Below the pieces are notes generated by a model. That model did not search any database. It was not told where the DNA came from and saw only the letters and a program-made list of their open reading frames with translations. Position numbers and translations under genes: made by a program. A DNA stretch of 64,000 bases from Polycladomyces zharkentensis. Its GTDB lineage: Bacteria; Bacillota; Bacilli; Thermoactinomycetales; JIR-001. The stretch is from the NCBI RefSeq assembly GCF_016938855.1, contig NZ_JAFHAP010000004.1:310001-374000 (forward strand), read 5' to 3'. Shown in pieces: positions 1-64,000 of the stretch; within the stretch, counting starts at the first letter, position 1; each line of letters begins with the position of its first letter.

Positions 1-2
1 GG

Positions 3-1025
3 TCAATAGAGACGACGCAGATGCTCTGAAAAGTGTTTGGAGAACACATCCAAAATCGTAATCACTTTCCGATAATCCATCCTTGTCGGACCCAAAATTC
101 CGATTGTGCCCAAAGGGCGCCCGTCCACCGTGTAGGTCGCGGAAATGATGCTGCAGTTGTTGACTGCTTCCAGATCGTTTTCACGCCCGATGCGCACCTG
201 TACGCCTTCTTCCATCGATTCGAACAGCTGGACCATCGTTTCGCTGTTCTCGAAAAGATCCAGTAAGGTTTTGACCTTCTCCACATCCTGAAACTCGGGT
301 TGGTTCAGCATGTTGGTGGCCCCGCTGAAAAAGACGCGTTCGCCATGATCCGTTTCCAGCATCTGATCGAGCATGCTCATCACGGACTCATAGTGATCAA
401 CATGCCGACGGAGCTCATCCATCAATTCCCAATAAACCACGCGTTTCAGTTTATACAGCGGGACACCGGTCAATTTGGTGTTGAGTAAATTGACCAGTTT
501 TTCGATTGAGGAGAGCGATACACCATCCGGTACCGAAATCCGTCTTTTTTCCACATGGCCCGTATTGGTTACGAAGATCACGACCGCCACCCGTTCAGAC
601 AATGGGATGACCTGCAAGTGTTTGAGTGTGCTCTCAAACACTTTGGGTCCAAGGATGATGGAGGTGTAGTTGGTCATCTGAGACAGAATGGAAGCCGTCT
701 CCTGAATGACCTGCTCCACCTCATCCCTCTTGCGCGCGAAGAATCGGCGGAAGGCCATCATTTCCATGCGTGAAAGACGGGCAGGCTCCATCAAGTGATC
801 GACATAGTAACGATAGCCTTTGTGAGACGGAATGCGGCCGGCAGATGTGTGCGGCTGTTCCAGATAACCCATCTCTTCCAGGTCGGCCATCTCATTGCGG
901 ATGGTTGCCGCACTGAACCCAACGCCTTCGCGTTTGGACACAGTGCGCGAACCGACCGGTTCGGCCGTCATCACGTAATCGTCGACAACGGCACGGAGGA
1001 TCAGCTTCTGCCGCTCGGTCAACAT
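3..1025 (-). CDS. hrcA: Heat-inducible transcription repressor HrcA
   Basis: This 340-residue protein matches the length and sequence of HrcA, the repressor of class I heat-shock operons that binds CIRCE and is kept active by GroEL. The N-terminal 90 residues form the winged helix (VGSRTVSKREGVGFSAATIR) and the rest is the GAF-like dimerisation part. The ATG at 1025 follows a strong AAGGAGG about ten bases upstream. A perfect CIRCE lies between promoter and start, so the gene represses itself. It is the last gene at the left edge; grpE-dnaK-dnaJ would be expected beyond the window. The identification is secure from sequence and context. Confidence 0.97.
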   Translation of the reverse strand: MLTERQKLILRAVVDDYVMTAEPVGSRTVSKREGVGFSAATIRNEMADLEEMGYLEQPHTSAGRIPSHKGYRYYVDHLMEPARLSRMEMMAFRRFFARKRDEVEQVIQETASILSQMTNYTSIILGPKVFESTLKHLQVIPLSERVAVVIFVTNTGHVEKRRISVPDGVSLSSIEKLVNLLNTKLTGVPLYKLKRVVYWELMDELRRHVDHYESVMSMLDQMLETDHGERVFFSGATNMLNQPEFQDVEKVKTLLDLFENSETMVQLFESMEEGVQVRIGRENDLEAVNNCSIISATYTVDGRPLGTIGILGPTRMDYRKVITILDVFSKHFSEHLRRLY

Positions 1026-1043
1026 CTGCCACCCACCTCCTTG

Positions 1044-1070
1044 TTAGCACTCTCTCTCCACGAGTGCTAA
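1044..1070 (-). promoter_or_regulatory. CIRCE operator of hrcA
   Basis: A perfect 9-9-9 inverted repeat, TTAGCACTC, nine bases, GAGTGCTAA. It lies between the -10 box and the ribosome site of hrcA, where bound HrcA would block transcription. Confidence 0.98.
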
Positions 1071-1083
1071 AATACTTATTTTT

Positions 1084-1112
1084 AAAGTACCAAACAGGGT
1101 GGGCATTGTCAA
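1084..1112 (-). promoter_or_regulatory. Sigma-A promoter of hrcA
   Basis: On the minus strand TTGACA, 17 bases, TACTTT. The -35 box overlaps the last codons of hemW, so hrcA can be transcribed on its own as well as by read-through. Confidence 0.8.
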
Positions 1113-2269
1113 TCTTTACTTGTGTTTTCAGCTTCTCCGAGGAATGCGGCAAACACTTCATTGCCGAAGAGCAGCCCCTGCTCCGTCAAGCGCACCCGAC
1201 CGCCATCGATGATCAGCAATCCTTTTTGTTGCAATGCGGCCAGAACCGAACCAAACACGCGATCCATAGGCAAACCGAAACGCCGTTCGAATTCACCAGC
1301 CTCCACCCCGCTCAGCACACGCAACCCGAATATCATGAAATTCTCCATCGCTTCGGCGCGGGAAACGTGATGTACCTCTTCAGTTGGAAACCCCCGCCTC
1401 GTTTTTTCGATGTATTCCCAAATCCCCCGCACATTGGCATGGCGGAAACCACCGACATATCCGTGGGCACCCGCCCCCAGTCCGTAGAACTCCTCATGGC
1501 GCCAGTACGTCAGATTGTGTCGGCTTTCTTTACCAGGATGGGCAAAATTGCTGATTTCGTACTGGCTCAACCCAGCCTCATCCAGCATCCGCCGGGTCAG
1601 CTGGTACATCTTTACCTCTTCTTCCTCCGGCGGGAGCGGAAGCTCTCCCCGCTGATACAAGGTGTGAAAGAGTGTCCCTTCTTCCACCTTGAGGCTGTAG
1701 GCGGAGATATGATCGGGCCGCAACGATAATGCTGTTTTCAGCGTTTCTTCCATATCGGTGAGTGTCTGGCCCGGCAGACCGAAAATCAAATCGAGTGACA
1801 GATTATCGAAGCCGGCCTGTCTTGCCTGCTCCACGCTGCGAAAAACATCTTTCACCGTGTGAATGCGCCCGATTCTCCGGAGAAGGTCGTCACGGAATGT
1901 CTGGGCGCCGAAACTGATGCGATTGACCCCGCCTTCACGCATCGCCGCCAACTTCTCAGGTTCGGTCGTTCCCGGGTTGGCTTCCACCGTGAACTCCATG
2001 TCCGTCGCCCAACGGGGAAAATAACGCCGGATTGCTGCACACAACCGTTCCATCTGCCGGGGAGACAATACGGTGGGGGTGCCTCCGCCGATAAAAACCG
2101 ACCGAATCTCACCCGGCGGATGCTGCTCAACCGTCCGTGCCATCTCCGTTTCCAGCGCGGACAGGTAATCGTCAACAGGCTGACCTTTTACTACATATGC
2201 GGTAAAGTCACAGTAGTGACACTTGTTGGTACAAAAGGGGATATGAATATAAACCGCTTGCGGCGCCAC
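1109..2269 (-). CDS. hemW: Radical SAM heme chaperone HemW
   Basis: A 386-residue radical SAM protein. The CxxxCxxC cluster is at C13, C17 and C20 (FCTNKCHYCDF), followed by the GGGTPT SAM-binding loop near residue 61 and the HNLTYW signature typical of the HemW/HemN-like family. HemW transfers heme to target proteins and was formerly called oxygen-independent coproporphyrinogen oxidase; the cluster and the position between lepA and hrcA match the Bacillus gene often labelled hemN. True HemN (coproporphyrinogen dehydrogenase) is longer, so HemW is preferred. Confidence 0.92.
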   Translation of the reverse strand: MAPQAVYIHIPFCTNKCHYCDFTAYVVKGQPVDDYLSALETEMARTVEQHPPGEIRSVFIGGGTPTVLSPRQMERLCAAIRRYFPRWATDMEFTVEANPGTTEPEKLAAMREGGVNRISFGAQTFRDDLLRRIGRIHTVKDVFRSVEQARQAGFDNLSLDLIFGLPGQTLTDMEETLKTALSLRPDHISAYSLKVEEGTLFHTLYQRGELPLPPEEEEVKMYQLTRRMLDEAGLSQYEISNFAHPGKESRHNLTYWRHEEFYGLGAGAHGYVGGFRHANVRGIWEYIEKTRRGFPTEEVHHVSRAEAMENFMIFGLRVLSGVEAGEFERRFGLPMDRVFGSVLAALQQKGLLIIDGGRVRLTEQGLLFGNEVFAAFLGEAENTSKD

Positions 2270-2377
2270 CTGGAGTCACCCCCTTCCTAAAAAACGTCGA
2301 GATGTGACGACCCGTTTCACCATTTCGGCAAGGTTCGTCCGGTCCATCCTTTTGGTTCGGGTGCATGAAAAAAGGAT

Positions 2378-2451
2378 GCGGGAGCCTTCCATCCCGCCTT
2401 CGCTCCGTAGCCGGTCGGCTGGAGTCGCTCGGCCGGGAAACCGGCTCCCGC
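2378..2451 (-). terminator. Long hairpin downstream of lepA
   Basis: GCGGGAGCC at 2378-2386 pairs with GGCTCCCGC at 2443-2451. On the minus strand the stem is followed by ATCCTTTTTT. It is probably the lepA terminator, with an unusually long loop. Confidence 0.6.
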
Positions 2452-2464
2452 TTCCGTTCATTTT

Positions 2465-4288
2465 TTATTTTTTGTTGCTGTCGTCCATCTTCAATACGGC
2501 CATGAACGCTTCCTGCGGCACTTCCACACTGCCCACGGCCTTCATTCGTTTTTTCCCTTCTTTTTGTTTCTCCAAGAGCTTCCGTTTCCGGGTGATGTCC
2601 CCGCCATAGCACTTGGCCAACACGTTTTTGCGCATGGCGCGGATCGTTTCACGGGCGATCACCTTGTTGCCGATGGCCGCCTGAATGGGGACTTCAAACA
2701 TTTGCCGCGGGATGAGTTCTTTCAGTTTTTCCACCAGCTGGCGTCCGCGATAATACGCTTTGTCGCGGTGAACGATGAACGACAGCGCGTCAACCGGTTC
2801 ACCGTTAAGCAGGATGTCCATTTTCACCAAATTGGATCGTTTGTATCCGATCAGTTCGTAATCGAACGATGCGTATCCTTTGGTCCCTGACTTCAGTTGG
2901 TCGAAAAAGTCATAGACGATTTCGGCCAGCGGCAGTTCATAGATGATATTGACACGGTTGTTGTCCAGATATTGCATGTCGATATAATCGCCCCGTTTGT
3001 TCTGGCACAGCTCCATGACCGCGCCCACGTAATCATTGGGTGTCATGATGCTGGCCCGCACATAGGGCTCCTCCACATAATCGACCTTCTGTTGGGGCGG
3101 CATGTGTGTCGGGTTTTCGATATCCAGCACCGTGCCGTCGGTCTGATGGACCCGGTACACCACGCTGGGGGCGGTGGTGATCAGCGGTATGTCGAACTCC
3201 CGCTCGATTCGCTCCTGAATGATCTCCATATGGAGCAAACCCAAAAAGCCGCATCGGAATCCGAATCCGAGCGCGGTCGACGTCTCCGGCTCATAGCGCA
3301 GGGACGCATCGTTCAACTCCAGTTTTTCCAGTGCCTCACGCAAGTCGTCGTAATCGGCGGAGTCGACCGGGTACAGTCCGCAAAACACCATCGGATTGAT
3401 CCGCCGGTATCCCGGTAACGGCTCGGCGGCCGGACGCTCCGCATCCGTGATGGTATCCCCGACCCGGGTGTCCTTCACATTCTTGATGCCGGCTACCAGA
3501 AATCCCACTTCACCCACCGATAATTCATCCATCAGCACAGGATGCGGCGTGAATGCACCCACTTCCGTCACTTCAAACGTTTTACCGGTGGACATCATTT
3601 TGATCTTCATGCCCTTTTTGATCGTGCCTTCAACGACCCTCAGGTAGACGATGACGCCTTTGTAGGAGTCGTACAACGAGTCGAAAATGAGCGCTTTCAG
3701 CGGCGCATCGGGATCTCCCTTGGGCGGGGGCACTTTCTCGACGATCTGCTCCAAAATTTCTTCGATCCCGATCCCCGCCTTGGCGGAAGCCAGCACCGCT
3801 TCACTGGCATCCAATCCGATCAATTCCTCGATTTCGTTTTTTACCCGATCCGGTTCGGCGCTGGGCAGATCAATCTTGTTGATGACCGGGATGATTTCCA
3901 AATCATTTTCCAACGCCAGGTATACGTTGGCCATCGTTTGCGCTTCGACGCCCTGTGCCGCGTCAACAACGAGGAGCGCTCCTTCACACGCGGCCAGGCT
4001 GCGGGAAACTTCATATGTGAAGTCCACGTGCCCCGGCGTGTCAATCAGGTTGAGAATATACTCGTTTCCATCCTTGGCACGATAGTTCAGGCGTACCGAC
4101 TGCAACTTGATCGTAATGCCGCGTTCCCGTTCCAGATCCATCTGATCCAGAAACTGGTCAGTCTTCTCCCGTTCGCTCAGTGCGCCGGTATACTCCAGAA
4201 TCCGATCGGCCAAGGTCGATTTTCCGTGGTCAATATGAGCGATAATGGAAAAGTTGCGTATGTTTTGTTGCCGATTCCGTTTCTCCAC
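2465..4288 (-). CDS. lepA: Elongation factor 4 (LepA), back-translocating GTPase
   Basis: A 607-residue translational GTPase: G1 loop AHIDHGKST at residues 17-25, DTPGH and NKID motifs, EF-G-like domains and the LepA-specific C-terminal domain ending in basic residues. It acts on stalled ribosomes. An ATG 39 bases further upstream (4327) would add a non-homologous extension. The GTG at 4288 has AGGAGGG directly upstream and gives the usual family length, so it is chosen. In Bacillus lepA follows yqxA directly; here trpEG and a repeat cluster lie between them. Confidence 0.97.
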
Positions 4289-4383
4289 TTGTGTCCCTCC
4301 TGCACGGGCAACGCACAAAGACTGCATTTTTATATTATATCAGGGAACATATTCATCATCAATTGGCACGATATCATGAAAAC

Positions 4384-4406
4384 GGCCAAGCCGACAAGGC
4401 TTGGCC
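4384..4406 (-). terminator. Hairpin between trpEG and lepA
   Basis: GGCCAAGCC, five bases, GGCTTGGCC. On the minus strand it is followed by GTTTTC. It could terminate transcripts from trpEG before lepA, but the T-run is weak. Confidence 0.4.
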
Positions 4407-4443
4407 GATACTGCTGACAAAGAAGGGTAACTCCCGTCATTCC

Positions 4444-4513
4444 GGGTGCGCCGTTTTTCCTCACGCTTCTCTTTCGAAAAGCGCAAAGACTGCCCGATGG
4501 AAAACAGCCACCC
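4444..4513 (+). repeat. REP-like palindrome, family C copy 1
   Basis: An imperfect palindrome that opens with GGGTGCGCCGTTTTTCC and closes with GGAAAACAGCCACCC. It shares ends and a CTCTTC-type centre with copies at 4661, 7904, 22385, 38337, 41367 and 61863. Confidence 0.6.
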
Positions 4514-4660
4514 TCATTCAACGCATGTCTGGTGATTCCTGTTCCATTGCTTACCCAGGCTCGCTCCTTCGCCCAGCAGGAAACAGAGCAAGGTTGTTTT
4601 GAAGCAATCTCACATCTCCGTGATACGCCAGCCTACTGGTTGTCTACCATCGCAATTTCA

Positions 4661-4728
4661 GGTGAGCGGTTTTTCCTCTCGCTCTTCTTTCGGCCATGCA
4701 AATGTCGCTCACAGGAATTCGGTCACCC
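4661..4728 (+). repeat. REP-like palindrome, family C copy 2
   Basis: GGTGAGCGGTTTTTCCTCTC at the left and GGTCACC at the right, with the shared TCGCTC core. It abuts the family A element that follows. Confidence 0.6.
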
Positions 4729-4737
4729 TCTTTTGGA

Positions 4738-4964
4738 GTCTGTCTGGTGAATCCGTGAGGGAGCAAATGCTTTCCCAGGTGAGCGACTGACCAAGCCCCG
4801 GCCGAGCGAAGACCCGGAAAGCGCAGGAATGAAATCACAGGCAACTTCCTCTGAGCGAAGCGTACTTTGCCTGCGTCCTGCGCTCCGGGTCGGAGCGGCC
4901 ATGACTTGCATCCTTGAGGGCGCAGGTAGTGCGAACAGAGGAAAGCAGTTGGCCTGACACACCC
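4738..4964 (+). repeat. Interspersed element, family A copy 1
   Basis: A non-coding element of about 227 bp. It starts GTCTGTCTGGTGAATCC and ends CCTGACACACCC, as imperfect inverted ends. Its core (4811-4891) folds as nested arms GACCCGGA/TCCGGGTC, GCGCAGGA/TCCTGCGC and CAGGCAA/TTTGCCTG. The same layout recurs at 20061 (reverse), 25171, 47225 (reverse), 51573 (reverse) and 62085. No coding sequence is seen. It is probably a MITE-like non-autonomous element or a structured intergenic repeat. Confidence 0.65.
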
Positions 4965-5066
4965 TATTCAGCGAGTCCGAAGTTCCCGCCGAGTGCGGAG
5001 CTTGAGACGGGAAACCGGAAGCCGCGGACTTGGTCCATCACCTGAACAGCTTGCTGATTGCGGATG

Positions 5067-7250
5067 TCATCCCGTCCGGACCGGCAACATCTCCATCACA
5101 TTTTCAATGATGGTGAACCCCACGGAGCCGCCCGCCGTCATGATCGACTCCGGATGAAACTGTACGGCCCAAATCGGTAGTGACCGGTGTTCAATCGCCA
5201 TCACGATGTCATCTTCGGAACGGGCGATGACACGCAGTTCCTCGGGTACGCGGGATGCAAACAGCGAGTGGTACAAACCGGCCGTAAACGTCTCGGGCAC
5301 ACCCTTCCACAACGGACTCGCGTGGACGATGGACACGGTGCGTTTTTTTCCGTGCAACGGTTCGGGCAGGATTCCCAGTTCACCGCCGAAATGCTCGACC
5401 AGCCCCTGCAATCCCAGACAGACACCGAACACGGGAAAATGTTTCTCAAGGCACAACCGAATCGTTTCATTCAATGCAAACTCCTCCGGACGTCCCGGTC
5501 CGGGAGACAACACCACCAAATCAAAGTCTTCCCGCAACAAAGCATTTCGGGCCGCATCCGATCGCAGGGTGATCACTTCCGCTCCAGTCCGGCGAAAATA
5601 CCCTGCCAATGTGTGGACGAACGAATCTTCATGATCCACCAACAGGATCGATTTGCCCCGTCCGGTCTTCCGCTCGGCCGAAAAGACGATCGGCGGTTCT
5701 TCACCGGCCTCGCGAATCGCCTGCAACAGAGCGGCCGCCTTTACCCGTGTCTCCCGGTCCTCCGCATCGGGGTCCGAGTCGTGGAGCAAGGTGGCTCCGG
5801 CACGCACCCACGCTTGTCCCGACTGCAATTTCATGGTGCGCAATGTCAATCCGGTGTTGACATTCCCGTTGAACGCCAGATAACCGACAGCACCGCCGTA
5901 CCATTCGCGCGGGCTGTCCTCATGTTCCTCAATCCACCGGATCGCCGCCCGTTTCGGAGCACCTGTGATCGTAACCGCCCACATGTGTGTCATAAACGCG
6001 TCGAGCGAATCGTACGGCGGACGCAACCGCCCTTCCACATGATCCACGGTGTGGATGAGGTGCGAATACAGCTCCGTCTGCCTCCGACCGATCACCCGAA
6101 CCGATCCCGGTTCGCAAATTCGGGACTTGTCGTTGCGGTCCACATCGGTGCACATCGTCAATTCGGCTTCATCCTTGGTGGAATTGAGCAGCCGACGAAT
6201 CTGCTCGGCATCCTCCAGTGCGTCCGAACCACGCGGGATCGTGCCGGAGATGGGACACGTCTCCACCCGATCCCCTTCCACACGGACGTACATTTCCGGG
6301 GATGATCCGACCAAGTGGGCATCACCCAGATTGATCAAAAAGCAATAGGGACTCGGATTGATCTGCTTCAGCCGGTCAAACACCCGGGTCGGGGCGGCAG
6401 TACAATCGGCGGTGAACATCTGCGTCGGTACCACCTCGAACAGATCGCCCCTGCGAAACGCCTGCTTGGCCTTCCGCACCAGCTCCGGATAATGCCCGTC
6501 CGGGGTCGGTTTCGCTGATGGGATCGTAGCTGTTCGGGACAACCCTTCCCGCATTGAGATCGGACGCTTCGGCAGCATCACCGTCGATATTCCATCTGCG
6601 GCAAACTGATAGGTGAGATGGTACGCACGCGCCATCTGGTGATCAATTACGGCAATCCGGTCCGGCAGGTACAGAACCAAATCGGCTTGATCCGGTCGAC
6701 GGCGATGTTTCAGTTTCATCGGTTCCAGTTGAAACACCAGATCGTAACCAAACGCGCCGTACAATCCGAGAAAAGCATCCTCATCTGAGAAAAACAAATC
6801 CCGGATCGCCCGGATGACGGTAAAAATGGACGGCAAGCGCGTCCGATCCTCTTCACATCGCATGTCTTCCGGCTCTGGCTCTCTCACCGTTCCCCGGAAC
6901 ATATGGGGGTCCACATGCGTCAGCCGTACGTCGGGTATACTTTGCAGCGTACGTTTCACGGCTTCCAGCAACACAACGCCATGCTCCCAAAGCGCCCGCA
7001 CCTCGAAGGTACGCCCGAAGCCGCGGATTTCCACCGGAGGATTCACCAAACCGATATCCCACCGGGAGTACCGTCCCGGATATTCATAACAGCTGGAAAA
7101 CCAAATACCTTTGTGCCCGTCGATGGTTCGGGCGACTTCATCCATGGCTTCAGCCGGCGCGACAGGTTCCGTCAACCTGCGAATATCCACGCCGCCTTTC
7201 GTCCGGTAACTCAACACTTCCGTGGATGTGACTGCGGATAACAGTGACAC
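5067..7250 (-). CDS. trpEG: Anthranilate synthase, fused components I and II
   Basis: A 727-residue fusion. Residues 1 to about 520 are a chorismate-utilising TrpE-like domain; from about 528 (ILLVDHEDSFVHTL) a class I glutamine amidotransferase follows with nucleophile C611 (FGVCLGLQG) and H699/E701 (FHPES). It converts chorismate and glutamine to anthranilate, the first step to tryptophan. The fusion matches the TrpE(G) form best known from rhizobia and is unusual in Firmicutes, which normally keep trpE and trpG apart. It stands alone, without other trp genes. Start is GTG at 7250, after AAGGAGGA. PhzE has the same layout, but no phenazine genes are present. Confidence 0.9.
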   Translation of the reverse strand: MSLLSAVTSTEVLSYRTKGGVDIRRLTEPVAPAEAMDEVARTIDGHKGIWFSSCYEYPGRYSRWDIGLVNPPVEIRGFGRTFEVRALWEHGVVLLEAVKRTLQSIPDVRLTHVDPHMFRGTVREPEPEDMRCEEDRTRLPSIFTVIRAIRDLFFSDEDAFLGLYGAFGYDLVFQLEPMKLKHRRRPDQADLVLYLPDRIAVIDHQMARAYHLTYQFAADGISTVMLPKRPISMREGLSRTATIPSAKPTPDGHYPELVRKAKQAFRRGDLFEVVPTQMFTADCTAAPTRVFDRLKQINPSPYCFLINLGDAHLVGSSPEMYVRVEGDRVETCPISGTIPRGSDALEDAEQIRRLLNSTKDEAELTMCTDVDRNDKSRICEPGSVRVIGRRQTELYSHLIHTVDHVEGRLRPPYDSLDAFMTHMWAVTITGAPKRAAIRWIEEHEDSPREWYGGAVGYLAFNGNVNTGLTLRTMKLQSGQAWVRAGATLLHDSDPDAEDRETRVKAAALLQAIREAGEEPPIVFSAERKTGRGKSILLVDHEDSFVHTLAGYFRRTGAEVITLRSDAARNALLREDFDLVVLSPGPGRPEEFALNETIRLCLEKHFPVFGVCLGLQGLVEHFGGELGILPEPLHGKKRTVSIVHASPLWKGVPETFTAGLYHSLFASRVPEELRVIARSEDDIVMAIEHRSLPIWAVQFHPESIMTAGGSVGFTIIENVMEMLPVRTG

Positions 7251-7446
7251 GAAAGTTCCTCCTTGTCAGGGAGGAGCACAGGAGAAAGCGAGGGAGTTGG
7301 GAGGTGAGGGCAAAAAAACCTTCTTCAGGGCGGCATCCTTTACCGGACACACCCTTGATACCTTTCGGTCAAAATCTTCTTTCTCTCCGACTCGTCTCTG
7401 CTCGGCTCCGCTCCGCTCTTCCTGGCTCTGCTCCGTTTTGTTTGAT
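7251..7446 (-). promoter_or_regulatory. TRAP-type leader of trpEG
   Basis: On the minus strand the leader opens with GAG triplets at 7431, 7426, 7416, 7411, 7406, 7401, 7396, 7391 and 7385 (left coordinates), spaced by two or three bases, with one degenerate AGG in register at 7421. This is the layout of an 11-repeat TRAP target. Downstream is a CU-rich stretch, then UCCUCC (7270-7275) able to pair with GGAGGA (7257-7262), which is the ribosome site. Bound TRAP would leave this hairpin free to form and block translation when tryptophan is plentiful. No TRAP gene is in the window. Confidence 0.8.
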
Positions 7447-7450
7447 TGTC

Positions 7451-7480
7451 ACTATACCACGGAACGACTTTCTCCATCAA
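7451..7480 (-). promoter_or_regulatory. Sigma-A promoter of trpEG
   Basis: TTGATG, 18 bases, TATAGT on the minus strand. It places the transcript start a few bases before the first GAG triplet of the leader and abuts the end of yqxA. Confidence 0.7.
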
Positions 7481-7486
7481 CGGCTT

Positions 7487-7852
7487 TCATGGATTTTTGC
7501 CATCTGAATCCAACCATCCCACAATCACTTCAATCGCCTTTCTCGCCCCCTCCCGGATACCACTGCCCATCTCATTGCCCATCTTGGCCAGTATGCCGCT
7601 GTTTTCTTCCACTGAACGCTTCACTTGTTTCACCCGTTGGACATTCTTCTCGGAAACGGGATTTTCCGTTTCCACCACATGTCCCATCACAGAGATTTCC
7701 ACCCTGCCGTTTTCCGGCGTGATATGAACTGCCCGTGGGGCTCCTTCGTTGCCCTGTATTTTCTGGATGTTTTGTTCAGCCGTGTCGATGCCCAGAAACA
7801 CCCCGAACATCAACACCAGCAACAGCGCGGTCACTTGTGCCGCCCATCTCAT
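7487..7852 (-). CDS. yqxA: DUF3679 family protein YqxA
   Basis: A 121-residue protein with an N-terminal membrane segment (about residues 4-22) and a short exported domain ending in basic and amphipathic residues. Sequence and position, directly after spoIIP, match Bacillus yqxA. Its function is unknown; context in the spore gene cluster suggests a sporulation-associated role, which is inference. Confidence 0.8.
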   Translation of the reverse strand: MRWAAQVTALLLVLMFGVFLGIDTAEQNIQKIQGNEGAPRAVHITPENGRVEISVMGHVVETENPVSEKNVQRVKQVKRSVEENSGILAKMGNEMGSGIREGARKAIEVIVGWLDSDGKNP

Positions 7853-7903
7853 TTCACATCACCTGACCATTCCGGAACATATCGGATCAATCCATCTCGT
7901 TCG

Positions 7904-7969
7904 GGGTGAGCCTGTTTCCCTCTCTTCTTTTCGTCAACTCCAAGGTCACTTGCGAGAAACAGGCCACCC
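7904..7969 (+). repeat. REP-like palindrome, family C copy 3
   Basis: GGGTGAGCCTGTTTC at the left and GAAACAGGCCACCC at the right form a long stem. It fills the gap between spoIIP and yqxA. Confidence 0.6.
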
Positions 7970-8000
7970 TCCCCAAAGCCTTGCAAACAGAAAACAGCCT

Positions 8001-9164
8001 CTATTGAGAGCCACCTGATGACGATGGTCGGGCGTCCACGGGTTCGGTTTGGAAATACAGATCCGCAAACGCACGGGCCAACGCTTTGGTGGTACGGAAC
8101 ACTTCATCAAAGTTGTTGTCCACCCCGCCGATTTCCACCAAGATGCTCCGCGGCGACAAGGATTGGTTGTATTCGCCGTTGCCCGTGGCACGGTTTTTGA
8201 GAAACACGCCTTTGGACAACCCCGGATACAGGGACTCCAGTTTGTTATGCAGTTGACGGGCCAGTTTCAGGTTCTGTTCCCAATCCTCATGTGCCGTACC
8301 GATGACGAATGCAATGCGGGCGTAGGGCTTCCCGTCGATCGTCGTGGTGGTTTTGTCCCGGCGTTGCGAATCCCGGTGAATATCGATGAAGTATTGCAAA
8401 TCCTGATTTTGCCGCATCGCCGCCAGCACCGTTTTGCGGGAGGAGCGATACAGTTTGGGGTGCTCTTCCTTGTAATGCGCGGTGGAGACTTCTGCCCCGA
8501 TTCCCAGGCGTTCCAACTCCTTGCCCAATCGCTTGCCGACCAAGATCACGTTTGTGTTCCAGTCATAAGCTCTGTCGGGGTCGCTCCTGCCCAATTCCGG
8601 CAAATACGATTCGCTGAAATGCGTCTGATAGATGAAGACACGCTTGACGGAGGGTGAAGGTGACGGCTCATCCACACGATCAGACGGGGTGCGGTCCTTT
8701 CCCTTTTCGGATTGTCGCTCCAGTTCTTTGGCCAAATCCGGCGGCGGTTCTGATTCGATGGGCACGTCGGTGTATTTGACGCCTTGTCCGGCTACGACGA
8801 TTTCGGTGTCAAACAAAGTGAATCCGGGTAATTCCCGTCCGATAAACGTGCGGGGGTCCTTCGGATCGATGCTGGTGGCCAGTTCAAAAAAAAGTCGGGA
8901 CATCCTCCCATCAGCCTGCTCATCCCGCATCGCCGCCAAATACGGAATCTCTCTACCCATCGCCCACAACAACGTATCGGCCGACAGGTGAGCGGTCAGT
9001 CTGCCGAGATCGGAAGAGTGTGCGCTCCGTTCTGCCTCCAACATGGCGAAAGCGCCGGTAAAAATGAAAACCAACGCCGTTCCCAGTATCAACAGGACAA
9101 ATGATTGGCGTACACGTGGCCCGGACATGTTCAACGTAGCAAAACCCCGATAACGGTGGCGCAT
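8001..9164 (-). CDS. spoIIP: Stage II sporulation protein P, peptidoglycan hydrolase
   Basis: A 387-residue membrane-anchored SpoIIP. One transmembrane helix lies near residues 20-42, followed by a variable linker with a PSPSP stretch, then the amidase/endopeptidase domain with THFSES, DIHRDS and VEIGGVDNN motifs. With SpoIIM and SpoIID it drives septal thinning during engulfment. It sits downstream of gpr as in Bacillus. The ATG at 9164 has an AGGGGGAG just upstream. Confidence 0.95.
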   Translation of the reverse strand: MRHRYRGFATLNMSGPRVRQSFVLLILGTALVFIFTGAFAMLEAERSAHSSDLGRLTAHLSADTLLWAMGREIPYLAAMRDEQADGRMSRLFFELATSIDPKDPRTFIGRELPGFTLFDTEIVVAGQGVKYTDVPIESEPPPDLAKELERQSEKGKDRTPSDRVDEPSPSPSVKRVFIYQTHFSESYLPELGRSDPDRAYDWNTNVILVGKRLGKELERLGIGAEVSTAHYKEEHPKLYRSSRKTVLAAMRQNQDLQYFIDIHRDSQRRDKTTTTIDGKPYARIAFVIGTAHEDWEQNLKLARQLHNKLESLYPGLSKGVFLKNRATGNGEYNQSLSPRSILVEIGGVDNNFDEVFRTTKALARAFADLYFQTEPVDARPSSSGGSQ

Positions 9165-9276
9165 TCCTCTCCCCCTCTATCATCCTTGTCTTATCCAAGG
9201 TATATGAAAGAAAGGGACGAGGTAGAACCTATGAAAAACGAAGCGAATTGATAGAACAAACGGCTGTGTGCCGATT

Positions 9277-10398
9277 TCAGTTTGTATGAGCCGATACGTT
9301 ATCAATGGTAACCGATTCATGCAATGCGCAATTGATTCCGTCCGCCACCAGTTTGCCGATATCAGAGATAAAATCATCCACCTCTTTGGGAGTGACGATC
9401 AGGTTTTGTCCCAACGGTGAGAGAACTTCGTGGATCAACTGCCGTTTTTCCTCATCACTGAGCACGCCGATCAATCCCAGAAACTTGTTTTTGGCTGCTT
9501 CATCCACTTTCTGATTCTGCAACTCTTTCAAATCGGGCCGATTCAACGGGTCAAGCGGGTTGGCCGGCTTTTTTTGGTTCATCTCTCGTTGAAGGTGCGA
9601 CATCACCAATTCGATCGTGTCATATGTAATCGTCGCCGCATCCACCACTGTCGGTACCCCGATCGCAATCACGGGCACACCCAACGTGTCACGGTTCAAT
9701 GCTTTTCGTTTGTTCCCCACACCGGAACCGGGATTGATACCGTTATCTGCCACTTGGATCGTGGTGTTGACCCGCGTCAGTGCTCTGGATGCCAACGAAT
9801 CGACGGCGATGACGGCATCCGGTTTCGTTTTTTCCACGAGGCCGCGTACAATTTCGCTCGTCTCGATTCCGGTCGTACCCATCACCCCCGGTGAAATGGC
9901 ACTGACCGAACGGTACCCTTCTTCCACTTGTTCCGGCATCAGCTGAAACAGGTGGCGGGTGATCAGTGTGTGTTTCACGACAAAAGGTCCCAGCGCATCG
10001 GCGGTCACGTTCCAATTGCCCAACCCGACGACCAGGATCTTGTCGTCCGGGGCAATTCCCGCCTCTTCGAGAAAACGGGAAAATTCCCGGGAAAAATGGA
10101 CGGCCACCCGATGTTGCAGTTCCGAATCCTTGCTTCTGAGCCCCGGCACTTCCAATGTCAGATAGGTCCCCTGCTGTTTTCCCAGTTCGCGGGCTCCCTC
10201 TTCACTCTCCACCCAAATCCAGCTGGTTTTGATACCATCTTCATCGTATTCTTCCATCCGCACACCGGGGATTTCCCCTTCTTCGCGGGCTTTCAGTGCC
10301 AGATCATGAGCTTCCCGCGCGAGGTCCGTCCGAATGGCCAAAGCACTCAAATCCAGCATCGGCCGATCTTTCGCTCCGTCCCGTTTGTCATGTGCCAT
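9277..10398 (-). CDS. gpr: Germination protease Gpr
   Basis: A 373-residue self-processing endoprotease of family A25 that degrades small acid-soluble spore proteins at germination. The conserved core (VGLGNWNVTADALGP, SPGVMGTTGIET, AVDSLASR) is intact, and the N-terminal propeptide (about residues 1-17) is present. It is divergent from rpsT, as in Bacillus. Expression from a forespore sigma factor is expected, but I could not find a convincing sigma-G promoter. Confidence 0.96.
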   Translation of the reverse strand: MAHDKRDGAKDRPMLDLSALAIRTDLAREAHDLALKAREEGEIPGVRMEEYDEDGIKTSWIWVESEEGARELGKQQGTYLTLEVPGLRSKDSELQHRVAVHFSREFSRFLEEAGIAPDDKILVVGLGNWNVTADALGPFVVKHTLITRHLFQLMPEQVEEGYRSVSAISPGVMGTTGIETSEIVRGLVEKTKPDAVIAVDSLASRALTRVNTTIQVADNGINPGSGVGNKRKALNRDTLGVPVIAIGVPTVVDAATITYDTIELVMSHLQREMNQKKPANPLDPLNRPDLKELQNQKVDEAAKNKFLGLIGVLSDEEKRQLIHEVLSPLGQNLIVTPKEVDDFISDIGKLVADGINCALHESVTIDNVSAHTN

Positions 10399-10468
10399 GC
10401 CCGAAATCAGCTCCTCTTGCTCAGATACATCCTATTTTTGCCATACATTCCCCCTCATTATTCCAAGC

Positions 10469-10497
10469 TTGCAATTTGCCCAATGCCGTGCTACAAT
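10469..10497 (+). promoter_or_regulatory. Sigma-A promoter of rpsT
   Basis: TTGCAA, 17 bases, TACAAT. The transcript would start about 45 bases before the rpsT start. Confidence 0.8.
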
Positions 10498-10551
10498 TGA
10501 GCATGTTGCACGCTAAGGGACGCAATGGTGGTATCTGCAGGAGGTGAAATC

Positions 10552-10818
10552 ATGGCGAACATCAAATCTGCGATCAAACGGGCGAAAACCAACGAAAAAC
10601 GCCGGATGCATCGCGCGGCTCAAAAATCCGCCATCCGTACGGCCATCAAAAAATTCCTGGCCGCAGTGGAGGCCCAGGATAAGGAACAAGCGGCCGTGTT
10701 GTTGCGCGAAGCTTCACGGAAATTGGACAAAGGCGTCACCAAAGGCCTTCTCCATAAAAATGCCGCGGCTCGGAAAAAATCCCGCTTGGCTCAAAAATTG
10801 AACGCCTTGAACGGTTAA
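10552..10818 (+). CDS. rpsT: Small ribosomal subunit protein bS20
   Basis: An 88-residue, very basic, helical S20 ([10 protein letters not shown]). It binds 16S rRNA early in 30S assembly. ATG at 10552 follows AGGAGGTG with normal spacing; a start further upstream would add nine residues not found in the family. It has its own promoter and terminator and is divergent from gpr, as in Bacillus. Confidence 0.98.
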
Positions 10819-10823
10819 TCGGA

Positions 10824-10852
10824 CGACCCCACGCAGGGTCGGCTTTTATTTT
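10824..10852 (+). terminator. rpsT terminator
   Basis: CGACCC, six bases, GGGTCG, then GCTTTTATTTT. Confidence 0.85.
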
Positions 10853-10874
10853 CGATCATCATACATCATAACAG

Positions 10875-10901
10875 AAGGTCCGGGCGATTCACCCGGACCT
10901 T
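10875..10901 (-). terminator. Hairpin after trpS
   Basis: AAGGTCCGGG, seven bases, CCCGGACCTT. It lies between the convergent ends of rpsT and trpS. The T-run on the minus strand is weak. A second long stem, GAGCGAGTGG (10915) with CCACTCGCTC (10965-10974), lies between it and trpS. Confidence 0.5.
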
Positions 10902-11062
10902 AATGCTATTGTAAGAGCGAGTGGTGCTGATTCCCGTTTCAGTTCCGGGGTCATGATCTTTTCCCCACTCGCTCCTGTCTCGCTTCATCGAAGACCGTTC
11001 GCAGGGTTAAGCCACCCTCTCACGTCCCGCTTACGATCCCCCGCAATGCCGGTATGTCCTCG

Positions 11063-12055
11063 TTACCGGCCAAACGGCGGCACCAACCCCATCGCTTCCT
11101 TCATCCTGGCCAGCGTTTCATCCGCGATGGCACTCGCTTTTTCCGCACCTTCGGCCAGTACGCGCTCCACTTCCCCCGAGCGCCGCAGTTCGTGATAACG
11201 CTCGCGAATCGGTGTGAGATGTTCCACCACTGCTTCGGCCACTTCCTTTTTCAACTGCCCGTATCCTTGTCCTTCAAATTGCTTGACCGTGTCATCAATC
11301 GACCGTCCCGTGATCAGGCTGTAAATAACCAACAGGTTGCTGACCCCAGGCTTGTTCTCCGGATCATAGGCGATGCGGTTCTCCGAATCGGTCACCGCCC
11401 GTTTGATTTTCTTCACGATCACATCCGGCTCGTCCAAGAGCGCAATGTAGTTGGCTTCACTTCCGGCGCTTTTGCTCATCTTTTTCACCGGATTGTCCAA
11501 TCCCATGATACGCGCTCCCACTTTCCCGATCAGCGGTTCCGGCAATGTCAGCACTTCCCCGTACCGGTTGTTAAACCGCTCGGCCAAGTCGCGCGCCAAT
11601 TCCAGGTGCTGTTTCTGGTCTTCCCCCACCGGAACGGCGTCCGCTTGGTACAGTACGATGTCTGCCGCCTGCAGCACGGGATAGGTGTACAAACCGACGA
11701 CTACGCCTTCGGAACCCTGGCTTTTTTCCTTGAATTGCGTCATGCGATTCAACTCGCCCATACGGGCCACGCATTGCAACAACCAACCGGCTTCCGTATG
11801 CGCCCGAACATGGGACTGTACAAACAGTGTGGCCTTTTTCGGGTCCAAGCCGGCTGCCAGATACAACGTCGCCACTTCCAATGTCTTTTCCCGCAACTCA
11901 TCGGGATCACGCGGTACGGTCAATGCGTGAAGATCGACCACACAGTAGAAGCATTCCGCTTCATCCTGCAATTCCACAAACCGCTTCAACGCACCGAGAT
12001 AGTTGCCCAGATGCAGATTTCCCGTTGGTTGAATGCCGGACAACATCCGTTTCAT
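11063..12055 (-). CDS. trpS: Tryptophanyl-tRNA synthetase
   Basis: A 330-residue class I synthetase with the HIGH-like TGNLHLGNYLGA at the N-terminus and KMSKSAGS. The ATG at 12055 (MKRMLSGIQPTGNLH) is the family start; an upstream in-frame extension would run into the T-box. It charges tRNA-Trp. Expression is set by a T-box leader with a TGG specifier, so it responds to uncharged tRNA-Trp, whereas trpEG about 4 kb away carries a TRAP-type leader. Confidence 0.97.
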   Translation of the reverse strand: MKRMLSGIQPTGNLHLGNYLGALKRFVELQDEAECFYCVVDLHALTVPRDPDELREKTLEVATLYLAAGLDPKKATLFVQSHVRAHTEAGWLLQCVARMGELNRMTQFKEKSQGSEGVVVGLYTYPVLQAADIVLYQADAVPVGEDQKQHLELARDLAERFNNRYGEVLTLPEPLIGKVGARIMGLDNPVKKMSKSAGSEANYIALLDEPDVIVKKIKRAVTDSENRIAYDPENKPGVSNLLVIYSLITGRSIDDTVKQFEGQGYGQLKKEVAEAVVEHLTPIRERYHELRRSGEVERVLAEGAEKASAIADETLARMKEAMGLVPPFGR

Positions 12056-12081
12056 TGACCATTCAGCTCCTTTTTCCTCAA

Positions 12082-12397
12082 AATAAAAAACCCCATCCCC
12101 ATAGGGACGAGGCATTGCTCGCGGTACCACCCTGATTCGCCAAAAAACGGCGCACTTGATTGCCATAACGGTCTGTGGACCGGTTCCGCCTACTCGGACT
12201 TGAGCGTCCTTTCGGAGAACGGCTCCGAAGCCCATTCACGCGGGAGCCCGGTTGACTCGCACCGACCGTCAACTCTCTGAACGGGCCAGTCCGCGCTACT
12301 CTTCTTCTTCCTCGCCTTGAACGGTATCCGATTGTCCGTTTCGCCGACGGTCTCTTTCATCCCAACCCTGAAAGAGCCAAGCGTTCCGGCTCATCAT
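12082..12397 (-). promoter_or_regulatory. T-box leader of trpS
   Basis: On the minus strand: stem I with an AGAGAGTTGACGG region, specifier TGG in GTGAATGGGCTTC, then the T-box AGGGTGGTACCGCG (about 12120-12133) and a terminator CCTCGTCCC/GGGGATGGGG followed by TTTTTTATTTT. Uncharged tRNA-Trp would stabilise the antiterminator. Confidence 0.95.
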
Positions 12398-12403
12398 GAT
12401 AAC

Positions 12404-12432
12404 AAGATAACAAGAAATGGCGCCGGATGCAA
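12404..12432 (-). promoter_or_regulatory. Promoter of the trpS T-box leader
   Basis: TTGCAT, 17 bases, TATCTT on the minus strand, about ten bases upstream of the leader. Confidence 0.7.
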
Positions 12433-12547
12433 CCTGACTTACCGAAATATTTACACCAAGACTGGTATGTTACGATTTCGGTGTTCAAGTAGGAGGGTTG
12501 ACCATACAGGCCTTGATGGTCTGGACTTGGTCAAAGTCTATTCTAAA

Positions 12548-12877
12548 TCATCGAATCTCTTCCACCAATACTCTTCCAGTTATCGTTTGGTGATCTCCAC
12601 CCTGTCTTGGTACTTGTCCAACGCCGCCGACACGCGAAATCAATAATTGCTTTTCCATTAACCACAACACAATGCATCGGTTTGGGCTATTCGGTTGTGG
12701 TTGACGACAGGTTGCGACGCAGCTTTGTTTTTCAAACGCGGTGGCCACGCTCGACGTTATCGCTTGGGCCAAGTTATCTTGTTCCTGATGGTTCATCCTC
12801 TCGCAAGCGCAACAGAATTTTGGTATTATTAAGCTGAGAAGTGCGAAAACAGTTAAACATAAAAATATGGACATCAT
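12548..12877 (-). CDS. Hypothetical small membrane protein
   Basis: I do not recognise this 109-residue frame. It starts MMSIFLCLTVFALLSLIIP, a likely membrane anchor or signal, then has several cysteines and a polar tail. The ribosome site is weak (AAAAAGG). It lies in the decayed mobile region beside the CRISPR relic, so it may be a remnant. Coding status is uncertain. Confidence 0.3.
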   Translation of the reverse strand: MMSIFLCLTVFALLSLIIPKFCCACERMNHQEQDNLAQAITSSVATAFEKQSCVATCRQPQPNSPNRCIVLWLMEKQLLISRVGGVGQVPRQGGDHQTITGRVLVEEIR

Positions 12878-13083
12878 GCCTTTTTGTTTTGTTTCCGAAC
12901 AGCCTTCGCTTCGAAAAATACCCGGGGGGTGTTCGGAAATACGAAGTTCCTTGTGTGATAAGAGCTTTCGGAGATTTTGTCCGGCTGGAAATACAGTAGG
13001 AAACACAGAAAATGGGTGCTTTTGAGGAGGTGTTCGGAAAACTGCGGGAGAATTGAGATAAACCAAGGGGCTTGGCAAACGCT

Positions 13084-13196
13084 GTAACAATAGATACACC
13101 TCTGTAGTGAGGATTGAAGCCACAGGTATCTACCACGATTAGGATCAAACAATTCGGGCGCAATAATAGATACACCTCAGTAACGAGGATTGTAAC
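13084..13196 (+). CRISPR. Two-repeat CRISPR relic
   Basis: Two 37-base repeats (13084-13120 and 13160-13196), 30 of 37 identical, flank a 39-base unique spacer (13121-13159). Each has the internal palindrome CCTC..GTA..GAGG and ends GGATTG(A/T)A(G/A)C, as in type I and III repeats. Period is 76 bases. No cas gene or further clear repeat is found within the window, so it is a degraded orphan. Confidence 0.55.
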
Positions 13197-13289
13197 TCGA
13201 AGCGTTAACATTGAGCCCGTAGCTGGACAGAGGAAATAAATTGTTTGAAGCCCTGAGAGTTCGCTAAACCGGCCGACCACTCGGCAAAG

Positions 13290-13518
13290 CGTCGTGTCAT
13301 TTTTTACCAAACCACCTTGCATGTCATCCGCTAAGGGCGTAAAGGCCATGATGATATTAATTACGCCCTTCATTACGTTGATAAATGCTTCTCCAAATGC
13401 CCGAATGCCCGGCGTTTTGATTCAGCCACTGGAAAAACCGCTGGAACTCTGCCCCCATAATCGCTTGATCCACACTTTTAAATACATCGGATATAGCACC
13501 GATCGACGATTGGAACAT
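13290..13518 (-). pseudogene. Frameshifted remnant of a mobile-element membrane protein
   Basis: From ATG 13518 a frame reads MFQSSIGAISDVFKSVDQAI and onward to about NQNAGHSG. It then continues sensibly only after a frameshift near 13390, as FGEAFINVMKGVINIIMAF. The hydrophobic, helical sequence and the short membrane peptide just upstream suggest a conjugative-element membrane component. That assignment is weak; the frameshift is visible. Confidence 0.3.
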
Positions 13519-13571
13519 GGGCTTTAATCCTGATAATACCTTCGTATCGGAAGTTAGAACACCGACTCACC

Positions 13572-13673
13572 TCAACCCCTATGAGTCACCGCATAAATCC
13601 AAAAAGCCAGCAACCCAAATACTGCCACAGTGAACCCGAACATCAACCCGATCATCAACCCGAACCAGAACAA
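13572..13673 (-). CDS. 33-residue hydrophobic peptide
   Basis: A TTG start at 13673 follows GAGGAGGGG with six-base spacing and reads LFWFGLMIGLMFGFTVAVF and onward to TGA. It is almost entirely membrane-spanning. It lies directly upstream of the frameshifted remnant and divergent from hicA. Possibly a surviving small gene of an integrative element; function unknown. Confidence 0.35.
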   Translation of the reverse strand: MFWFGLMIGLMFGFTVAVFGLLAFWIYAVTHRG

Positions 13674-13690
13674 TAAATTCCCCTCCTCTA

Positions 13691-13743
13691 TCGAAAATAC
13701 GTGCTAAATATGCATTTAATACGTATCGAATACGTGTTATAAT
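13691..13743 (+). promoter_or_regulatory. hicAB promoter with repeated AATACGT boxes
   Basis: TATAAT at 13738-13743 with a weak -35 (TTTAAT) 17 bases upstream. Three AATACGT boxes (near 13697, 13718 and 13729), two of them inside a repeated TCGAA..AATACGTG context, cover the promoter. They could be the operator of the HicB ribbon-helix-helix domain. Confidence 0.45.
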
Positions 13744-13767
13744 AAATATCGAAGGGAGGGGAAGCAA

Positions 13768-13962
13768 ATACCAAAGTCATCACGGGAAATCATCAAGCTG
13801 TTAAAGAAGGATGGATGGTACTTAGAACGGGTGACGGGTGACCATCACCACTTCCGACACCCAACAAAAAAGGGCACCGTAACAGTGCCTCATCCAAAGA
13901 AAGATTTACCCAAAGGAACAATAAGAAGTATTGAACGTCAATCCGGGGTCAAACTTCTTTGA
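13768..13962 (+). CDS. hicA: HicA mRNA-interferase toxin with ATA at the start position
   Basis: A 64-residue HicA: PKSSREIIKLLKKDGWYL, then VTGDHHHFRHP with the catalytic histidine region, and the GTVTVPHPKKDLPKGT motif. Family members begin MPK; here the codon before CCA AAG is ATA, not ATG, although the ribosome site AGGGAGGGG is ideal, six bases away. Either initiation is from ATA at low rate or a mutation has silenced the toxin. The next in-frame GTG would delete the first helix. It is followed by hicB after 41 bases. Confidence 0.75.
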   Translation: MPKSSREIIKLLKKDGWYLERVTGDHHHFRHPTKKGTVTVPHPKKDLPKGTIRSIERQSGVKLL

Positions 13963-14003
13963 CCCCGCCCTTCCCTTCAAGTATATCAAAGGAGTTGATA
14001 CAG

Positions 14004-14426
14004 TTGGCGAAATCCTATGTCTTCCCAGCCGTATTCCATTACGACCCTGACACTGAGGGAATCGGCGTTACTTTTCCCGATCTTCCTGGGTGTGTATCTC
14101 ACGGAAAAGACGAAGAAGATGCCTTCCGTATGGCCCAAGAAGCATTGGCTGGACATTTGTATACAATGTTGGCCCATAACGAGGAAATCCCCGAACCCTC
14201 CAAATTGGCGGATATCGATTTGGAAGCATACAAAGAAGAAAACGAGCGCGCTGTCCTTGTTTTGATTTCTGTATCAAAAAAGGCCGTTCAAGAAGTCGGC
14301 CAGAAATCGGTGAAAAAAACTCTTTCTATCCCCAAATGGTTAAATGATCTTGGCGAGAAGCACGACGTGAATTATTCCCAACTGCTTCAAGAAGCATTGA
14401 AACAGCATTTGGGAGTGGGCAAATAA
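14004..14426 (+). CDS. hicB: HicB antitoxin
   Basis: About 140 residues: an N-terminal degraded RNase H-like fold (FHYDPDTEGIGVTFPDLPGC) that caps HicA, and a C-terminal ribbon-helix-helix (IPKWLNDLGEKHDVNYSQLL) for DNA binding. The likely start is TTG 14004, nine bases after AAAGGAG; a start further upstream would overlap the end of hicA. It neutralises HicA and probably represses the operon. It remains intact although the toxin start is damaged. Confidence 0.88.
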   Translation: MAKSYVFPAVFHYDPDTEGIGVTFPDLPGCVSHGKDEEDAFRMAQEALAGHLYTMLAHNEEIPEPSKLADIDLEAYKEENERAVLVLISVSKKAVQEVGQKSVKKTLSIPKWLNDLGEKHDVNYSQLLQEALKQHLGVGK

Positions 14427-14464
14427 AGGCCGGCCGATCCATTCGGTGGCCTTTTCTTTTTATT
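14425..14464 (+). terminator. hicAB terminator
   Basis: AAGGCC and GGCCTT flank a stem-loop and are followed by TTCTTTTTATTT. Confidence 0.7.
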
Positions 14465-14479
14465 TGCTATTCCGTTAAT

Positions 14480-14508
14480 TGGTGGGTTGCACGGGAATCA
14501 AACCCGTG
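14480..14508 (-). tRNA. tRNA 3' end fragment (possible attachment site)
   Basis: On the minus strand ACGGG, loop TTTGATT, CCCGT, GCAACCC, A, CCA: a T-arm, acceptor 3' strand and CCA. The matching 5' strand and anticodon arm are absent upstream. Such 3' fragments are left by integrating elements; it lies between hicAB and a recombinase pseudogene. Confidence 0.4.
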
Positions 14509-14555
14509 ATCGTTTGCTATCCTTGGCCCCTCCATGAATCCCATAAAAAAGACCC

Positions 14556-14690
14556 TTATGGGATGCATGAAAAAGCGGTGGCCTCCCTGGCCGTGGGATC
14601 GCCCGGCAGATTCCCCCGACCGCCGCCCACTTCGTCCAGCTCAGGGCTTGCCCCGATAATTTCCGCGCGGACCACAGCCATGGGCCGGTT
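14556..14690 (-). pseudogene. Possible phage regulator fragment
   Basis: The minus strand reads VRAEIIGASPELDEVGGGRG and then NLPGDPTAREA, reminiscent of the N-terminal part of ArpU/RinA-like phage proteins. It is cut at both sides. The match is from memory and weak. Confidence 0.2.
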
Positions 14691-15769
14691 CTTTATTACT
14701 CTGGTAGGGGCCATGTCGCAGTGGGAACGGGAGAACTTATCCGAGCGTGTCAGAATGGGGATGGAACAGGATTTCTTGGAGGAGCGTCGCGATGGAAATA
14801 TACCGTTCGGGTACCGTGAAGAAAACGGAAAATTGGTGATTGATCCGAATGAAGCGGCGGTGGTGCGGTGGATTTTTGAGCAGTACAAGCATGATGGTTT
14901 GCATGCTATCGCATATAATCTAAACAAGCAGGGGATCAAAACACGACAAGGAGCTCACTGGGGGGATCAGCAGGTTAGGTATGCCCTGACAAATCCCGTC
15001 TATATTGGCCACTTGCGTTACCGTGGACAATCTAAAGACAAGGAAATTGTCCTTAAATCCCAACACGAACCGATCATATCAGAGGAATTATTCTACGAGA
15101 CACAGAAACGGATCAAGGAACGCCGGGAGGAACAATCCGCGAAGACAATTACCAGTAAGTACCCTTTTTCTGGTATACTAGTATGTGCTCGGTGTGGTTC
15201 CCCGATGGTCGGAGCGAAAAATAAGATGAGAAGTAAAAACGGCGGAATTAATTATTATTTATTACCGTTGCAATGGTCGAAATGCTCGTGGTATTTGCGA
15301 TATGCCGGATATGTCCGAACAAGTAGAGAAAGCATTATTCGAGCTACTACATGATATCATCCAAGAAGTGCCGCGGCTGGAACCACCGAACCCCGAATCG
15401 CCAAGTGATCGGATCAAAGAGATTGAAGCGGAAATCGAGCGGTCAAGAAACGGCGCAGAAAATGGCAAGAGGCATTCGCCAATGAGTGCAATCACTGTGG
15501 AGGAATTGAAAGAAAGAACTAGAGAGGATCGAGAACGAGAGGAACAACTTAAAGCGGAATTAGCTTCGATTCCGCAAACGGAAACGTCGCCCAAAATTTC
15601 GAGCGATGAATGAGTCGAGGCATTAGAAAACCTTCGATATGTATGGAAACGAGTTACACGGTGGGAGCGAAAGGAAATGATCCGCAGTATCTTTTCCCGT
15701 CTTGTCGTCGATAAAGAAAGAGGAGGATCATATACACCAGTAATCATAAGGGAGTTTGAGCTAGCGTGA
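14671..15769 (+). pseudogene. Large serine recombinase, 5'-truncated and broken
   Basis: Homology starts at TTAMGRFFITLVGAMSQWER, the end of the resolvase domain, so the catalytic serine region (about 100 residues) is missing. The recombinase domain (GNIPFGYREENGKLVIDP) and zinc ribbon (CARCGSPM) follow. A frameshift near 15258 splits YY from RCNGRNARGICD, and an in-frame TGA at 15611 interrupts the C-terminal coiled coil, which resumes to a stop at 15767-15769. It cannot be active. Its end overlaps the ccdC start, marking the right edge of the island. Confidence 0.85.
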
Positions 15770-16257
15770 GAATACATCATATTTTCATGACGTTAGGTAC
15801 CATCATCATGGCCCTGACCTTTGTCGTGATTCGGTTGCGTGCCGCCAAGAAACCAACATCAGCCAAAAAGATCATACTCCCGCCGATCGCCATGAGTACG
15901 GGATTTCTGATGTTCCTCTATCCGCCGACCCGCATTCCCTTTTCCTGGGGAATCATCGCTTTTCTCGCCGGTGCGGTGTTTTTCTCCTACCCGTTGATCC
16001 GCACATCCCAGTTTCACATCATTGGCGACGAGATCTACCTGAAGCGCTCCAAAGCGTTTGTCTTCATCCTGCTCGGATTGCTGCTCCTGCGTCTCGGCTT
16101 GCATACATACGTGGAAGAACACATTTCCATTCCGCAGACGGGAGCGGTCTTCTTCATCCTCGCTTTCGGCATGATCCTGCCTTGGCGGGTGGCGATGTAT
16201 CTTCAGTATCGACGTTTGCTCAAGCAAACCCGATCCAAAGCACACAGTGGAAACTGA
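15766..16257 (+). CDS. ccdC: CcdC family membrane protein
   Basis: A 163-residue protein with about five membrane helices, containing AAKKPTSAKKIILPP and MSTGFLMFL, which are typical of CcdC (YneJ), linked with cytochrome c biogenesis genes though its role is unclear. The GTG at 15766 overlaps the stop of the recombinase relic and has AAGGGAG 11 bases upstream. An ATG at 15787 is an alternative. The first residues may have been changed by the insertion upstream. Confidence 0.8.
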   Translation: MRIHHIFMTLGTIIMALTFVVIRLRAAKKPTSAKKIILPPIAMSTGFLMFLYPPTRIPFSWGIIAFLAGAVFFSYPLIRTSQFHIIGDEIYLKRSKAFVFILLGLLLLRLGLHTYVEEHISIPQTGAVFFILAFGMILPWRVAMYLQYRRLLKQTRSKAHSGN

Positions 16258-16572
16258 CATATGGAAACTGTTTGTTTAAAATCCGGGAGCCGGCCGGCTC
16301 TTTTTTTATTTTGTCTTTAATTGGATGTGTCCTGAAGAAACGCACCATGAAAAATCTCACTGAAAGACTTACCGAAACCTTGCCTGTCCGAATCAAACAA
16401 TCCGCTTTTCTGATAAAGTAAGACAACATTGCAGCCCGACGGGATGACCGGACACTTTCTCCGGCACGTTGCCAACAGCCCCGATTTTTATTTTTTTAAA
16501 ATAGTGCAATAGTCCCAAGGAATTGTTTCTTCCAATCGAGAAAGATATCCCTGAAAAGAGGAGGGATGCCAT
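16258..16572 (+). other. Gap between ccdC and the M1 peptidase
   Basis: A terminator (GAGCCGGCCGGCTC at 16287-16300, then seven T) ends ccdC. The remainder has an AT-rich stretch (16485-16510) and the GAGGAGGG ribosome site of the peptidase. No gene is seen. Confidence 0.6.
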
Positions 16573-18078
16573 TTGAAAAAGAGAAGGTTGCTGTCCGTAC
16601 TCACCACAATCGTTTCTCTATTGGCATTGACCGTTACTTGGACGCTGTCTCCTGCCGTCACACACGCACAACCCGCGACGGACCCGGCAGACATCCCCGG
16701 TGTCTATCATCCGGCGAATCCGCACCTGTATAAGGAAGAGATACCCCGGGTGAAGTCATCCGCCCACGGAGATGACCGCCTGCTCGGTCCCACCCGTCCC
16801 CATTATCGGATGAACGTCTCCTATGACACCAACCGTCATGTGATCACCGGAACGATGAACGTGACGTTTGCCAACAATCTCGGTTTTACACTCCATGACC
16901 TGTATTTCAACGTGTGGGCCAACGCACGGGATTTCACGGAAGCCGGCGGAGGTACCCAGATCCAATCCGTCAAGGTAAACGGAAAACCGGCCGTATTTTC
17001 CTTGAACGAAACCGCGCTTCACATCACCGGCCTGAACTTGCCCTCCAACAGTCGACCGGAAGTGCAAATCACCTTCACTGTCAAAGTGCCCAACCTGCAA
17101 GACCGGTTCGGATGGTATGGCACCACCGTCTCTCTCGGCAACTGGTTCCCCATCCTGGCCGTCTATGACGAAGAGGGCTGGAATACTGATCCGTATTTCC
17201 CTTACGGGGAATCGTTCTACTCGTTGACCGGGAATTTTGACGTCCTGTTCACTACCGATCGCAGCCAGGTGGTGGCGGCGACCGGCACGCAAGTGGGCAA
17301 AACCATCTTCCACAAAGACTCGGCCACTTACCATTTCCGCGCTCAAAACGTCCGCGATTTTGCGATGGAGTTGGACCCGAACTACCATGTCCGGCAGACA
17401 TCGGTCGGAAACGTGAAAATCAACGTGTACTATACTGACCGTCAGGCCAAGTATGCCGACGCGATGTTGGAGGCGGGCCGCGGCAGCATCGCCCTCTTCA
17501 GTGAAAAGTTCGGAAAGTATCCGTGGCCGGAGCTGGACATCGTCAGCATGGAAGGATGGTTCGGCGGGATGGAATATCCCCAGCTGATCATGATCAGCCT
17601 CACCGACAACCGTACACAGGAGTGGGTGAAATCAGTAACGGCACACGAAATCGGCCACCAGTGGTTCTATGGCATCATCGGCAACAACGAATATGATGAA
17701 CCGTGGTTGGACGAATCGTTTGCCACCTTCGCCGCAGCGCTCTACATGAATGATCTGGACGAGTTGACGACGGAACCCACCAAGGAGGAATACTATCACG
17801 TTTCCTCCCCTGTTTCCACGTTCACCCAGCACGCCGATGCGGGCGGCATCGAGGCATATTACCAGATGATCTACGGATACGGCTCCCGCACGTTGAACGA
17901 ATTGCGGATGGAGTTGGGTGATGATACCTTCTACCGTGCCATGCACGCTTGGTTCCGGGCCAAGAAGTTCGGCGTGGCCACCACGCGGGACTTCATCCGG
18001 ATCATGCAGCAAACCAGCGGACGGGATTTGCACGATTTCTTCGTCAGTCACCGTGTGTATGTCAATGATCAGGAATGA
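16573..18078 (+). CDS. Exported M1 family zinc aminopeptidase
   Basis: A 501-residue precursor with a signal peptide (KKRRLLSVLTTIVSLLAL, cleavage near THA-QP at about residue 34). GGMEYP corresponds to the GAMEN substrate loop, and HEIGHQW places zinc ligands at H358, H362 and E381 with E359 as base. It probably trims peptides outside the cell. TTG at 16573 is used, seven bases after GAGGAGGG. The TGA stop coincides with TGACACTCC, the right end of an IS605-type element, so the C-terminus may have been cut or reset by that insertion. Confidence 0.88.
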   Translation: MKKRRLLSVLTTIVSLLALTVTWTLSPAVTHAQPATDPADIPGVYHPANPHLYKEEIPRVKSSAHGDDRLLGPTRPHYRMNVSYDTNRHVITGTMNVTFANNLGFTLHDLYFNVWANARDFTEAGGGTQIQSVKVNGKPAVFSLNETALHITGLNLPSNSRPEVQITFTVKVPNLQDRFGWYGTTVSLGNWFPILAVYDEEGWNTDPYFPYGESFYSLTGNFDVLFTTDRSQVVAATGTQVGKTIFHKDSATYHFRAQNVRDFAMELDPNYHVRQTSVGNVKINVYYTDRQAKYADAMLEAGRGSIALFSEKFGKYPWPELDIVSMEGWFGGMEYPQLIMISLTDNRTQEWVKSVTAHEIGHQWFYGIIGNNEYDEPWLDESFATFAAALYMNDLDELTTEPTKEEYYHVSSPVSTFTQHADAGGIEAYYQMIYGYGSRTLNELRMELGDDTFYRAMHAWFRAKKFGVATTRDFIRIMQQTSGRDLHDFFVSHRVYVNDQE

Positions 18079-18343
18079 CACTCCACACGGCTAAATCACC
18101 ACAGGCACTCCCTATGGTCGCCGTGGGATTCTTGAGTGGTTAACACCCTTAGTCCATTTCTGTTTCGGGCAACCCTCAAGCCAGGGCTGTGTCATCAGCC
18201 CGTTCCATCCGGTTAGCACGTACCCGGATGGGCGGCACACCTGCGACCAACGGAAGTGCCCGTGGTATTACCAGTATACCAGGCTACTAACCCTGAAATG
18301 GCTTTGCCGATGTGGATCGCCCCACAGACGACTTTTTCTGTAA
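18076..18343 (-). mobile_element. Non-autonomous IS200/IS605-type element E1
   Basis: Read on the minus strand it starts ACAGAAAAAGTCG (left end) and ends GCCGTGTGGAGTGTCA (right end). The last 160 bases resemble the omega-RNA scaffold of tnpB elements, including AAGAATCCCACGGCGACC and a nested hairpin. No tnpB or tnpA is inside. The same ends occur at 19819 and 37870. Confidence 0.6.
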
Positions 18344-18676
18344 AAAGGTGTAACAAGGGTGAACATACGTTGGCCGCTCCGATCAGAGCGGCCATCATGA
18401 TGAGAAAAGTTCGTGGGGCCAATATGCCCGCTGACCATGCCTTGATGGGGACCTGCCCTGTTCCCCAAAAAGGGGACCGTTTTTCCACCAGTGACCTTTA
18501 AATCAAGGCCGCTTCGAACAAGGGAGTGGGTTCCGCGCGCAATCCGCAGTTCGATTCTTCGTGCTTTTCCGTTTCTCCCTCCGTCTGGCACAGGTTTTCA
18601 CTCATGAGAAACGACACTGTCCCTCGGATTGATCAAACACCCGCCGGCGCAACCATTTTCTCACCCTCTTCATACC
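18344..18676 (+). other. Gap with hairpins before the nitronate monooxygenase end
   Basis: Contains a palindrome GGCCGCTC/GAGCGGCC at 18372-18393, a short GTTCCCC/GGGGACC hairpin, and a partial family C repeat (18474-18505, reverse). No gene is seen. Confidence 0.5.
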
Positions 18677-19753
18677 CTAGCGCACTCCCTGCGCCAACCG
18701 GCCAACCGCTTCCTCCGTTTCTCTCACCAATGCCTCTAACAACGCTTCCGCCGTCATCTCCCGACTCAGTCGGGTGCCTTGTCCCGCCCACATCGACAGG
18801 AATTCGGAACGTCCCGCTTTGCCCGCCACTTGCCGAATTTCCCGGGTCAACGCATTTTGTACCGGGTAATCCGGCACCTCAACGTCCGCCATCTCCTCGA
18901 TGAACCGGTTGCGGATACCTCGTGCGGGCTTGCCGGAGAAAGCGCGCGTCAGTGTCGTACTCTCCTCGGTTGCGGACAGCACCGCTTGCTGGTGCAACGT
19001 ATGGGCGCCGCTCTCCCGGCAGGTCAAAAACGCCGTGCCCAATTGTACGCCTTGCGCCCCCAGCATGAAGGCCGCGGCGATTCCCCGACCGTCCATGATG
19101 CCGCCCGCGGCGATCACCGGAATGCGGACGGCATCCACCATCGCCGGGATCAACGCCATCCCGCCGATCAACGCTTCCTCAAACCGGCTCAAAAACGTCC
19201 CCCGATGGCCACCCGCCTCAAACGCCTGGGCCACCACCATATCCACACCGCTCTGCTCCAACGCGACTGCCTCCCGCACGGTTGTCGCCGTGCCTATCAC
19301 CACGATATCGCGTTCCTTTAAAGCCTGCATCCACTCGGCTTCCAACATGCCAAATGTAAAACTGAATACCGGCACCCGTTCCTCCAGCACCACTTCCATC
19401 TGTTCCTCAAACGACGGAGCGAACTGTTTGGGAAATGGCGGTTCCGATAACCCCAGTTCATATTGATAGGGACGCATTCTTTCCTGAACGCGGGAAATCT
19501 TCTCCGCCGACACTTCATAAGGTTCCGGAGCAAACAGATTGACGGCAAACGGACGGTCGGTCAACCGGCGCACGGTACGAACGGCATCCCGCAACTGCTC
19601 GCCCGTCCAGTAACCGCCCCCCAACGTTCCCAGTCCTCCCGCCTCCGAAACTGCCGCGGCCAACTCCGGCGATGCAGGACCACCTGCCATTCCCGCCTGG
19701 ATGATGGGATATTGCACACCCAACCTGCGTGCGACTTCGGTCTCCGACCACAT
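18677..19753 (-). CDS. Nitronate monooxygenase
   Basis: A 358-residue FMN-dependent TIM barrel of the NMO/2-nitropropane dioxygenase family: YPIIQAGMAGGPASPELAAA at the N-terminus, QAFEAGGHRG in the middle, and PVIAAGGIMDGRGIAAAF for FMN phosphate binding. It oxidises alkyl nitronates such as propionate 3-nitronate. ATG at 19753 follows AGGAAGG. It stands alone, without an evident operon partner. Confidence 0.9.
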   Translation of the reverse strand: MWSETEVARRLGVQYPIIQAGMAGGPASPELAAAVSEAGGLGTLGGGYWTGEQLRDAVRTVRRLTDRPFAVNLFAPEPYEVSAEKISRVQERMRPYQYELGLSEPPFPKQFAPSFEEQMEVVLEERVPVFSFTFGMLEAEWMQALKERDIVVIGTATTVREAVALEQSGVDMVVAQAFEAGGHRGTFLSRFEEALIGGMALIPAMVDAVRIPVIAAGGIMDGRGIAAAFMLGAQGVQLGTAFLTCRESGAHTLHQQAVLSATEESTTLTRAFSGKPARGIRNRFIEEMADVEVPDYPVQNALTREIRQVAGKAGRSEFLSMWAGQGTRLSREMTAEALLEALVRETEEAVGRLAQGVR

Positions 19754-19818
19754 GAGCCTTCCTCTCCCCTTTGTTGGTATGGACGTTCATTTCCATCTTA
19801 GCAGTAGATTTGAAAAAT

Positions 19819-19893
19819 TGACACTCCACACGGCTAAAGTACCACAGGCACTCCCTGTGGTCGCCGTGGGCTTTTAGGAGGCTTTTTCTGTAA
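19819..19893 (-). mobile_element. Minimal IS200/IS605-type element E2
   Basis: About 75 bases holding only the two ends: left TTTTTACAGAAAAAG, then the right-end hairpin CCCACGGCGACCACAGG to GTGTGGAGTGTCA. Stems CCACAGG/CCTGTGG and CACGGC/GCCGTG are intact. Confidence 0.6.
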
Positions 19894-20060
19894 AAACAAG
19901 AGGAGAATATTCCCCTCGAGACCGCTGACATCATGTCGTATCGGGTGAGCCGAAGGATATTCCAACGATCAACACGGCGTTCTTCTTTTGGTGGATGCGG
20001 CATAAACAGCGTGTGCTGCCCATTGACGTGGAAGCGATGAACATCCATCTGTGGCGAGTC

Positions 20061-20293
20061 GGGTGAGTCTGTTCACCATCGCTTTCCCGGGTCGCTCCGC
20101 CTGTTCCCTGCAAGGAAACCGGTTTTGGCCGCTCCGAACCGGAGAGCGCGCGGGATGCGGGCAAAGTACGCTTCACTTAAAGGACATTGCCCACGAATGA
20201 ATCCCGGCGCTTACCGGTTCTCCGCTCGGCAGGGCTTGGTAAAGTCGCTCTGGCTGGAAAACGTTGCGTCCTCATCAATTTACCGGGACAGGA
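20061..20293 (-). repeat. Interspersed element, family A copy 2
   Basis: Reverse-oriented copy, from GTGAGTCTGTTCACC to TTTACCGGGACAGG. It keeps the GGCCGCTCCGAACCGGAG, GGGCAAAGTACGCTTC and CGCTCGGCAGGGCTTGG blocks. Confidence 0.6.
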
Positions 20294-20356
20294 AGGCGGA
20301 AAATCGGAGCCCGTGGTCTTTGTCAAACAACCTGAAGGGGAAAGTCTCATTCCTTC

Positions 20357-20890
20357 TCATCCCTCTTCCGGGTCGCGCCGTACGGTACGGGTTGAATCTT
20401 GTGCGTCTTTTTCTTCTTCCCACGTTTCTTCCGACACGACTTCAATCCCGTGCCTCCACAACAATGCGGCGGTTACCCCCATCCCGGACCGCAACGTTTT
20501 GCTGAATGTCCCGTCGTAGATGGCACAACTGCCGCATGACGGACTCCGCTCCTTCAATATCGCTTTTTTGGCACCGATCGCCTTTGCCATGGCCAACGCT
20601 TCCCGTGCCCCGGCCAGGAATGCATCTGTCACATCATTCCCGTGGTTGTCCACGACACGTGCCCGACCGTCCAGCACATCTTCTCCGTCACCGCCGACGA
20701 TCTCCGCCGGATTGCGCGGGGTGGGCAGTCCGCCCATCTGCTCGGGACAAACGGGGATCGCCTTTCCTTCCCGAACCAGCCGCTGGATGGCATCGATCCG
20801 GTTGTGTCTTTGGTCAAAACGGCAATGAATCCCGGCGAAACAAGCGCTGACGATCATCGGGGGAGTCCGGTCGCGATCTTTCTTTTCCAT
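20357..20890 (-). CDS. DUF523 family protein
   Basis: A 177-residue protein with VSACFAGIHCR, CPEQMGGLPTPR and KERSPSCGS, the three cysteine-containing motifs of DUF523 (YbbK-like). Related TudS-type proteins use the cysteines to hold a [4Fe-4S] cluster for desulfuration, so a sulfur-removal role is possible by inference. ATG at 20890 has GGAGG eight bases upstream. Divergent from the following oxidoreductase. Confidence 0.8.
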   Translation of the reverse strand: MEKKDRDRTPPMIVSACFAGIHCRFDQRHNRIDAIQRLVREGKAIPVCPEQMGGLPTPRNPAEIVGGDGEDVLDGRARVVDNHGNDVTDAFLAGAREALAMAKAIGAKKAILKERSPSCGSCAIYDGTFSKTLRSGMGVTAALLWRHGIEVVSEETWEEEKDAQDSTRTVRRDPEEG

Positions 20891-21031
20891 CTCCTTCACC
20901 TCCCTAAAAGAAAACGGAACTTTCAGATATGCGCAATCCCTACGCGACAGGGTTGCAATTTTGTTACAATATCTATGGAACAGAGAAACTGGTCATCTTC
21001 AGTGGTCAATCAGAATAGGAGTGTGTCGTCT

Positions 21032-22333
21032 GTGTCTGAAAAAGTAGTTGTCGTCGGTGGCGGATTGGCAGGACTAAGTGCGGCCGCGCGTTTGGCCCAC
21101 CATGGTTACGAAGTCACACTTTTGGAAAAGGCACCAAAATTGGGTGGTCGGGCGATCACCATCCCGATGAAGGGATTTAATTTCAATTTTGGCGCTCATG
21201 CCATTTACGCCCGTGACAAAAGTATCCTGCGCAAATACGAACATGAGTTGGATCTCAAGGTGAACTGGCGGGATTTCTCCCCCAAAAAAGCGTATTACGA
21301 TCTGGGGTCGTTCACAACCCCGATGCCATCCACCTTGGAACGGCTGTTTCAAACCAAGATCTTGGACAACAAAAACAAATTGCGTTTTGCTTATGAAGTG
21401 ATCAAAACACTGACCCATATCGAACGGGGGGAAGACGGGGTTCCGATCGGCGAATATTTGAAAAAAGAGCCGGAACCTTTACGCGATTTGCTGTTAACGC
21501 TGGCATCCTCCAACTTTTTCACCAATGAACCGGAGAAAATACCGTCTCCGTTATTTTTCCAATATTATAGTCGATTATTTGCGACCCATCATGCTGTGGC
21601 CTACATCGGCGGCGGTTGGCAATCCATCGTGGACGGTTTTGCAGACATTCTCACCAAAAACGGCGGTCGGATCCTGACCAAAGAGAAAGTGCAACAAGTG
21701 GACACGGAAGGCAACCGCGTCACAGCAGTTCACGGGAAGGATACGGTTTATTACGCCGATCATTTCATTTTCTGCATTCCGCCCAAAGAGCTGCTCACAC
21801 TGTTCGGCGAAACGCGATTTGCACCGTTGTTTGAAGAATACGGGCGATACGTTCCGAATCAAGTCGTTGTATACGATGTCGGTCTCAACAAACGGATTGA
21901 AAGCCCTTACACTTACATTTACCATAAAGGGGAACGAGTATTTATCACCGACATCTCCTATTACGATGAAACCTGTATCCCGGAAGGCGGTCAACTGATG
22001 CAGGCCGTTGCTTATCTCACCCAGGAAGAGATCGAACAAAATAAAGCGGATGAAAAAGTGGCTACGATTGAATCCGTTTACGACAAACACTTCCCGGGTT
22101 GGCGGGAAGTCTTGGTTGCCAAGCGTATTTCAAAACGGGCCACCGTGCAGGAAATCAAGTGCATTGACGATCAGCGGTTGATGCCGACCAAATTCTACAG
22201 CATCGCCAACGCATATTTTGCCGGTGATTGGTGCCAAGGAGAAGGACAATTATCCGAGCTTTCCTTCAGCTCAGCCTATGACGTCACCAACCGGATCCTG
22301 GCACATCGGGGTGAGGAAAGTAAGGAGGTTTAG
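21032..22333 (+). CDS. FAD-dependent oxidoreductase, phytoene desaturase-like
   Basis: A 433-residue flavoprotein with the Rossmann motif VVVVGGGLAG (G9, G11, G14), the GG-doublet LGGRAITI and a C-terminal FAD contact YFAGDWCQGEGQLSELS. It belongs to the amine oxidase/phytoene desaturase superfamily. The substrate cannot be told, and no carotenoid genes are nearby. GTG at 21032, ten bases after AATAGGAG, starts at the conserved N-terminus; a start 390 bases earlier would run through the DUF523 gene. Confidence 0.82.
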   Translation: MSEKVVVVGGGLAGLSAAARLAHHGYEVTLLEKAPKLGGRAITIPMKGFNFNFGAHAIYARDKSILRKYEHELDLKVNWRDFSPKKAYYDLGSFTTPMPSTLERLFQTKILDNKNKLRFAYEVIKTLTHIERGEDGVPIGEYLKKEPEPLRDLLLTLASSNFFTNEPEKIPSPLFFQYYSRLFATHHAVAYIGGGWQSIVDGFADILTKNGGRILTKEKVQQVDTEGNRVTAVHGKDTVYYADHFIFCIPPKELLTLFGETRFAPLFEEYGRYVPNQVVVYDVGLNKRIESPYTYIYHKGERVFITDISYYDETCIPEGGQLMQAVAYLTQEEIEQNKADEKVATIESVYDKHFPGWREVLVAKRISKRATVQEIKCIDDQRLMPTKFYSIANAYFAGDWCQGEGQLSELSFSSAYDVTNRILAHRGEESKEV

Positions 22334-22343
22334 GGCTTTTTCC

Positions 22344-22382
22344 AAAATCACCTGAGGGGGAAGCCCCCCTCAGGTGATTTTT
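22344..22382 (+). terminator. Bidirectional terminator
   Basis: AAAATCACCTGAGGGGG, four bases, then CCCCTCAGGTGATTTT: a 16-bp stem with A and T runs on either side. Confidence 0.9.
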
Positions 22383-22384
22383 GC

Positions 22385-22442
22385 GTGAGCCGTTTGATCC
22401 TTTTTCGGTAACTCAAAGGGTGCTCGCAGGGATTCGGTCACC
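22385..22442 (+). repeat. REP-like palindrome, family C copy 4
   Basis: GTGAGCCGTTTGATCC to GGATTCGGTCACC, with the GCTCGC core. The following 22480-22610 stretch shows faint likeness to family A (TTTGCCCGCGCCTGCG). No gene is seen there. Confidence 0.45.
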
Positions 22443-22629
22443 TTCTTTCAGCTGAGGAAAAGAAGAGCCGAAATTTCCCGTTGAGCGAAACGTTGCAGGA
22501 ATCAGGTTGCTTGCGACTTTTTCTCGCAAATGAGAAACGTGTGTTTTGCCCGCGCCTGCGCCCCCGATTCAGAACGACCGGGTCTTCTCAAGCGATGGGG
22601 ATCAAATTCACCGACATTTTTTCGGAAGA

Positions 22630-23652
22630 TTAGACCGGCTCCGGTGTTTGCGCCATCAGAAACCGTTCCAATGCCAACACCTTGTCTATTTTTCCTGACT
22701 TGACAGCCTGATCGGTTTCAATGGCTTTTAACAGTAACGAGCGCAGCGCTTTCTCTGTGTATGCCTCCCCTTGACGCAAGGCCAGTTTTACCGGGTACGG
22801 ATGCAACCCGAGGACGGAAGCGATCTGGCGCTCTGACTTTCCTTGCTGAGCCAACACTTTCACTTGCAACATGATTCGGTACTGGCGAATCAGTAAAGCG
22901 AGAATTCGAATCGGTTCCTCCCGCTGATACAACAAATCGTACAAGATGGACAGCGCCTCGTCTGTTTTTTGCCGCGCGACGCAATCCACCAGTTTGAATA
23001 CGTCATGTTCCAACGTCCGTGGAACCAGCTGGTCCACCATTTCCGGCGTAATCTCCTCTTGTCCGGCATAGGCGGCCAGTTTCCTGCATTCCTGATCCAC
23101 CATGCGCAAATCGTTTCCCGTCAACCGGATCAACCGCCGAACCGCTTCCGGTTGGGCTGAAGCACCTGCTTGTTTCAACCGTTTGGCCACCCAGCCCGGC
23201 AACTCTTTTTCTTCCAACGGGGGAAAGGCGACGGTGCAACAATGCTTTTCCAACACTTTCACCGTTTTTTTTCGTGTGTCCAGTTTTTCAGCGGGTGCGA
23301 TCAACACCACGACATTGGATTCCAGGGGATTTTCCGCATACCGCAGGAGTTCTTCCGGCTGGTGCTCCACTTTGTCCTTCCCTTTGACCGCAGTCAAGAA
23401 CCATGCATTTTTGCCGATCACCAACCGGCGCCCACCGAAAAATGAGGGGGTTTCCGCCTCCTGCACCAGCTGTTGCACCGGGATTTCCTCCAAGTCCAGG
23501 ATCACTTCATGAAAGGAAGGATCCTCCGGAGGCAGGACATGTTTGCGCAACAAGTGAACCATCTCTTCGATCAAAAAACCTTCTTTGCCGTAGAACAAAT
23601 AAATCGGCTGAATTTGCCCCTTCACGATTTCCCGCGCCAAGGTGCGGTACAT
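22630..23652 (-). CDS. holA: DNA polymerase III subunit delta
   Basis: A 340-residue YqeN/HolA clamp-loader subunit that opens the beta clamp. The N-terminal IYLFYGKEGFLIEE, central NDLRMVDQECRKLAAY and C-terminal REEPIRILALLIRQYRIM segments are conserved. Position between comEC and rpsT matches Bacillus, though both intervals are enlarged here. Confidence 0.95.
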   Translation of the reverse strand: MYRTLAREIVKGQIQPIYLFYGKEGFLIEEMVHLLRKHVLPPEDPSFHEVILDLEEIPVQQLVQEAETPSFFGGRRLVIGKNAWFLTAVKGKDKVEHQPEELLRYAENPLESNVVVLIAPAEKLDTRKKTVKVLEKHCCTVAFPPLEEKELPGWVAKRLKQAGASAQPEAVRRLIRLTGNDLRMVDQECRKLAAYAGQEEITPEMVDQLVPRTLEHDVFKLVDCVARQKTDEALSILYDLLYQREEPIRILALLIRQYRIMLQVKVLAQQGKSERQIASVLGLHPYPVKLALRQGEAYTEKALRSLLLKAIETDQAVKSGKIDKVLALERFLMAQTPEPV

Positions 23653-23677
23653 TCAGCAGTCCCCCCTGCTCCGCCTT

Positions 23678-24376
23678 CTACTTTTCTTCTCGTTTGTCAA
23701 TCACATCATATTTTTTCAAAACTGATTTCGCTTGACCGTCTTTTTCGTGCCAAACGATCAGCACAATCAGCTTGCGATCATCCGCCCAACTGAGCCGGGC
23801 TTTGCCTCCACTTTGCCAAGCAGAAGAGCGATACCACAACTTCCCTTCCCTTGTGCGAACCTCTACACGGTTGCCGGATACCACCGCCTGATAGCGCCGA
23901 CGAGGCGACCATTCGGCTCCGTCTCCCGTGTCGTGCTCAGATGCACCGACAACAGGTTTATTTCCGGGTGGGGTGGATGGATGGTCCTTCCCTGAGGTAC
24001 CGCCGGACGGGTTTGTCGCAACCGGCGGTTTGGGAGGAGTGTGCTTTTCCGACATCCCCCATTGTGTGAAGATGGCACCGATTACGATCGCTGCTGCGAT
24101 TCCTCCGCTGATCCATCCCATACTGGTGAATCTTCTGCGGAAGGTACGTGTCGGGTTCGGTTTTTCCAATTGCGGCAGGATGCGGTCGACCACGCTGACA
24201 GGCGGATGAACGTGGGGCAGGAGAGATAAATGCTCATCCAGTCGCTTCAGCCGCGAGTGAAAATCCGAACAACCGGTGCACACAGACAGATGGGATTGGA
24301 GGCTTGCCTGTTCCTCATCGGACAATTCCTCGTCCAAGCTCCGCTGGATCAGTTCCAGCGCCTCCTCACACCTCAT
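23678..24376 (-). CDS. Zinc-finger anti-sigma factor
   Basis: A 232-residue membrane protein with a ZAS domain (H29, C33, C36 in SHLSVCTGC, plus C3), one transmembrane helix near residues 88-107, a Pro/Gly-rich linker and an exported domain of about 80 residues with Trp-rich strands. It should hold the sigma factor encoded just upstream, with which it overlaps by four bases (ATGA). The signal it senses is unknown. Confidence 0.85.
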   Translation of the reverse strand: MRCEEALELIQRSLDEELSDEEQASLQSHLSVCTGCSDFHSRLKRLDEHLSLLPHVHPPVSVVDRILPQLEKPNPTRTFRRRFTSMGWISGGIAAAIVIGAIFTQWGMSEKHTPPKPPVATNPSGGTSGKDHPSTPPGNKPVVGASEHDTGDGAEWSPRRRYQAVVSGNRVEVRTREGKLWYRSSAWQSGGKARLSWADDRKLIVLIVWHEKDGQAKSVLKKYDVIDKREEK

Positions 24377-24915
24377 CGTGCGACACCCCCTTCCTTGTAT
24401 TCCGCCAACAACACTTGCAATTGTTTGCGTGCGCGAAATAGATGGGATTTAACGGTGTTGATGGGTAAATTCATCGATTCCGCAATTTCCTGGTAACTAT
24501 AGTCGTGCACATAGCGCAACACGACGGCTGTGCGTTGTTGCTCCGGCAATTGCGAAATGGCCGTTTTCAAATCCGAATGAAAATGGGATTGGTGCACTGC
24601 CTGTTCCGCCTCGGTATCCACCGGTTGCATCTCTTCCGGCATCGGTACCACTTTCGTTTTGCGGCGGAACTGATCGATACAAATGTTGGTCACAATCCGT
24701 TGCGCCCAAGTTTCAAAGCGGGATTGCCCCTGAAAAGTAGAAATCCGATGATAGATCTTTAGCAGTGCTTCTTGGGTCGCGTCCAGCGCATCCTGCTCAT
24801 TTCCCAGGAGATAATAGGCCGTGCGGTAGACTGGTGTCTCAATTTCCCGCAGCAGCCGGATCATGGTCTCGCGATCGCCGGCTTGCGCCCGTTTGACCCA
24901 TTCCGCTTCGACCAC
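24373..24915 (-). CDS. ECF (group 4) RNA polymerase sigma factor
   Basis: A 180-residue sigma-70 family protein with region 2 (DALDATQEALLKIYHRI, FETWAQRIVTNICIDQFRR) and region 4 (LPEQQRTAVVLRYVHDYSYQ, then a helix-turn-helix). GTG at 24915 has AGGAGGG six bases upstream; the longer frame has no homology. The pair with the anti-sigma gene is inserted between comEC and holA. The exact ECF subgroup is not resolved. Confidence 0.9.
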   Translation of the reverse strand: MVEAEWVKRAQAGDRETMIRLLREIETPVYRTAYYLLGNEQDALDATQEALLKIYHRISTFQGQSRFETWAQRIVTNICIDQFRRKTKVVPMPEEMQPVDTEAEQAVHQSHFHSDLKTAISQLPEQQRTAVVLRYVHDYSYQEIAESMNLPINTVKSHLFRARKQLQVLLAEYKEGGVAR

Positions 24916-25170
24916 ATTTATCCCTCCTAATTTACCAGACGGTCCTGGGGTATCAAAAGTTGCTGTTTGATTGGAATCCGGACTGCGGTACGCTCTCCCG
25001 GGAGCAAATTCATTCCCATTGTACCACAGTCGGACAAGCCGGTCTGATCCGAGACGGGACAACCTGTTCCGCTTCTGTGCCATCGTCGGTTACGGTACAG
25101 GGTGGAGCATCTTTTTGCTCCTGTTTACGAGAGGTTTACGTATACCCGCGGGAAAATGATCGCCTTTCTC
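24916..25170 (+). other. Gap upstream of the sigma factor
   Basis: A possible -10 box (TACAAT on the minus strand near 25020) without a clear -35, and no gene. It runs into a family A repeat. Confidence 0.4.
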
Positions 25171-25408
25171 GGGCGCGGCCGGCATACCGTAAGGGAGCAA
25201 TGTTTTTCCAGGCGAGCGAAGACCTGAGCCTGAACTGAGCGAAGACTCGGGAAAGCGCCGGTTTGAAATCGCGGGCCATTTCCTCAAAGCGAAACGGACT
25301 TTGCCCGCATCCTGCACTGACCGGGTCCGAGCGGTCATGATTTTCTTTCTTGCAAGGCGCAGGTGGGGCGAACCGGGAAAGAACCCGGACAGTATTCACC
25401 AGACACAC
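25171..25408 (+). repeat. Interspersed element, family A copy 3
   Basis: Forward copy, with AAGGGAGCAATG near the left and TTCACCAGACACAC at the right. The inner arms read CGGGC and GCCCG instead of CAGGC and GCCTG in copy 1, a compensated change. Confidence 0.6.
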
Positions 25409-25456
25409 ACTGGAGACAATGACACGACGGTTTCCAACGACCAGCAATCCGTGACG

Positions 25457-27877
25457 TCATCTTGCCTCCGACATCATCGTTTCCACCGTCCAGCCGGCGG
25501 GACGAATCCGGATGGTCACCGCCCCGTGACGATCCGTCCGATACACGCGAATCCGATGGCTTTGCAAGCGGCGGATCACTTCCGGAGCCGGATGGCCGAA
25601 CCGATTATGCCGGCCGACCGAGATCACGGCGAAACCGGGACGGACTTGCGCAAGCCATGATTCTCCGGTTGATGTACGGCTTCCGTGATGGGCCACTTTC
25701 AGCACATCCACAGGTGGAAAGCGCCACTTCCCCATCAAGTCCGCTTCCGCCTCCTGCTCGATGTCACCCGTCATCAGCAAGCGGAAACGTTGGATCTGCA
25801 GCAAAAAAACAATGGAATCATTGTTGGTTCGTTCGTCGGTCGCGAGATGAGCAGGATCGGGATGGAGAAACTGCCATGCAACCCCCGGTTCCAGTGTCCA
25901 TGCCGTTCCGGGAGAAGGCGTGACGGTACGGGCACCTTGTTCGATCAATGTTCGCACCAATTTCCGTTCCGTCTCGGTACGGGGCGGGTGGGGATTGCGC
26001 AGGACGAAGCGAACAGGGAATTGTTCCGCCACTGTTTGCAAGCCTCCGATGTGATCCGTATCCCCATGCGTCATGATGAGGTAGTCGATCTGTCGAATGC
26101 CGCGAAAACGCAGATATGGAACCACCGTGTTCTCTCCCACGTCGTAGGAATATTGCCGCCGTTGCCACGACTTTTGCGGAAATGACGGCATTCCACCTCC
26201 GTCCACTACGATGACTTGTCCTTTCGGTGTCTCGATGACGGCACAATCCCCCTGCCCCACATCGAGAAAGGTGATGCGCGCCTCCATCCCCCCGTAAAAC
26301 GGATGATAGGAGTAGAAGATCAGACCCGTTAGCAACGCAAGCGAACACCAGCGATGCCGACGGGGATAAAGCGCGTTGCCCGTCCAAGCGTACAATGCGT
26401 ATACACATACCGCCGCGTATGCCGCACACCATATCCATGACGGCGGTGACCATGACGTCAACATTCCCGGTCCCGCGGAAAACCGTTCCAACAACCATAA
26501 CAGCCCTTTTGTCACCCAAGTGCATACCCAGGCAGGCACCGCTCCCAATACCGGTGCGATCCAGCCCAACATCAAGGAGAGGAGTGCCAAAGGGAACACC
26601 ACGCTACCGACAATCGGGACGACCCACAGGTTGACCCACCAAGAGCCAGTGGGAAAAGCATAAAAATAGACGATCATCACAGGAAATGATACCAGATGGG
26701 CGATCAATGTGACCGCCAACAATTGATTGCCACGCTTCCAAGGTAATGGAAACCGGCCACTGAGTGGTTCGACAGCCAACAGCAGCCCGAGGGTGATCAA
26801 ACAGGTGAGCTGAAACCCCGCCTCCAGGAGCTGATACGGATTCCACAACAGCATCATCCATCCTGCCAGAAACAAAAAGGACAGCCGGTCGTGCCACTTG
26901 CCGAAAACCGCGGCAACAAGGGTGAAACCGGCCATCATGCACGCCCGGACAACGGATGCTTCCGCCCCCGTCACCCATGCAAATATCGGCAACGATACCA
27001 TCGTGAGTCCGCCTGCCACTTCACGCGTCAAGCGCAATCGGGTCAACAAACCGTACACGCCCGCGACGAAGACGGCCACATTCATCCCGGAAATGGCCAA
27101 CAAATGCGTCAGTCCCCATTGGGCAAACAGGCGGTCTACCTCCTCCGGCACTGCTTTCCTCTCTCCCAGCACCAATCCGCGAATCAGACCGGAAATCTCC
27201 GCAGGATACAGTTGTGCCAGCGTTTCGCCGCCACTTTGCCGAATCCGGTCTGCCCATGCGAATACATGCCATGGAGGCGGTTGTTCCGCCGACACCCCGT
27301 GAAGCCCGTCAGTCGACGCAATCCAATGCACAAATTGACGGCGATAAAACGATCGTGCATCAAAACCGCCTGGATTTCGCGCCGGTTCCGGTCGAGTCAA
27401 CCGTACACCGTCCACCGACAGCCGCGTCCCGCTTGTCCAATCGCGAATCGTCCGCAACTCCGTCGGTGATTGCACTCGCAGACGAAACCACACTTTTTCG
27501 TCTTCCAAGCGCCGAACGGCACCATCCACCTCTATCCATCGGACTTTCACCATACAGGTGAGCTGATCTCCATCCACCTCAGGGGCGGACTGGATAACCC
27601 CATACATCTTGATGCCAACGTGATCGGCCAACCGATCATCGATAGACGAGACATTGCGGGCATCCACCCAGGACGTATAGGCGGCTCCGACAAAAAAAGA
27701 GAGCAGCGTGCATGTTGCCGTCCACATCCGCCAACGCCACAGGCACACCCATCCTCCCCCCATCCCGACAACAACCGCCCCGAACAACCACCATCCACCG
27801 TACCCGCTTCCCCATGCCAATGCAACGCCGATGCCTCCCATCCATCCGCCCGCCAACCAACTCACCGGAGCCTTCAT
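25457..27877 (-). CDS. comEC: ComEC/Rec2 competence DNA channel
   Basis: An 806-residue polytopic protein: an N-terminal OB-like domain, the Competence membrane region (LTHLLAISGMNVAVFVAGVY), and a C-terminal metallo-beta-lactamase-like domain (ARITFLDVGQGDCAVIETPK, MTHGDTDHIGG, KVAHHGSRTS). It forms the inner-membrane channel for transforming DNA, and the C-terminal domain may degrade one strand. ATG at 27877 (MKAPVSWL) has GGAGG five bases away. In Bacillus it follows comEA-comEB; here comEA is 10 kb away and comEB is absent. Confidence 0.95.
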   Translation of the reverse strand: MKAPVSWLAGGWMGGIGVALAWGSGYGGWWLFGAVVVGMGGGWVCLWRWRMWTATCTLLSFFVGAAYTSWVDARNVSSIDDRLADHVGIKMYGVIQSAPEVDGDQLTCMVKVRWIEVDGAVRRLEDEKVWFRLRVQSPTELRTIRDWTSGTRLSVDGVRLTRPEPARNPGGFDARSFYRRQFVHWIASTDGLHGVSAEQPPPWHVFAWADRIRQSGGETLAQLYPAEISGLIRGLVLGERKAVPEEVDRLFAQWGLTHLLAISGMNVAVFVAGVYGLLTRLRLTREVAGGLTMVSLPIFAWVTGAEASVVRACMMAGFTLVAAVFGKWHDRLSFLFLAGWMMLLWNPYQLLEAGFQLTCLITLGLLLAVEPLSGRFPLPWKRGNQLLAVTLIAHLVSFPVMIVYFYAFPTGSWWVNLWVVPIVGSVVFPLALLSLMLGWIAPVLGAVPAWVCTWVTKGLLWLLERFSAGPGMLTSWSPPSWIWCAAYAAVCVYALYAWTGNALYPRRHRWCSLALLTGLIFYSYHPFYGGMEARITFLDVGQGDCAVIETPKGQVIVVDGGGMPSFPQKSWQRRQYSYDVGENTVVPYLRFRGIRQIDYLIMTHGDTDHIGGLQTVAEQFPVRFVLRNPHPPRTETERKLVRTLIEQGARTVTPSPGTAWTLEPGVAWQFLHPDPAHLATDERTNNDSIVFLLQIQRFRLLMTGDIEQEAEADLMGKWRFPPVDVLKVAHHGSRTSTGESWLAQVRPGFAVISVGRHNRFGHPAPEVIRRLQSHRIRVYRTDRHGAVTIRIRPAGWTVETMMSEAR

Positions 27878-28055
27878 AACAACCTCCATAAAAGGGATGA
27901 AATGGTATATCCTTTCCGCAAATTCCGACAGAATCCCTCCATGTTCGACAAAAACTGTCGCCATTTTGCTACGGCCGGTTGTCAAACCTTGATTGACAGG
28001 TTCCGGTAATCGTATTAGAATGCTAATCATGACAAAACCTAATCATCAACAGTTT

Positions 28056-28193
28056 CACACTTCGAGCGCTGAATCCGTACAGGAACGGGGGAACCAATTT
28101 TTTGGGGTGAATCCGGTGCCATCACCGGTAGGGTCACTCTCACGGACCCGAATCCGTCAGCTAACCTCGTAAGCGTGCTGAGAGGGAAGTGTG
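28056..28193 (+). promoter_or_regulatory. c-di-AMP riboswitch (ydaO/yuaA type) of kimA
   Basis: P1 is CACACTTC (28056) with GAAGTGTG (28186). Inside are GCGCTGAATCCGTAC, GGGGAACCA, GGGGTGAATCC and GAATCCGTCAGCTAACCTCG, the conserved ydaO aptamer segments. High c-di-AMP should favour the terminator that follows. Confidence 0.95.
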
Positions 28194-28212
28194 CTTCTTC
28201 ACATGACCAAAA

Positions 28213-28244
28213 GTCATTGAAGTGGGCACTTCAATGGCTTTTTT
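28213..28244 (+). terminator. Riboswitch-controlled terminator
   Basis: A stem of CATTGAAGTG with CACTTCAATG, then six T, between the aptamer and kimA. Confidence 0.9.
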
Positions 28245-28288
28245 GCGTTTTAAACAAAAACGGAATTTATCTGGGGAAGGTGTATGTG

Positions 28289-30109
28289 ATGTTGTCCTCA
28301 CTGAAACGCTTGATCATCGGGCGCCCGCTTCGTACTGAGCAACTGCAGGAAGAAAAACTGCCGATTTGGAAAGCGCTCCCTATCTTATCATCGGACGCGC
28401 TGTCGTCAGTCGCCTACGGTACGGAGCAGATCCTGCATGTACTCGCCCCGATCGGCGTGCTGGCGCTTTGGTATTCATTGCCCATATCCGGCGCGATTAT
28501 CGGTTTGTTGACACTGCTCATCCTTTCCTATCGGCAAATCATCCACGAATACCCCGGAGGGGGCGGTGCCTACATCGTTTCAACAGACAACCTGGGTTGG
28601 TTTGCCGGGTTAATCGCCGGTGCGTCGTTGTTGATCGACTATACACTGACAGTGGCAGTCAGTGTTTCAGCCGGTACGGACGCGATCACTTCGGCATTTC
28701 CGGTTTTGCACAATCACAGTACGCTCATTTCCGTATTCTTCGTCCTTCTCCTCATGATCCTCAACTTGCGGGGTTTACGCGAATCCGGAACGATTTTCTC
28801 ATTCCCCACCTACCTGTTTATCCTGGGCATGCTGGGTCTGGTGCTCGTAGGGTTGGGCAATGTGGCGGTCCATGGGATTCCTGCCGACGTCCCACCGGTG
28901 ACACACACCTTTCCGGTCGGTCTCACTTGGTTCTTATTGTTGCGAGCGTTCTCGTCCGGATGCTCTGCATTGACCGGCGTCGAAGCCATCTCCAACGCCA
29001 CTCCCGCCTTCCGGAAACCGGAGACGAAAAATGCGGCGCGTACATTGGCGCTTCTGGGATTATTGCTGGCCGTGTTGTTCGGCGGGACCAGCATGTTGGC
29101 ATATCTGTATCACATCACGCCCAGTCCGACAGAGACGGTGCTTTCCCAAATCGCTGAAGAGACCTTCGGCAGAACGCTTCCGTATTATTACATCCAGGGG
29201 ACTACCGCGCTGATCCTGATTCTGGCCGCCAACACCGCCTTTGCAGGCTTCCCGCTGTTGGCCTCCATTATGGCCAAGGACAAATTTATGCCGCGGATGT
29301 TTGCTTCCCGCGGAGACCGGCTCAATTTCTCCAACGGCATCATCGTGTTGGCCTTGGCCGCAATCGGGTTGATCGTGGCGTTTGAAGGAGAAGTGGAACG
29401 GTTAATCCCCTTGTATGCGATCGGTGTCTTTTTATCGTTCACCTTGTCCCAAACCGGGATGGTGGTTCGCAGGTGGAAGCAGCGCAACCCGGGCTGGATG
29501 CGCAAATTGGCGATCAACGCCGCGGGTGCGGTCGTCTCGTTCATCGTCCTGCTGATTTTCGCCGTCACCAAATTTACGGAAGGCGCTTGGATCGTGGTAT
29601 TGGTGATACCGGTGTTCATCTTCGCCTTTTATCAAGTTCGGAAACACTATGAGGCTGTCGCGGAAGAGTTGCGCATCGACATCGCCACCGACAAACCGGA
29701 AAAGAAAGATCATGTGATTATCATCCCTGTCGGGGGTATCAGCCGCGTCGTTCGCAACACGATCGCCTACGCCAAGACGATCGGGGATGACGTGGTGGCA
29801 ATCCACGTGGCCTTCACCGAGGAAGATGCGGAGAAGATGGAGAAAAAGTGGGAGCAATGGAATCCCGGCGTCCGCCTCGTTGTCACCCGTTCCCGTTTCC
29901 GAAGCGTCAACGGCCCCGTGCTGAGGTTCATCGACATGGTCCAGGAACGGGTAGGCGACAACCTGATTACCGTCCTGATCCCTGAATTCATCCCCCGCAG
30001 GTGGTGGCAGCGCTTTTTGCACAACCAATCCGCGCTGTGGCTGCGTTTCCTGCTGTTGTTGAGAAAAGATGTCATCGTCTCCACAGTGCCGTTCCATTTG
30101 CGCAAATGA
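28289..30109 (+). CDS. kimA: High-affinity potassium importer KimA
   Basis: A 606-residue APC-family transporter with about 12 membrane helices (LSSDALSSVAYGTEQIL, YPGGGGAYIVS) and a C-terminal cytosolic domain from about residue 475. Length and sequence match KimA (YdaO) of Bacillus, which takes up K+ with H+ and is inhibited by c-di-AMP. The c-di-AMP riboswitch directly upstream supports this. ATG 28289 starts at the conserved MLSSLKRLIIGRP; an in-frame extension would enter the riboswitch. Confidence 0.95.
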   Translation: MLSSLKRLIIGRPLRTEQLQEEKLPIWKALPILSSDALSSVAYGTEQILHVLAPIGVLALWYSLPISGAIIGLLTLLILSYRQIIHEYPGGGGAYIVSTDNLGWFAGLIAGASLLIDYTLTVAVSVSAGTDAITSAFPVLHNHSTLISVFFVLLLMILNLRGLRESGTIFSFPTYLFILGMLGLVLVGLGNVAVHGIPADVPPVTHTFPVGLTWFLLLRAFSSGCSALTGVEAISNATPAFRKPETKNAARTLALLGLLLAVLFGGTSMLAYLYHITPSPTETVLSQIAEETFGRTLPYYYIQGTTALILILAANTAFAGFPLLASIMAKDKFMPRMFASRGDRLNFSNGIIVLALAAIGLIVAFEGEVERLIPLYAIGVFLSFTLSQTGMVVRRWKQRNPGWMRKLAINAAGAVVSFIVLLIFAVTKFTEGAWIVVLVIPVFIFAFYQVRKHYEAVAEELRIDIATDKPEKKDHVIIIPVGGISRVVRNTIAYAKTIGDDVVAIHVAFTEEDAEKMEKKWEQWNPGVRLVVTRSRFRSVNGPVLRFIDMVQERVGDNLITVLIPEFIPRRWWQRFLHNQSALWLRFLLLLRKDVIVSTVPFHLRK

Positions 30110-30119
30110 AACCATCAAG

Positions 30120-30154
30120 AAAGCCCGACCTGTCATCGACGCAGGTTGGGCTTT
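30120..30154. terminator. Bidirectional terminator after kimA
   Basis: AAAGCCCGACCTG, nine bases, CAGGTTGGGCTTT. It serves kimA and the convergent small gene at 30160. Confidence 0.85.
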
Positions 30155-30159
30155 GCTTA

Positions 30160-30321
30160 TTACGCCGGATGGATGGCTCCGTCTCCCACCGTCACTTCCG
30201 GCACGTTTTCTCCGGCAGACTGAAGGAACTTTTGCCTCCACTCTTTTTGAGCCTCTTGCTTCCGCCGCTTTTCATGGCAATGGACCTGTTGGTCAAACTT
30301 TTCGATCGCGGGATATGGCAT
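30160..30321 (-). CDS. 53-residue hypothetical protein
   Basis: ATG 30321 reads MPYPAIEKFDQQVHCHEKRR then a charged helical stretch to a TAA directly before the terminator. It overlaps the end of the GNAT gene by 29 bases, suggesting translational coupling. I do not recognise the family. Its fit between the gene and the terminator argues for real coding. Confidence 0.45.
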   Translation of the reverse strand: MPYPAIEKFDQQVHCHEKRRKQEAQKEWRQKFLQSAGENVPEVTVGDGAIHPA

Positions 30322-30805
30322 ATACATCAATGGATTTATTCCATTTTTTTATGCTTCCGGACAGCTTCATTCCCAGTCTTTGAGCAACTCGTACTGAAGG
30401 TGCATTGGAAGGATCGATGAGTGAGATCAATCTCGGTGAATCTAAATGTTTGAAGCCCCAGTCGCGACATCCTTTCGCCGCTTCAGTAGCAAATCCTTGT
30501 CCCCAATAATCCCTTGCGAACAAATACCCGATTTCGATTTCAGGTTGTCCGTTTACTTCCTGGGGGACTAAACCGCATTGGCCAACAAATACACCATCAT
30601 TTTTTCGCTCAACAATCCACAGCCCGATTCCAAACTGATCGTAGTTGGACTGTGTCCATTTGATCCACTTCATCGTTTCGTCGAAAGTCTTCGTGCCAGG
30701 ATAAAAAGACATGGCTATTGGATCTGAAAAAATTTTCAGTAAGTTTTCGGCATCATCCATCGTCATCTTGCGTAATCTGAGTCTTTCTGTCTCCAAGATG
30801 TTCAT
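30293..30805 (-). CDS. GNAT family N-acetyltransferase (RimJ/RimL type)
   Basis: A 170-residue acetyltransferase beginning MNILETERLRLRKMTMDDA. The acetyl-CoA motif is in the YWGQGFATEAAKG region, and GYLF..DYWG is typical of the Acetyltransf_3 group. The substrate is unknown. ATG 30805 follows AGGGGGAAG. Its A/T-rich codon use is lighter in GC than neighbouring genes, so recent acquisition is possible. Confidence 0.85.
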   Translation of the reverse strand: MNILETERLRLRKMTMDDAENLLKIFSDPIAMSFYPGTKTFDETMKWIKWTQSNYDQFGIGLWIVERKNDGVFVGQCGLVPQEVNGQPEIEIGYLFARDYWGQGFATEAAKGCRDWGFKHLDSPRLISLIDPSNAPSVRVAQRLGMKLSGSIKKWNKSIDVYAISRDRKV

Positions 30806-31027
30806 GATCTTCCCCCTGAAGAAAAAATGCCGGTATCTCCAACGCCAGTCCTCAATATCCCCTACCCTTGGTGACAGCTTTGCCGGTATGGCCCCTATGG
30901 GAATGACAGGAAGAGGGAGATGAGCCATTCCCCGGTTCATTGTCCGACCGCCGTAATTCATGTTCGGGTCCCCTTTTCAAGTTGTCACCGTCACTTTTAT
31001 TCCCCGCCGGCAATCGTCCTTCCTCCC

Positions 31028-31061
31028 AAAAAAGAAACACTCCTTTCAAAAGAAAGGAGTG
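31028..31061 (-). terminator. dcd terminator
   Basis: On the minus strand GCACTCCTTTC, loop, GAAAGGAGTG, then TTTCTTTTTT. Confidence 0.85.
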
Positions 31062-31070
31062 CGGCTCCCA

Positions 31071-31628
31071 TCAAACCCTGGGCAAGGTGATTCCCCGTTG
31101 ATGTTGGTATTTTCCCTGTTTGGCCCGGTACGACACCTCACACGCCTCATCGCTTTCGAAGAACAGCACTTGGCAAAGTCCCTCGTTGGCGTAGATTTTG
31201 GCGGGAAGCGGCGTCGTATTGGAAATTTCCAGCGTAACGTGTCCCTCCCATCCCGGCTCGAACGGGGTCACATTGGTGATGATTCCGCACCGGGCGTATG
31301 TTGATTTGCCCACACAAACGGCCAGCACGTTTTCCGGGATGCGAAAATACTCTACCGACCGAGCCAATGCAAACGAGTTGGGCGGGATGATGCAAACATC
31401 TCCCTTAAAGTCGATGAAAGAGTTGGAATCGATCTGTTTCGGATCGATGATGGTGTTCAGCGCGTTATGGAAAATCTTGAATTCATCGGCCACACGCAGA
31501 TCGTACCCGTAACTGCTCAGGCCGAAACTGACGGCTTCTCCCTTACCGACGTTCCGGTCAATGAACGGCTCGATCATGCCGTGTTCCAAAGCCATTTTTC
31601 GAATCCACTTGTCCGATTTGATCGTCAT
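31071..31628 (-). CDS. dcd: dCTP deaminase
   Basis: A 185-residue trimeric deaminase of the Dcd/dUTPase fold: [16 protein letters not shown], the catalytic region [10 protein letters not shown], and [22 protein letters not shown]. It makes dUTP from dCTP for thymidylate synthesis. ATG at 31628 has AAAGGAG about 11 bases upstream. Monocistronic with its own terminator. Confidence 0.95.
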
Positions 31629-32093
31629 TTCCCATACGACTCCTTTTCTCCCATTTCATAGATTCCCGACTGCATTCCAACCGATATGATACGACAGACA
31701 ATCACGATTGCAAAGAGACCGGGGCAGGAAAACGGCAAAAAACAATAGCCGTTGTATCAGGGTGTCTCTATTCTACCATATTTGATGTAGAAAAAAGGAT
31801 CATCCGGGACAATCATCCTCAAACACAAAAATCCGGTCAAGTATTCCCTTGACCGGTGAGACTGCCGACCCATTTGATCCATTCACGGTTCCGGGTGCCG
31901 TTCTCTCTCCCGCTCCTGAATCGCAGCGCACTCATGGCAGCGAGTTCGAATTTCCCGTCGTGCGGAACAGAGACGGAAAACAGGAGTCCGCGGACTTTGC
32001 CGGCAACGATCCTTGCCGGTATGAACGGTTATCGTTCGCCGAAGACGGCTGTGCGCTTTCACTGCGTTTTTGTCAACAACCTCAACCGGTTCA
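31629..32093 (+). other. Gap between dcd and the met genes
   Basis: Contains one clear terminator on the minus strand for the met genes: CCGGTCAAG, six bases, CTTGACCGG (31833-31856), then TTTTTG. The remaining 230 bases next to metC (31857-32093) hold no gene or repeat that I can identify. Confidence 0.6.
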
Positions 32094-33257
32094 TCACCGG
32101 TTGGAAGCGACTGAGACCGTTCGGATCGACAATGCCTGATCCAAATCGTTCAACAGGTCATCCACATCCTCCAATCCGACGGACAGCCGGAGCAATCCGT
32201 CGGTGATCCCATGTTGCTCCCGTACATGTTGCGGCATGGCAGCATGGGACATCTTGGCCGGATAGGAGAGGATGCTTTCCACCGCACCCAGGCTGACCGC
32301 CACGATGGGGAGACGTACGCGACTCAGCACCTCCCGCGCCCGTTCTCCTGATCCGACGTCAAACGACAGCACCGCACCGTGTCCGCTGGATTGTTGACAT
32401 TGCAAACGATGGCCGGGGTGTGAGGGAAGCCCCGTGTAATACACCCGTTGTACTTCGGGGTGATTCGCCAACGCACGGGCGATCGTTTCCGCGGAACGGG
32501 TGGCAGTGTCCATCCGGGTTTTGAGCGTTTTGATTCCCCTGAGAACCAACCAGGCATCCTGCACACCCAACACCGCACCGATCGCGTTTTGCAGGAAGCC
32601 GATCCGTTCGGCCAAGTCCGGATCTTTTACGGCCACCAAACCGGCCACGACGTCACTGTGCCCACCAATGAATTTGGTCGCACTGTGAATGACGATGTCT
32701 GCCCCCAACAACAAAGGATTTTGATAGACCGGACTCAAAAACGTATTGTCCACCATCAGCAGCGCACCGTGACGGCGGGCAATCTCCGCCGTACCGGCAA
32801 TATCCGTCACCTTGAGGGTGGGGTTGGAAGGCGTTTCGATGTAAATTCCCTTGGTGTTGGGACGGATCGCCGCCTCCACCCGGTTCAGATCGGTCGTGTC
32901 GACAAAGTCAACCGTAATGCCCAATCGGGGCAACACTTCGGCCATCACCCGATAAGTGCCACCGTACAAGTCCTGGGAAGCCACGAGATGGTCCCCGCTG
33001 GAAAACAGCAGCAATACGGTGGAGACGGCCGCCATTCCTGACGAAAAGGCGAATCCGCGGGAGCCGCTCTCCAGCTCGGCGATGGTCTTCTCCAACGCTT
33101 CCCGCGTGGGATTGCCCGACCGCGCGTAATCGTACCGTCCCGGTTGATCCAAATCAAACTGGTGATAGGTGGATGCGAGATACATGGGTATACTGGCCGC
33201 CCCCGTCCGGGGGCAAATCTCGTTACCATTGTGGAGCAATCGGGTCGCGAACTTCAT
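32094..33257 (-). CDS. metC: Cystathionine beta-lyase (MetC)
   Basis: A 387-residue PLP enzyme of the Cys/Met metabolism family with SSGMAAVSTVLLLFSSGDH, the PLP lysine in [14 protein letters not shown], and SLGAVESILSYPAKMSHAAM. It starts inside metI, overlapping by 35 bases, as in the Bacillus metI-metC pair, so it probably cleaves cystathionine to homocysteine. A cystathionine gamma-lyase activity cannot be excluded from sequence alone. Confidence 0.85.
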   Translation of the reverse strand: MKFATRLLHNGNEICPRTGAASIPMYLASTYHQFDLDQPGRYDYARSGNPTREALEKTIAELESGSRGFAFSSGMAAVSTVLLLFSSGDHLVASQDLYGGTYRVMAEVLPRLGITVDFVDTTDLNRVEAAIRPNTKGIYIETPSNPTLKVTDIAGTAEIARRHGALLMVDNTFLSPVYQNPLLLGADIVIHSATKFIGGHSDVVAGLVAVKDPDLAERIGFLQNAIGAVLGVQDAWLVLRGIKTLKTRMDTATRSAETIARALANHPEVQRVYYTGLPSHPGHRLQCQQSSGHGAVLSFDVGSGERAREVLSRVRLPIVAVSLGAVESILSYPAKMSHAAMPQHVREQHGITDGLLRLSVGLEDVDDLLNDLDQALSIRTVSVASNR

Positions 33258-34419
33258 CCCGTTTTTCCTCCTTCCATACCCGTTCCGCCTGATCGAGCGC
33301 CTGCGCCAGATCAGCGATCAGGTCATCCACATACTCGATCCCGACCGACAGCCGAAGCAGACGATCGCACACCCCGACTTTGCGTCGCGTTTCTTCCGGG
33401 ATGTCGGCATGTGTTTGCGTGTGCGGATACGTGATGAGCGTTTCCACTCCGCCCAGGCTCTCCGCAAACGCGATCAACCGCAACGAAGACAAGAGCGGCC
33501 CCACCAATGCGGGCGATTTCACGCGGAACGACAACATGCCGCCGCCCCCGTCGGCTTGTTTGGTCTGTACTTCCCACGTCTCCGACTGCAACGCGGGATA
33601 GAACACTTCATCCACCAGCGGGTGCTGACGGAGGAAATGGGCCAATTGATAAGCGTTTTCCTGATGCTTCTCCATCCTCAGCGCCAACGTCTTCATCCCG
33701 CGAAGCAACAACCATGAATCCTGCGGTCCCAGCACGGCGCCGATCGCGTTGTGCAGCCCCGCCATCCGTTCGCTCAACTCGTCTCCCTTGGTCACAATCA
33801 AGCCAGCCAATACATCATTGTGTCCGCCCAAATATTTGGTCGCACTGTGAATGACGATATCCGCCCCGCACTCGATCGGACGCTGGAAATACGGCGTCAT
33901 AAACGTGTTGTCGACAATCGTGATCAAACCGTGACATCGCGCGATTTCACAGACAGCACGCAAATCGGTTACCTGCAACAGGGGATTGGTGGGCGTCTCG
34001 ACGAAAAAGGCGCGCGTTTCCGGACGGATGGTTGCCTTTACTTCGTCCAGACGGCGGAAATCGACATAGCTGAAAGAAAGACCATACCGTGTCATCAACG
34101 ATTCAAACAGCCGGTACGTTCCTCCATACAAATCGAGCGAAACGATCAAATGATCCCCCCGCGCAAACAATCCCATGACCGTTTGCACGGCGGCCATCCC
34201 CGAGCTGCATGCGAATCCGGCCGTCCCACCCTCCAGACGGGCGATCGCTTCTTCCAACACCGCCCTGGTCGGGTTGGCGGTCCGGGTGTAATCATATCCC
34301 GTGCTTTGGCCCAATCCCGCATGTCGATAGGTTGTCGAATAATACACCGGATAACTGATCGCCCCGGTGTTGGTCTCTTTGTTTGAACCCAGCTGGGCCA
34401 GTTGTGTCTCAATCCGCAT
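33223..34419 (-). CDS. metI: Cystathionine gamma-synthase / O-acetylhomoserine sulfhydrylase (MetI)
   Basis: A 398-residue PLP enzyme of the same fold: SSGMAAVQTVMGLFARGDH, the lysine in VIHSATKYLGGHND, and SLGGVETLITYPHTQTHADI. Paired with metC it should join O-acetylhomoserine with cysteine. ATG 34419 follows AGGGGGAAC; an upstream in-frame ATG adds 17 non-homologous residues. Read-through from the SAM-controlled metY transcript is likely, because no separate SAM riboswitch precedes metI. Confidence 0.88.
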   Translation of the reverse strand: MRIETQLAQLGSNKETNTGAISYPVYYSTTYRHAGLGQSTGYDYTRTANPTRAVLEEAIARLEGGTAGFACSSGMAAVQTVMGLFARGDHLIVSLDLYGGTYRLFESLMTRYGLSFSYVDFRRLDEVKATIRPETRAFFVETPTNPLLQVTDLRAVCEIARCHGLITIVDNTFMTPYFQRPIECGADIVIHSATKYLGGHNDVLAGLIVTKGDELSERMAGLHNAIGAVLGPQDSWLLLRGMKTLALRMEKHQENAYQLAHFLRQHPLVDEVFYPALQSETWEVQTKQADGGGGMLSFRVKSPALVGPLLSSLRLIAFAESLGGVETLITYPHTQTHADIPEETRRKVGVCDRLLRLSVGIEYVDDLIADLAQALDQAERVWKEEKRDEVRDPIAPQW

Positions 34420-34561
34420 GCCATTGTTCCCCCTATTCCCATAACCGTACGGAAAGTCTATTTCGGTCATATCGTTTACACAGACGGAGACGTGCTTTCC
34501 CGCTTGTCCCGTCCGGAAAACACGTCCCCTGATTCATCCCGTCATCATCGCTTCGCCCGAA

Positions 34562-34630
34562 TCACCGTCTCTCTTCTCCCTCTGCAATCCGCGATGGCGA
34601 CATCCAATGAGCCGGCTCATCGGTTGTCAT
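34562..34630 (-). CDS. 22-residue leader ORF between metY and metI
   Basis: GGAGGAGGA, six bases, then ATG and a frame reading MTTDEPAHWMSPSRIAEGEE and two arginines to TGA. The strong ribosome site is the only support. A hairpin GACGTG..CACGTC (34491-34530 region) follows. It may be a leader peptide or chance. Confidence 0.25.
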   Translation of the reverse strand: MTTDEPAHWMSPSRIAEGEERR

Positions 34631-34717
34631 GCCAAATCCTCCTCCAGGAGCGATCGATGACGGGATTTCCTTGAGAGACCGGTTTTCATCCTCCAATTCA
34701 TTTAAATGGTCCTGACA

Positions 34718-36115
<1,398 letters not shown>

Positions 36116-36184
36116 TCAGAAGGGCACGCCTGCCAAAAGCCGCCTTTCCGATTGGTGACGGAAGCCTGCAACAGTGGAATGAAA

Positions 36185-36353
36185 AAGCCTCTTCTCCGAT
36201 AAGAGAAGAGGCTTTGGATACGCCAGCTCTCCTCTCTTATCTCTCGGAAACCGTTGGCGGCGGTTTCCGCAGGAATTGGCACCTTCCGGTTCGTACAGAC
36301 CGGGGTTGCCGGGTTTCATCGGGCCAGTCCCTCCACCACTCTCGATAAGAGAT
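36185..36353 (-). promoter_or_regulatory. SAM-I (S-box) riboswitch of metY
   Basis: On the minus strand: CTCTTATCGAGAG (P1), GGAGGGACTGGCCC, GATGAAACCCGGCAACC, GGTGCCAATTCC and AGAGATAAGAG, then the terminator AAGCCTCTTCTC/GAGAAGAGGCTT with TTTTTC. SAM binding should stop transcription. Confidence 0.97.
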
Positions 36354-36399
36354 TCCAAATCCGATTCAATTGTATCGACAATCAGAAAACTTGTTTTTC

Positions 36400-36428
36400 A
36401 TTATACCGGTCTCTCATGTCGCCGTCAA
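36400..36428 (-). promoter_or_regulatory. Promoter of the metY riboswitch transcript
   Basis: TTGACG, 17 bases, TATAAT on the minus strand. Confidence 0.85.
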
Positions 36429-36564
36429 CCGCTTTTTAAAGAAAATGTTCCGTCATTGATTCCGTTCCGAATTCCATCTAAAATGGTGATAGATTGCTCA
36501 TTTTCGGGTCAGGGCGTGTTGATATGCGCCCACACATCAAATTTATTCATCCAAGGAGGCCATC

Positions 36565-37758
36565 ATGTCACGAAACCAAGCGTTGATCGAACTGACGGAC
36601 AAATACGGCGCCAGGAACTATCATCCCCTGCCGATCGTGATATCCAAGGCGGAAGGCGTCTGGGTGGAGGATGCCGACGGCAACAAGTACATGGACATGC
36701 TGAGCGCCTATTCGGCATTGAACCATGGACACCGCCATCCCCGCCTGATCGCGGCGTTGAAAGAACAAGCGGATAAAGTCACTTTGACCTCCCGTGCTTT
36801 CCATAACGATCAGCTGGGACTTTTTTACGAAAAAGTGGCTCAACTGACGGGCAAAGAGATGATCTTGCCGATGAATACCGGTGCCGAGGCGGTGGAAACC
36901 GCCCTCAAAGCGGCCCGGCGCTGGGCGTATGACGTGAAGAAAGTGCCGGAAAACCAAGCGGAAATCATCGTCTGTGAAAACAACTTCCACGGCCGGACCA
37001 TCACCGCGGTCTCCCTCTCGTCCAGTGACGAGTACAAACGCGGATTCGGTCCGTTGACCCCCGGCTTCAAAATCATTCCGTACGGTGATGTCGAAGCGCT
37101 GAAAGCGGCCATCACGCCCAACACGGCCGCCTTCCTGGTGGAGCCGATCCAAGGGGAAGCGGGCGTCATCGTGCCGCCGGAAGGATATCTGCGTGAAGCC
37201 TATCAAGTATGTAAAGAGCACAACGTCCTGTTCATCGCCGATGAGATCCAAACCGGCTTCGGGCGGACCGGCCAACTGTTCGCCTGCGACTGGGAAGACG
37301 TCCGGCCGGACCTGTATGTGATGGGGAAAGCGTTGGGTGGCGGCGTGATGCCGATCTCCGCCGTGGCTGGCGACAAAGAAGTGATGGGTGTGTTCGAACC
37401 GGGCTCCCACGGCTCCACCTTCGGCGGCAACCCGTTGGCCTGCGCCGTCTCGGTGGCTGCGCTGGATGTGCTGGTGGAAGAAAAATTGCCTCAGCGTTCC
37501 CGTGAATTGGGCGAATATTTCATGGCCGAGCTGAAACAAATCCAAAATCCGATCATCAAGGAAATCCGCGGCAAAGGTCTTTTCATCGGAATGGAATTAT
37601 TCGAACCGGCCCGTCCGCACTGCGAACGTCTGGCTGAAGAAGGATTGCTGTGCAAAGAGACACACGAAAACACCATCCGTTTCGCCCCGCCGCTCACGAT
37701 TACCAAAGAGGAGCTGGATTGGGCACTGGACAAAATCCGCAAAGTGATGACTGCTTGA
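36565..37758 (+). CDS. rocD: Ornithine aminotransferase
   Basis: A 397-residue class III PLP aminotransferase: [17 protein letters not shown] at the N-terminus, [31 protein letters not shown] and the PLP lysine in [14 protein letters not shown]. It converts ornithine to glutamate semialdehyde. ATG 36565 follows AAGGAGGCC. The gene is alone here, without rocE or rocF. No sigma-54 promoter was found upstream. Confidence 0.94.
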
Positions 37759-37768
37759 TCGATGAAAT

Positions 37769-37797
37769 TCGGCCCCCTTGGTTCACGAGGGGGCCGA
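37769..37797 (+). terminator. rocD terminator
   Basis: TCGGCCCCCT, nine bases, AGGGGGCCGA, then TTGTTG. Confidence 0.7.
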
Positions 37798-37869
37798 TTG
37801 TTGACAAAGTCCTGCGTACTCCGCATTCTTCCATCTGCAAAACGCCGTCTTGTATCCGGACAAGTCACT

Positions 37870-38324
37870 TGACGATTCACACGGCTAAAGTGTCACAGGC
37901 ACTTCCTATGGTCATCGTGGGATTCAGCGGAGTCCGAGGTCAATGCCTCTTTTTTCGCCTTGGTTGGCTTCAACGTGATCGGCAAGGCAGTGAACCATTT
38001 GCGATTCTTCCTGTAGAGCTTCGCCGTTCCTTGTTTGGCCGTTCCGTCGATGATCCGATCCAACCATTGTTGCTGATATGACCGAGCCACAAACGGAAAT
38101 CCTGGATCACACAAAATCATCTGGAGAAAACAGTATCCGAGTCACCATAAACTGATACTGCTTTAACTTCGTAGACACCCAGTTTCCGTGTGTTCGCAGA
38201 CTGGGCGTATTGATATATGTATCCCGGCACACCGATGCGCTTCTCCGGCATAACGACACCGTGCGGAAGTCGCCTTTCATCCCGCGATTGAAGACATGGG
38301 ATGAAAGGCGACTTTTTCTGTCAA
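37870..38324 (-). mobile_element. Internally deleted IS200/IS605-type element E3
   Basis: Left end on the minus strand: TTGACAGAAAAAGTCGCC, with a 16-bp hairpin AGTCGCCTTTCATCCC (38268-38283) paired to 38298-38313. Right end: AATCCCACGATGACC to GCCGTGTGAATCGTCAA at 37870. Between them is a tnpB remnant. It has both ends of the family seen at 18076 and 19819 and has lost the RuvC part. Confidence 0.7.
37920..38120 (-). pseudogene. TnpB N-terminal fragment
   Basis: Reads RSYQQQWLDRIIDGTAKQG and GTAKLYRKNRKWFTALPITL, like the stretch that precedes RuvC-I in TnpB. It then passes directly into the right end of the element, so the RuvC catalytic domain and zinc finger are missing. Confidence 0.6.
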
Positions 38325-38336
38325 TCTCTTTTGTAC

Positions 38337-38403
38337 GGGTGGGCCTTTTCCCCTCTCCTGTTTTGATTCAGCTCAATCATCGATGGAAAAAAGGCCATCC
38401 CCC
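38337..38403 (+). repeat. REP-like palindrome, family C copy 5
   Basis: GGGTGGGCCTTTTCCCC at the left and GGAAAAAAGGCCATCCCC at the right form the stem. Confidence 0.55.
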
Positions 38404-38486
38404 TCTGATTCGTCATCACCGGACACAACCATCGGGTAGATTCGACCGGGAAACAGTGCTCCGTCTCTTGATCCAATAAACGGATT

Positions 38487-39137
38487 TTAAGGTACTGTCA
38501 AGCGATCGCGAAACTTGGCCAATGTTTTCTCCCCGATTCCCGGCACGTTGGCCAGCTCGTCCACTGAGCGAAAAGGACCGTGTTCCTCACGATAACGTAT
38601 GATCGCCGCTGCTTTGGAAGGGCCGATCCCATCCAGCTGATCGAGCTGTTCCGCTGTGGCGGAATTGAGCGAAATTTTGCCGCCATGATCTGTCGTACTT
38701 TTCTGCGTCCCTCCACCGGGGGTTGAAACGGACGCACCGACTACGGGCGGAGGTCCCTGTTCTCCTTTTCGCGGGATATAGACCACCATCCCGTCAGCCA
38801 ATGGCTGAGCCAAGTTGACCCGATTCAAATCCGCCGACGGTGCCGCACCGCCTGCCTGCTTCATCGCGTCCAGTACACGCGAACCGCCGGACAACTTGTA
38901 CACACCCGGATGGTTGATCGCCCCCTTTACGTCGACGACAATCTCGGTGGCTTTATCCTTGTTCCCGACAGACGGTTTCGCAGGTTGGACCGGTTTGTAG
39001 GCGGGCAGGGTCGGAACTGATGCAGTCTCTTCCTGGCGACTGATCAACAACACGATAAGTCCGATCACAACCAGTGCCAGCACCCCTGTGGCCAGCGCCC
39101 ATTTATCGATCCGCTGATACCACTTTTCCTCCCACAC
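38487..39137 (-). CDS. comEA: ComEA competence DNA receptor
   Basis: A 216-residue protein: one N-terminal membrane helix (about residues 16-32), an SLBB domain (VDVKGAINHPGVYKL), a Gly/Thr linker, and a C-terminal helix-hairpin-helix pair (LDGIGPSKAAAIIRYREEHG, VPGIGEKTLAKF) that binds DNA. It hands DNA to ComEC. It is divergent from comER, as in Bacillus. Confidence 0.95.
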   Translation of the reverse strand: MWEEKWYQRIDKWALATGVLALVVIGLIVLLISRQEETASVPTLPAYKPVQPAKPSVGNKDKATEIVVDVKGAINHPGVYKLSGGSRVLDAMKQAGGAAPSADLNRVNLAQPLADGMVVYIPRKGEQGPPPVVGASVSTPGGGTQKSTTDHGGKISLNSATAEQLDQLDGIGPSKAAAIIRYREEHGPFRSVDELANVPGIGEKTLAKFRDRLTVP

Positions 39138-39228
39138 CCCTTACTCCCCCTTGCCTCATAATCCTCCCCGTTCCTGCATATGGTTTAGGAGAAATGGGCA
39201 GCGTCATGCGGATGGGGAGGGAATTGTG

Positions 39229-40065
39229 ATGAAATTCGGCTTCATCGGGACGGGAAGCATGGGGAGCAATCTGGTTCAAGCATTTGTCCAATCCTACGCC
39301 ATGCAACCCGATCATATCATCGTTTCCAACCGTACACGGGACAAAGCGGAACGGCTGGCTCTGGATTGCCCCGGCATTCACGTGGCCGATCACAACCTGG
39401 AAACGGCCAGAAAGGCGGATTGCATCTTTCTCTGCGTAAAACCGGGAGATTTTCGACATGTGTTGGATGAGATACAGGATGTTGTCCGGCCGGATCAATA
39501 TGTCATTTCCATCACCAGCCCGGTGATGATTCGCGATTTGGAAGAGCATCTGGAAGGGAAAATCGCCAAAGTGATCCCCAGTATTTGTCATGCCGCATTG
39601 TCGGGCAACTCTCTTTTGATACCCGGAACCCGTTTTTCGGATGAAGACACTCAGTGGTTATACCAGCTCTTCTCCTGCATCAGCGAGCCGTTGTACATCG
39701 ACGAGGCCCATACGCGCGCCGCTTCCGATTTGGCCAGCTGTGGCCCTGCGTTTCTTGCCAACATCTTGGAACAATGGACCCGAGCCGCCGTGAAAGTGAC
39801 CGGACTGCCTGAGGAAACCGCCGTTTCCCTGGTGGAACAGATGGTCATCGGCACGGGAAAATTGCTGTCAGAGAACGGGTTCACACTGCAATCCCTTCAA
39901 GACCGGGTGGCCGTTCCCGGCGGGATCACGCGTGAGGGACTGCATCTGTTAAATGACGCCTTCACCCCCTGTTTCACCCGTCTTTTCCAACTGACGCACA
40001 TGAAATTTTCCGAGGACCTTCACAAGGTGCAACAATCCTTCCAACGCGCTGAGAAAAAACTTTGA
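39229..40065 (+). CDS. comER: ComER, pyrroline-5-carboxylate reductase-like protein
   Basis: A 278-residue protein with a Rossmann motif GFIGTGSMGSNLVQAF and a ProC-like C-terminal dimer domain. Its position, divergent from comEA, identifies it as ComER, which in Bacillus has been tied to late competence and sporulation; enzymatic activity is unproven. ATG 39229 starts at the conserved MKFGFIG. Confidence 0.88.
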   Translation: MKFGFIGTGSMGSNLVQAFVQSYAMQPDHIIVSNRTRDKAERLALDCPGIHVADHNLETARKADCIFLCVKPGDFRHVLDEIQDVVRPDQYVISITSPVMIRDLEEHLEGKIAKVIPSICHAALSGNSLLIPGTRFSDEDTQWLYQLFSCISEPLYIDEAHTRAASDLASCGPAFLANILEQWTRAAVKVTGLPEETAVSLVEQMVIGTGKLLSENGFTLQSLQDRVAVPGGITREGLHLLNDAFTPCFTRLFQLTHMKFSEDLHKVQQSFQRAEKKL

Positions 40066-40104
40066 GACTCCCCACCCTTGAAAGCGTCGGATTTTCGGGG
40101 AGTC
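40066..40104 (+). terminator. comER terminator
   Basis: GACTCCCC (40066) pairs with GGGGAGTC (40097), then CGTTTCCG. A small GTTTCC/GGAAAC hairpin follows. Confidence 0.6.
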
Positions 40105-40499
40105 CGTTTCCGTTTTGGAAACGTCCGGTTTCAGTGTTCATCCTGTCCGTGAAAGCTCTGCCCAAGACATGTACCTCTATGGGACGGCGTCCCTGTTACC
40201 AGTACGGCTGAAGTGTAAAGATTCGTTCGCCACCGGACCCTCATACATGTTGTAACAAACCCGCTACCAGACAGTGTTTGCCAAACGGACAACATTGGTT
40301 GCTCTTCCCATCTCCCAAAGGGATGCCGGGACGCCGCCTTTCATATCATTGATGAATATGCCCCAAGGCACTTTCTGTGGGCGCAGGGGGGCAGGCGGCT
40401 TCTTCGGTTACTTGAATGATGCTCCCACATGTCATGCCCCGACCAAGCCGCTTTCATTTTACCACGTAATGCATTTTTTGGCATTCCTGTCATGATGAT

Positions 40500-40570
40500 C
40501 TCATGACATGCCCCACACGGCCGAAGCACCGGAGGCACTCCCTTTGGTCGCCGTGGACTTTTCGTTTCAT
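40500..40570 (-). mobile_element. IS200/IS605-type right end E4
   Basis: On the minus strand AAGTCCACGGCGACCAAAGG to GCCGTGTGGGGCATGTCATG. The nested stems are kept but the sequence differs from E1-E3. Confidence 0.5.
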
Positions 40571-40694
40571 CCGGCGGGCAACCCACCTCCATTCGGCTTG
40601 GTCCAGGCAGGCGCCGTCGGTCCGGTAATTGTCCCACACGTGCAGCTTTCTCTTCCATGCCCGACCACTGATGATTTTCGTAACGTGTTTTCGC

Positions 40695-40890
40695 TCACAT
40701 ATTCACAGATTTCCCGCTGCTGTTCTCCGACCGAGCGGTATGCGACGGTAGGGTGATGTCCGAACAGCAACCTTCCGGTACGACCCCAAGGTCGAACAAA
40801 AGCAAATCTCCCTCTTGCAACCGGCGGTTGCCTAGTATGCCGTGTGCAGGCCGGACTTTTCCCCAAACAGTACCATCGTGGAGAAAGCCA
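40695..40890 (-). pseudogene. Fragment of a pepP-like Xaa-Pro peptidase gene
   Basis: Reads LGNRRLQEGDLLLFDLGVV, then, one frame over, YRSVGEQQREIC. This matches residues about 205-265 of the intact M24 peptidase at 51978, where the same stretch is GNHRLQEGDLVLFDLGVV and YRSVGEQQREIY. At least one frameshift and several changes are visible. It is a partial duplicate, in the opposite orientation. Confidence 0.85.
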
Positions 40891-41366
40891 TGGTAGTTAA
40901 GTGTTTTCGCCCTTCTCGACTCCATTGCACCCAAATGCTGTCAGACTTGCGTGAGGGACAAAGCCCTCCCGACATCCCAACCCTGAAGCTCGCTCTTTAT
41001 CAAAAGGCCCGGTTCACGGCTGCACCTGCAACCGGACCGGGCTTGAAGCGGTTCGACATCTCAAGTGGAAGGCCGGTTGGGACCTTTCACTTTTTTTTCT
41101 TTGTTCTCATCCACGGCACTGCCCAAGGTCGTTCCTTCCTGCGCCAACTTGGCATCACGGGCTTCGTCCGCTCCGATCGGCGGTAATTTTGAATCGGGTT
41201 CCACGCGCATAGACAACTTCCTTTCCTGCGGATTTCCGATCTTCAGATGTGATCGGCGATTATCCTTTAGGATATGGAAGAGATCGATTTCTCATGCAAA
41301 AAGAAAAAGCCCGCCCACAAAGCGAGCTGCAACTGCTGACAGAGTGGCGGGTACAATCGTGATTCC

Positions 41367-41433
41367 GGGTGAGCTGTTTTCCCTCTCTTCCCTTTCGACA
41401 AGCTGAAAGGTCGCTCGTGGAAAACGAATACCC
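41367..41433 (+). repeat. REP-like palindrome, family C copy 6
   Basis: GGGTGAGCTGTTTTCCCTCT to GGTCGCTCGTGGAAAACG and ATACCC. Confidence 0.6.
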
Positions 41434-41603
41434 TTCACTTTTAGAGGAGCGAATCTGAATTTGTATCGAGCAACTCTAACCGTTACGATGGAACGAACGT
41501 AAGAAAACAAGCCCGCCCAGCACCGGAAGCACAGGGTTCGACAACACGACCGGCAATAGAATCCCTGCGCGTTCCGGTCCTTTCTATCGGGCTTGAGTAG
41601 TCG

Positions 41604-41720
41604 GTGAACTACATCGCCATTTCAATGGCGAGCTTCTCGCTTCATCTGGCGCAGTGCCCTGCATCCATCCACGAAGGCACGTCCCATGCCTGGTTTGGTT
41701 TTGTTTACCGAGTTTTCGCT
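41604..41720 (-). mobile_element. IS200/IS605-type right end E6
   Basis: On the minus strand GAAGCTCGCCATTGAAATGG and CGATGTAGTTCAC, a hairpin-plus-tail typical of tnpB right ends, preceded by CCAGATGAAGCGA. The upstream block (GGATGGATG near 41670) is shared with E5 at 49401. Confidence 0.5.
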
Positions 41721-41819
41721 TGGATATAGTGTTTTAAGTGTTTCCGCACTCCATGTCAATATTATATTGTTGCTCTAAGCATCCCCGAAAGAGGATACCG
41801 AGCAACGCTCGCTATCCAT

Positions 41820-41856
41820 CTACCCCATTGAAATGGGGAGGATTCCCGCTCGCTTA
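41820..41856 (-). mobile_element. IS200/IS605-type right end E7
   Basis: On the minus strand AAGCGAGCGGGAATCC, then hairpin TCCCCATTTCAATGGGG and TAG. Short and without a left end. Confidence 0.35.
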
Positions 41857-41887
41857 TCCTAAACCATGATACATCCGATCATGTGGT

Positions 41888-44344
41888 TCAGTTGGCCACG
41901 ATGTTGACCAGTTTCCGCGGTACGACGATCACCTTGCGGACCGTTTTCCCTTCCAACAGCGTTTGGATGCGGTCCAGCTTCATCACCATTGCTTCCACTT
42001 CGCTTTTGTCCGCCTCGGCCGGCACAACCACTTTGTCCCGCACCTTGCCGTTGATCTGCACCGCGATCTCCACTTCGTTCTGCACCAAAGCCGCCGGATC
42101 GAAAGTCGGCCACGACTGGGCATGCACGCTGTCTTGATGACCCATCCGCTGCCACAGTTCTTCGGCGATATGCGGGGCAAACGGCGCCAACAACAGCACG
42201 ACCGTCTCAATCGCATCGGCCAGCGTTCCACGGTCGGCATCCTCCGGATAAGCATAGATGCCGTTGACCAATTCCATAATGGCACTGATGGCGGTGTTAA
42301 AGTGATAACGTTCATTTACGTCTTCCGTCACTTTTTTGACGGTCCGGTGCCGCAACCGGTTCAGTTCTTGGGCTTCCCTGCTCGTCATATCGGGTGCGGG
42401 ACGTTGTTCGAACAGGGAGGCGTGCTGCTCCACCATCCGCCAGACGCGGTTCAGGAAACGGTAGCTTCCCTCCACACCGGCATCCGACCATTCCAAGTCA
42501 CGCTCCGGCGGTGCGGCAAACAGGATAAACATCCGCGCGGTGTCCGCTCCGTATTTTTCCACGATGTCCATCGGGCTGACCACGTTGCCTTTGGACTTGG
42601 ACATTTTCGCCCCGTCCTTGAGCACCATTCCTTGAGTCAGCAGGCTGGTGAACGGTTCATCCACCGGCACCAAACCGGCATCGTACAGGACCTTGGTAAA
42701 GAACCGTGAGTACAACAAATGCAACACGGCGTGCTCAATCCCGCCGATATACTCGTCGACCGGCAGCCACTCCTTCACCTTGTCCGGATCGAACGGCATG
42801 TCTTCGTTGTGCGCATCCGTATACCGGAAGAAATACCAGGACGAATCGATAAACGTATCCATCGTGTCCGTCTCCCGGCGTGCCGACTTGCCGCAGCGGG
42901 GGCATTCGGTGTGCACAAACGATTCCGACGTGGTGAGCGGATTGCGTTTGCCGTCAAATACGACGTCTTCGGGCAGAAGGACCGGCAACTGTTCTTTCGG
43001 CACCGGGACAATGCCGCAATCGTCGCAGTAGACAATCGGAATCGGGCATCCCCAATACCGTTGCCGCGAAATCAACCAGTCGCGCAGGCGATAGTTGACC
43101 GTCGGTCCGCCCAACCCTTTTTCCTCCAGATGACGGGCGATGGCCCTGATCGCTTCCCGGTTGTTCAATCCGTTGAAATCACCCGAGTTGATCAGTTTCC
43201 CTTCACCGGTATACGCTTCGGTCAACTCGTCGGTGTCGCTCTCCTCCGGACGGATGACGACACGGATCGGCAAATCGTATTTTTTGGCGAACAGGAAGTC
43301 ACGCTCGTCGTGGGCCGGTACTCCCATCACCGCACCGGTTCCGTAATCCATCAAGACATAGTTGGCCACCCAGATCGGTACATTTTCGCCGGTTAAAGGA
43401 TGTTGGGCGTACGCTCCCGTAAAATACCCCACTTTTTCCGCATCCGCCGCTGTCCGCGTGATTTCGGATTCTTTCCGCATGCGTTCGATAAAATCGGCGA
43501 TGTCCGATTCGTTTTCCTTCCCGCGGATCAATTGCGGAACCAGCGGATGCTCCGGTGCCAACACCAAGTAAGTGACACCGAACAATGTGTCGGGACGGGT
43601 GGTGAACACGGTCACTTTTTCATCATCCAGTTCGGGAATGGTGAAGGTGACGTGCGCCCCCTCGCTGCGACCGATCCAGTTACGCTGCATGGCCTTTACT
43701 TTGTCCGGCCACTTCGGCAGACGGTCCAATCCTTCGAGCAGACGGTCGGCGTAATCGGTGATGCGCAGGAACCATTGCTCCAGCTCCTTTTTGGTCACCT
43801 CCGTGTCACAACGCCAGCACAGCCCGTCTTCAACCTGTTCGTTGGCCAGCACCGTGTTGCAGGTGGGGCACCAGTTGACGGCCGCCTTTTTGCGGTAAGC
43901 CAGGCCGCGCTCGTAAAAGAGCAGAAACAGCCACTGTGTCAACTTGTAATAGTCCGGCAGACACGTACCGACATACCGCTCCCAGTCGTACGATACGCCC
44001 AACCGGGTCTGCTCCTCCCGAATCCGCTTCATATTTTTCAACGTCCACTCGCGCGGATTCACCCCCCGCTGGATGGCGGCATTCTCCGCCGGAAGGCCGA
44101 ATGCGTCGGCACCCATGGGGTGCAGGACGCGATAACCATTCATCCGTTTGAACCGGGCAATCACATCCCCGATGGTATACACCCGGACATGGCCCATATG
44201 TAACCCTTCACCCGAAGGATAAGGGAATTGTTCCAGCGCATAAAATTTCGGTTTGTCCCGATCCTCGTCGGTCCGGTGCATGCGGCGCTCCTGCCAGACC
44301 GCTTGCCATTTCGGTTCGATTTCACTCGGTTGATACGTCCGCAT
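41888..44344 (-). CDS. leuS: Leucyl-tRNA synthetase
   Basis: An 818-residue class I synthetase with [12 protein letters not shown] (HIGH), KMSKSKGN, the CP1 editing domain ([20 protein letters not shown]), zinc-binding CPTC..CWRC, and the C-terminal domain. ATG 44344 follows AAGGAGG. Preceded by a T-box with a CTC specifier. In Bacillus leuS lies elsewhere; here it replaces yqeM between rsfS and comER. Confidence 0.98.
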
Positions 44345-44373
44345 GTGACCCAACCTCCTTCTCACCAAATATG

Positions 44374-44664
44374 AAAACCTCCCGCCCCCAGCCTTCCATG
44401 CTAGGGACGAGAGGTTAGTTCACAACTCCCGCGGTACCACCCTAGTTGACATTTGTACGGCGTCTGCCGGACAAATGCCCACTCCTTCATCCGTAACGGG
44501 GATGTTCCGCCGGACAGTACTGAGCTTTCCCATCCGGAGCGATGAGGCGAGTTCACCCAACCTCTCTGATCGGCTTGCACCTGATGCCGACTCTCTGAGC
44601 AGAGTAAGCTGGATTACTACTCCTCATCCAAGCTTTGTCGAATCTTGGCTTTTAGCGACGTTTG
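44374..44664 (-). promoter_or_regulatory. T-box leader of leuS
   Basis: Specifier CTC in GTGAACTCGCC, AGAGAGTCGGC in stem I, T-box AGGGTGGTACCGCGGG, and a terminator AACCTCTCGTCCC paired with GGGGGCGGGAGGTT then TTC. Confidence 0.95.
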
Positions 44665-44670
44665 ATTCAC

Positions 44671-44700
44671 ATTATATGAAACAGCTTGGACAAGTGTCAA
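44671..44700 (-). promoter_or_regulatory. Promoter of the leuS T-box leader
   Basis: TTGACA, 18 bases, TATAAT on the minus strand. Confidence 0.88.
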
Positions 44701-44774
44701 TGGGTTTTGAACCATTTGTTCACGTGTTTTTAACATTGTTCACAAAATGGACCCATTTCAAACCGGTTCATGAT

Positions 44775-45119
44775 TCACTGAACCTGTCGAATTTCCCTGG
44801 CATCGCCCCACAACCGTTCCAGGTCGTAAAATTCGCGTTCATCCTTGTGGAAGACGTGGACGACTACATCTCCGAGGTCCATCAGTACCCAGCGCGCCTC
44901 GGCAAACCCTTCGATTCCTCTGAGAGGAACCTTTGCCTCGTGCATCTTGTCCTTGATCGCAGTCACAATGGCTTGCACTTGCTTTTGCGAATTTCCGTGA
45001 CAGATGACGAAGTAATCGGCGATCACCGATAATCCACGGATATCCAGGATGGTGACACGCTGTGCCTTTTTCTCCTCGGCAGTCGCAGCCGCCAATTGCG
45101 CAATCTCCACCAGGTTCAA
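44775..45119 (-). CDS. rsfS: Ribosomal silencing factor RsfS
   Basis: A 114-residue protein of the RsfS/Iojap family (VTILDIRGLSVIADYFVICH, RWVLMDLGDVVVHVF). It binds uL14 and keeps the ribosomal subunits apart under stress. TTG 45119 follows GAGGAGGG. It follows yqeK after 14 bases in the yqe operon. Confidence 0.95.
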   Translation of the reverse strand: MNLVEIAQLAAATAEEKKAQRVTILDIRGLSVIADYFVICHGNSQKQVQAIVTAIKDKMHEAKVPLRGIEGFAEARWVLMDLGDVVVHVFHKDEREFYDLERLWGDAREIRQVQ

Positions 45120-45133
45120 AAACGATACCCTCC

Positions 45134-45712
45134 TCAGGATGAATTTTTTCCTGACACCCGCTCCAACACATCGTTGCGGGCCAAAAGCGTCAACGGATAC
45201 ACCTTTTGACCACGGTCAATCAGGAAGCGAATCGTGTTGTCGAGTGCCATCAGCACGGCACGGTCCAAATCGGATTCGGCCACGGCGCGCACTTCGTCCA
45301 CACCGGGAAACCGTCGGCCGGGTTCGATGTAATCCGCTAGAAATATCACTTGTTCCAAACGCGTCATGTTCGGCCGTCCGGTCGTATGGTAACGGATCGC
45401 GTCCAACACCTCGGGGTCCGTTACCCCCAGGCACTCGCGCACCGCTTCGGCACCGACGGGGGCATGCCACAATTCTTTATTATAGTGTAACAGATCCGAC
45501 GGTAAATGATGACGAAGAATCCAGTCCCGCATGCGTTCATCCGGCCAATATTTGCAGTAATCATGCAGTATGCCCGCCAAATCGGCCTTTTCCTTATCGG
45601 CTCCGAACCGATCGGCCAGTCGAACGGCCGTCTCCGCCACGCGCAAAGTGTGTTCAAACCGCGATCGCGGCAGTTCCTTTTCTACAGCTTGCAACAATGC
45701 CTCACGTTCCAT
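45134..45712 (-). CDS. yqeK: YqeK, HD-domain Ap4A hydrolase
   Basis: A 192-residue HD-superfamily phosphohydrolase with RFEHTLRV and AGILHDYCKYWP, the conserved HD pair, and DAIRYHTTG. Family members cleave diadenosine tetraphosphate symmetrically to ADP. ATG 45712 overlaps the end of nadD by 11 bases, so the two are translationally coupled. Confidence 0.93.
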   Translation of the reverse strand: MEREALLQAVEKELPRSRFEHTLRVAETAVRLADRFGADKEKADLAGILHDYCKYWPDERMRDWILRHHLPSDLLHYNKELWHAPVGAEAVRECLGVTDPEVLDAIRYHTTGRPNMTRLEQVIFLADYIEPGRRFPGVDEVRAVAESDLDRAVLMALDNTIRFLIDRGQKVYPLTLLARNDVLERVSGKNSS

Positions 45713-46286
45713 ACAATCTCTTCCCCTTGATGTACTTGCGCACCGGTTCCGGCAAAAGATACCGCGCGGAAGCACCGCTCGCCAGTTGCCGGCGAATCTG
45801 TGTGGACGAGACATTCACGGTGACGGGATCTCGCACCCAGATCACTTTCTCCGCGATCTCCGGGGGCAAAGCGTCCGTTGTCGTTCCGGGACGCGCGTGT
45901 CCGATGATGTCCACCATTTGCAGGATTTCCTCTATTTTATACCAATTCGGCAAATCATTCACCATGTCCCCGCCCACGATGAGAAAAAACCGATCGCGTG
46001 GATGCTGTGCGCACAGCTGGCGAACCGTATCCACGGTATAGGACGGTCCAGGTCGTTGCAACTCAACCGTGGACAATCGAAACTTGGGATGATCGCGAAT
46101 CGCCAGCCTGACCATTTCCACCCGATGTTCTGCAGGTGTGATGTCCTGTCCCGGCTTGTGGGGCGGAGATGCTGCCGGGATGAACCACACCTCGTCCAAC
46201 CCGGCACTTTGCCATGCCTGTTCGGCAATGATCAGATGCCCGATATGAATCGGGTCAAACGTGCCGCCAAAAATGCCGATGTTCAT
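45702..46286 (-). CDS. nadD: Nicotinate-nucleotide adenylyltransferase
   Basis: A 194-residue nucleotidyltransferase with GIFGGTFDPIHIGHL at the N-terminus and VNVSSTQIRRQL near the C-terminus. It makes NaAD in NAD synthesis. ATG 46286 follows GAGGATG. Only 21 bases separate it from aroE; yhbY, which sits here in Bacillus, is missing. Confidence 0.95.
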   Translation of the reverse strand: MNIGIFGGTFDPIHIGHLIIAEQAWQSAGLDEVWFIPAASPPHKPGQDITPAEHRVEMVRLAIRDHPKFRLSTVELQRPGPSYTVDTVRQLCAQHPRDRFFLIVGGDMVNDLPNWYKIEEILQMVDIIGHARPGTTTDALPPEIAEKVIWVRDPVTVNVSSTQIRRQLASGASARYLLPEPVRKYIKGKRLYGT

Positions 46287-46307
46287 CACACATCCTCATT
46301 TCCACCA

Positions 46308-47159
46308 TCATTCTCCTTGCAGTGAGGCTTCCAGCACCTCCCGCATGATTTCAACCGGCGCAGGACGTCCCATCCAGTGTTCAAACGCCAACACCGCTTG
46401 ATAGAGCAACATGCCCAATCCGGAATGCACACGGGCTCCCCGCTTTTTCGCCTCTGCCAACAACCGGGTCCACTTCGGCCGGTAAATCAGATCACTCACG
46501 ATGAGCCGGTCATGCAAACAGGACGGGTTGATCGGGATCTCGTCCGCATGCGGATGCATTCCCACGGATGTGGTTTGCACCAGCAGGGTGGTTTCCTCCA
46601 TCACCCGGTCGATCTCAGACAACCCGACGACATCTGTCGCCGTCCACTGCCGGAGATGGGCGGCCAGCTTTTCCGCTTTTTCCACCGTGCGGTTGGCCAC
46701 CGTGATATGCCGCACCCCCGCCGTCGCCAATGCATGTCCCACCGCCCGGGCCGCGCCGCCGGCACCGATCATCAATACGCGTTGCGCTGTAATTTCCAAG
46801 CCGGTCTCTTCCCGAAGCGAGCGCAGATAGCCCGCACCGTCGGTATTGTATCCGACCAATCGACCGTTGTCGTTGACCACCGTGTTGACGGCACCGATGG
46901 CCTTGGCCGTTTCATCCACTTCGTCCAACCATTCCATCACGGCGACTTTGTGCGGGATCGTCACATTCCAACCACGGACACCCAAGGCGCGCAAACCGCG
47001 AACGGCATCGCTCAACGCTTCCGGAGCCACGTCGAACGCCGCATATAAATAAGGGAGGCCGGCCGCCTGAAACGCACGATTCATCATCTCCGGCGATTTG
47101 GAATGGGCCACCGGATGACCCAACAAGGCCACGACACCGGTCGTTCCGTCGATGTGCAT
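46308..47159 (-). CDS. aroE: Shikimate dehydrogenase
   Basis: A 283-residue NADP-dependent enzyme: GHPVAHSKSPEMMNRAF for shikimate binding, NVTIPHK with the catalytic lysine, YNTDGAGY, and the GAGGAARAVG nucleotide loop. It reduces 3-dehydroshikimate in the chorismate pathway that feeds trpEG. ATG 47159 is at the family start; ATG 47180 also has a plausible site (AAAAGG) and would add seven residues. Confidence 0.94.
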   Translation of the reverse strand: MHIDGTTGVVALLGHPVAHSKSPEMMNRAFQAAGLPYLYAAFDVAPEALSDAVRGLRALGVRGWNVTIPHKVAVMEWLDEVDETAKAIGAVNTVVNDNGRLVGYNTDGAGYLRSLREETGLEITAQRVLMIGAGGAARAVGHALATAGVRHITVANRTVEKAEKLAAHLRQWTATDVVGLSEIDRVMEETTLLVQTTSVGMHPHADEIPINPSCLHDRLIVSDLIYRPKWTRLLAEAKKRGARVHSGLGMLLYQAVLAFEHWMGRPAPVEIMREVLEASLQGE

Positions 47160-47224
47160 AGGTGATGCTCTCCTCTCCCCCATTTTAACCTTTTCCAAGT
47201 TCTCGAAAGATGAAACCCGCGGGC

Positions 47225-47400
47225 GGACTCGTTTTCTTCACTCGCTCCGACCGGGGTGCAAAACGCGGGCAAAGTACGCTTCGCTGAGAGGAAATTGCCC
47301 GCGATTTCATTCCTGCGCTTTCCGGGTCTTCGCTCGGTCGGGCTTGGTAGTCGCTCACCAGGGAAAACGTTGCCCCCTTATGGAAATAACCAGACACATC
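47225..47400 (-). repeat. Interspersed element, family A copy 4 (partial)
   Basis: Reverse copy that separates yqeH from aroE. It keeps GGGCAAAGTACGCTTCGCTG, TTCGCTCGGTCGGGCTTGG and the end TAACCAGACACATCC. The other end is lost. Inner arms CGGGCAA/TTGCCCG are perfectly paired. Confidence 0.6.
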
Positions 47401-47584
47401 CTGGAGTGTGTCTGATTTATATCGTCCGCATCACTTTCCGGCTCTCGCTCTCTGCGCTTCTTCCGGAACAGAGCAAGGCGTCCCGAAGCATGTTATTGCA
47501 AACTCGTTCCAGGAAGCTCTGGCATCACTCGCTTTAGAAAACCCGCTCCCATTATCCCTTTGATATTGCCTGTTGAAGCCATTG

Positions 47585-48709
47585 CTAGATGACAGACGGA
47601 CGCAATTCCACTTGGATGCCTTCCGGCACCCATACTTCGATCCCGGCCGCTTCTTTACCGACAGCGACCCAACCGAGACCGGCGATCACCAGATCCTGCT
47701 TTCTGCCGCCCGGAATGTGGAATCGATGTTTGCGCCAAGGGGGCAAGACGGACGGATCATCCGGCGGCACCAACAGGTCTCCCAGATGCGCACGTTGGAT
47801 TGCATCCGCTTTTTCATACTTGGTCCGGTGAATGTACAACGCATTGGAGACATACAACACAAACGGCTGACGGGGTCCCTCGATAAAATCGACACGTGCC
47901 AAGCCGCCCAGAAACAGCGTTTGCCGGTCGTTCAGCTGATACACGCGCGGGTTGATCGTGCCTCTGGGTACGATGACCTTCAAATCGGCGGGAGAAACCC
48001 ATTCGCTCAACCGATCCTTTCGTACGATGCCGGGAGTGTCAATCAGTACGCGTCCGTCTTCCAACGGAATCCGGATTGTATCCAAGGTCGTGCCCGGATA
48101 CGGCGAGGTCGTGATCGGTTGACCTCCGTCGCCGAAATCATGCAACAAACGGTTGATCAACGTTGATTTCCCCACGTTGGTGACGCCGACGATGTACACG
48201 TCCCTGCCCTGGCGGTGACGCTCGATGGCCGCCATCACTTCCCGTATGTAAAAACCTTTGGCTGCACTGCACAGCACGATATCCACCGGATTCGCGCCGA
48301 GGCGCTCAGCCGACCGGCGCACCCATTCACGAATCCGCCCGTGCTTGACCGATTTGGGGAACAAATCGATTTTGTTTGCTACCAACAGAAGGGGATTCTC
48401 CCCGATCCATCGAGGCAGATCCGGAATCCAACTGCCGTTGAAGTCAAACAGGTCGACCACTTGAACGACAAGACCGTCCGTATCCGCAATCCGGCGCAGC
48501 AAGTCCTCATAGTAGCCGGGGTCCTGGAGGACAGGTGCCACTTCGTTATAATGCCGTATACGAAAACAACGCTGGCAAACGGCATCCTGATTCGCCTCCG
48601 CCAGCACCTTTTCCGGAACATATCCCGGTTGTTTCGGGTCCGCGGCTTGCAGCGGAACACCGCATCCCACACAGTACAACGCCGATTCCCTCACGGGCGA
48701 TCCCCCCAT
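47585..48709 (-). CDS. yqeH: Ribosome biogenesis GTPase YqeH
   Basis: About 374 residues: an N-terminal zinc finger (YCVGCGVPLQ and CQRCFRIRHY), then a circularly permuted G domain in the order G4 (NKID), G1 (VGVTNVGKST), G3 (DTPG), and a C-terminal RNA-binding part. It is needed for 30S assembly. It overlaps the end of yqeG. ATG 48709 is chosen, though GTG 48694 is also possible. Confidence 0.93.
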   Translation of the reverse strand: MGGSPVRESALYCVGCGVPLQAADPKQPGYVPEKVLAEANQDAVCQRCFRIRHYNEVAPVLQDPGYYEDLLRRIADTDGLVVQVVDLFDFNGSWIPDLPRWIGENPLLLVANKIDLFPKSVKHGRIREWVRRSAERLGANPVDIVLCSAAKGFYIREVMAAIERHRQGRDVYIVGVTNVGKSTLINRLLHDFGDGGQPITTSPYPGTTLDTIRIPLEDGRVLIDTPGIVRKDRLSEWVSPADLKVIVPRGTINPRVYQLNDRQTLFLGGLARVDFIEGPRQPFVLYVSNALYIHRTKYEKADAIQRAHLGDLLVPPDDPSVLPPWRKHRFHIPGGRKQDLVIAGLGWVAVGKEAAGIEVWVPEGIQVELRPSVI

Positions 48710-49212
48710 TGTAACATTCCCTTCTCTTTCATCCAACGAAAGACGATCCGTTCCATCATCCGGTTGATCTTGGTGAAGAAACCTTCCGATTCGGAAATCG
48801 GCACAACCAGAATCGCAAACAGGCCCATTCGTTTGGCACCCAACACATCGGTGAACAACTGGTCACCGATCACCACGGTTTCTTCCGGTTTGGTCTCCAG
48901 GTGCCGCAACGCCTTTTTAAACGCGCTGGAGAGCGGTTTCTTGGCACGGTGAATGAATGGAATCTGCAAGGGTGTCGCAAACCGTGACACACGTGTGCGC
49001 GTGTTGTTGGAAACGATCATCACGCGAAATCCCATCCCCCGTACCTGGTCCAACCAACTGACCAATTTGGGGGTGGCGTCGGGGCGGTCCGCTTCCACCA
49101 AGGTGTTGTCCAAATCAACAATGGCCGCTTTGACCCCGCGACGTTGCAGCAGATGAAGGTCAATATCATAAATGGATTGTACATACAGATCGGGAACAAT
49201 CGCTTTAAACAC
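48691..49212 (-). CDS. yqeG: YqeG family HAD IIIA-type phosphatase
   Basis: A 173-residue HAD protein with DLDNTLVEADRPDATP (motif I), VSNNTRTRV (motif II) and IGDQLFTDVLGAKRMG (motif IV). Its physiological substrate is not established. GTG at 49212 after GAGGTGG. First gene of the yqeG-yqeH-aroE-nadD-yqeK-rsfS cluster. Confidence 0.9.
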   Translation of the reverse strand: MFKAIVPDLYVQSIYDIDLHLLQRRGVKAAIVDLDNTLVEADRPDATPKLVSWLDQVRGMGFRVMIVSNNTRTRVSRFATPLQIPFIHRAKKPLSSAFKKALRHLETKPEETVVIGDQLFTDVLGAKRMGLFAILVVPISESEGFFTKINRMMERIVFRWMKEKGMLQWGDRP

Positions 49213-49649
49213 AGGCCCACCTCATCGATCGTCCGTACTTAATATCGGCAATAACTATACCACATTTATCCCACCAAGAGCAAAAGGAACACCGCATTGA
49301 AACCATGTTCACTCCACTTTTCAATTGATTCACGCAGATGAAAGCGGGCTTTTTGCTGTATCCCCCCTGCGGGAGTGCATAGAGCAACAATAAAAGAGTG
49401 TGACTTGCTCCGCCGGCTGAAGCACAAAGGCACCCTTTGGTCGCCGTGGGCTTCTCGCTTGATCCGGCGTGACAATCCACATCCATCCACAAAGGCTTCA
49501 CTCAAACCTGGAAAAGGTTTGGCTCTCATTCGCATTTTATGACAGGCATTCACCCTCATCTTTTCGAAAGATTTTAACAGTAACGATAATGTACATTCAT
49601 ATGCCTTTGTTATGGTGAAAGCAATCGGTTGTCCAAAGGAGGATGGGAA
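49213..49649. other. Gap between yqeG and phoD
   Basis: Holds IS605-type right end E5 (49401-49525) and, near phoD, an AT-rich stretch with one TTAACA hexamer (about 49574) that could be part of a Pho box, but no full repeat pattern. Confidence 0.45.
49401..49525 (-). mobile_element. IS200/IS605-type right end E5
   Basis: On the minus strand AAGCGAGAAGCCCACGGCGA, CCAAAGG/CCTTTG, CTTCAGCCGGCGGAGCAAGTCA. The upstream part (CCAAACCTTTTCCAGGTTTG) forms a further hairpin. The scaffold is shared in part with E6. Confidence 0.5.
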
Positions 49650-51542
49650 ATGAGTGATCGAAAGACCCCTACGATCGACCTAGGTCGGCGGGTATTTCTC
49701 AAATCGCTGCTCACCGGATCGGCTTTGTTTCTCGTTGACAGCCTGACGAAAGGTCCGGTGGTCGCCATCTCCCGTACGGCCAACGCCGCACAAGCGGCCA
49801 TCGCCACTTCTCGCTATCCTCGATTCCAAGCGCAATATGCTCCCGGGATGGGTTTTCCCCAATCCGTCGCCTCCGGCGATCCCACTCCGACCGGTGCCAT
49901 GCTGTGGACACGGGTGGACCCTCGTGTCTCTCCGGGTCTTACCACAGACAAGGTGGACCCCGGTCTGGTGCAGTGGATGCAAGACCCCGCCTCATCCCCA
50001 AATGAAGACGTCATCGAGGCGATTCGCCAAGGGCGTTTTGTCCAGTTTGAAATCAGCGAACAAGCGGACTTCTCCCATATTGTACTCAGCGGCTTCGCAC
50101 CGATTTACCAGGATTATGACCATATCGTCAAAGTGGATGTGGACGGACGCCTTCAACCGCAAACCACCTATTATTACCGGTTTATCACGCGTTCCGGTCA
50201 TGTCAGCCGCACCGGCCGGTTCCGAACCCTCCCCACGGCGGGTGCGCCTGTGCGTTCCGTCCGTTTCGGTTACGTTTCCTGCGCCGACTACACGAACGGC
50301 TACTACAACGCATACCGAATGCTGGCGGAGGAGGAACTGGATTTCGTCATCCATCTGGGGGACTACGTATATGAGTCGGTCGGCGACCCTCAGTACCAAA
50401 ACCCGCTGCCCGACCGGCAAATCCATCTGCCCGGCGGGAAGTCGAAAGCATTCACCCTGGCGGACTACCGAACGCTTTATCAAACTTACCGATCCGATCC
50501 CGATCTGCAGCGCCTGCATGAACGGCATGCCATGATCGCCATCTGGGATGATCACGAATTTGCCAACGATACGTATTTCCCGGCCGTTGCTCCCGACGAC
50601 AGCCCGGAATCTGATCCGTCACGCCGGTTGACGGCCAACCGCGTATGGTTTGAGTACATGCCGGCACGCGTCACTTTTGATGAAACGCAATCATTTGACC
50701 GTTCCATCCGCATTTACCGTTCCTTTTCCTGGGGAGACCTGGCCGAATTCGTATTGACCGATCAACGGCTCTACCGCAGCGCCCACCCGTGCGGAGAGAA
50801 GGAACTGGGCGAACGTTACCTGTCCCCCGGCTGTCCCCGTATGAACGACCCGGACCAGACGATGCTGGGGGAGGAACAAAAAGCTTGGTTCCTCGATCGG
50901 ATGAAATCCACTGCGGCATTGTGGAAAATCTGGGCCAATGAAGTCCAGTACACCCCTTTGAAACTGTTCGGACAGTATCTCAATCTGGATGCATGGGACG
51001 GCTACGCAGGCGAACGCCGTGAGGTGACGGAGGCGCTGAAAAAAGCAGGCGTTCGCAATTGGATCACGATCACGGGTGATTTGCACACTTTTGAAGCGAA
51101 CTTGATCCATACTGATTACGACAACGCGTCCGACGAACAGGCGGTGGGTGTGGAACTGATGGTCGGCTCGGTCACCTCTTCCAATTTGAAAGAAATGCTG
51201 AAACAAACGATTCATGGATCGATCTCCGGTTCCAATCCGTTGCCGCTTTCGGCTGTCAAGCAAATGATTGCCGACGTTTACGGCCCGGTGTCATCCTTGT
51301 CCGAAGGCATCATGGACGAAGTGATTCGTCGGTTGTCCGAACTCATCACCATGCAAAATCCCTGGATCAAACGGTTTGACAGCACCACACACGGTTACGC
51401 CGTGATGGAATTGACGCGGGACAAAGCCACTTGGCGTGCCTATGCGGTCAGCTCGATCCAATCCCGCGACGCACGTAAATCCCTGCTTTTCGAATGTGAG
51501 ATTCCACGTGACCAGGCACGGTTGGACTTCTCACACGGTTGA
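49650..51542 (+). CDS. phoD: PhoD-like alkaline phosphatase, Tat-exported
   Basis: A 630-residue precursor with a twin-arginine signal (GRRVFLKSLLTGSALFLV), a PhoD_N domain and a metallophosphatase core with YVSCADY, HLGDYVYE, WDDHEFAND and ITGDLH metal-ligand motifs. It releases phosphate from phosphodiesters and monoesters outside the cell. ATG 49650 follows AAAGGAGG. No tatA/tatC is adjacent. A damaged piece of this gene occurs at 55655. Confidence 0.93.
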   Translation: MSDRKTPTIDLGRRVFLKSLLTGSALFLVDSLTKGPVVAISRTANAAQAAIATSRYPRFQAQYAPGMGFPQSVASGDPTPTGAMLWTRVDPRVSPGLTTDKVDPGLVQWMQDPASSPNEDVIEAIRQGRFVQFEISEQADFSHIVLSGFAPIYQDYDHIVKVDVDGRLQPQTTYYYRFITRSGHVSRTGRFRTLPTAGAPVRSVRFGYVSCADYTNGYYNAYRMLAEEELDFVIHLGDYVYESVGDPQYQNPLPDRQIHLPGGKSKAFTLADYRTLYQTYRSDPDLQRLHERHAMIAIWDDHEFANDTYFPAVAPDDSPESDPSRRLTANRVWFEYMPARVTFDETQSFDRSIRIYRSFSWGDLAEFVLTDQRLYRSAHPCGEKELGERYLSPGCPRMNDPDQTMLGEEQKAWFLDRMKSTAALWKIWANEVQYTPLKLFGQYLNLDAWDGYAGERREVTEALKKAGVRNWITITGDLHTFEANLIHTDYDNASDEQAVGVELMVGSVTSSNLKEMLKQTIHGSISGSNPLPLSAVKQMIADVYGPVSSLSEGIMDEVIRRLSELITMQNPWIKRFDSTTHGYAVMELTRDKATWRAYAVSSIQSRDARKSLLFECEIPRDQARLDFSHG

Positions 51543-51572
51543 CGGGATACCATCCGGTTCGAGATGGCCGGA

Positions 51573-51803
51573 ACGTGTCTGGTGAAAGTCCCATTGCTTT
51601 CCCGATTCGCTCCACCTGCGCCCTGTAAGGAAGCAGGGCATGGCCGCTCCAACACGGAACGCAGGACGCGGGCAGAGTACGCTTCGCTTAGAGGAAGTTG
51701 CTCGCGATTTCATTTCTGTGCTCTCTGGGTGTTCGCTCGGTCGAGCATCGGTCTTTGCTCACCCGGGAAAGCATTTACTCTCTCACAGATTTACCAGACA
51801 GGC
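51573..51803 (-). repeat. Interspersed element, family A copy 5
   Basis: A complete reverse copy: inverted ends ACGTGTCTGGTGAA and TTTACCAGACAGGC. It keeps all internal blocks and lies between phoD and pepP. Confidence 0.65.
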
Positions 51804-51977
51804 CCTAGACAAGCACGTCCTTCCCACGTGCAATCTGTGGTGTTCTGTTTCACCTATTTCGTTTGACGGGAACTTCCCGTCTTTTTTTGTTTTTCCCTTG
51901 ATTTTTTTCATAATCAGGCGGATGATGACATTGAGTATTCAAACACTGACCCCTTCTGTATAGAAAGGAGCAAATCC

Positions 51978-53084
51978 ATGCAGGTGCGTTTGGAGAAACT
52001 TTCCTCATGGATCAAACAGGAATCGATCGATGCTGCGTTCCTCACCTCTACCGCCAATGTGTTCTACCTGTCCGGATTTCTTTGTCATCCGCATGAACGG
52101 CTGTTGGGGCTGTTTGTTTTTCCCGAAGCCGAACCGCTGTTGATCTGTCCGCAAATGGAAGTGAAACAGGCCAAAGATGCCGGATGGTCCTATCAGATCC
52201 TGGGTTACGACGATACCCAAAATCCGTGGGAAATGATCCGGGATGCGCTCATCTTCCGACAGATTCACCCGGACGGGGTTCGTACCCTGGCTGTGGAAAA
52301 GGATCATCTCTCCTACCGTCGTGCAGAATTATTGATGTCGATCTTTCCGGATGTCCGGCTCGTTTCGGCTGAAGAAAAGATGCATCAGCTGCGTATGATC
52401 AAAGATGCACAGGAGATCGGCATCATGCGGGAAGCGGCCCGCTTGGCCGATTATGGTGTGGAAGTGGGCATCTCCGCTTTGAAAGAAGGCGTCACCGAGA
52501 CGGAAGTGGTCGCCGCGATCGAAATGGCGCTGAAACAAAAGGGGATTCAGGGCATGGCTTTTTCCACGATGGTGCTGTTCGGGGAAAAGTCCGGTCTGCC
52601 GCACGGCATACCGGGCAACCACCGTTTGCAGGAGGGAGATTTGGTCTTGTTCGACCTTGGGGTCGTACTGGAAGGTTACTGTTCGGACATTACCCGTACC
52701 GTCGCATACCGCTCGGTCGGAGAACAGCAGCGGGAAATCTATGAAACGGTGTTGCAGGCACAGCTCAACGCCCTGGGGAAATGCAAACCGGGAACGCCCA
52801 TCGGAGAATTGGACAAGACTGCACGGGACGTGATCGAAAAAGCGGGCTACGGCAATCATTTTCCGCATCGGCTCGGACACGGTCTCGGCATCGAGGTGCA
52901 TGAGTATCCTTCGTTGACCGAAACCAACATGGACCCGCTGCAACCGGGCATGGCCATTACCGTGGAGCCGGGTATCTATGTGGAGGGCGTCGGCGGTGTG
53001 CGGATCGAGGACGACGTGATCATCACCGAAGAGGGATGCGAGATTCTTACCGGTTTTTCCAAAGAATTGCGGATCGTGGGTTGA
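51978..53084 (+). CDS. pepP: M24 family Xaa-Pro peptidase
   Basis: A 368-residue enzyme with a creatinase-like N-terminal domain (to about residue 130) and a pita-bread catalytic domain whose metal ligands lie in FDLGVVLEGYCSDITRT, HRLGHGLGIEVHE, TVEPGIY and RIEDDVI. It removes N-terminal residues before proline. ATG 51978 follows AGAAAGGAG. A broken copy of its middle occurs at 40695. Confidence 0.93.
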   Translation: MQVRLEKLSSWIKQESIDAAFLTSTANVFYLSGFLCHPHERLLGLFVFPEAEPLLICPQMEVKQAKDAGWSYQILGYDDTQNPWEMIRDALIFRQIHPDGVRTLAVEKDHLSYRRAELLMSIFPDVRLVSAEEKMHQLRMIKDAQEIGIMREAARLADYGVEVGISALKEGVTETEVVAAIEMALKQKGIQGMAFSTMVLFGEKSGLPHGIPGNHRLQEGDLVLFDLGVVLEGYCSDITRTVAYRSVGEQQREIYETVLQAQLNALGKCKPGTPIGELDKTARDVIEKAGYGNHFPHRLGHGLGIEVHEYPSLTETNMDPLQPGMAITVEPGIYVEGVGGVRIEDDVIITEEGCEILTGFSKELRIVG

Positions 53085-53124
53085 ACAACCTAAAGCATTT
53101 TGAGTGATTTGAAAATGGGGTTAG

Positions 53125-53158
53125 CCGGGTGAAATCCAATAGGGTCACCCGGTTTTTT
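53125..53158 (+). terminator. pepP terminator
   Basis: CCGGGTGA, twelve bases, TCACCCGG, then six T. Confidence 0.9.
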
Positions 53159-53452
53159 ATCAGAATGTCAGAAGGAGAAATTTTCATGGCGCTCCTTTTC
53201 AACGGCGCAGCTCATCTTTCTTATGTTCGTCCTCGTTATTGAGCCATGGCCATTTCTCTCCGGATGGAAGCCGGGCAAATCATGAAAGAAGCCGGTCACC
53301 GTCTTGTAAGACATTTTTCATTCCATCACATTACAAAAAATAATCGGGACGAAAACGAGATAGAAGGGCCGGATATGTGAAGATGAAAACTCTTTCCGGA
53401 CCCTCCATCCATTTCGCAAACGCTCATCGGCCCCCATAGGGGGGCCTTCAAC
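53159..53452. other. Gap between pepP and the acyl-CoA ligase
   Basis: No gene. A GGCCCCC/GGGGGCC hairpin near 53430-53448 is next to the ligase stop and may end its transcript. Confidence 0.4.
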
Positions 53453-54973
53453 TCAATGCACCTGTTCTTGTTGATTGGCATGTTGACGAAGCATGTACTT
53501 CATCACTTTCCCCATGCTGTTTTTCGGCAGTTCCTCCGCAAAGACGACTTCATGCAGAAAGTGATCGGGCAAATGCCGGCGGACATGGGTGATGATCTCT
53601 TCTTCGGTCATCGAGCTTCCTTCTTTCAGCACGACATAAGCCCGGGCAAGTTCGCCACTTACAGGATGCGCGACACCGACCACGGCGGACTCGGCCACTT
53701 CCTCCAACTGATTGATAACCGATTCCACTTGTGCCGGAAACACATTTTCCCCGTTGTGGATGATCATGTCCCGCAGCCGGTCGACCACGTACAATAAGCC
53801 GTTCTCATCCATCCAGCCCACGTCCCGCGTATGGTACCAACCATTTCGAATCACTTCCCGGGTGGCTTCCTCCATATTCCAGTACCCTGCGAACATCAAT
53901 GGTCCCCTTAAAACCACTTCTCCTTTTTCACCCGGAGGCAATGCTTCGCCCGTGGTGGGATCGACGATTTTCATCTCGGTCAGATAAACGGCTTTTCCAG
54001 CGGATTCGCATGTCTCCAGACCATATTCCGGCAACCAAAACGTGGCGGCTCCCGCATACTCCGTCGCGCCGTACACCTGCACCACATGATACCCGAAATC
54101 GTACATCCCCCGGATCAACTCCGCCGGCACCTTGTCCCCGCCGCAGATAATCATGCGAAGGGTAGGCACATCCGCATCCTGATGCTTCAACGACTCATAC
54201 ATGTAGCTGAGCATCGACGGCACGGAAAACATGATGTTAATCCTCTCAGCATTCAGGAGATCCCAAATCTGTACGGGGTGGAATTGGTCGTTCACGACCA
54301 TCGTAAGGCCACGAACCAGGGCACAGACGGGAATGATCATACCACTGATGTGGAACAACGGGGTGACCACCAAAAACCGATCCCGGTACCGCCATTCCAA
54401 TGTGGCCGTGTTGGCGATGCTGGCTGCGTACATATTGGTGTGGGTACATACGACCCCTTTGGAACGGCCGGTGGTTCCGGAGGTATAGATGATCACGGCG
54501 GGATCTTCCCCGATCACATCCACCTGCGGCTCTTCATCGGGATATCCTTCCACCAACTCCTCCAAAAAGGAATCGTCTTCTTCTATATCCATGCGAATTT
54601 CCTGCTGAAGGAAAGGAAGCGTTCCCAACAAAGGCGCAACCTGATCAAATTCTCCGTCGTAAAACAGAACTTTGGGGGTGCAGTCTTCCAATATGTAACG
54701 AATGCCATCCGTTTTGAGCCGCCAGTTGATCGGTACCGTTACGGCGCCGATTTTCGCCGCAGCCATATAGATAATCGGAAAATAATGACTGTTTTTGCAA
54801 ATAAGTGCAACCCGATCCCCTTTTTGCACTTGCAATTGGAGCAGGTAATGGGCCAACCTGTTCACGATCCCATTGTATTCCCGGTATGTCAACCGTTTCG
54901 TCGGCGACACCACCGCCTCCACATCCGGTGACAACCGCGCCCGATGGCGTAGCAGCTCTCCAATGACGCTCAC
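53453..54973 (-). CDS. AMP-dependent acyl-CoA synthetase
   Basis: A 506-residue ANL-superfamily ligase: P-loop IIYTSGTTGRSKGV, YGATEYAG, YHTRDVGWMDENG, DRLRDMIIHNGENVFP, and the catalytic lysine in PKNSMGKVMKY. It activates a carboxylic acid (fatty or aromatic) to the CoA ester; the acid cannot be told from sequence. GTG 54973 follows AAGGAGG with an eight-base spacer, and the longer frame is not conserved. No beta-oxidation partners are nearby. Confidence 0.9.
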   Translation of the reverse strand: MSVIGELLRHRARLSPDVEAVVSPTKRLTYREYNGIVNRLAHYLLQLQVQKGDRVALICKNSHYFPIIYMAAAKIGAVTVPINWRLKTDGIRYILEDCTPKVLFYDGEFDQVAPLLGTLPFLQQEIRMDIEEDDSFLEELVEGYPDEEPQVDVIGEDPAVIIYTSGTTGRSKGVVCTHTNMYAASIANTATLEWRYRDRFLVVTPLFHISGMIIPVCALVRGLTMVVNDQFHPVQIWDLLNAERINIMFSVPSMLSYMYESLKHQDADVPTLRMIICGGDKVPAELIRGMYDFGYHVVQVYGATEYAGAATFWLPEYGLETCESAGKAVYLTEMKIVDPTTGEALPPGEKGEVVLRGPLMFAGYWNMEEATREVIRNGWYHTRDVGWMDENGLLYVVDRLRDMIIHNGENVFPAQVESVINQLEEVAESAVVGVAHPVSGELARAYVVLKEGSSMTEEEIITHVRRHLPDHFLHEVVFAEELPKNSMGKVMKYMLRQHANQQEQVH

Positions 54974-55348
54974 AGACAGGACCTCCTTGGTAATTGAAAG
55001 ATTTATATCTTTGTACATACATGTTAGTATAGAAGTACCCCGTTAGTAAACGATCAAGCTCGTTGTTATAAATTTCTTAACACCCCCTTTACTGATTTCA
55101 GATTACCACAGGAATACCATTTCATGGATAACGGGAAATGATCCATGTTGATTGACACCATACGCAGGCGCTCTGAGTGCCACCGGATTCTCCGCAAACA
55201 GCCACGCTTTTCAACCGTGACAGTGCATCATGTGACACTTTCAGCCGTCCCCGTCTTTTGTAAACAATGATGATATCCCCCTTTTTTGGGAGGGTATGGG
55301 TGAGCTTCGTGATTCTTTGACAAGTTGTCCCTCTCGGGATGTAATGTT
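54974..55348. other. Gap upstream of the acyl-CoA ligase
   Basis: AT-rich start (55020-55110) likely holds the ligase promoter. A minus-strand frame containing KKGDIIIVYKRRGRLK (55200-55300) looks protein-like but has no start, site or known relative, so no gene is called. Confidence 0.35.
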
Positions 55349-55636
55349 CTATCGGAAAGCCCGCTTGATGCCCCAAATTGCAAGGATGACAGCCAGTACG
55401 ATGGAGATGCCACAGATGATAGGGAACCAAGAGAAATGAGATTGAAACACCACAGTCCCCACCGGGAGTGAATTTGGGGGAATATTGTTTTGGTGATCTG
55501 AAAGCTCACTCCAAACCTTGTCACCCGTGTTTGAGTGGATCCACAAAACCAATGACCATAGAAGCAGGAAGATAAGAATGAGGATTCCAGCTACTAATAC
55601 CACCTTCAAAACCACAGAAAGGATCTTTCGAGCCAT
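55349..55636 (-). CDS. Small two-helix membrane protein
   Basis: 95 residues with a basic start (MARKILSVVLKVV), a first membrane helix at about 8-33, an extracellular loop of about 35 residues, and a second helix at about 69-90 ending KRAFR. The ribosome site GGGAGGAG is good. I do not recognise the family. It lies immediately downstream of the phoD fragment. Confidence 0.6.
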   Translation of the reverse strand: MARKILSVVLKVVLVAGILILIFLLLWSLVLWIHSNTGDKVWSELSDHQNNIPPNSLPVGTVVFQSHFSWFPIICGISIVLAVILAIWGIKRAFR

Positions 55637-55654
55637 TTTGACTCTCCTCCCACG

Positions 55655-55854
55655 TCAACTGTCCATGGCAAATTCGTGATCATCCCAAATGGCGATCATG
55701 GCATGTCGTTCATGCAGGCGCTGCAGATCGGGATCGGATCGGTAAGTTTGATATGGTGTTCGGCAGTCCGCCAGAGGGAAGCTTTCGACTTTCCGCCGGG
55801 CAAATGGATTTGCCGGTCGGGCAGCGGGTTTTGGTACTGAGCGTCGCCGACCGC
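55655..55854 (-). pseudogene. Fragment of phoD
   Basis: Reads VGDAQYQNPLPDRQIHLPGG, shifts frame, then YQTYRSDPDLQRLHERHAM and IAIWDDHEFA. It matches the phoD gene at 49650 around residues 240-310 almost exactly, with one frameshift. The source lies in the opposite orientation 5 kb away. Confidence 0.92.
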
Positions 55855-56001
55855 TTTTTGGCCATTCACAGATTTTTGACACTCGTTAGTAGTAGGAGAG
55901 ACTGGTTCAAAAAAAGAAGCGTTCGACGGTTTATCATCCGTTACGAACGCTTTGTACATATCTATACAGCATTTTGTCCGTTAACTGTTCCTTGGCAGTA
56001 T

Positions 56002-57567
56002 TCAATTACCGGTCGGTGCTTCATAGTTGGCCGATTGAATATCCCAACCGTACACTTTGAACCCGTACAGGATCCACAGACTCAACGGGTTATCCTTTTT
56101 ATCCGTGGTGTGCTGGGTGACGTACACCTCGGTCGGTGTTACTTTCGTTACCACGGCGGAATGGTCGATGTCACCGTCACCATCCAGATCGGCCTGCACC
56201 ACGTCGCCGATTTGCAGGTCAAACATCGACCGCACTGGTTTTGCACGGAATTTCAGATGTTTGTACAAGCTGTTGGCCACACCCCAGGAATAGGACGGTT
56301 TCTTGTCGCTGTAATACCAGTAGTTCGTTTTCTTCCATTCCACCAATCCACCCGCTTTCATCACTTGCGAAGCGAAATTGGTGCAATCGTACCAACAGTT
56401 GTAACATCCGCCGCTGACCCGGCTGTAATAGCCGAATTGCTCATTGTTCCGTTTGTTCCACCATTGGTACGCGTAATCCCTGGCTGCTTCCCGGTCGTAC
56501 GGGATCAGACGGGACGAAGGTGGATTACCCTTGTTTTGATCGTCGCCCGGTTGGGGTTGCACCGTGCCGCCACCGCTGCTGCCATCGCTCCCGTTCCCTT
56601 GCTCATTGGGGGCGGTGGAACCCGGCACTTCGCCGCTCGGTGCATTGCCCGGTTGGCCCGGGACGTTTTGTTCCCGATCCGCACTTCCCTGGTTGGGTTC
56701 ACTGTTGTTGGACCCGGGTGTACGGGTTTCTCCCTGATTACCGCCGACCGCATTTTGCTGGTCATCGGTTGCAGGTTGTTCCGGAATTGCGGGTTGTTCC
56801 GGATTGGTTCCCTGACCACTGCCATCCGCCGGTGCAGGCTGGGTGGAGATTCCTTCTCCCTCTTGTTGGTCAGTGCCTTGTTTCGGTTGGGACTTGGGTT
56901 CGGACCCTTTGACCGTTTCCGGTGACCCTTTCACTTCTTCTTTTTCTTTGCCGGATTTCGGCGAGCGATCCAGGGTCATGGGCAGATTTCCTTTTTTGTT
57001 CGGCAACAGATCCCGCAGTTCCGCCAGTTCGGTCCCCGTCAACTTTTCACCGGCAGCCAACTTCTTTTCCAGCTCGTTGATCCGCTTGTTCTTCTCTTGG
57101 TCTTCGTAGCGGTCCACGTCCCTGGCGTACTGAATGATCTTATCCCGCTCTTCTTTGCTGTAAGAAGCGAGATCCGTCGCCATCCCCTTGATGAAATCGC
57201 GGTATTTCGGATCATCCAGATCCGGCTTGATGTCCAGCTTTTTCTTTTTGATGCGATCTGCTGAGATTCGAATCGCTTCTTGGTGATCGCGCTTGATCTC
57301 TTCTTTGCTGACCGAATAGTTGGCATAATAGGAGAGCTTTTTCCCTGTTGTTTGCTCCCCGTCGGCATTCTTCTGAATCGAGGACAACTCCTCATCCAAG
57401 TTCTGCCCTTGATCCTCCGGTTCATCCGTCACGGCCGTCATCGGAACCGACTCCGTCTTTTTGACCGATTTGGGCGGTCCGCCGAACAATGTGTCGGAAA
57501 AGGCGTAAGCCGTGCCCAAGCCGACAACGACCACCAACCCCATCAGGAACAAAACCTTTCTCTTCAA
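56002..57567 (-). CDS. Exported protein with C-terminal amidase_6-type domain
   Basis: 521 residues: an N-terminal signal anchor (KRKVLFLMGLVVVVGLG), a charged helical region (about 40-190), a low-complexity Gly/Pro/Gln/Asn linker (about 195-350), and a C-terminal domain (about 358-521) with YDREAARDYAYQWWNKRN, CYNCWYDCTNFASQVM and DIDHSAVVTK, giving likely Cys and His catalytic residues. The putative amidase domain is frequent in Firmicute cell-wall proteins; the substrate is unknown. TTG 57567 is eight or fewer bases after AAGGGG. Confidence 0.78.
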   Translation of the reverse strand: MKRKVLFLMGLVVVVGLGTAYAFSDTLFGGPPKSVKKTESVPMTAVTDEPEDQGQNLDEELSSIQKNADGEQTTGKKLSYYANYSVSKEEIKRDHQEAIRISADRIKKKKLDIKPDLDDPKYRDFIKGMATDLASYSKEERDKIIQYARDVDRYEDQEKNKRINELEKKLAAGEKLTGTELAELRDLLPNKKGNLPMTLDRSPKSGKEKEEVKGSPETVKGSEPKSQPKQGTDQQEGEGISTQPAPADGSGQGTNPEQPAIPEQPATDDQQNAVGGNQGETRTPGSNNSEPNQGSADREQNVPGQPGNAPSGEVPGSTAPNEQGNGSDGSSGGGTVQPQPGDDQNKGNPPSSRLIPYDREAARDYAYQWWNKRNNEQFGYYSRVSGGCYNCWYDCTNFASQVMKAGGLVEWKKTNYWYYSDKKPSYSWGVANSLYKHLKFRAKPVRSMFDLQIGDVVQADLDGDGDIDHSAVVTKVTPTEVYVTQHTTDKKDNPLSLWILYGFKVYGWDIQSANYEAPTGN

Positions 57568-57914
57568 CCGTCCATCCCCTTCTCTATGAAAATATGAAAA
57601 GATGGCTATGATCTTATGATAGCTGCTTCATCAGACCAGTTCAATAGATTGAAAGAAGGACAAAACATGGCGAATATGTGGCGGAAGATTCAAGTGAAAT
57701 CTTCCAGTGAAAGGTTTGCAATTATCTTCTTTCATTACAGGAACGGTGTTATCCAATGTGCAGGAAACGACGGCCGGCCAGGACGTGTCCGGCAATTCCA
57801 CGTGGTATTGCTTCGATCACCGCGGGAAACCGTCATCCTTTGTTCGGATCGGTCACTCACTGGACAAACCGGTCGTCTTCCCCTTTACTTTTCATCTCAA
57901 GCAGAGTAAAATGA
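57568..57914. other. Gap upstream of tetR
   Basis: No gene or repeat recognised. It should hold promoters for the divergent amidase gene and for tetR (TAAAAT at 57907-57912 is a plausible -10 for tetR). Confidence 0.4.
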
Positions 57915-57936
57915 ACCTACCTAACGTTAGGTAGGT
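57915..57936 (+). promoter_or_regulatory. TetR-type operator
   Basis: A perfect 22-bp palindrome, ACCTACCTAAC paired with GTTAGGTAGGT. It lies between a TAAAAT box and the tetR start and includes the probable ribosome site, so bound repressor would block its own expression. Confidence 0.85.
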
Positions 57937-57944
57937 GTCATGTC

Positions 57945-58526
57945 TTGACCACCAAACAGCGTATTCAACAAACCGCGATTCGCCTTTTTGCCCAATATGG
58001 TTATGAGGGCGCCTCCCTGTCGATGATCGCTCGGGAGGTGGGCATTCGAAAGCCTTCCATCTACGCTTTTTTTGCAAGCAAAGAGGCTTTGTTTCTGTCC
58101 GTCTTTGAAGAGATCATGAAGGCACATTTTGCCGATACCCAGAAATTGTTCGCTTCTTTGCAAGACAAACCGGTGAAAGAGCGATTGTACCGGCTGTTGA
58201 CGAACGGCCTGACCTACGCATCCGAACACGGTGAAGCGTTCGCGTTTTACCAACGTGCGATGTTGTTTTCTCCCCCTGCTCTGCAGGAGAAGATCCGTGA
58301 TCGGTTTTTGGAGGCCGAAACCTGGCTGACACGTGTTTTAAAGGATTGTTTCAAAGAAGGGATCCGAACGGGCGTCATTCGCGAGGCGAATCTCGATGAT
58401 CTGATCGCCTCATACCTTTGTTTGTTGGATGGTGTACTGATTCAGTTGTTCTACTACGGTCCGGAAATGCTCCGTCGACGGATCGACGGCATTTGGCGGA
58501 TCTACTGGTCGGGAATTTCACAGTGA
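57945..58526 (+). CDS. TetR family transcriptional regulator
   Basis: 193 residues: a TetR_N helix-turn-helix (TAIRLFAQYGYEGASLSMIA, REVGIRKPSIYAFF) and a C-terminal ligand domain with LYRLLTNGLTYASEH. It starts at TTG 57945, since the nearby ATG is closed by a stop after two codons. The palindromic operator upstream and the SMR pump downstream suggest that it represses both and responds to a pump substrate. Confidence 0.9.
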   Translation: MTTKQRIQQTAIRLFAQYGYEGASLSMIAREVGIRKPSIYAFFASKEALFLSVFEEIMKAHFADTQKLFASLQDKPVKERLYRLLTNGLTYASEHGEAFAFYQRAMLFSPPALQEKIRDRFLEAETWLTRVLKDCFKEGIRTGVIREANLDDLIASYLCLLDGVLIQLFYYGPEMLRRRIDGIWRIYWSGISQ

Positions 58527-58540
58527 GGAGGCTGATGGAG

Positions 58541-58849
58541 ATGGCTTGGTTGTATCTGTTGGCGGCGGGTATATTGGAAGTAGTGTGGGCCATCGGGCTC
58601 AAGTATCAAAAAACGATCCCGATTGCTGTGACCATCGGTGGCATGATCGGCAGTTTTTTGTTGTTGTCCGCATCATTGAAAACGTTGCCCGTCGGCACCG
58701 CGTATGCCATATGGACCGGCATCGGGGCGGCCGGTACGGTATTGGTGGGCATGTTGTTTTTTGACGAGCCCAAAACCGCGCTCCGATTGGTTTTTCTGGT
58801 GCTGATCATCGGCGGCATTGTGGGACTGAAACTGACATCGGCTCATTAA
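58541..58849 (+). CDS. sugE: SMR family transporter, SugE/Gdx type
   Basis: 102 residues with four membrane helices. MAWLYLLAAGILEVVWAIGL contains the essential Glu14, and LPVGTAYAIWTGIGAAGTV is the SMR signature. The EVVWAIGLKY pattern is that of SugE/Gdx guanidinium exporters rather than EmrE. ATG 58541 lies nine bases after GAGGAGG and 14 bases after tetR. No guanidine riboswitch is present; control is by TetR. Confidence 0.88.
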   Translation: MAWLYLLAAGILEVVWAIGLKYQKTIPIAVTIGGMIGSFLLLSASLKTLPVGTAYAIWTGIGAAGTVLVGMLFFDEPKTALRLVFLVLIIGGIVGLKLTSAH

Positions 58850-58861
58850 CCCTGTTTCATC

Positions 58862-58959
58862 TGTCAAATGATTATGTATTGTGGTAATATATTGATTGGG
58901 TAAGAGAGAGCGGAAAGCCTCACCGCCCGGGCCGAGTGATCGGCAAAGGGGGTGAGGCC
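58862..58959 (+). promoter_or_regulatory. Leader that hides the toxin ribosome site
   Basis: A -10 box TAATAT (58885) with a poor -35 (TGTCAA). Then GCCTCACC (58917-58924) can pair fully with GGTGAGGC (58951-58958), which covers the ribosome site, and between them GCCGA, loop GTGA, TCGGC forms a second hairpin. Confidence 0.6.
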
Positions 58960-59073
58960 TTGAAGGAATGGCTACAAGTCATCGCGGCTCTGCTGACCGC
59001 ACTTGCAGCCATCGTCCGTCTCTTCCTGGACCATGGCAACCGATGCCGGTCCCGTCGGAAGAGGCGACGCTGA
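58960..59073 (+). CDS. 37-residue toxin-like membrane peptide
   Basis: TTG start after GGGGGTGAGG; reads MKEWLQVIAALLTALAAIVR, LFLDHGNR, then a tail with nine Arg/Lys among the last 12 residues. One helix long enough to cross the membrane followed by a basic tail is the form of type I toxins such as Fst, TxpA or BsrG, though I see no direct sequence family match. The leader hides its ribosome site and an antisense promoter faces it. Function is inferred from this layout only. Confidence 0.6.
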   Translation: MKEWLQVIAALLTALAAIVRLFLDHGNRCRSRRKRRR

Positions 59074-59097
59074 ACCGCTGTTGTCGGGCATAATATA

Positions 59098-59132
59098 GGC
59101 CGTAAGTAAAGGGGGCAACTTTACTTACGGCC
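59098..59132. terminator. Perfect 14-bp hairpin between toxin and antisense promoter
   Basis: GGCCGTAAGTAAAG, seven bases, CTTTACTTACGGCC. There is no T-run on either side, so it may be a bidirectional terminator, an RNA-RNA contact site or an RNase III target. Confidence 0.55.
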
Positions 59133-59176
59133 GCCGGCCCACGGTGGGGCAGTCCTGTGCGTTCTCTCTTGCCCTT

Positions 59177-59206
59177 ATTATATGATAACCGTTTTCGCAA
59201 AATCAA
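59177..59206 (-). promoter_or_regulatory. Convergent promoter for an antisense RNA
   Basis: TTGATT, 18 bases, TATAAT on the minus strand. A transcript would start near 59170 and run through the hairpin into the toxin's 3' end. The sigK stop is only 15 bases to the right. Confidence 0.65.
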
Positions 59207-59220
59207 CACGACATCTGCCG

Positions 59221-59925
59221 CTACTTACCGCTTTTCACCCGGTAAAACTCGTGAAACAGCTTGATGAGTGCCCGCTTTTCAATCCGTGACACATACGAGC
59301 GTGAGATCCCCAGCTCTTTTGCGATCTCCCGTTGCGTTTTCTCATCCTCCCCGTTCAAGCCAAACCTGCTTTTGATCACCTCTTGCTCCCGTTCATCCAA
59401 GATATGCAGATGGCCGTAAATTTTCTTCTTCTCAATCTTCATCTGTACCAAATCCATCACTTCATCCCGTTCGGTACCCAATACATCAATGAGGGTGATT
59501 TCATTCCCCTCTTTGTCGGTTCCGATCGGGTCATGCAGTGAGACATCTTTACGAGCCTTTTTGAGCGACCGCAGATGCATCAGAATCTCATTCTCAATGC
59601 ATCGCGCTGCATAGGTGGCCAATTTGGTGCCCTTGTCAGTTTGGTAGGACTCGATGGCCTTGATGAGACCAATCGTGCCGATGGAAATCAGGTCTTCCGA
59701 ATCTTCTCCCGTGTTCTCGAACTTTTTGACGATGTGGGCAACCAACCGCAAGTTGTGTTCGATCAAGGTGTTGCGTGCTTTTTTGTCCCCTTGGGCCATG
59801 AGCCTGAGATGCTTTTCTTCCTCCTCTTCCGAGAGAGGTTGGGGAAATGCGTTGTTTTTGATATACGAGACAAACAGAACTGCCTCCCTCAGCATCATTG
59901 CCAAAGCCGCCAATATTTCCGGCAC
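59221..59925 (-). CDS. sigK: RNA polymerase sporulation sigma factor SigK
   Basis: A 234-residue sigma-K precursor: a short hydrophobic pro-sequence ([20 protein letters not shown]) and [18 protein letters not shown], region 2 ([20 protein letters not shown]) and region 4 ([16 protein letters not shown]). It drives late mother-cell genes. GTG 59925 follows GGAGGTG; a longer in-frame start lacks support. The gene is continuous, so there is no skin-type interruption. Confidence 0.95.
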
Positions 59926-60024
59926 GCGCTCCACACCTCCGTCCACATTCCCTTTGCAGGTATTCTTAGCTATATGTACGGATGACTGGGCGCGTGCCTG
60001 TACGGGGGAAATCAACCAAAAGCA

Positions 60025-60052
60025 AACGCTTCCCATAGATTAGGGAAGCGTT
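60025..60052 (-). terminator. Terminator of the serine hydrolase gene
   Basis: AACGCTTCCC, eight bases, GGGAAGCGTT, then TGCTTTTGG on the minus strand. Confidence 0.7.
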
Positions 60053-60116
60053 GCAGATTTTGGGGCATTTAAATCAACCATTCTACCCAAATTCCGTTGG
60101 CTGTGGGCGATGGTTA

Positions 60117-61781
60117 TCAATCACAACGTATCTCCCACCCATCGGATGACCAATCCAGCGGAATGGCTTTCCCGCTTTCATCCGTCACCACCGGATTTTG
60201 CACATACCATCCGCGGCCGTTGCCATAGGTGTCCGTATGATAGCGGAAACGGACATAACGGGTTTGAGCAGGCAGCGTCAGCGTGATCCGCCTCCACTCC
60301 CCACTGCCGCTCATCGGCGAACCGATGGCGGTCCAATGGGTACCGTCCGCTGACACTTCCACCACTCCCTGATCACGGTCCGGCTGTATGCGGTACCACG
60401 TCATGAAAGAGAGACTGTGAGGTTTCTCTGAAGGGTCCAACCGGTCGGACGTCAGCAGCCGGTCGAGATTGTCACCGTATCCGGCAAACCACGCTTCCTC
60501 TTTGCCGGGCAGGTTGACGGGGATCGCATCGGCCACGAATCGGGCGAACTGCCGGCGTACCGGGTTGGTGGAAACCGTTTGACGGGTAGGATGGACCCGG
60601 TTGGTCAACAAGACAGCGATCACACCGTTGGCGCGGTCAATGACCAACGAGGTGCCGGTATAGCCGGTGTGCCCCATGGTACGGGGAGAGGCCAACGCGT
60701 CCATATACCAATGTTGGTTCAGCTCCCAACCCAAGCCGTGATCCTGTCCCGGGAACATCCCGGTTTGATTGACCTCCATCAGTTTCACCGTATCCGGGCG
60801 GAGAATGCGTTTGCCACCATAGGCCCCTTTGTTGAGAATCATCTGGCTGAAAACCGCCAAATCGCGCGCCGTGGAGAAGACACCGGCATGACCGGCCACG
60901 CCTCCCAACGCCCAGGCGTTTTCGTCGTGAACCTGCCCCCACACCAATCCGCGTCCCGTCCACGGCTGATACTCTGTGGCGGCAATCCGATGCTTCAACT
61001 CTGCGGGAGGATGATACATCGTGTCCTTCATCCCCAATGGCGCGGTGATCTGTTCCTTGACAAACCGGTCCAGCCGCTCACCGGACAATCGCTCCACCAA
61101 CGCTCCCAACGTGATGTAATTCAAATCCGAATACACGTAGGTGGTTCCCGGTTCATGGTCCAACGGATGAGTCAGAACATACCGCAACCGATCTTCCCTG
61201 CTTCCGGGCACCTTGTACAACGGCGTAAGCGGCCCGGGACGAAAACCGGACGTGTGCGTCATCAGCTGACGAATCGTCACCTTTTCCTTGCCGTTTTGCG
61301 CAAATTCCGGCAAGTAGCGGGCCACCGGGTCATCCAAGCGGAATTTCCCCTGTTCATACAATTTCATGACCGCCACAGCAGTAAAGATTTTGCTGATGGA
61401 AGCCACATCGAAGATCGTGTCCTGACGCATCGGCACCGGATGTTCCATCACCGTTCCCTGATCGTCAAGGTAGCGGGCGGCATCACCGTATGCGGTATGC
61501 TTGACCACCCCGCCGCTTCTGGCCACCAACACCACCGCTCCAGGCATGGCGCGATCGGCAATCGATTGTTGAATGAAAGCATCCACGGCGTCGAGCGGCG
61601 TTTCCCTCATCCCGACGGACTCCGGTGTTGCAGCATGCAGGACGGGGGTGAACGGAGCGGGATGCTCCCATGTAAACGGCGTGTTTATCCTGTCCGGTTG
61701 ATGAGCCTCCGCGGGAAGCGGCAGCAGCAGGCTGAATCCCAACAAGATGGAACATGCTCGTTTCCACCATCTGTGCAACAT
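60117..61781 (-). CDS. Exported class C beta-lactamase-like serine hydrolase
   Basis: 554 residues with a signal peptide (ending near AEA-HQ). The serine-active-site domain has SISK (SxxK) in DVASISKIFTAVAV, YSDLNY in the YxN position (Asp for Asn) and HTGYTG near the third motif; it spans about residues 50-400. A C-terminal beta-rich domain of about 130 residues follows (RIQPDRDQGVVEVSADG). It resembles the AmiE/YbbE group of peptidoglycan-recycling enzymes and other esterases. ATG 61781 or TTG 61790 may start it. Confidence 0.85.
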   Translation of the reverse strand: MLHRWWKRACSILLGFSLLLPLPAEAHQPDRINTPFTWEHPAPFTPVLHAATPESVGMRETPLDAVDAFIQQSIADRAMPGAVVLVARSGGVVKHTAYGDAARYLDDQGTVMEHPVPMRQDTIFDVASISKIFTAVAVMKLYEQGKFRLDDPVARYLPEFAQNGKEKVTIRQLMTHTSGFRPGPLTPLYKVPGSREDRLRYVLTHPLDHEPGTTYVYSDLNYITLGALVERLSGERLDRFVKEQITAPLGMKDTMYHPPAELKHRIAATEYQPWTGRGLVWGQVHDENAWALGGVAGHAGVFSTARDLAVFSQMILNKGAYGGKRILRPDTVKLMEVNQTGMFPGQDHGLGWELNQHWYMDALASPRTMGHTGYTGTSLVIDRANGVIAVLLTNRVHPTRQTVSTNPVRRQFARFVADAIPVNLPGKEEAWFAGYGDNLDRLLTSDRLDPSEKPHSLSFMTWYRIQPDRDQGVVEVSADGTHWTAIGSPMSGSGEWRRITLTLPAQTRYVRFRYHTDTYGNGRGWYVQNPVVTDESGKAIPLDWSSDGWEIRCD

Positions 61782-61862
61782 TTTATCCAAGGACCCTCCC
61801 AGGTATCGAATTATCTATATATTATCAGAAAATAGATAAAATAACATGCAAACAGGTGACAA

Positions 61863-61941
61863 GGGCAGCCATTTTTCCACAAGCGACCTTAAAGCCTGTC
61901 GAATGAGAGAAGAGAGAAGCAAGAGGGAAAACGGCGCACCC
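61863..61941 (-). repeat. REP-like palindrome, family C copy 7
   Basis: On the minus strand GGGTGCGCCGTTTTCCCTCT to AAGGTCGCTTGTGGAAAAAT and GGCTGCCC. Confidence 0.6.
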
Positions 61942-62084
61942 GAAATTGCAATTGCCAGCAGTCTCAAACAGGGAGCTGTTCATCCCTGGCACGAGAGTGC
62001 AGTTGACCAGTGCTCAAACAGGTGGAAAGTACTGATATGTCCCGTGGTGAGCAGGGTGACCTTCCCGGGGCATCCTTCCAGCCA

Positions 62085-62307
62085 GGGCGTGTCTGGAAAA
62101 TCCGTGTGGAGCAAATGATTTCACGGTTCAGCAACTTACCAAGCCGGCCAAGAGAGGACCCGGATAGCGCAGGCATGAAAATACGGGCCATTTCCTCTCA
62201 GCAAGCATATTGTCCCCGCGTCCCGCGCTCCGGGTCCATCACTTTCCTGGCAGGGCACAGGTGAAGCAACCGGAAAAGCAATCAGAAAGTATTCACCGGA
62301 TACGCCC
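62085..62307 (+). repeat. Interspersed element, family A copy 6
   Basis: Complete copy with inverted ends GGGCGTGTCTGG and CCGGATACGCCC (10 of 12 paired). Core arms GACCCGGA and TCCGGGTC are kept. Confidence 0.65.
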
Positions 62308-62407
62308 CAGCCGAACAGGAACGGTCCGGGAAAGGTACACTCCCTTCATGATACACAGCCGATGAGAGAGCGTTCGCAGCATTTGACCGGCACTTCCATC
62401 CACACCG

Positions 62408-63298
62408 TCAACGCAACATCCCGAGTACCACCGTCAAACTGACCGCACTGATCACGGTACTCAACAGAGTGATGCCCGAAACCAGTTTGGGTTCACTGCC
62501 GAATTGCAACGAATACATCGTCGTATTGGCGGCTGAGGGCATCGCCGCAGCCACCACCATCACCTGCTTGAGCAGCGGGTCCACGGGCAACCAAATGGCG
62601 ATGCACCAAGCGATGACGGGGGAGAGGATCAACCGTGACAAAAGAGAAAAACCGACTTTCTCCCAGTCGAGACGGTTGAGCGGAATTTCGGCCAACTGCA
62701 TACCCAAGGCCAGCATGATCGTGGGAATGGCCGCGTCCGCAACGAAGTCGATCACCTGCAACAAACTGCGGGGTACTTCCCAGCCCCAGGCATTCCACAG
62801 AAGCCCCAGCACAGCGGCATGGATGATCGGCATTTTGACCACGGACGCGATCGCCTGTTCACCGGCCGCGCTGCCTTTGGCCGCATAATAGATGCCGAGT
62901 GTGCTCATCAAGATCGTTTGCACCACCATGATGACAATGGCGTAATGCAAACCGGCCTGACCGAACGCAAACAAGACGACAGGAACACCCAAGTTGCCGC
63001 TGTTCATAAACGCAGTGGCCAAAATCAGACCGCTTTCTTCCGATTTCGTATATCCCCTGATGCGTGCCGTTATTTTCACCCAGCCGATCAAGATCAGGCA
63101 GAGTGCCAGCGAGTAGATGGTGACATATATGTACTGCCGGTCGATGTCCGCCGCGTACAAGGTTCGGAAAACCAACAACGGCGACATCAGGTACATCGAG
63201 GCCGTGGAAAGGGATCGCACATCCATCCGCAAACGCTTTTGACCCGCGTAACCCAAGGCGAAGATCAGAAAAACCGGTAGAATCACCTCAACAAACAT
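62408..63298 (-). CDS. AEC family transporter
   Basis: A 296-residue protein with about ten membrane helices in the auxin-efflux-carrier layout: N-terminal LPVFLIFALGYAGQKRL, central MNSGNLGVPVVLFAFGQAG, and PSAANTTMYSLQFG in the second half. Members export organic anions such as malate; the substrate here is unknown. ATG 63298 follows GGGAGTGGGAG. Confidence 0.88.
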   Translation of the reverse strand: MFVEVILPVFLIFALGYAGQKRLRMDVRSLSTASMYLMSPLLVFRTLYAADIDRQYIYVTIYSLALCLILIGWVKITARIRGYTKSEESGLILATAFMNSGNLGVPVVLFAFGQAGLHYAIVIMVVQTILMSTLGIYYAAKGSAAGEQAIASVVKMPIIHAAVLGLLWNAWGWEVPRSLLQVIDFVADAAIPTIMLALGMQLAEIPLNRLDWEKVGFSLLSRLILSPVIAWCIAIWLPVDPLLKQVMVVAAAMPSAANTTMYSLQFGSEPKLVSGITLLSTVISAVSLTVVLGMLR

Positions 63299-63403
63299 GT
63301 CTCTCCCACTCCCGCGAAAACTTCGGATGTTTCTATCTTATCAAAGAAACGCCATCGGAAAAATCAAACGCACCGGAGACCTGCCGATGCGCCCGTCTCT
63401 TCT

Positions 63404-64000
63404 CTATTTTCGTTTCCCGTCGTCACGTTCTTCCGCTTCGATCAACGCCACTTCGTCCATCACACGTTGAAAAATGCGCAAGGCCCGGGGGTCCTGACTG
63501 TCGGAAACGCCCCGCAGCACGACGGACACCGAATATCGCGGCTGATCATAGGGACCGTATCCAATCATCCATTTGTTGTATCGGTCCTTGTTTATTCCCA
63601 CTTGGGCCGTACCCGTTTTCCCCGCCAGCTTCCACTTGGCGTCTTGGACTGCAACAGCCGTTCCCTCCGTAACAGCTGAACGCATCATGCGCCGTACCTG
63701 TACCAATGTCTTCGGTTTGATCCGGAATGTTTCCTTATAGGCCTGCGGTCGAAATACCGCAACCGCTCGGCCGTCGGGACTTTGCACCCGCAACACCAGA
63801 CGGGGAGTCAACGATTGACCGTCGTGAAACAGGGATGTTACCAAATTGGCCGCCTGCAACGGCGTCATACGAACATCCCGTTGACCGATTCCGGTTTGTG
63901 CCACTGCTCCGCGATCCCGTCGAGCCGCCTTCCCGGAGAAAATCATGCCCGTCTGTTCTTCCAGCAGTTGTCGGAAATCGGATTCGTGAAATACCGACCC
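63404..64000 (-). CDS. Penicillin-binding protein, transpeptidase C-terminus (partial)
   Basis: The frame runs beyond the right edge, so only the last 198 residues are seen. It includes the KTG motif (LAGKTGTAQ) of class B transpeptidases and IGQRDVRMTPLQAANLVTSL, typical of PBP2/FtsI-type enzymes. The upstream active-site SxxK lies outside the window. Probably involved in cell-wall or spore-cortex synthesis. Confidence 0.85.
   Translation of the reverse strand, partial: GSVFHESDFRQLLEEQTGMIFSGKAARRDRGAVAQTGIGQRDVRMTPLQAANLVTSLFHDGQSLTPRLVLRVQSPDGRAVAVFRPQAYKETFRIKPKTLVQVRRMMRSAVTEGTAVAVQDAKWKLAGKTGTAQVGINKDRYNKWMIGYGPYDQPRYSVSVVLRGVSDSQDPRALRIFQRVMDEVALIEAEERDDGKRK

Follow-up and report, generated by a model that had tools for sequence, protein, structure and literature searches.

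How is a fused anthranilate synthase gene controlled when it stands alone? The trpEG gene in the 64-kb stretch of DNA analyzed here (the window) raises this question, and the answer that we favor, with good confidence, is that TRAP uses its 5' leader to switch translation in response to tryptophan. TRAP is a textbook RNA-binding attenuator, and most work on it concerns B. subtilis, G. stearothermophilus, and B. halodurans. By computation we found a row of TRAP-type triplets, an mtrB gene in the same genome, conservation of the row, competing pairings in the leader, and a fit between the site and the tract that precedes the ribosome site (SD). All features of the trpEG leader lie on the minus strand of the window:

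7451-7480, minus strand: promoter-like TTGATG (7480-7475), 18-base spacer, and TATAGT (7456-7451), with TG preceding the -10; scan, consensus match only
7385-7433, minus strand: TRAP-type target of nine GAG triplets and one AGG triplet; chain scoring
7420-7428, minus strand: GAGC-CAGGA within the triplet row, holding the AGG triplet; 5' arm of an anti-sequestrator predicted by folding
7328-7354, minus strand: hairpin GGGUG-UGUCC...GGAUGC-CGCCC; fold, alignment, and inspection by eye
7270-7310, minus strand: C/U-rich tract complementary to the GAG row; fold and sequence
7274-7283, minus strand: UCCUG (7283-7279) and GCUC (7277-7274) in the C/U tract; 3' arm of the anti-sequestrator predicted by folding
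7257-7275, minus strand: SD-sequestering hairpin UCCUCC (7275-7270)-CUGACAA-GGAGGA (7262-7257), predicted by folding
5067-7250, minus strand: trpEG, fused anthranilate synthase of 727 aa with a GTG start at 7250; NCBIfam

The TrpEG protein scores 1006 bits against TIGR01815 (TrpE-clade3; cut-off 739, residues 15-722) and 1052 bits against NF010081 (cut-off 645). The gene is flanked by lepA (2465-4327; named from its sequence) on one side and by spoIIP (8001-9164) and gpr on the other, all three unrelated to tryptophan. An earlier note on this DNA had described a single-chain TrpEG standing alone, which agrees with a 727-aa protein above the TIGR01815 cut-off that has no trp neighbors. Between spoIIP and the trpEG promoter lies a 121-aa ORF (7487-7852, minus strand) without an NCBIfam match. 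A separate trpE elsewhere in the genome was considered and rejected; the two other chorismate-binding proteins pass the PabB and DhbC cut-offs instead. The PabB-passing protein (477 aa, 384.6 bits) reaches a higher score, 417 bits, against trpE_most, under that model's cut-off of 517.7, and may still have a TrpE role.

The GAG triplets of the row begin at 7433, 7428, 7418, 7413, 7408, 7403, 7398, 7393, and 7387 and the AGG triplet at 7423, giving steps of 5, 5, 5, 5, 5, 5, 5, 5, and 6 bases. The excerpted text of PMC4347634 describes TRAP targets as 9-11 NAG repeats, mostly 2-3 bases apart, and nine GAG plus one AGG at steps of 5-6 bases agree with that description. The row scores 8.05 as a chain, compared with 3.0 for the runner-up on either strand of the 64-kb window and a top score of 4.30 in 40 Markov-1 simulations of 64 kb; none of 2000 Markov-1 leaders with the leader's own composition reached the score of the row. 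The nine GAGs and the degenerate triplet in register that the note had reported are present, at 7433-7385, far above chance. In the genome as a whole, a search for six KAG units with at most two mismatches returned nine matches in only two clusters, both preceding trp genes; with the same pattern, isolated two-mismatch matches elsewhere number one in G001 and two in G002, the two sister genomes. The reversed pattern is not an independent control for this search, because GAG repeats match it too. Both sister genomes keep the row with an identical chain score, and the loss of triplet spacing in close relatives, which the note had seen as telling against its reading, was not what we found.

The same note placed the row shortly after a promoter, and this holds for the promoter-like TTGATG-18-TATAGT, from which transcription is predicted to start near 7444, about 11 bases ahead of the first GAG. 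Promoter-like sites in 4900-7600 number three, compared with 1.0 expected, and in the alignment of three genomes one base of the spacer is changed in both G001 and G002. Downstream of the row, a run of seven U (7318-7312) begins nine bases past the hairpin at 7354-7328, and G002 has six T at the same place. Judged by eye, the stem of this hairpin is kept in G002 and disturbed in G001 by a deleted base. Hairpin and U-run are perhaps a pause or a spacer. The last triplet lies 134 bases from the start codon.

The earlier note proposed looking for mtrB and rtpA in the same genome. A profile search returned a single mtrB match (G000:C8:385075-385278; 142.4 bits, cut-off 21.3) whose product exceeds the NCBIfam MtrB equivalog cut-off and aligns with solved MtrB chains with no gaps in the two alignments shown. 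A 29-residue stretch of this MtrB contains lysines and an arginine that we take to be RNA-binding. The rtpA half of the proposal had the opposite outcome: no match to anti-TRAP was found in the genome with PF15777 at E<=0.001, a model that also responds to E. coli and other controls. Within the order, mtrB is present in 39 of 42 genomes and fused trpEG (E<=1e-120) in three of 42, all of one genus. TRAP rings of 11 and 12 subunits are the subject of PMC3435397, to judge from an excerpt; an 11-mer ring could accommodate more than the ten triplets found here, which we count against the switch reading.

A UCCUCC able to pair with the GGAGGA ribosome site had also been reported, and folding places this hairpin at 7275-7270 and 7262-7257; it shares two bases with the predicted anti-sequestrator, in which GAGC-CAGGA (7428-7420) pairs with UCCUG-U-GCUC (7283-7274). 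To compare the two states, the cost of opening the SD was computed for a free row and for a row constrained to be single-stranded in 32 leaders, a set without those whose chain scores below 3.9 or lies under 35 bases from the start (L007, L012, L016, L218) and without L215, where the start was not found. Blocking the row raised the opening cost by a mean of 5.3 kcal/mol, with a rise above 0.3 kcal/mol in all but one of the 32 leaders, and in 18 of 32 the observed rise was reached by at most 3 of 60 mononucleotide shuffles of the spacer. For the window the rise is +4.4 kcal/mol, which four of 60 shuffles reach; the sister genomes show rises of 4.9 and 3.2, reached by 6/60 and 13/60 shuffles. 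Three leaders (L010, L017, L072) shift by less than the mean of their own shuffles.

The pairing between row and tract recurs in other letters in other leaders: GAGAACAGG with CCUGUUCUC in L008, GGACAGCAGAGUA with UGUUCUGUUGUCC in L005, GAGACAUG with CAUGUCUC in L013, and GUAUAGAAGAGCA with UGCUCUUCUGUAU in L045. The stems of the SD hairpin likewise vary among genera and still pair. When sites and tracts of 22 leaders were compared with permuted partners, 0 of 5000 permutations paired as well as the native combinations, and a repeat with ten leaders, one per group, again gave 0 of 5000; matched base composition may contribute to this result. For seven of the 22 leaders (L005, L013, L018, L020, L035, L049, L211), over half of all swapped partners match or surpass the native pairing in one or both directions. 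Within species, mononucleotide shuffles of the tract gave a mean z of -1.29, negative in 19 of 22 leaders (window -1.18, 36/300). In the window, the AGG triplet pairs with the tract before the SD with a probability of 0.94, versus 0.35 for the canonical GAGs. An off-consensus triplet is present in 25 of 31 leaders and out-pairs the canonical ones in 15 of these 25. That the off-consensus triplet serves as the partner in every leader was rejected, its pairing probability being 0.0 in five Saccharibacillus leaders and in L017, L072, L216, and L220.

Folded together with 45 coding bases, the window's leader has the SD hairpin in its minimum-energy structure in both states, and the SD is unpaired with a probability of 0.17 when the row is free versus 0.03 when it is blocked. 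The predicted change is a matter of degree, because the minimum-energy fold has the SD hairpin even with the row free. With 18 coding bases, four of the five anti-SD bases shift to the row and the SD is still 5/7 paired elsewhere; in the sister genomes the SD hairpin itself stays. Only eight of 27 leaders have a minimum-energy SD that is less paired free than blocked. Judged by opening cost and pairing fit, the leaders would undergo refolding of the trpE type, with a minimum-energy change that is clear in only part of them.

These folds suggest how the switch would work. At low tryptophan, TRAP would be empty, and pairing of the GAG row, with the CAGGA around the AGG triplet, to the C/U tract before the ribosome site would weaken the UCCUCC/GGAGGA hairpin and allow ribosomes to start on trpEG. 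At high tryptophan, the TRAP ring would wind the row around itself and free the C/U tract, which would then fold onto GGAGGA, and translation of trpEG would fall. We infer the binding of TRAP, its dependence on tryptophan, and the repression itself, and with that proviso the proposal of the earlier note, TRAP-dependent translational repression as known for Bacillus trpE, is supported.

Not covered by the note is another triplet row in the genome, which precedes trpDCFBA and has a terminator. On contig C8, which is not the contig of trpEG, aroF, aroB, and aroH are followed by trpD, trpC, trpF, trpB, trpA, and further genes (trpB identified by search, the others named from sequence), and there is no trpE between aroH and trpD. 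The leader is:

about C8:372400-372530, minus strand: trpD leader (locus L117, G000:C8:362001-380000); alignment, pattern search, and fold

It combines a promoter-like TTGACA/GATACA with a 13-triplet chain, of which 11 lie in the regular part, and a perfect, strongly terminator-like hairpin, GACCAAAGC-GCCUCU-GCUUUGGUC, followed by GUUUUU. This hairpin folds whether the row is free or blocked, and no competition from an antiterminator was seen. Because the trp operon without trpE keeps its own triplet row and terminator before trpD, tryptophan control appears to be split over two leaders. The search of the order yielded 30 trpD loci, and in 25 of them trpE precedes trpD; the other five are those of the window's genus (three genomes) and of two further genomes. 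L187 (G031) and L199 (G023) lack trpE directly upstream of trpD and keep a chain, together with what looks by eye like a hairpin and T-run. Four relatives examined from the order have a chain before trpE and then, by eye, a similar hairpin and T-run. Read against these relatives, with chain and hairpin before trpE or before a trpE-less trpD, the trpD leader appears to be the old leader of the trp operon, retained after trpE was lost.

The trpEG leader design is common to other genera and not peculiar to this genome. From a scan of named genomes we retained the best 80 fused TrpEG loci, 31 from Bacillota and 49 from other phyla. With a chain threshold of 3.9, set once the scores had been seen, 26 of the 31 Bacillota leaders carry a chain, compared with none of the 49 from other phyla (maximum 3.5) and one of 3100 mononucleotide-shuffled Bacillota leaders; the 26 include L016, whose chain scores 3.95, or 3.10 if the leader ends at the start codon. 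The Bacillota leaders without a chain are L012, which has a T-box, and four Syntrophomonadaceae. An mtrB gene was found in 30 of these 31 Bacillota genomes and in none of the 18 genomes searched from other phyla, and all 26 chain-bearing leaders belong to mtrB genomes. Three of the four Syntrophomonadaceae (L022, L026, L028) have mtrB and a trpEG leader without a chain. Upstream of trpEG, trpB/trpA occur in six of the 31 Bacillota loci, one of which also has trpC and trpF; downstream, no relative of trpA-D, trpF, or hisC was found in the 31 loci, within flanks of at most 3 kb, some of them shorter. Of 398 genomes sampled across the class, 15, including the window's own genus, have the fused gene at E<=1e-180.

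A 95-row tree, built by a quick method, places the 31 Bacillota proteins and the window's genus on one side of a branch with SH-aLRT 98; row L025 is unreliable in this tree, having a very long branch and a gene match that spans about 600 extra bases. The TrpEGs of L215 and L218, also members of the class, fall on the other side with proteobacterial rows. A T-box suspected by eye in L218 had no match at the Rfam gathering score.

A wider reading is possible, and we offer it tentatively. A TRAP translation switch may be the usual control of stand-alone fused trpEG in a clade of Bacillota and may have travelled with the gene as a gene-plus-switch module. One triplet would be kept off consensus in part of the clade as the partner of the tract before the SD, so that the TRAP site would itself form one half of the switch. 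The module would have replaced the operon's trpE in the genus of the window, leaving the old TRAP attenuator to run trpDCFBA.

The alternative that survives best, although we consider it improbable, is that TRAP bound to the row acts mainly by terminating transcription, either near the hairpin at 7354-7328 and its U-run or at the SD hairpin. That hairpin and U-run are present, and by eye kept in G002, and the scan lists the SD hairpin (7275-7257) as a weak terminator-like structure, the sole such match in the leader; an excerpt of PMC3913778 reports that TRAP terminates at weak or deleted B. subtilis attenuators and that weak ones occur in other species. However, nine bases separate the stem from the U-run and no terminator was called at 7354-7312, terminator-like sites in 4900-7600 are at the chance level (4 vs 3.0), and the trpD leader of the same genome shows what a perfect hairpin with a U-run looks like. 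A crude check found a terminator-like hairpin after the chain in five of the 31 Bacillota leaders (L006, L010, L012, L025, L051), those of L012 lying in or near its T-box, and none in the other 26. Translational control is favored because the trpEG leader lacks a terminator except for the weak match at the SD hairpin.

It is less probable still that the row is a TRAP site used in some other way, by direct blocking of ribosomes or by a change in mRNA decay, with no refolding switch. Direct blocking is a known mode of TRAP action in the excerpted PMC4347634, and in L007 (Rossellomorea aquimaris), which has trpB and trpA upstream of trpEG, the triplets upstream of 3001 run through the SD to the start codon in a direct-blocking layout. 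The 134 bases between the window's last triplet and its start codon argue against this use here, as does the fit of site and pre-SD tract to one another across genera.

Control of trpEG by another tryptophan device, either a T-box or the kind of leader peptide known from rhizobial trpE(G), is very unlikely. T-boxes do precede fused trpEG in L012 (2705-2939; Lederbergia sp. NSJ-179) and L016 (2696-2936; Sporolactobacillus inulinus), the latter also carrying a weak triplet chain over its SD, and S. meliloti trpE(G) is under trpL attenuation according to an excerpt of PMC7298713. At window positions 4000 to 14000, however, Rfam gives only the T-box leader (12100-12321, minus strand, 131.8 bits) of trpS, a gene about 4 kb from trpEG, and no other match to RF00230 at the gathering score, and by eye the trpEG leader RNA contains no UGG codon before the start, as a leader-peptide attenuator would need. 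That the GAG row arose by chance, or is a purine-rich repeat that plays no part in TRAP control, is equally unlikely, for beyond the general point that purine-rich leaders exist, it is largely contradicted by the chance tests, by conservation together with mtrB, and by the second row before trpD.

If the TRAP-run translational switch is real, one TRAP runs two separate leaders in one pathway, and the two outputs probably differ: translation of the committed enzyme and transcription of the rest. Some 30 natural leaders would then be available for testing the co-evolution of ring protein and RNA switch, and fused TrpEG enzymes would be tied to different tryptophan sensors by lineage (TRAP, T-box, or leader peptide). 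Among the literature titles and abstract openings listed we saw no description of TRAP control of a fused trpEG; a prior description is possible.

Refolding driven by TRAP is already known from B. subtilis trpE, where a long-distance change in RNA structure hides the ribosome site (Du and Babitzke 1998, Merino et al. 1995, cited in the excerpted PMC4347634), and excerpts of PMC4347634, PMC3913778, and PMC13170310 describe both refolding and direct SD blocking in B. subtilis. As in B. subtilis trpE, a TRAP-type row lies upstream of a trpE-type gene, and the bound row is predicted to favor a structure that hides the ribosome site. Unlike the trpEG leader, that of B. subtilis also has a transcription attenuator, and its trpE heads trpEDCFBA; here a fused trpEG stands alone with no clear attenuator, and CAGG, which lies within the row, is a predicted pairing partner of the tract before the SD. 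The fused stand-alone target with a pairing partner borne by the row would, from its sequence, be a variant of the known system. Predicted TRAP control at the level of translation also recalls B. subtilis trpG(pabA) and trpP (excerpts of PMC4347634 and PMC13170310), although the window's row does not cover the SD but ends 134 bases before the start; the direct-blocking form of those genes is resembled by L007. No TRAP sites were found at the genome's own pabA and pabB loci (best chains 2.0), unlike B. subtilis trpG(pabA). T-box leaders are likewise tryptophan-responsive leaders of Bacillota trp genes, but they sense tRNA; those of trpE are noted in a T-box survey (PMC2494555, in excerpt), and they precede trpEG in L012 and L016 and not in the window. 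Rhizobial trpE(G), as described in the excerpted PMC7298713, likewise encodes a fused anthranilate synthase in the same protein class, stands alone, and is controlled separately from the rest of the trp genes, but it uses a leader peptide and transcription attenuation, whereas the window's trpEG is predicted to use a protein-bound RNA switch.
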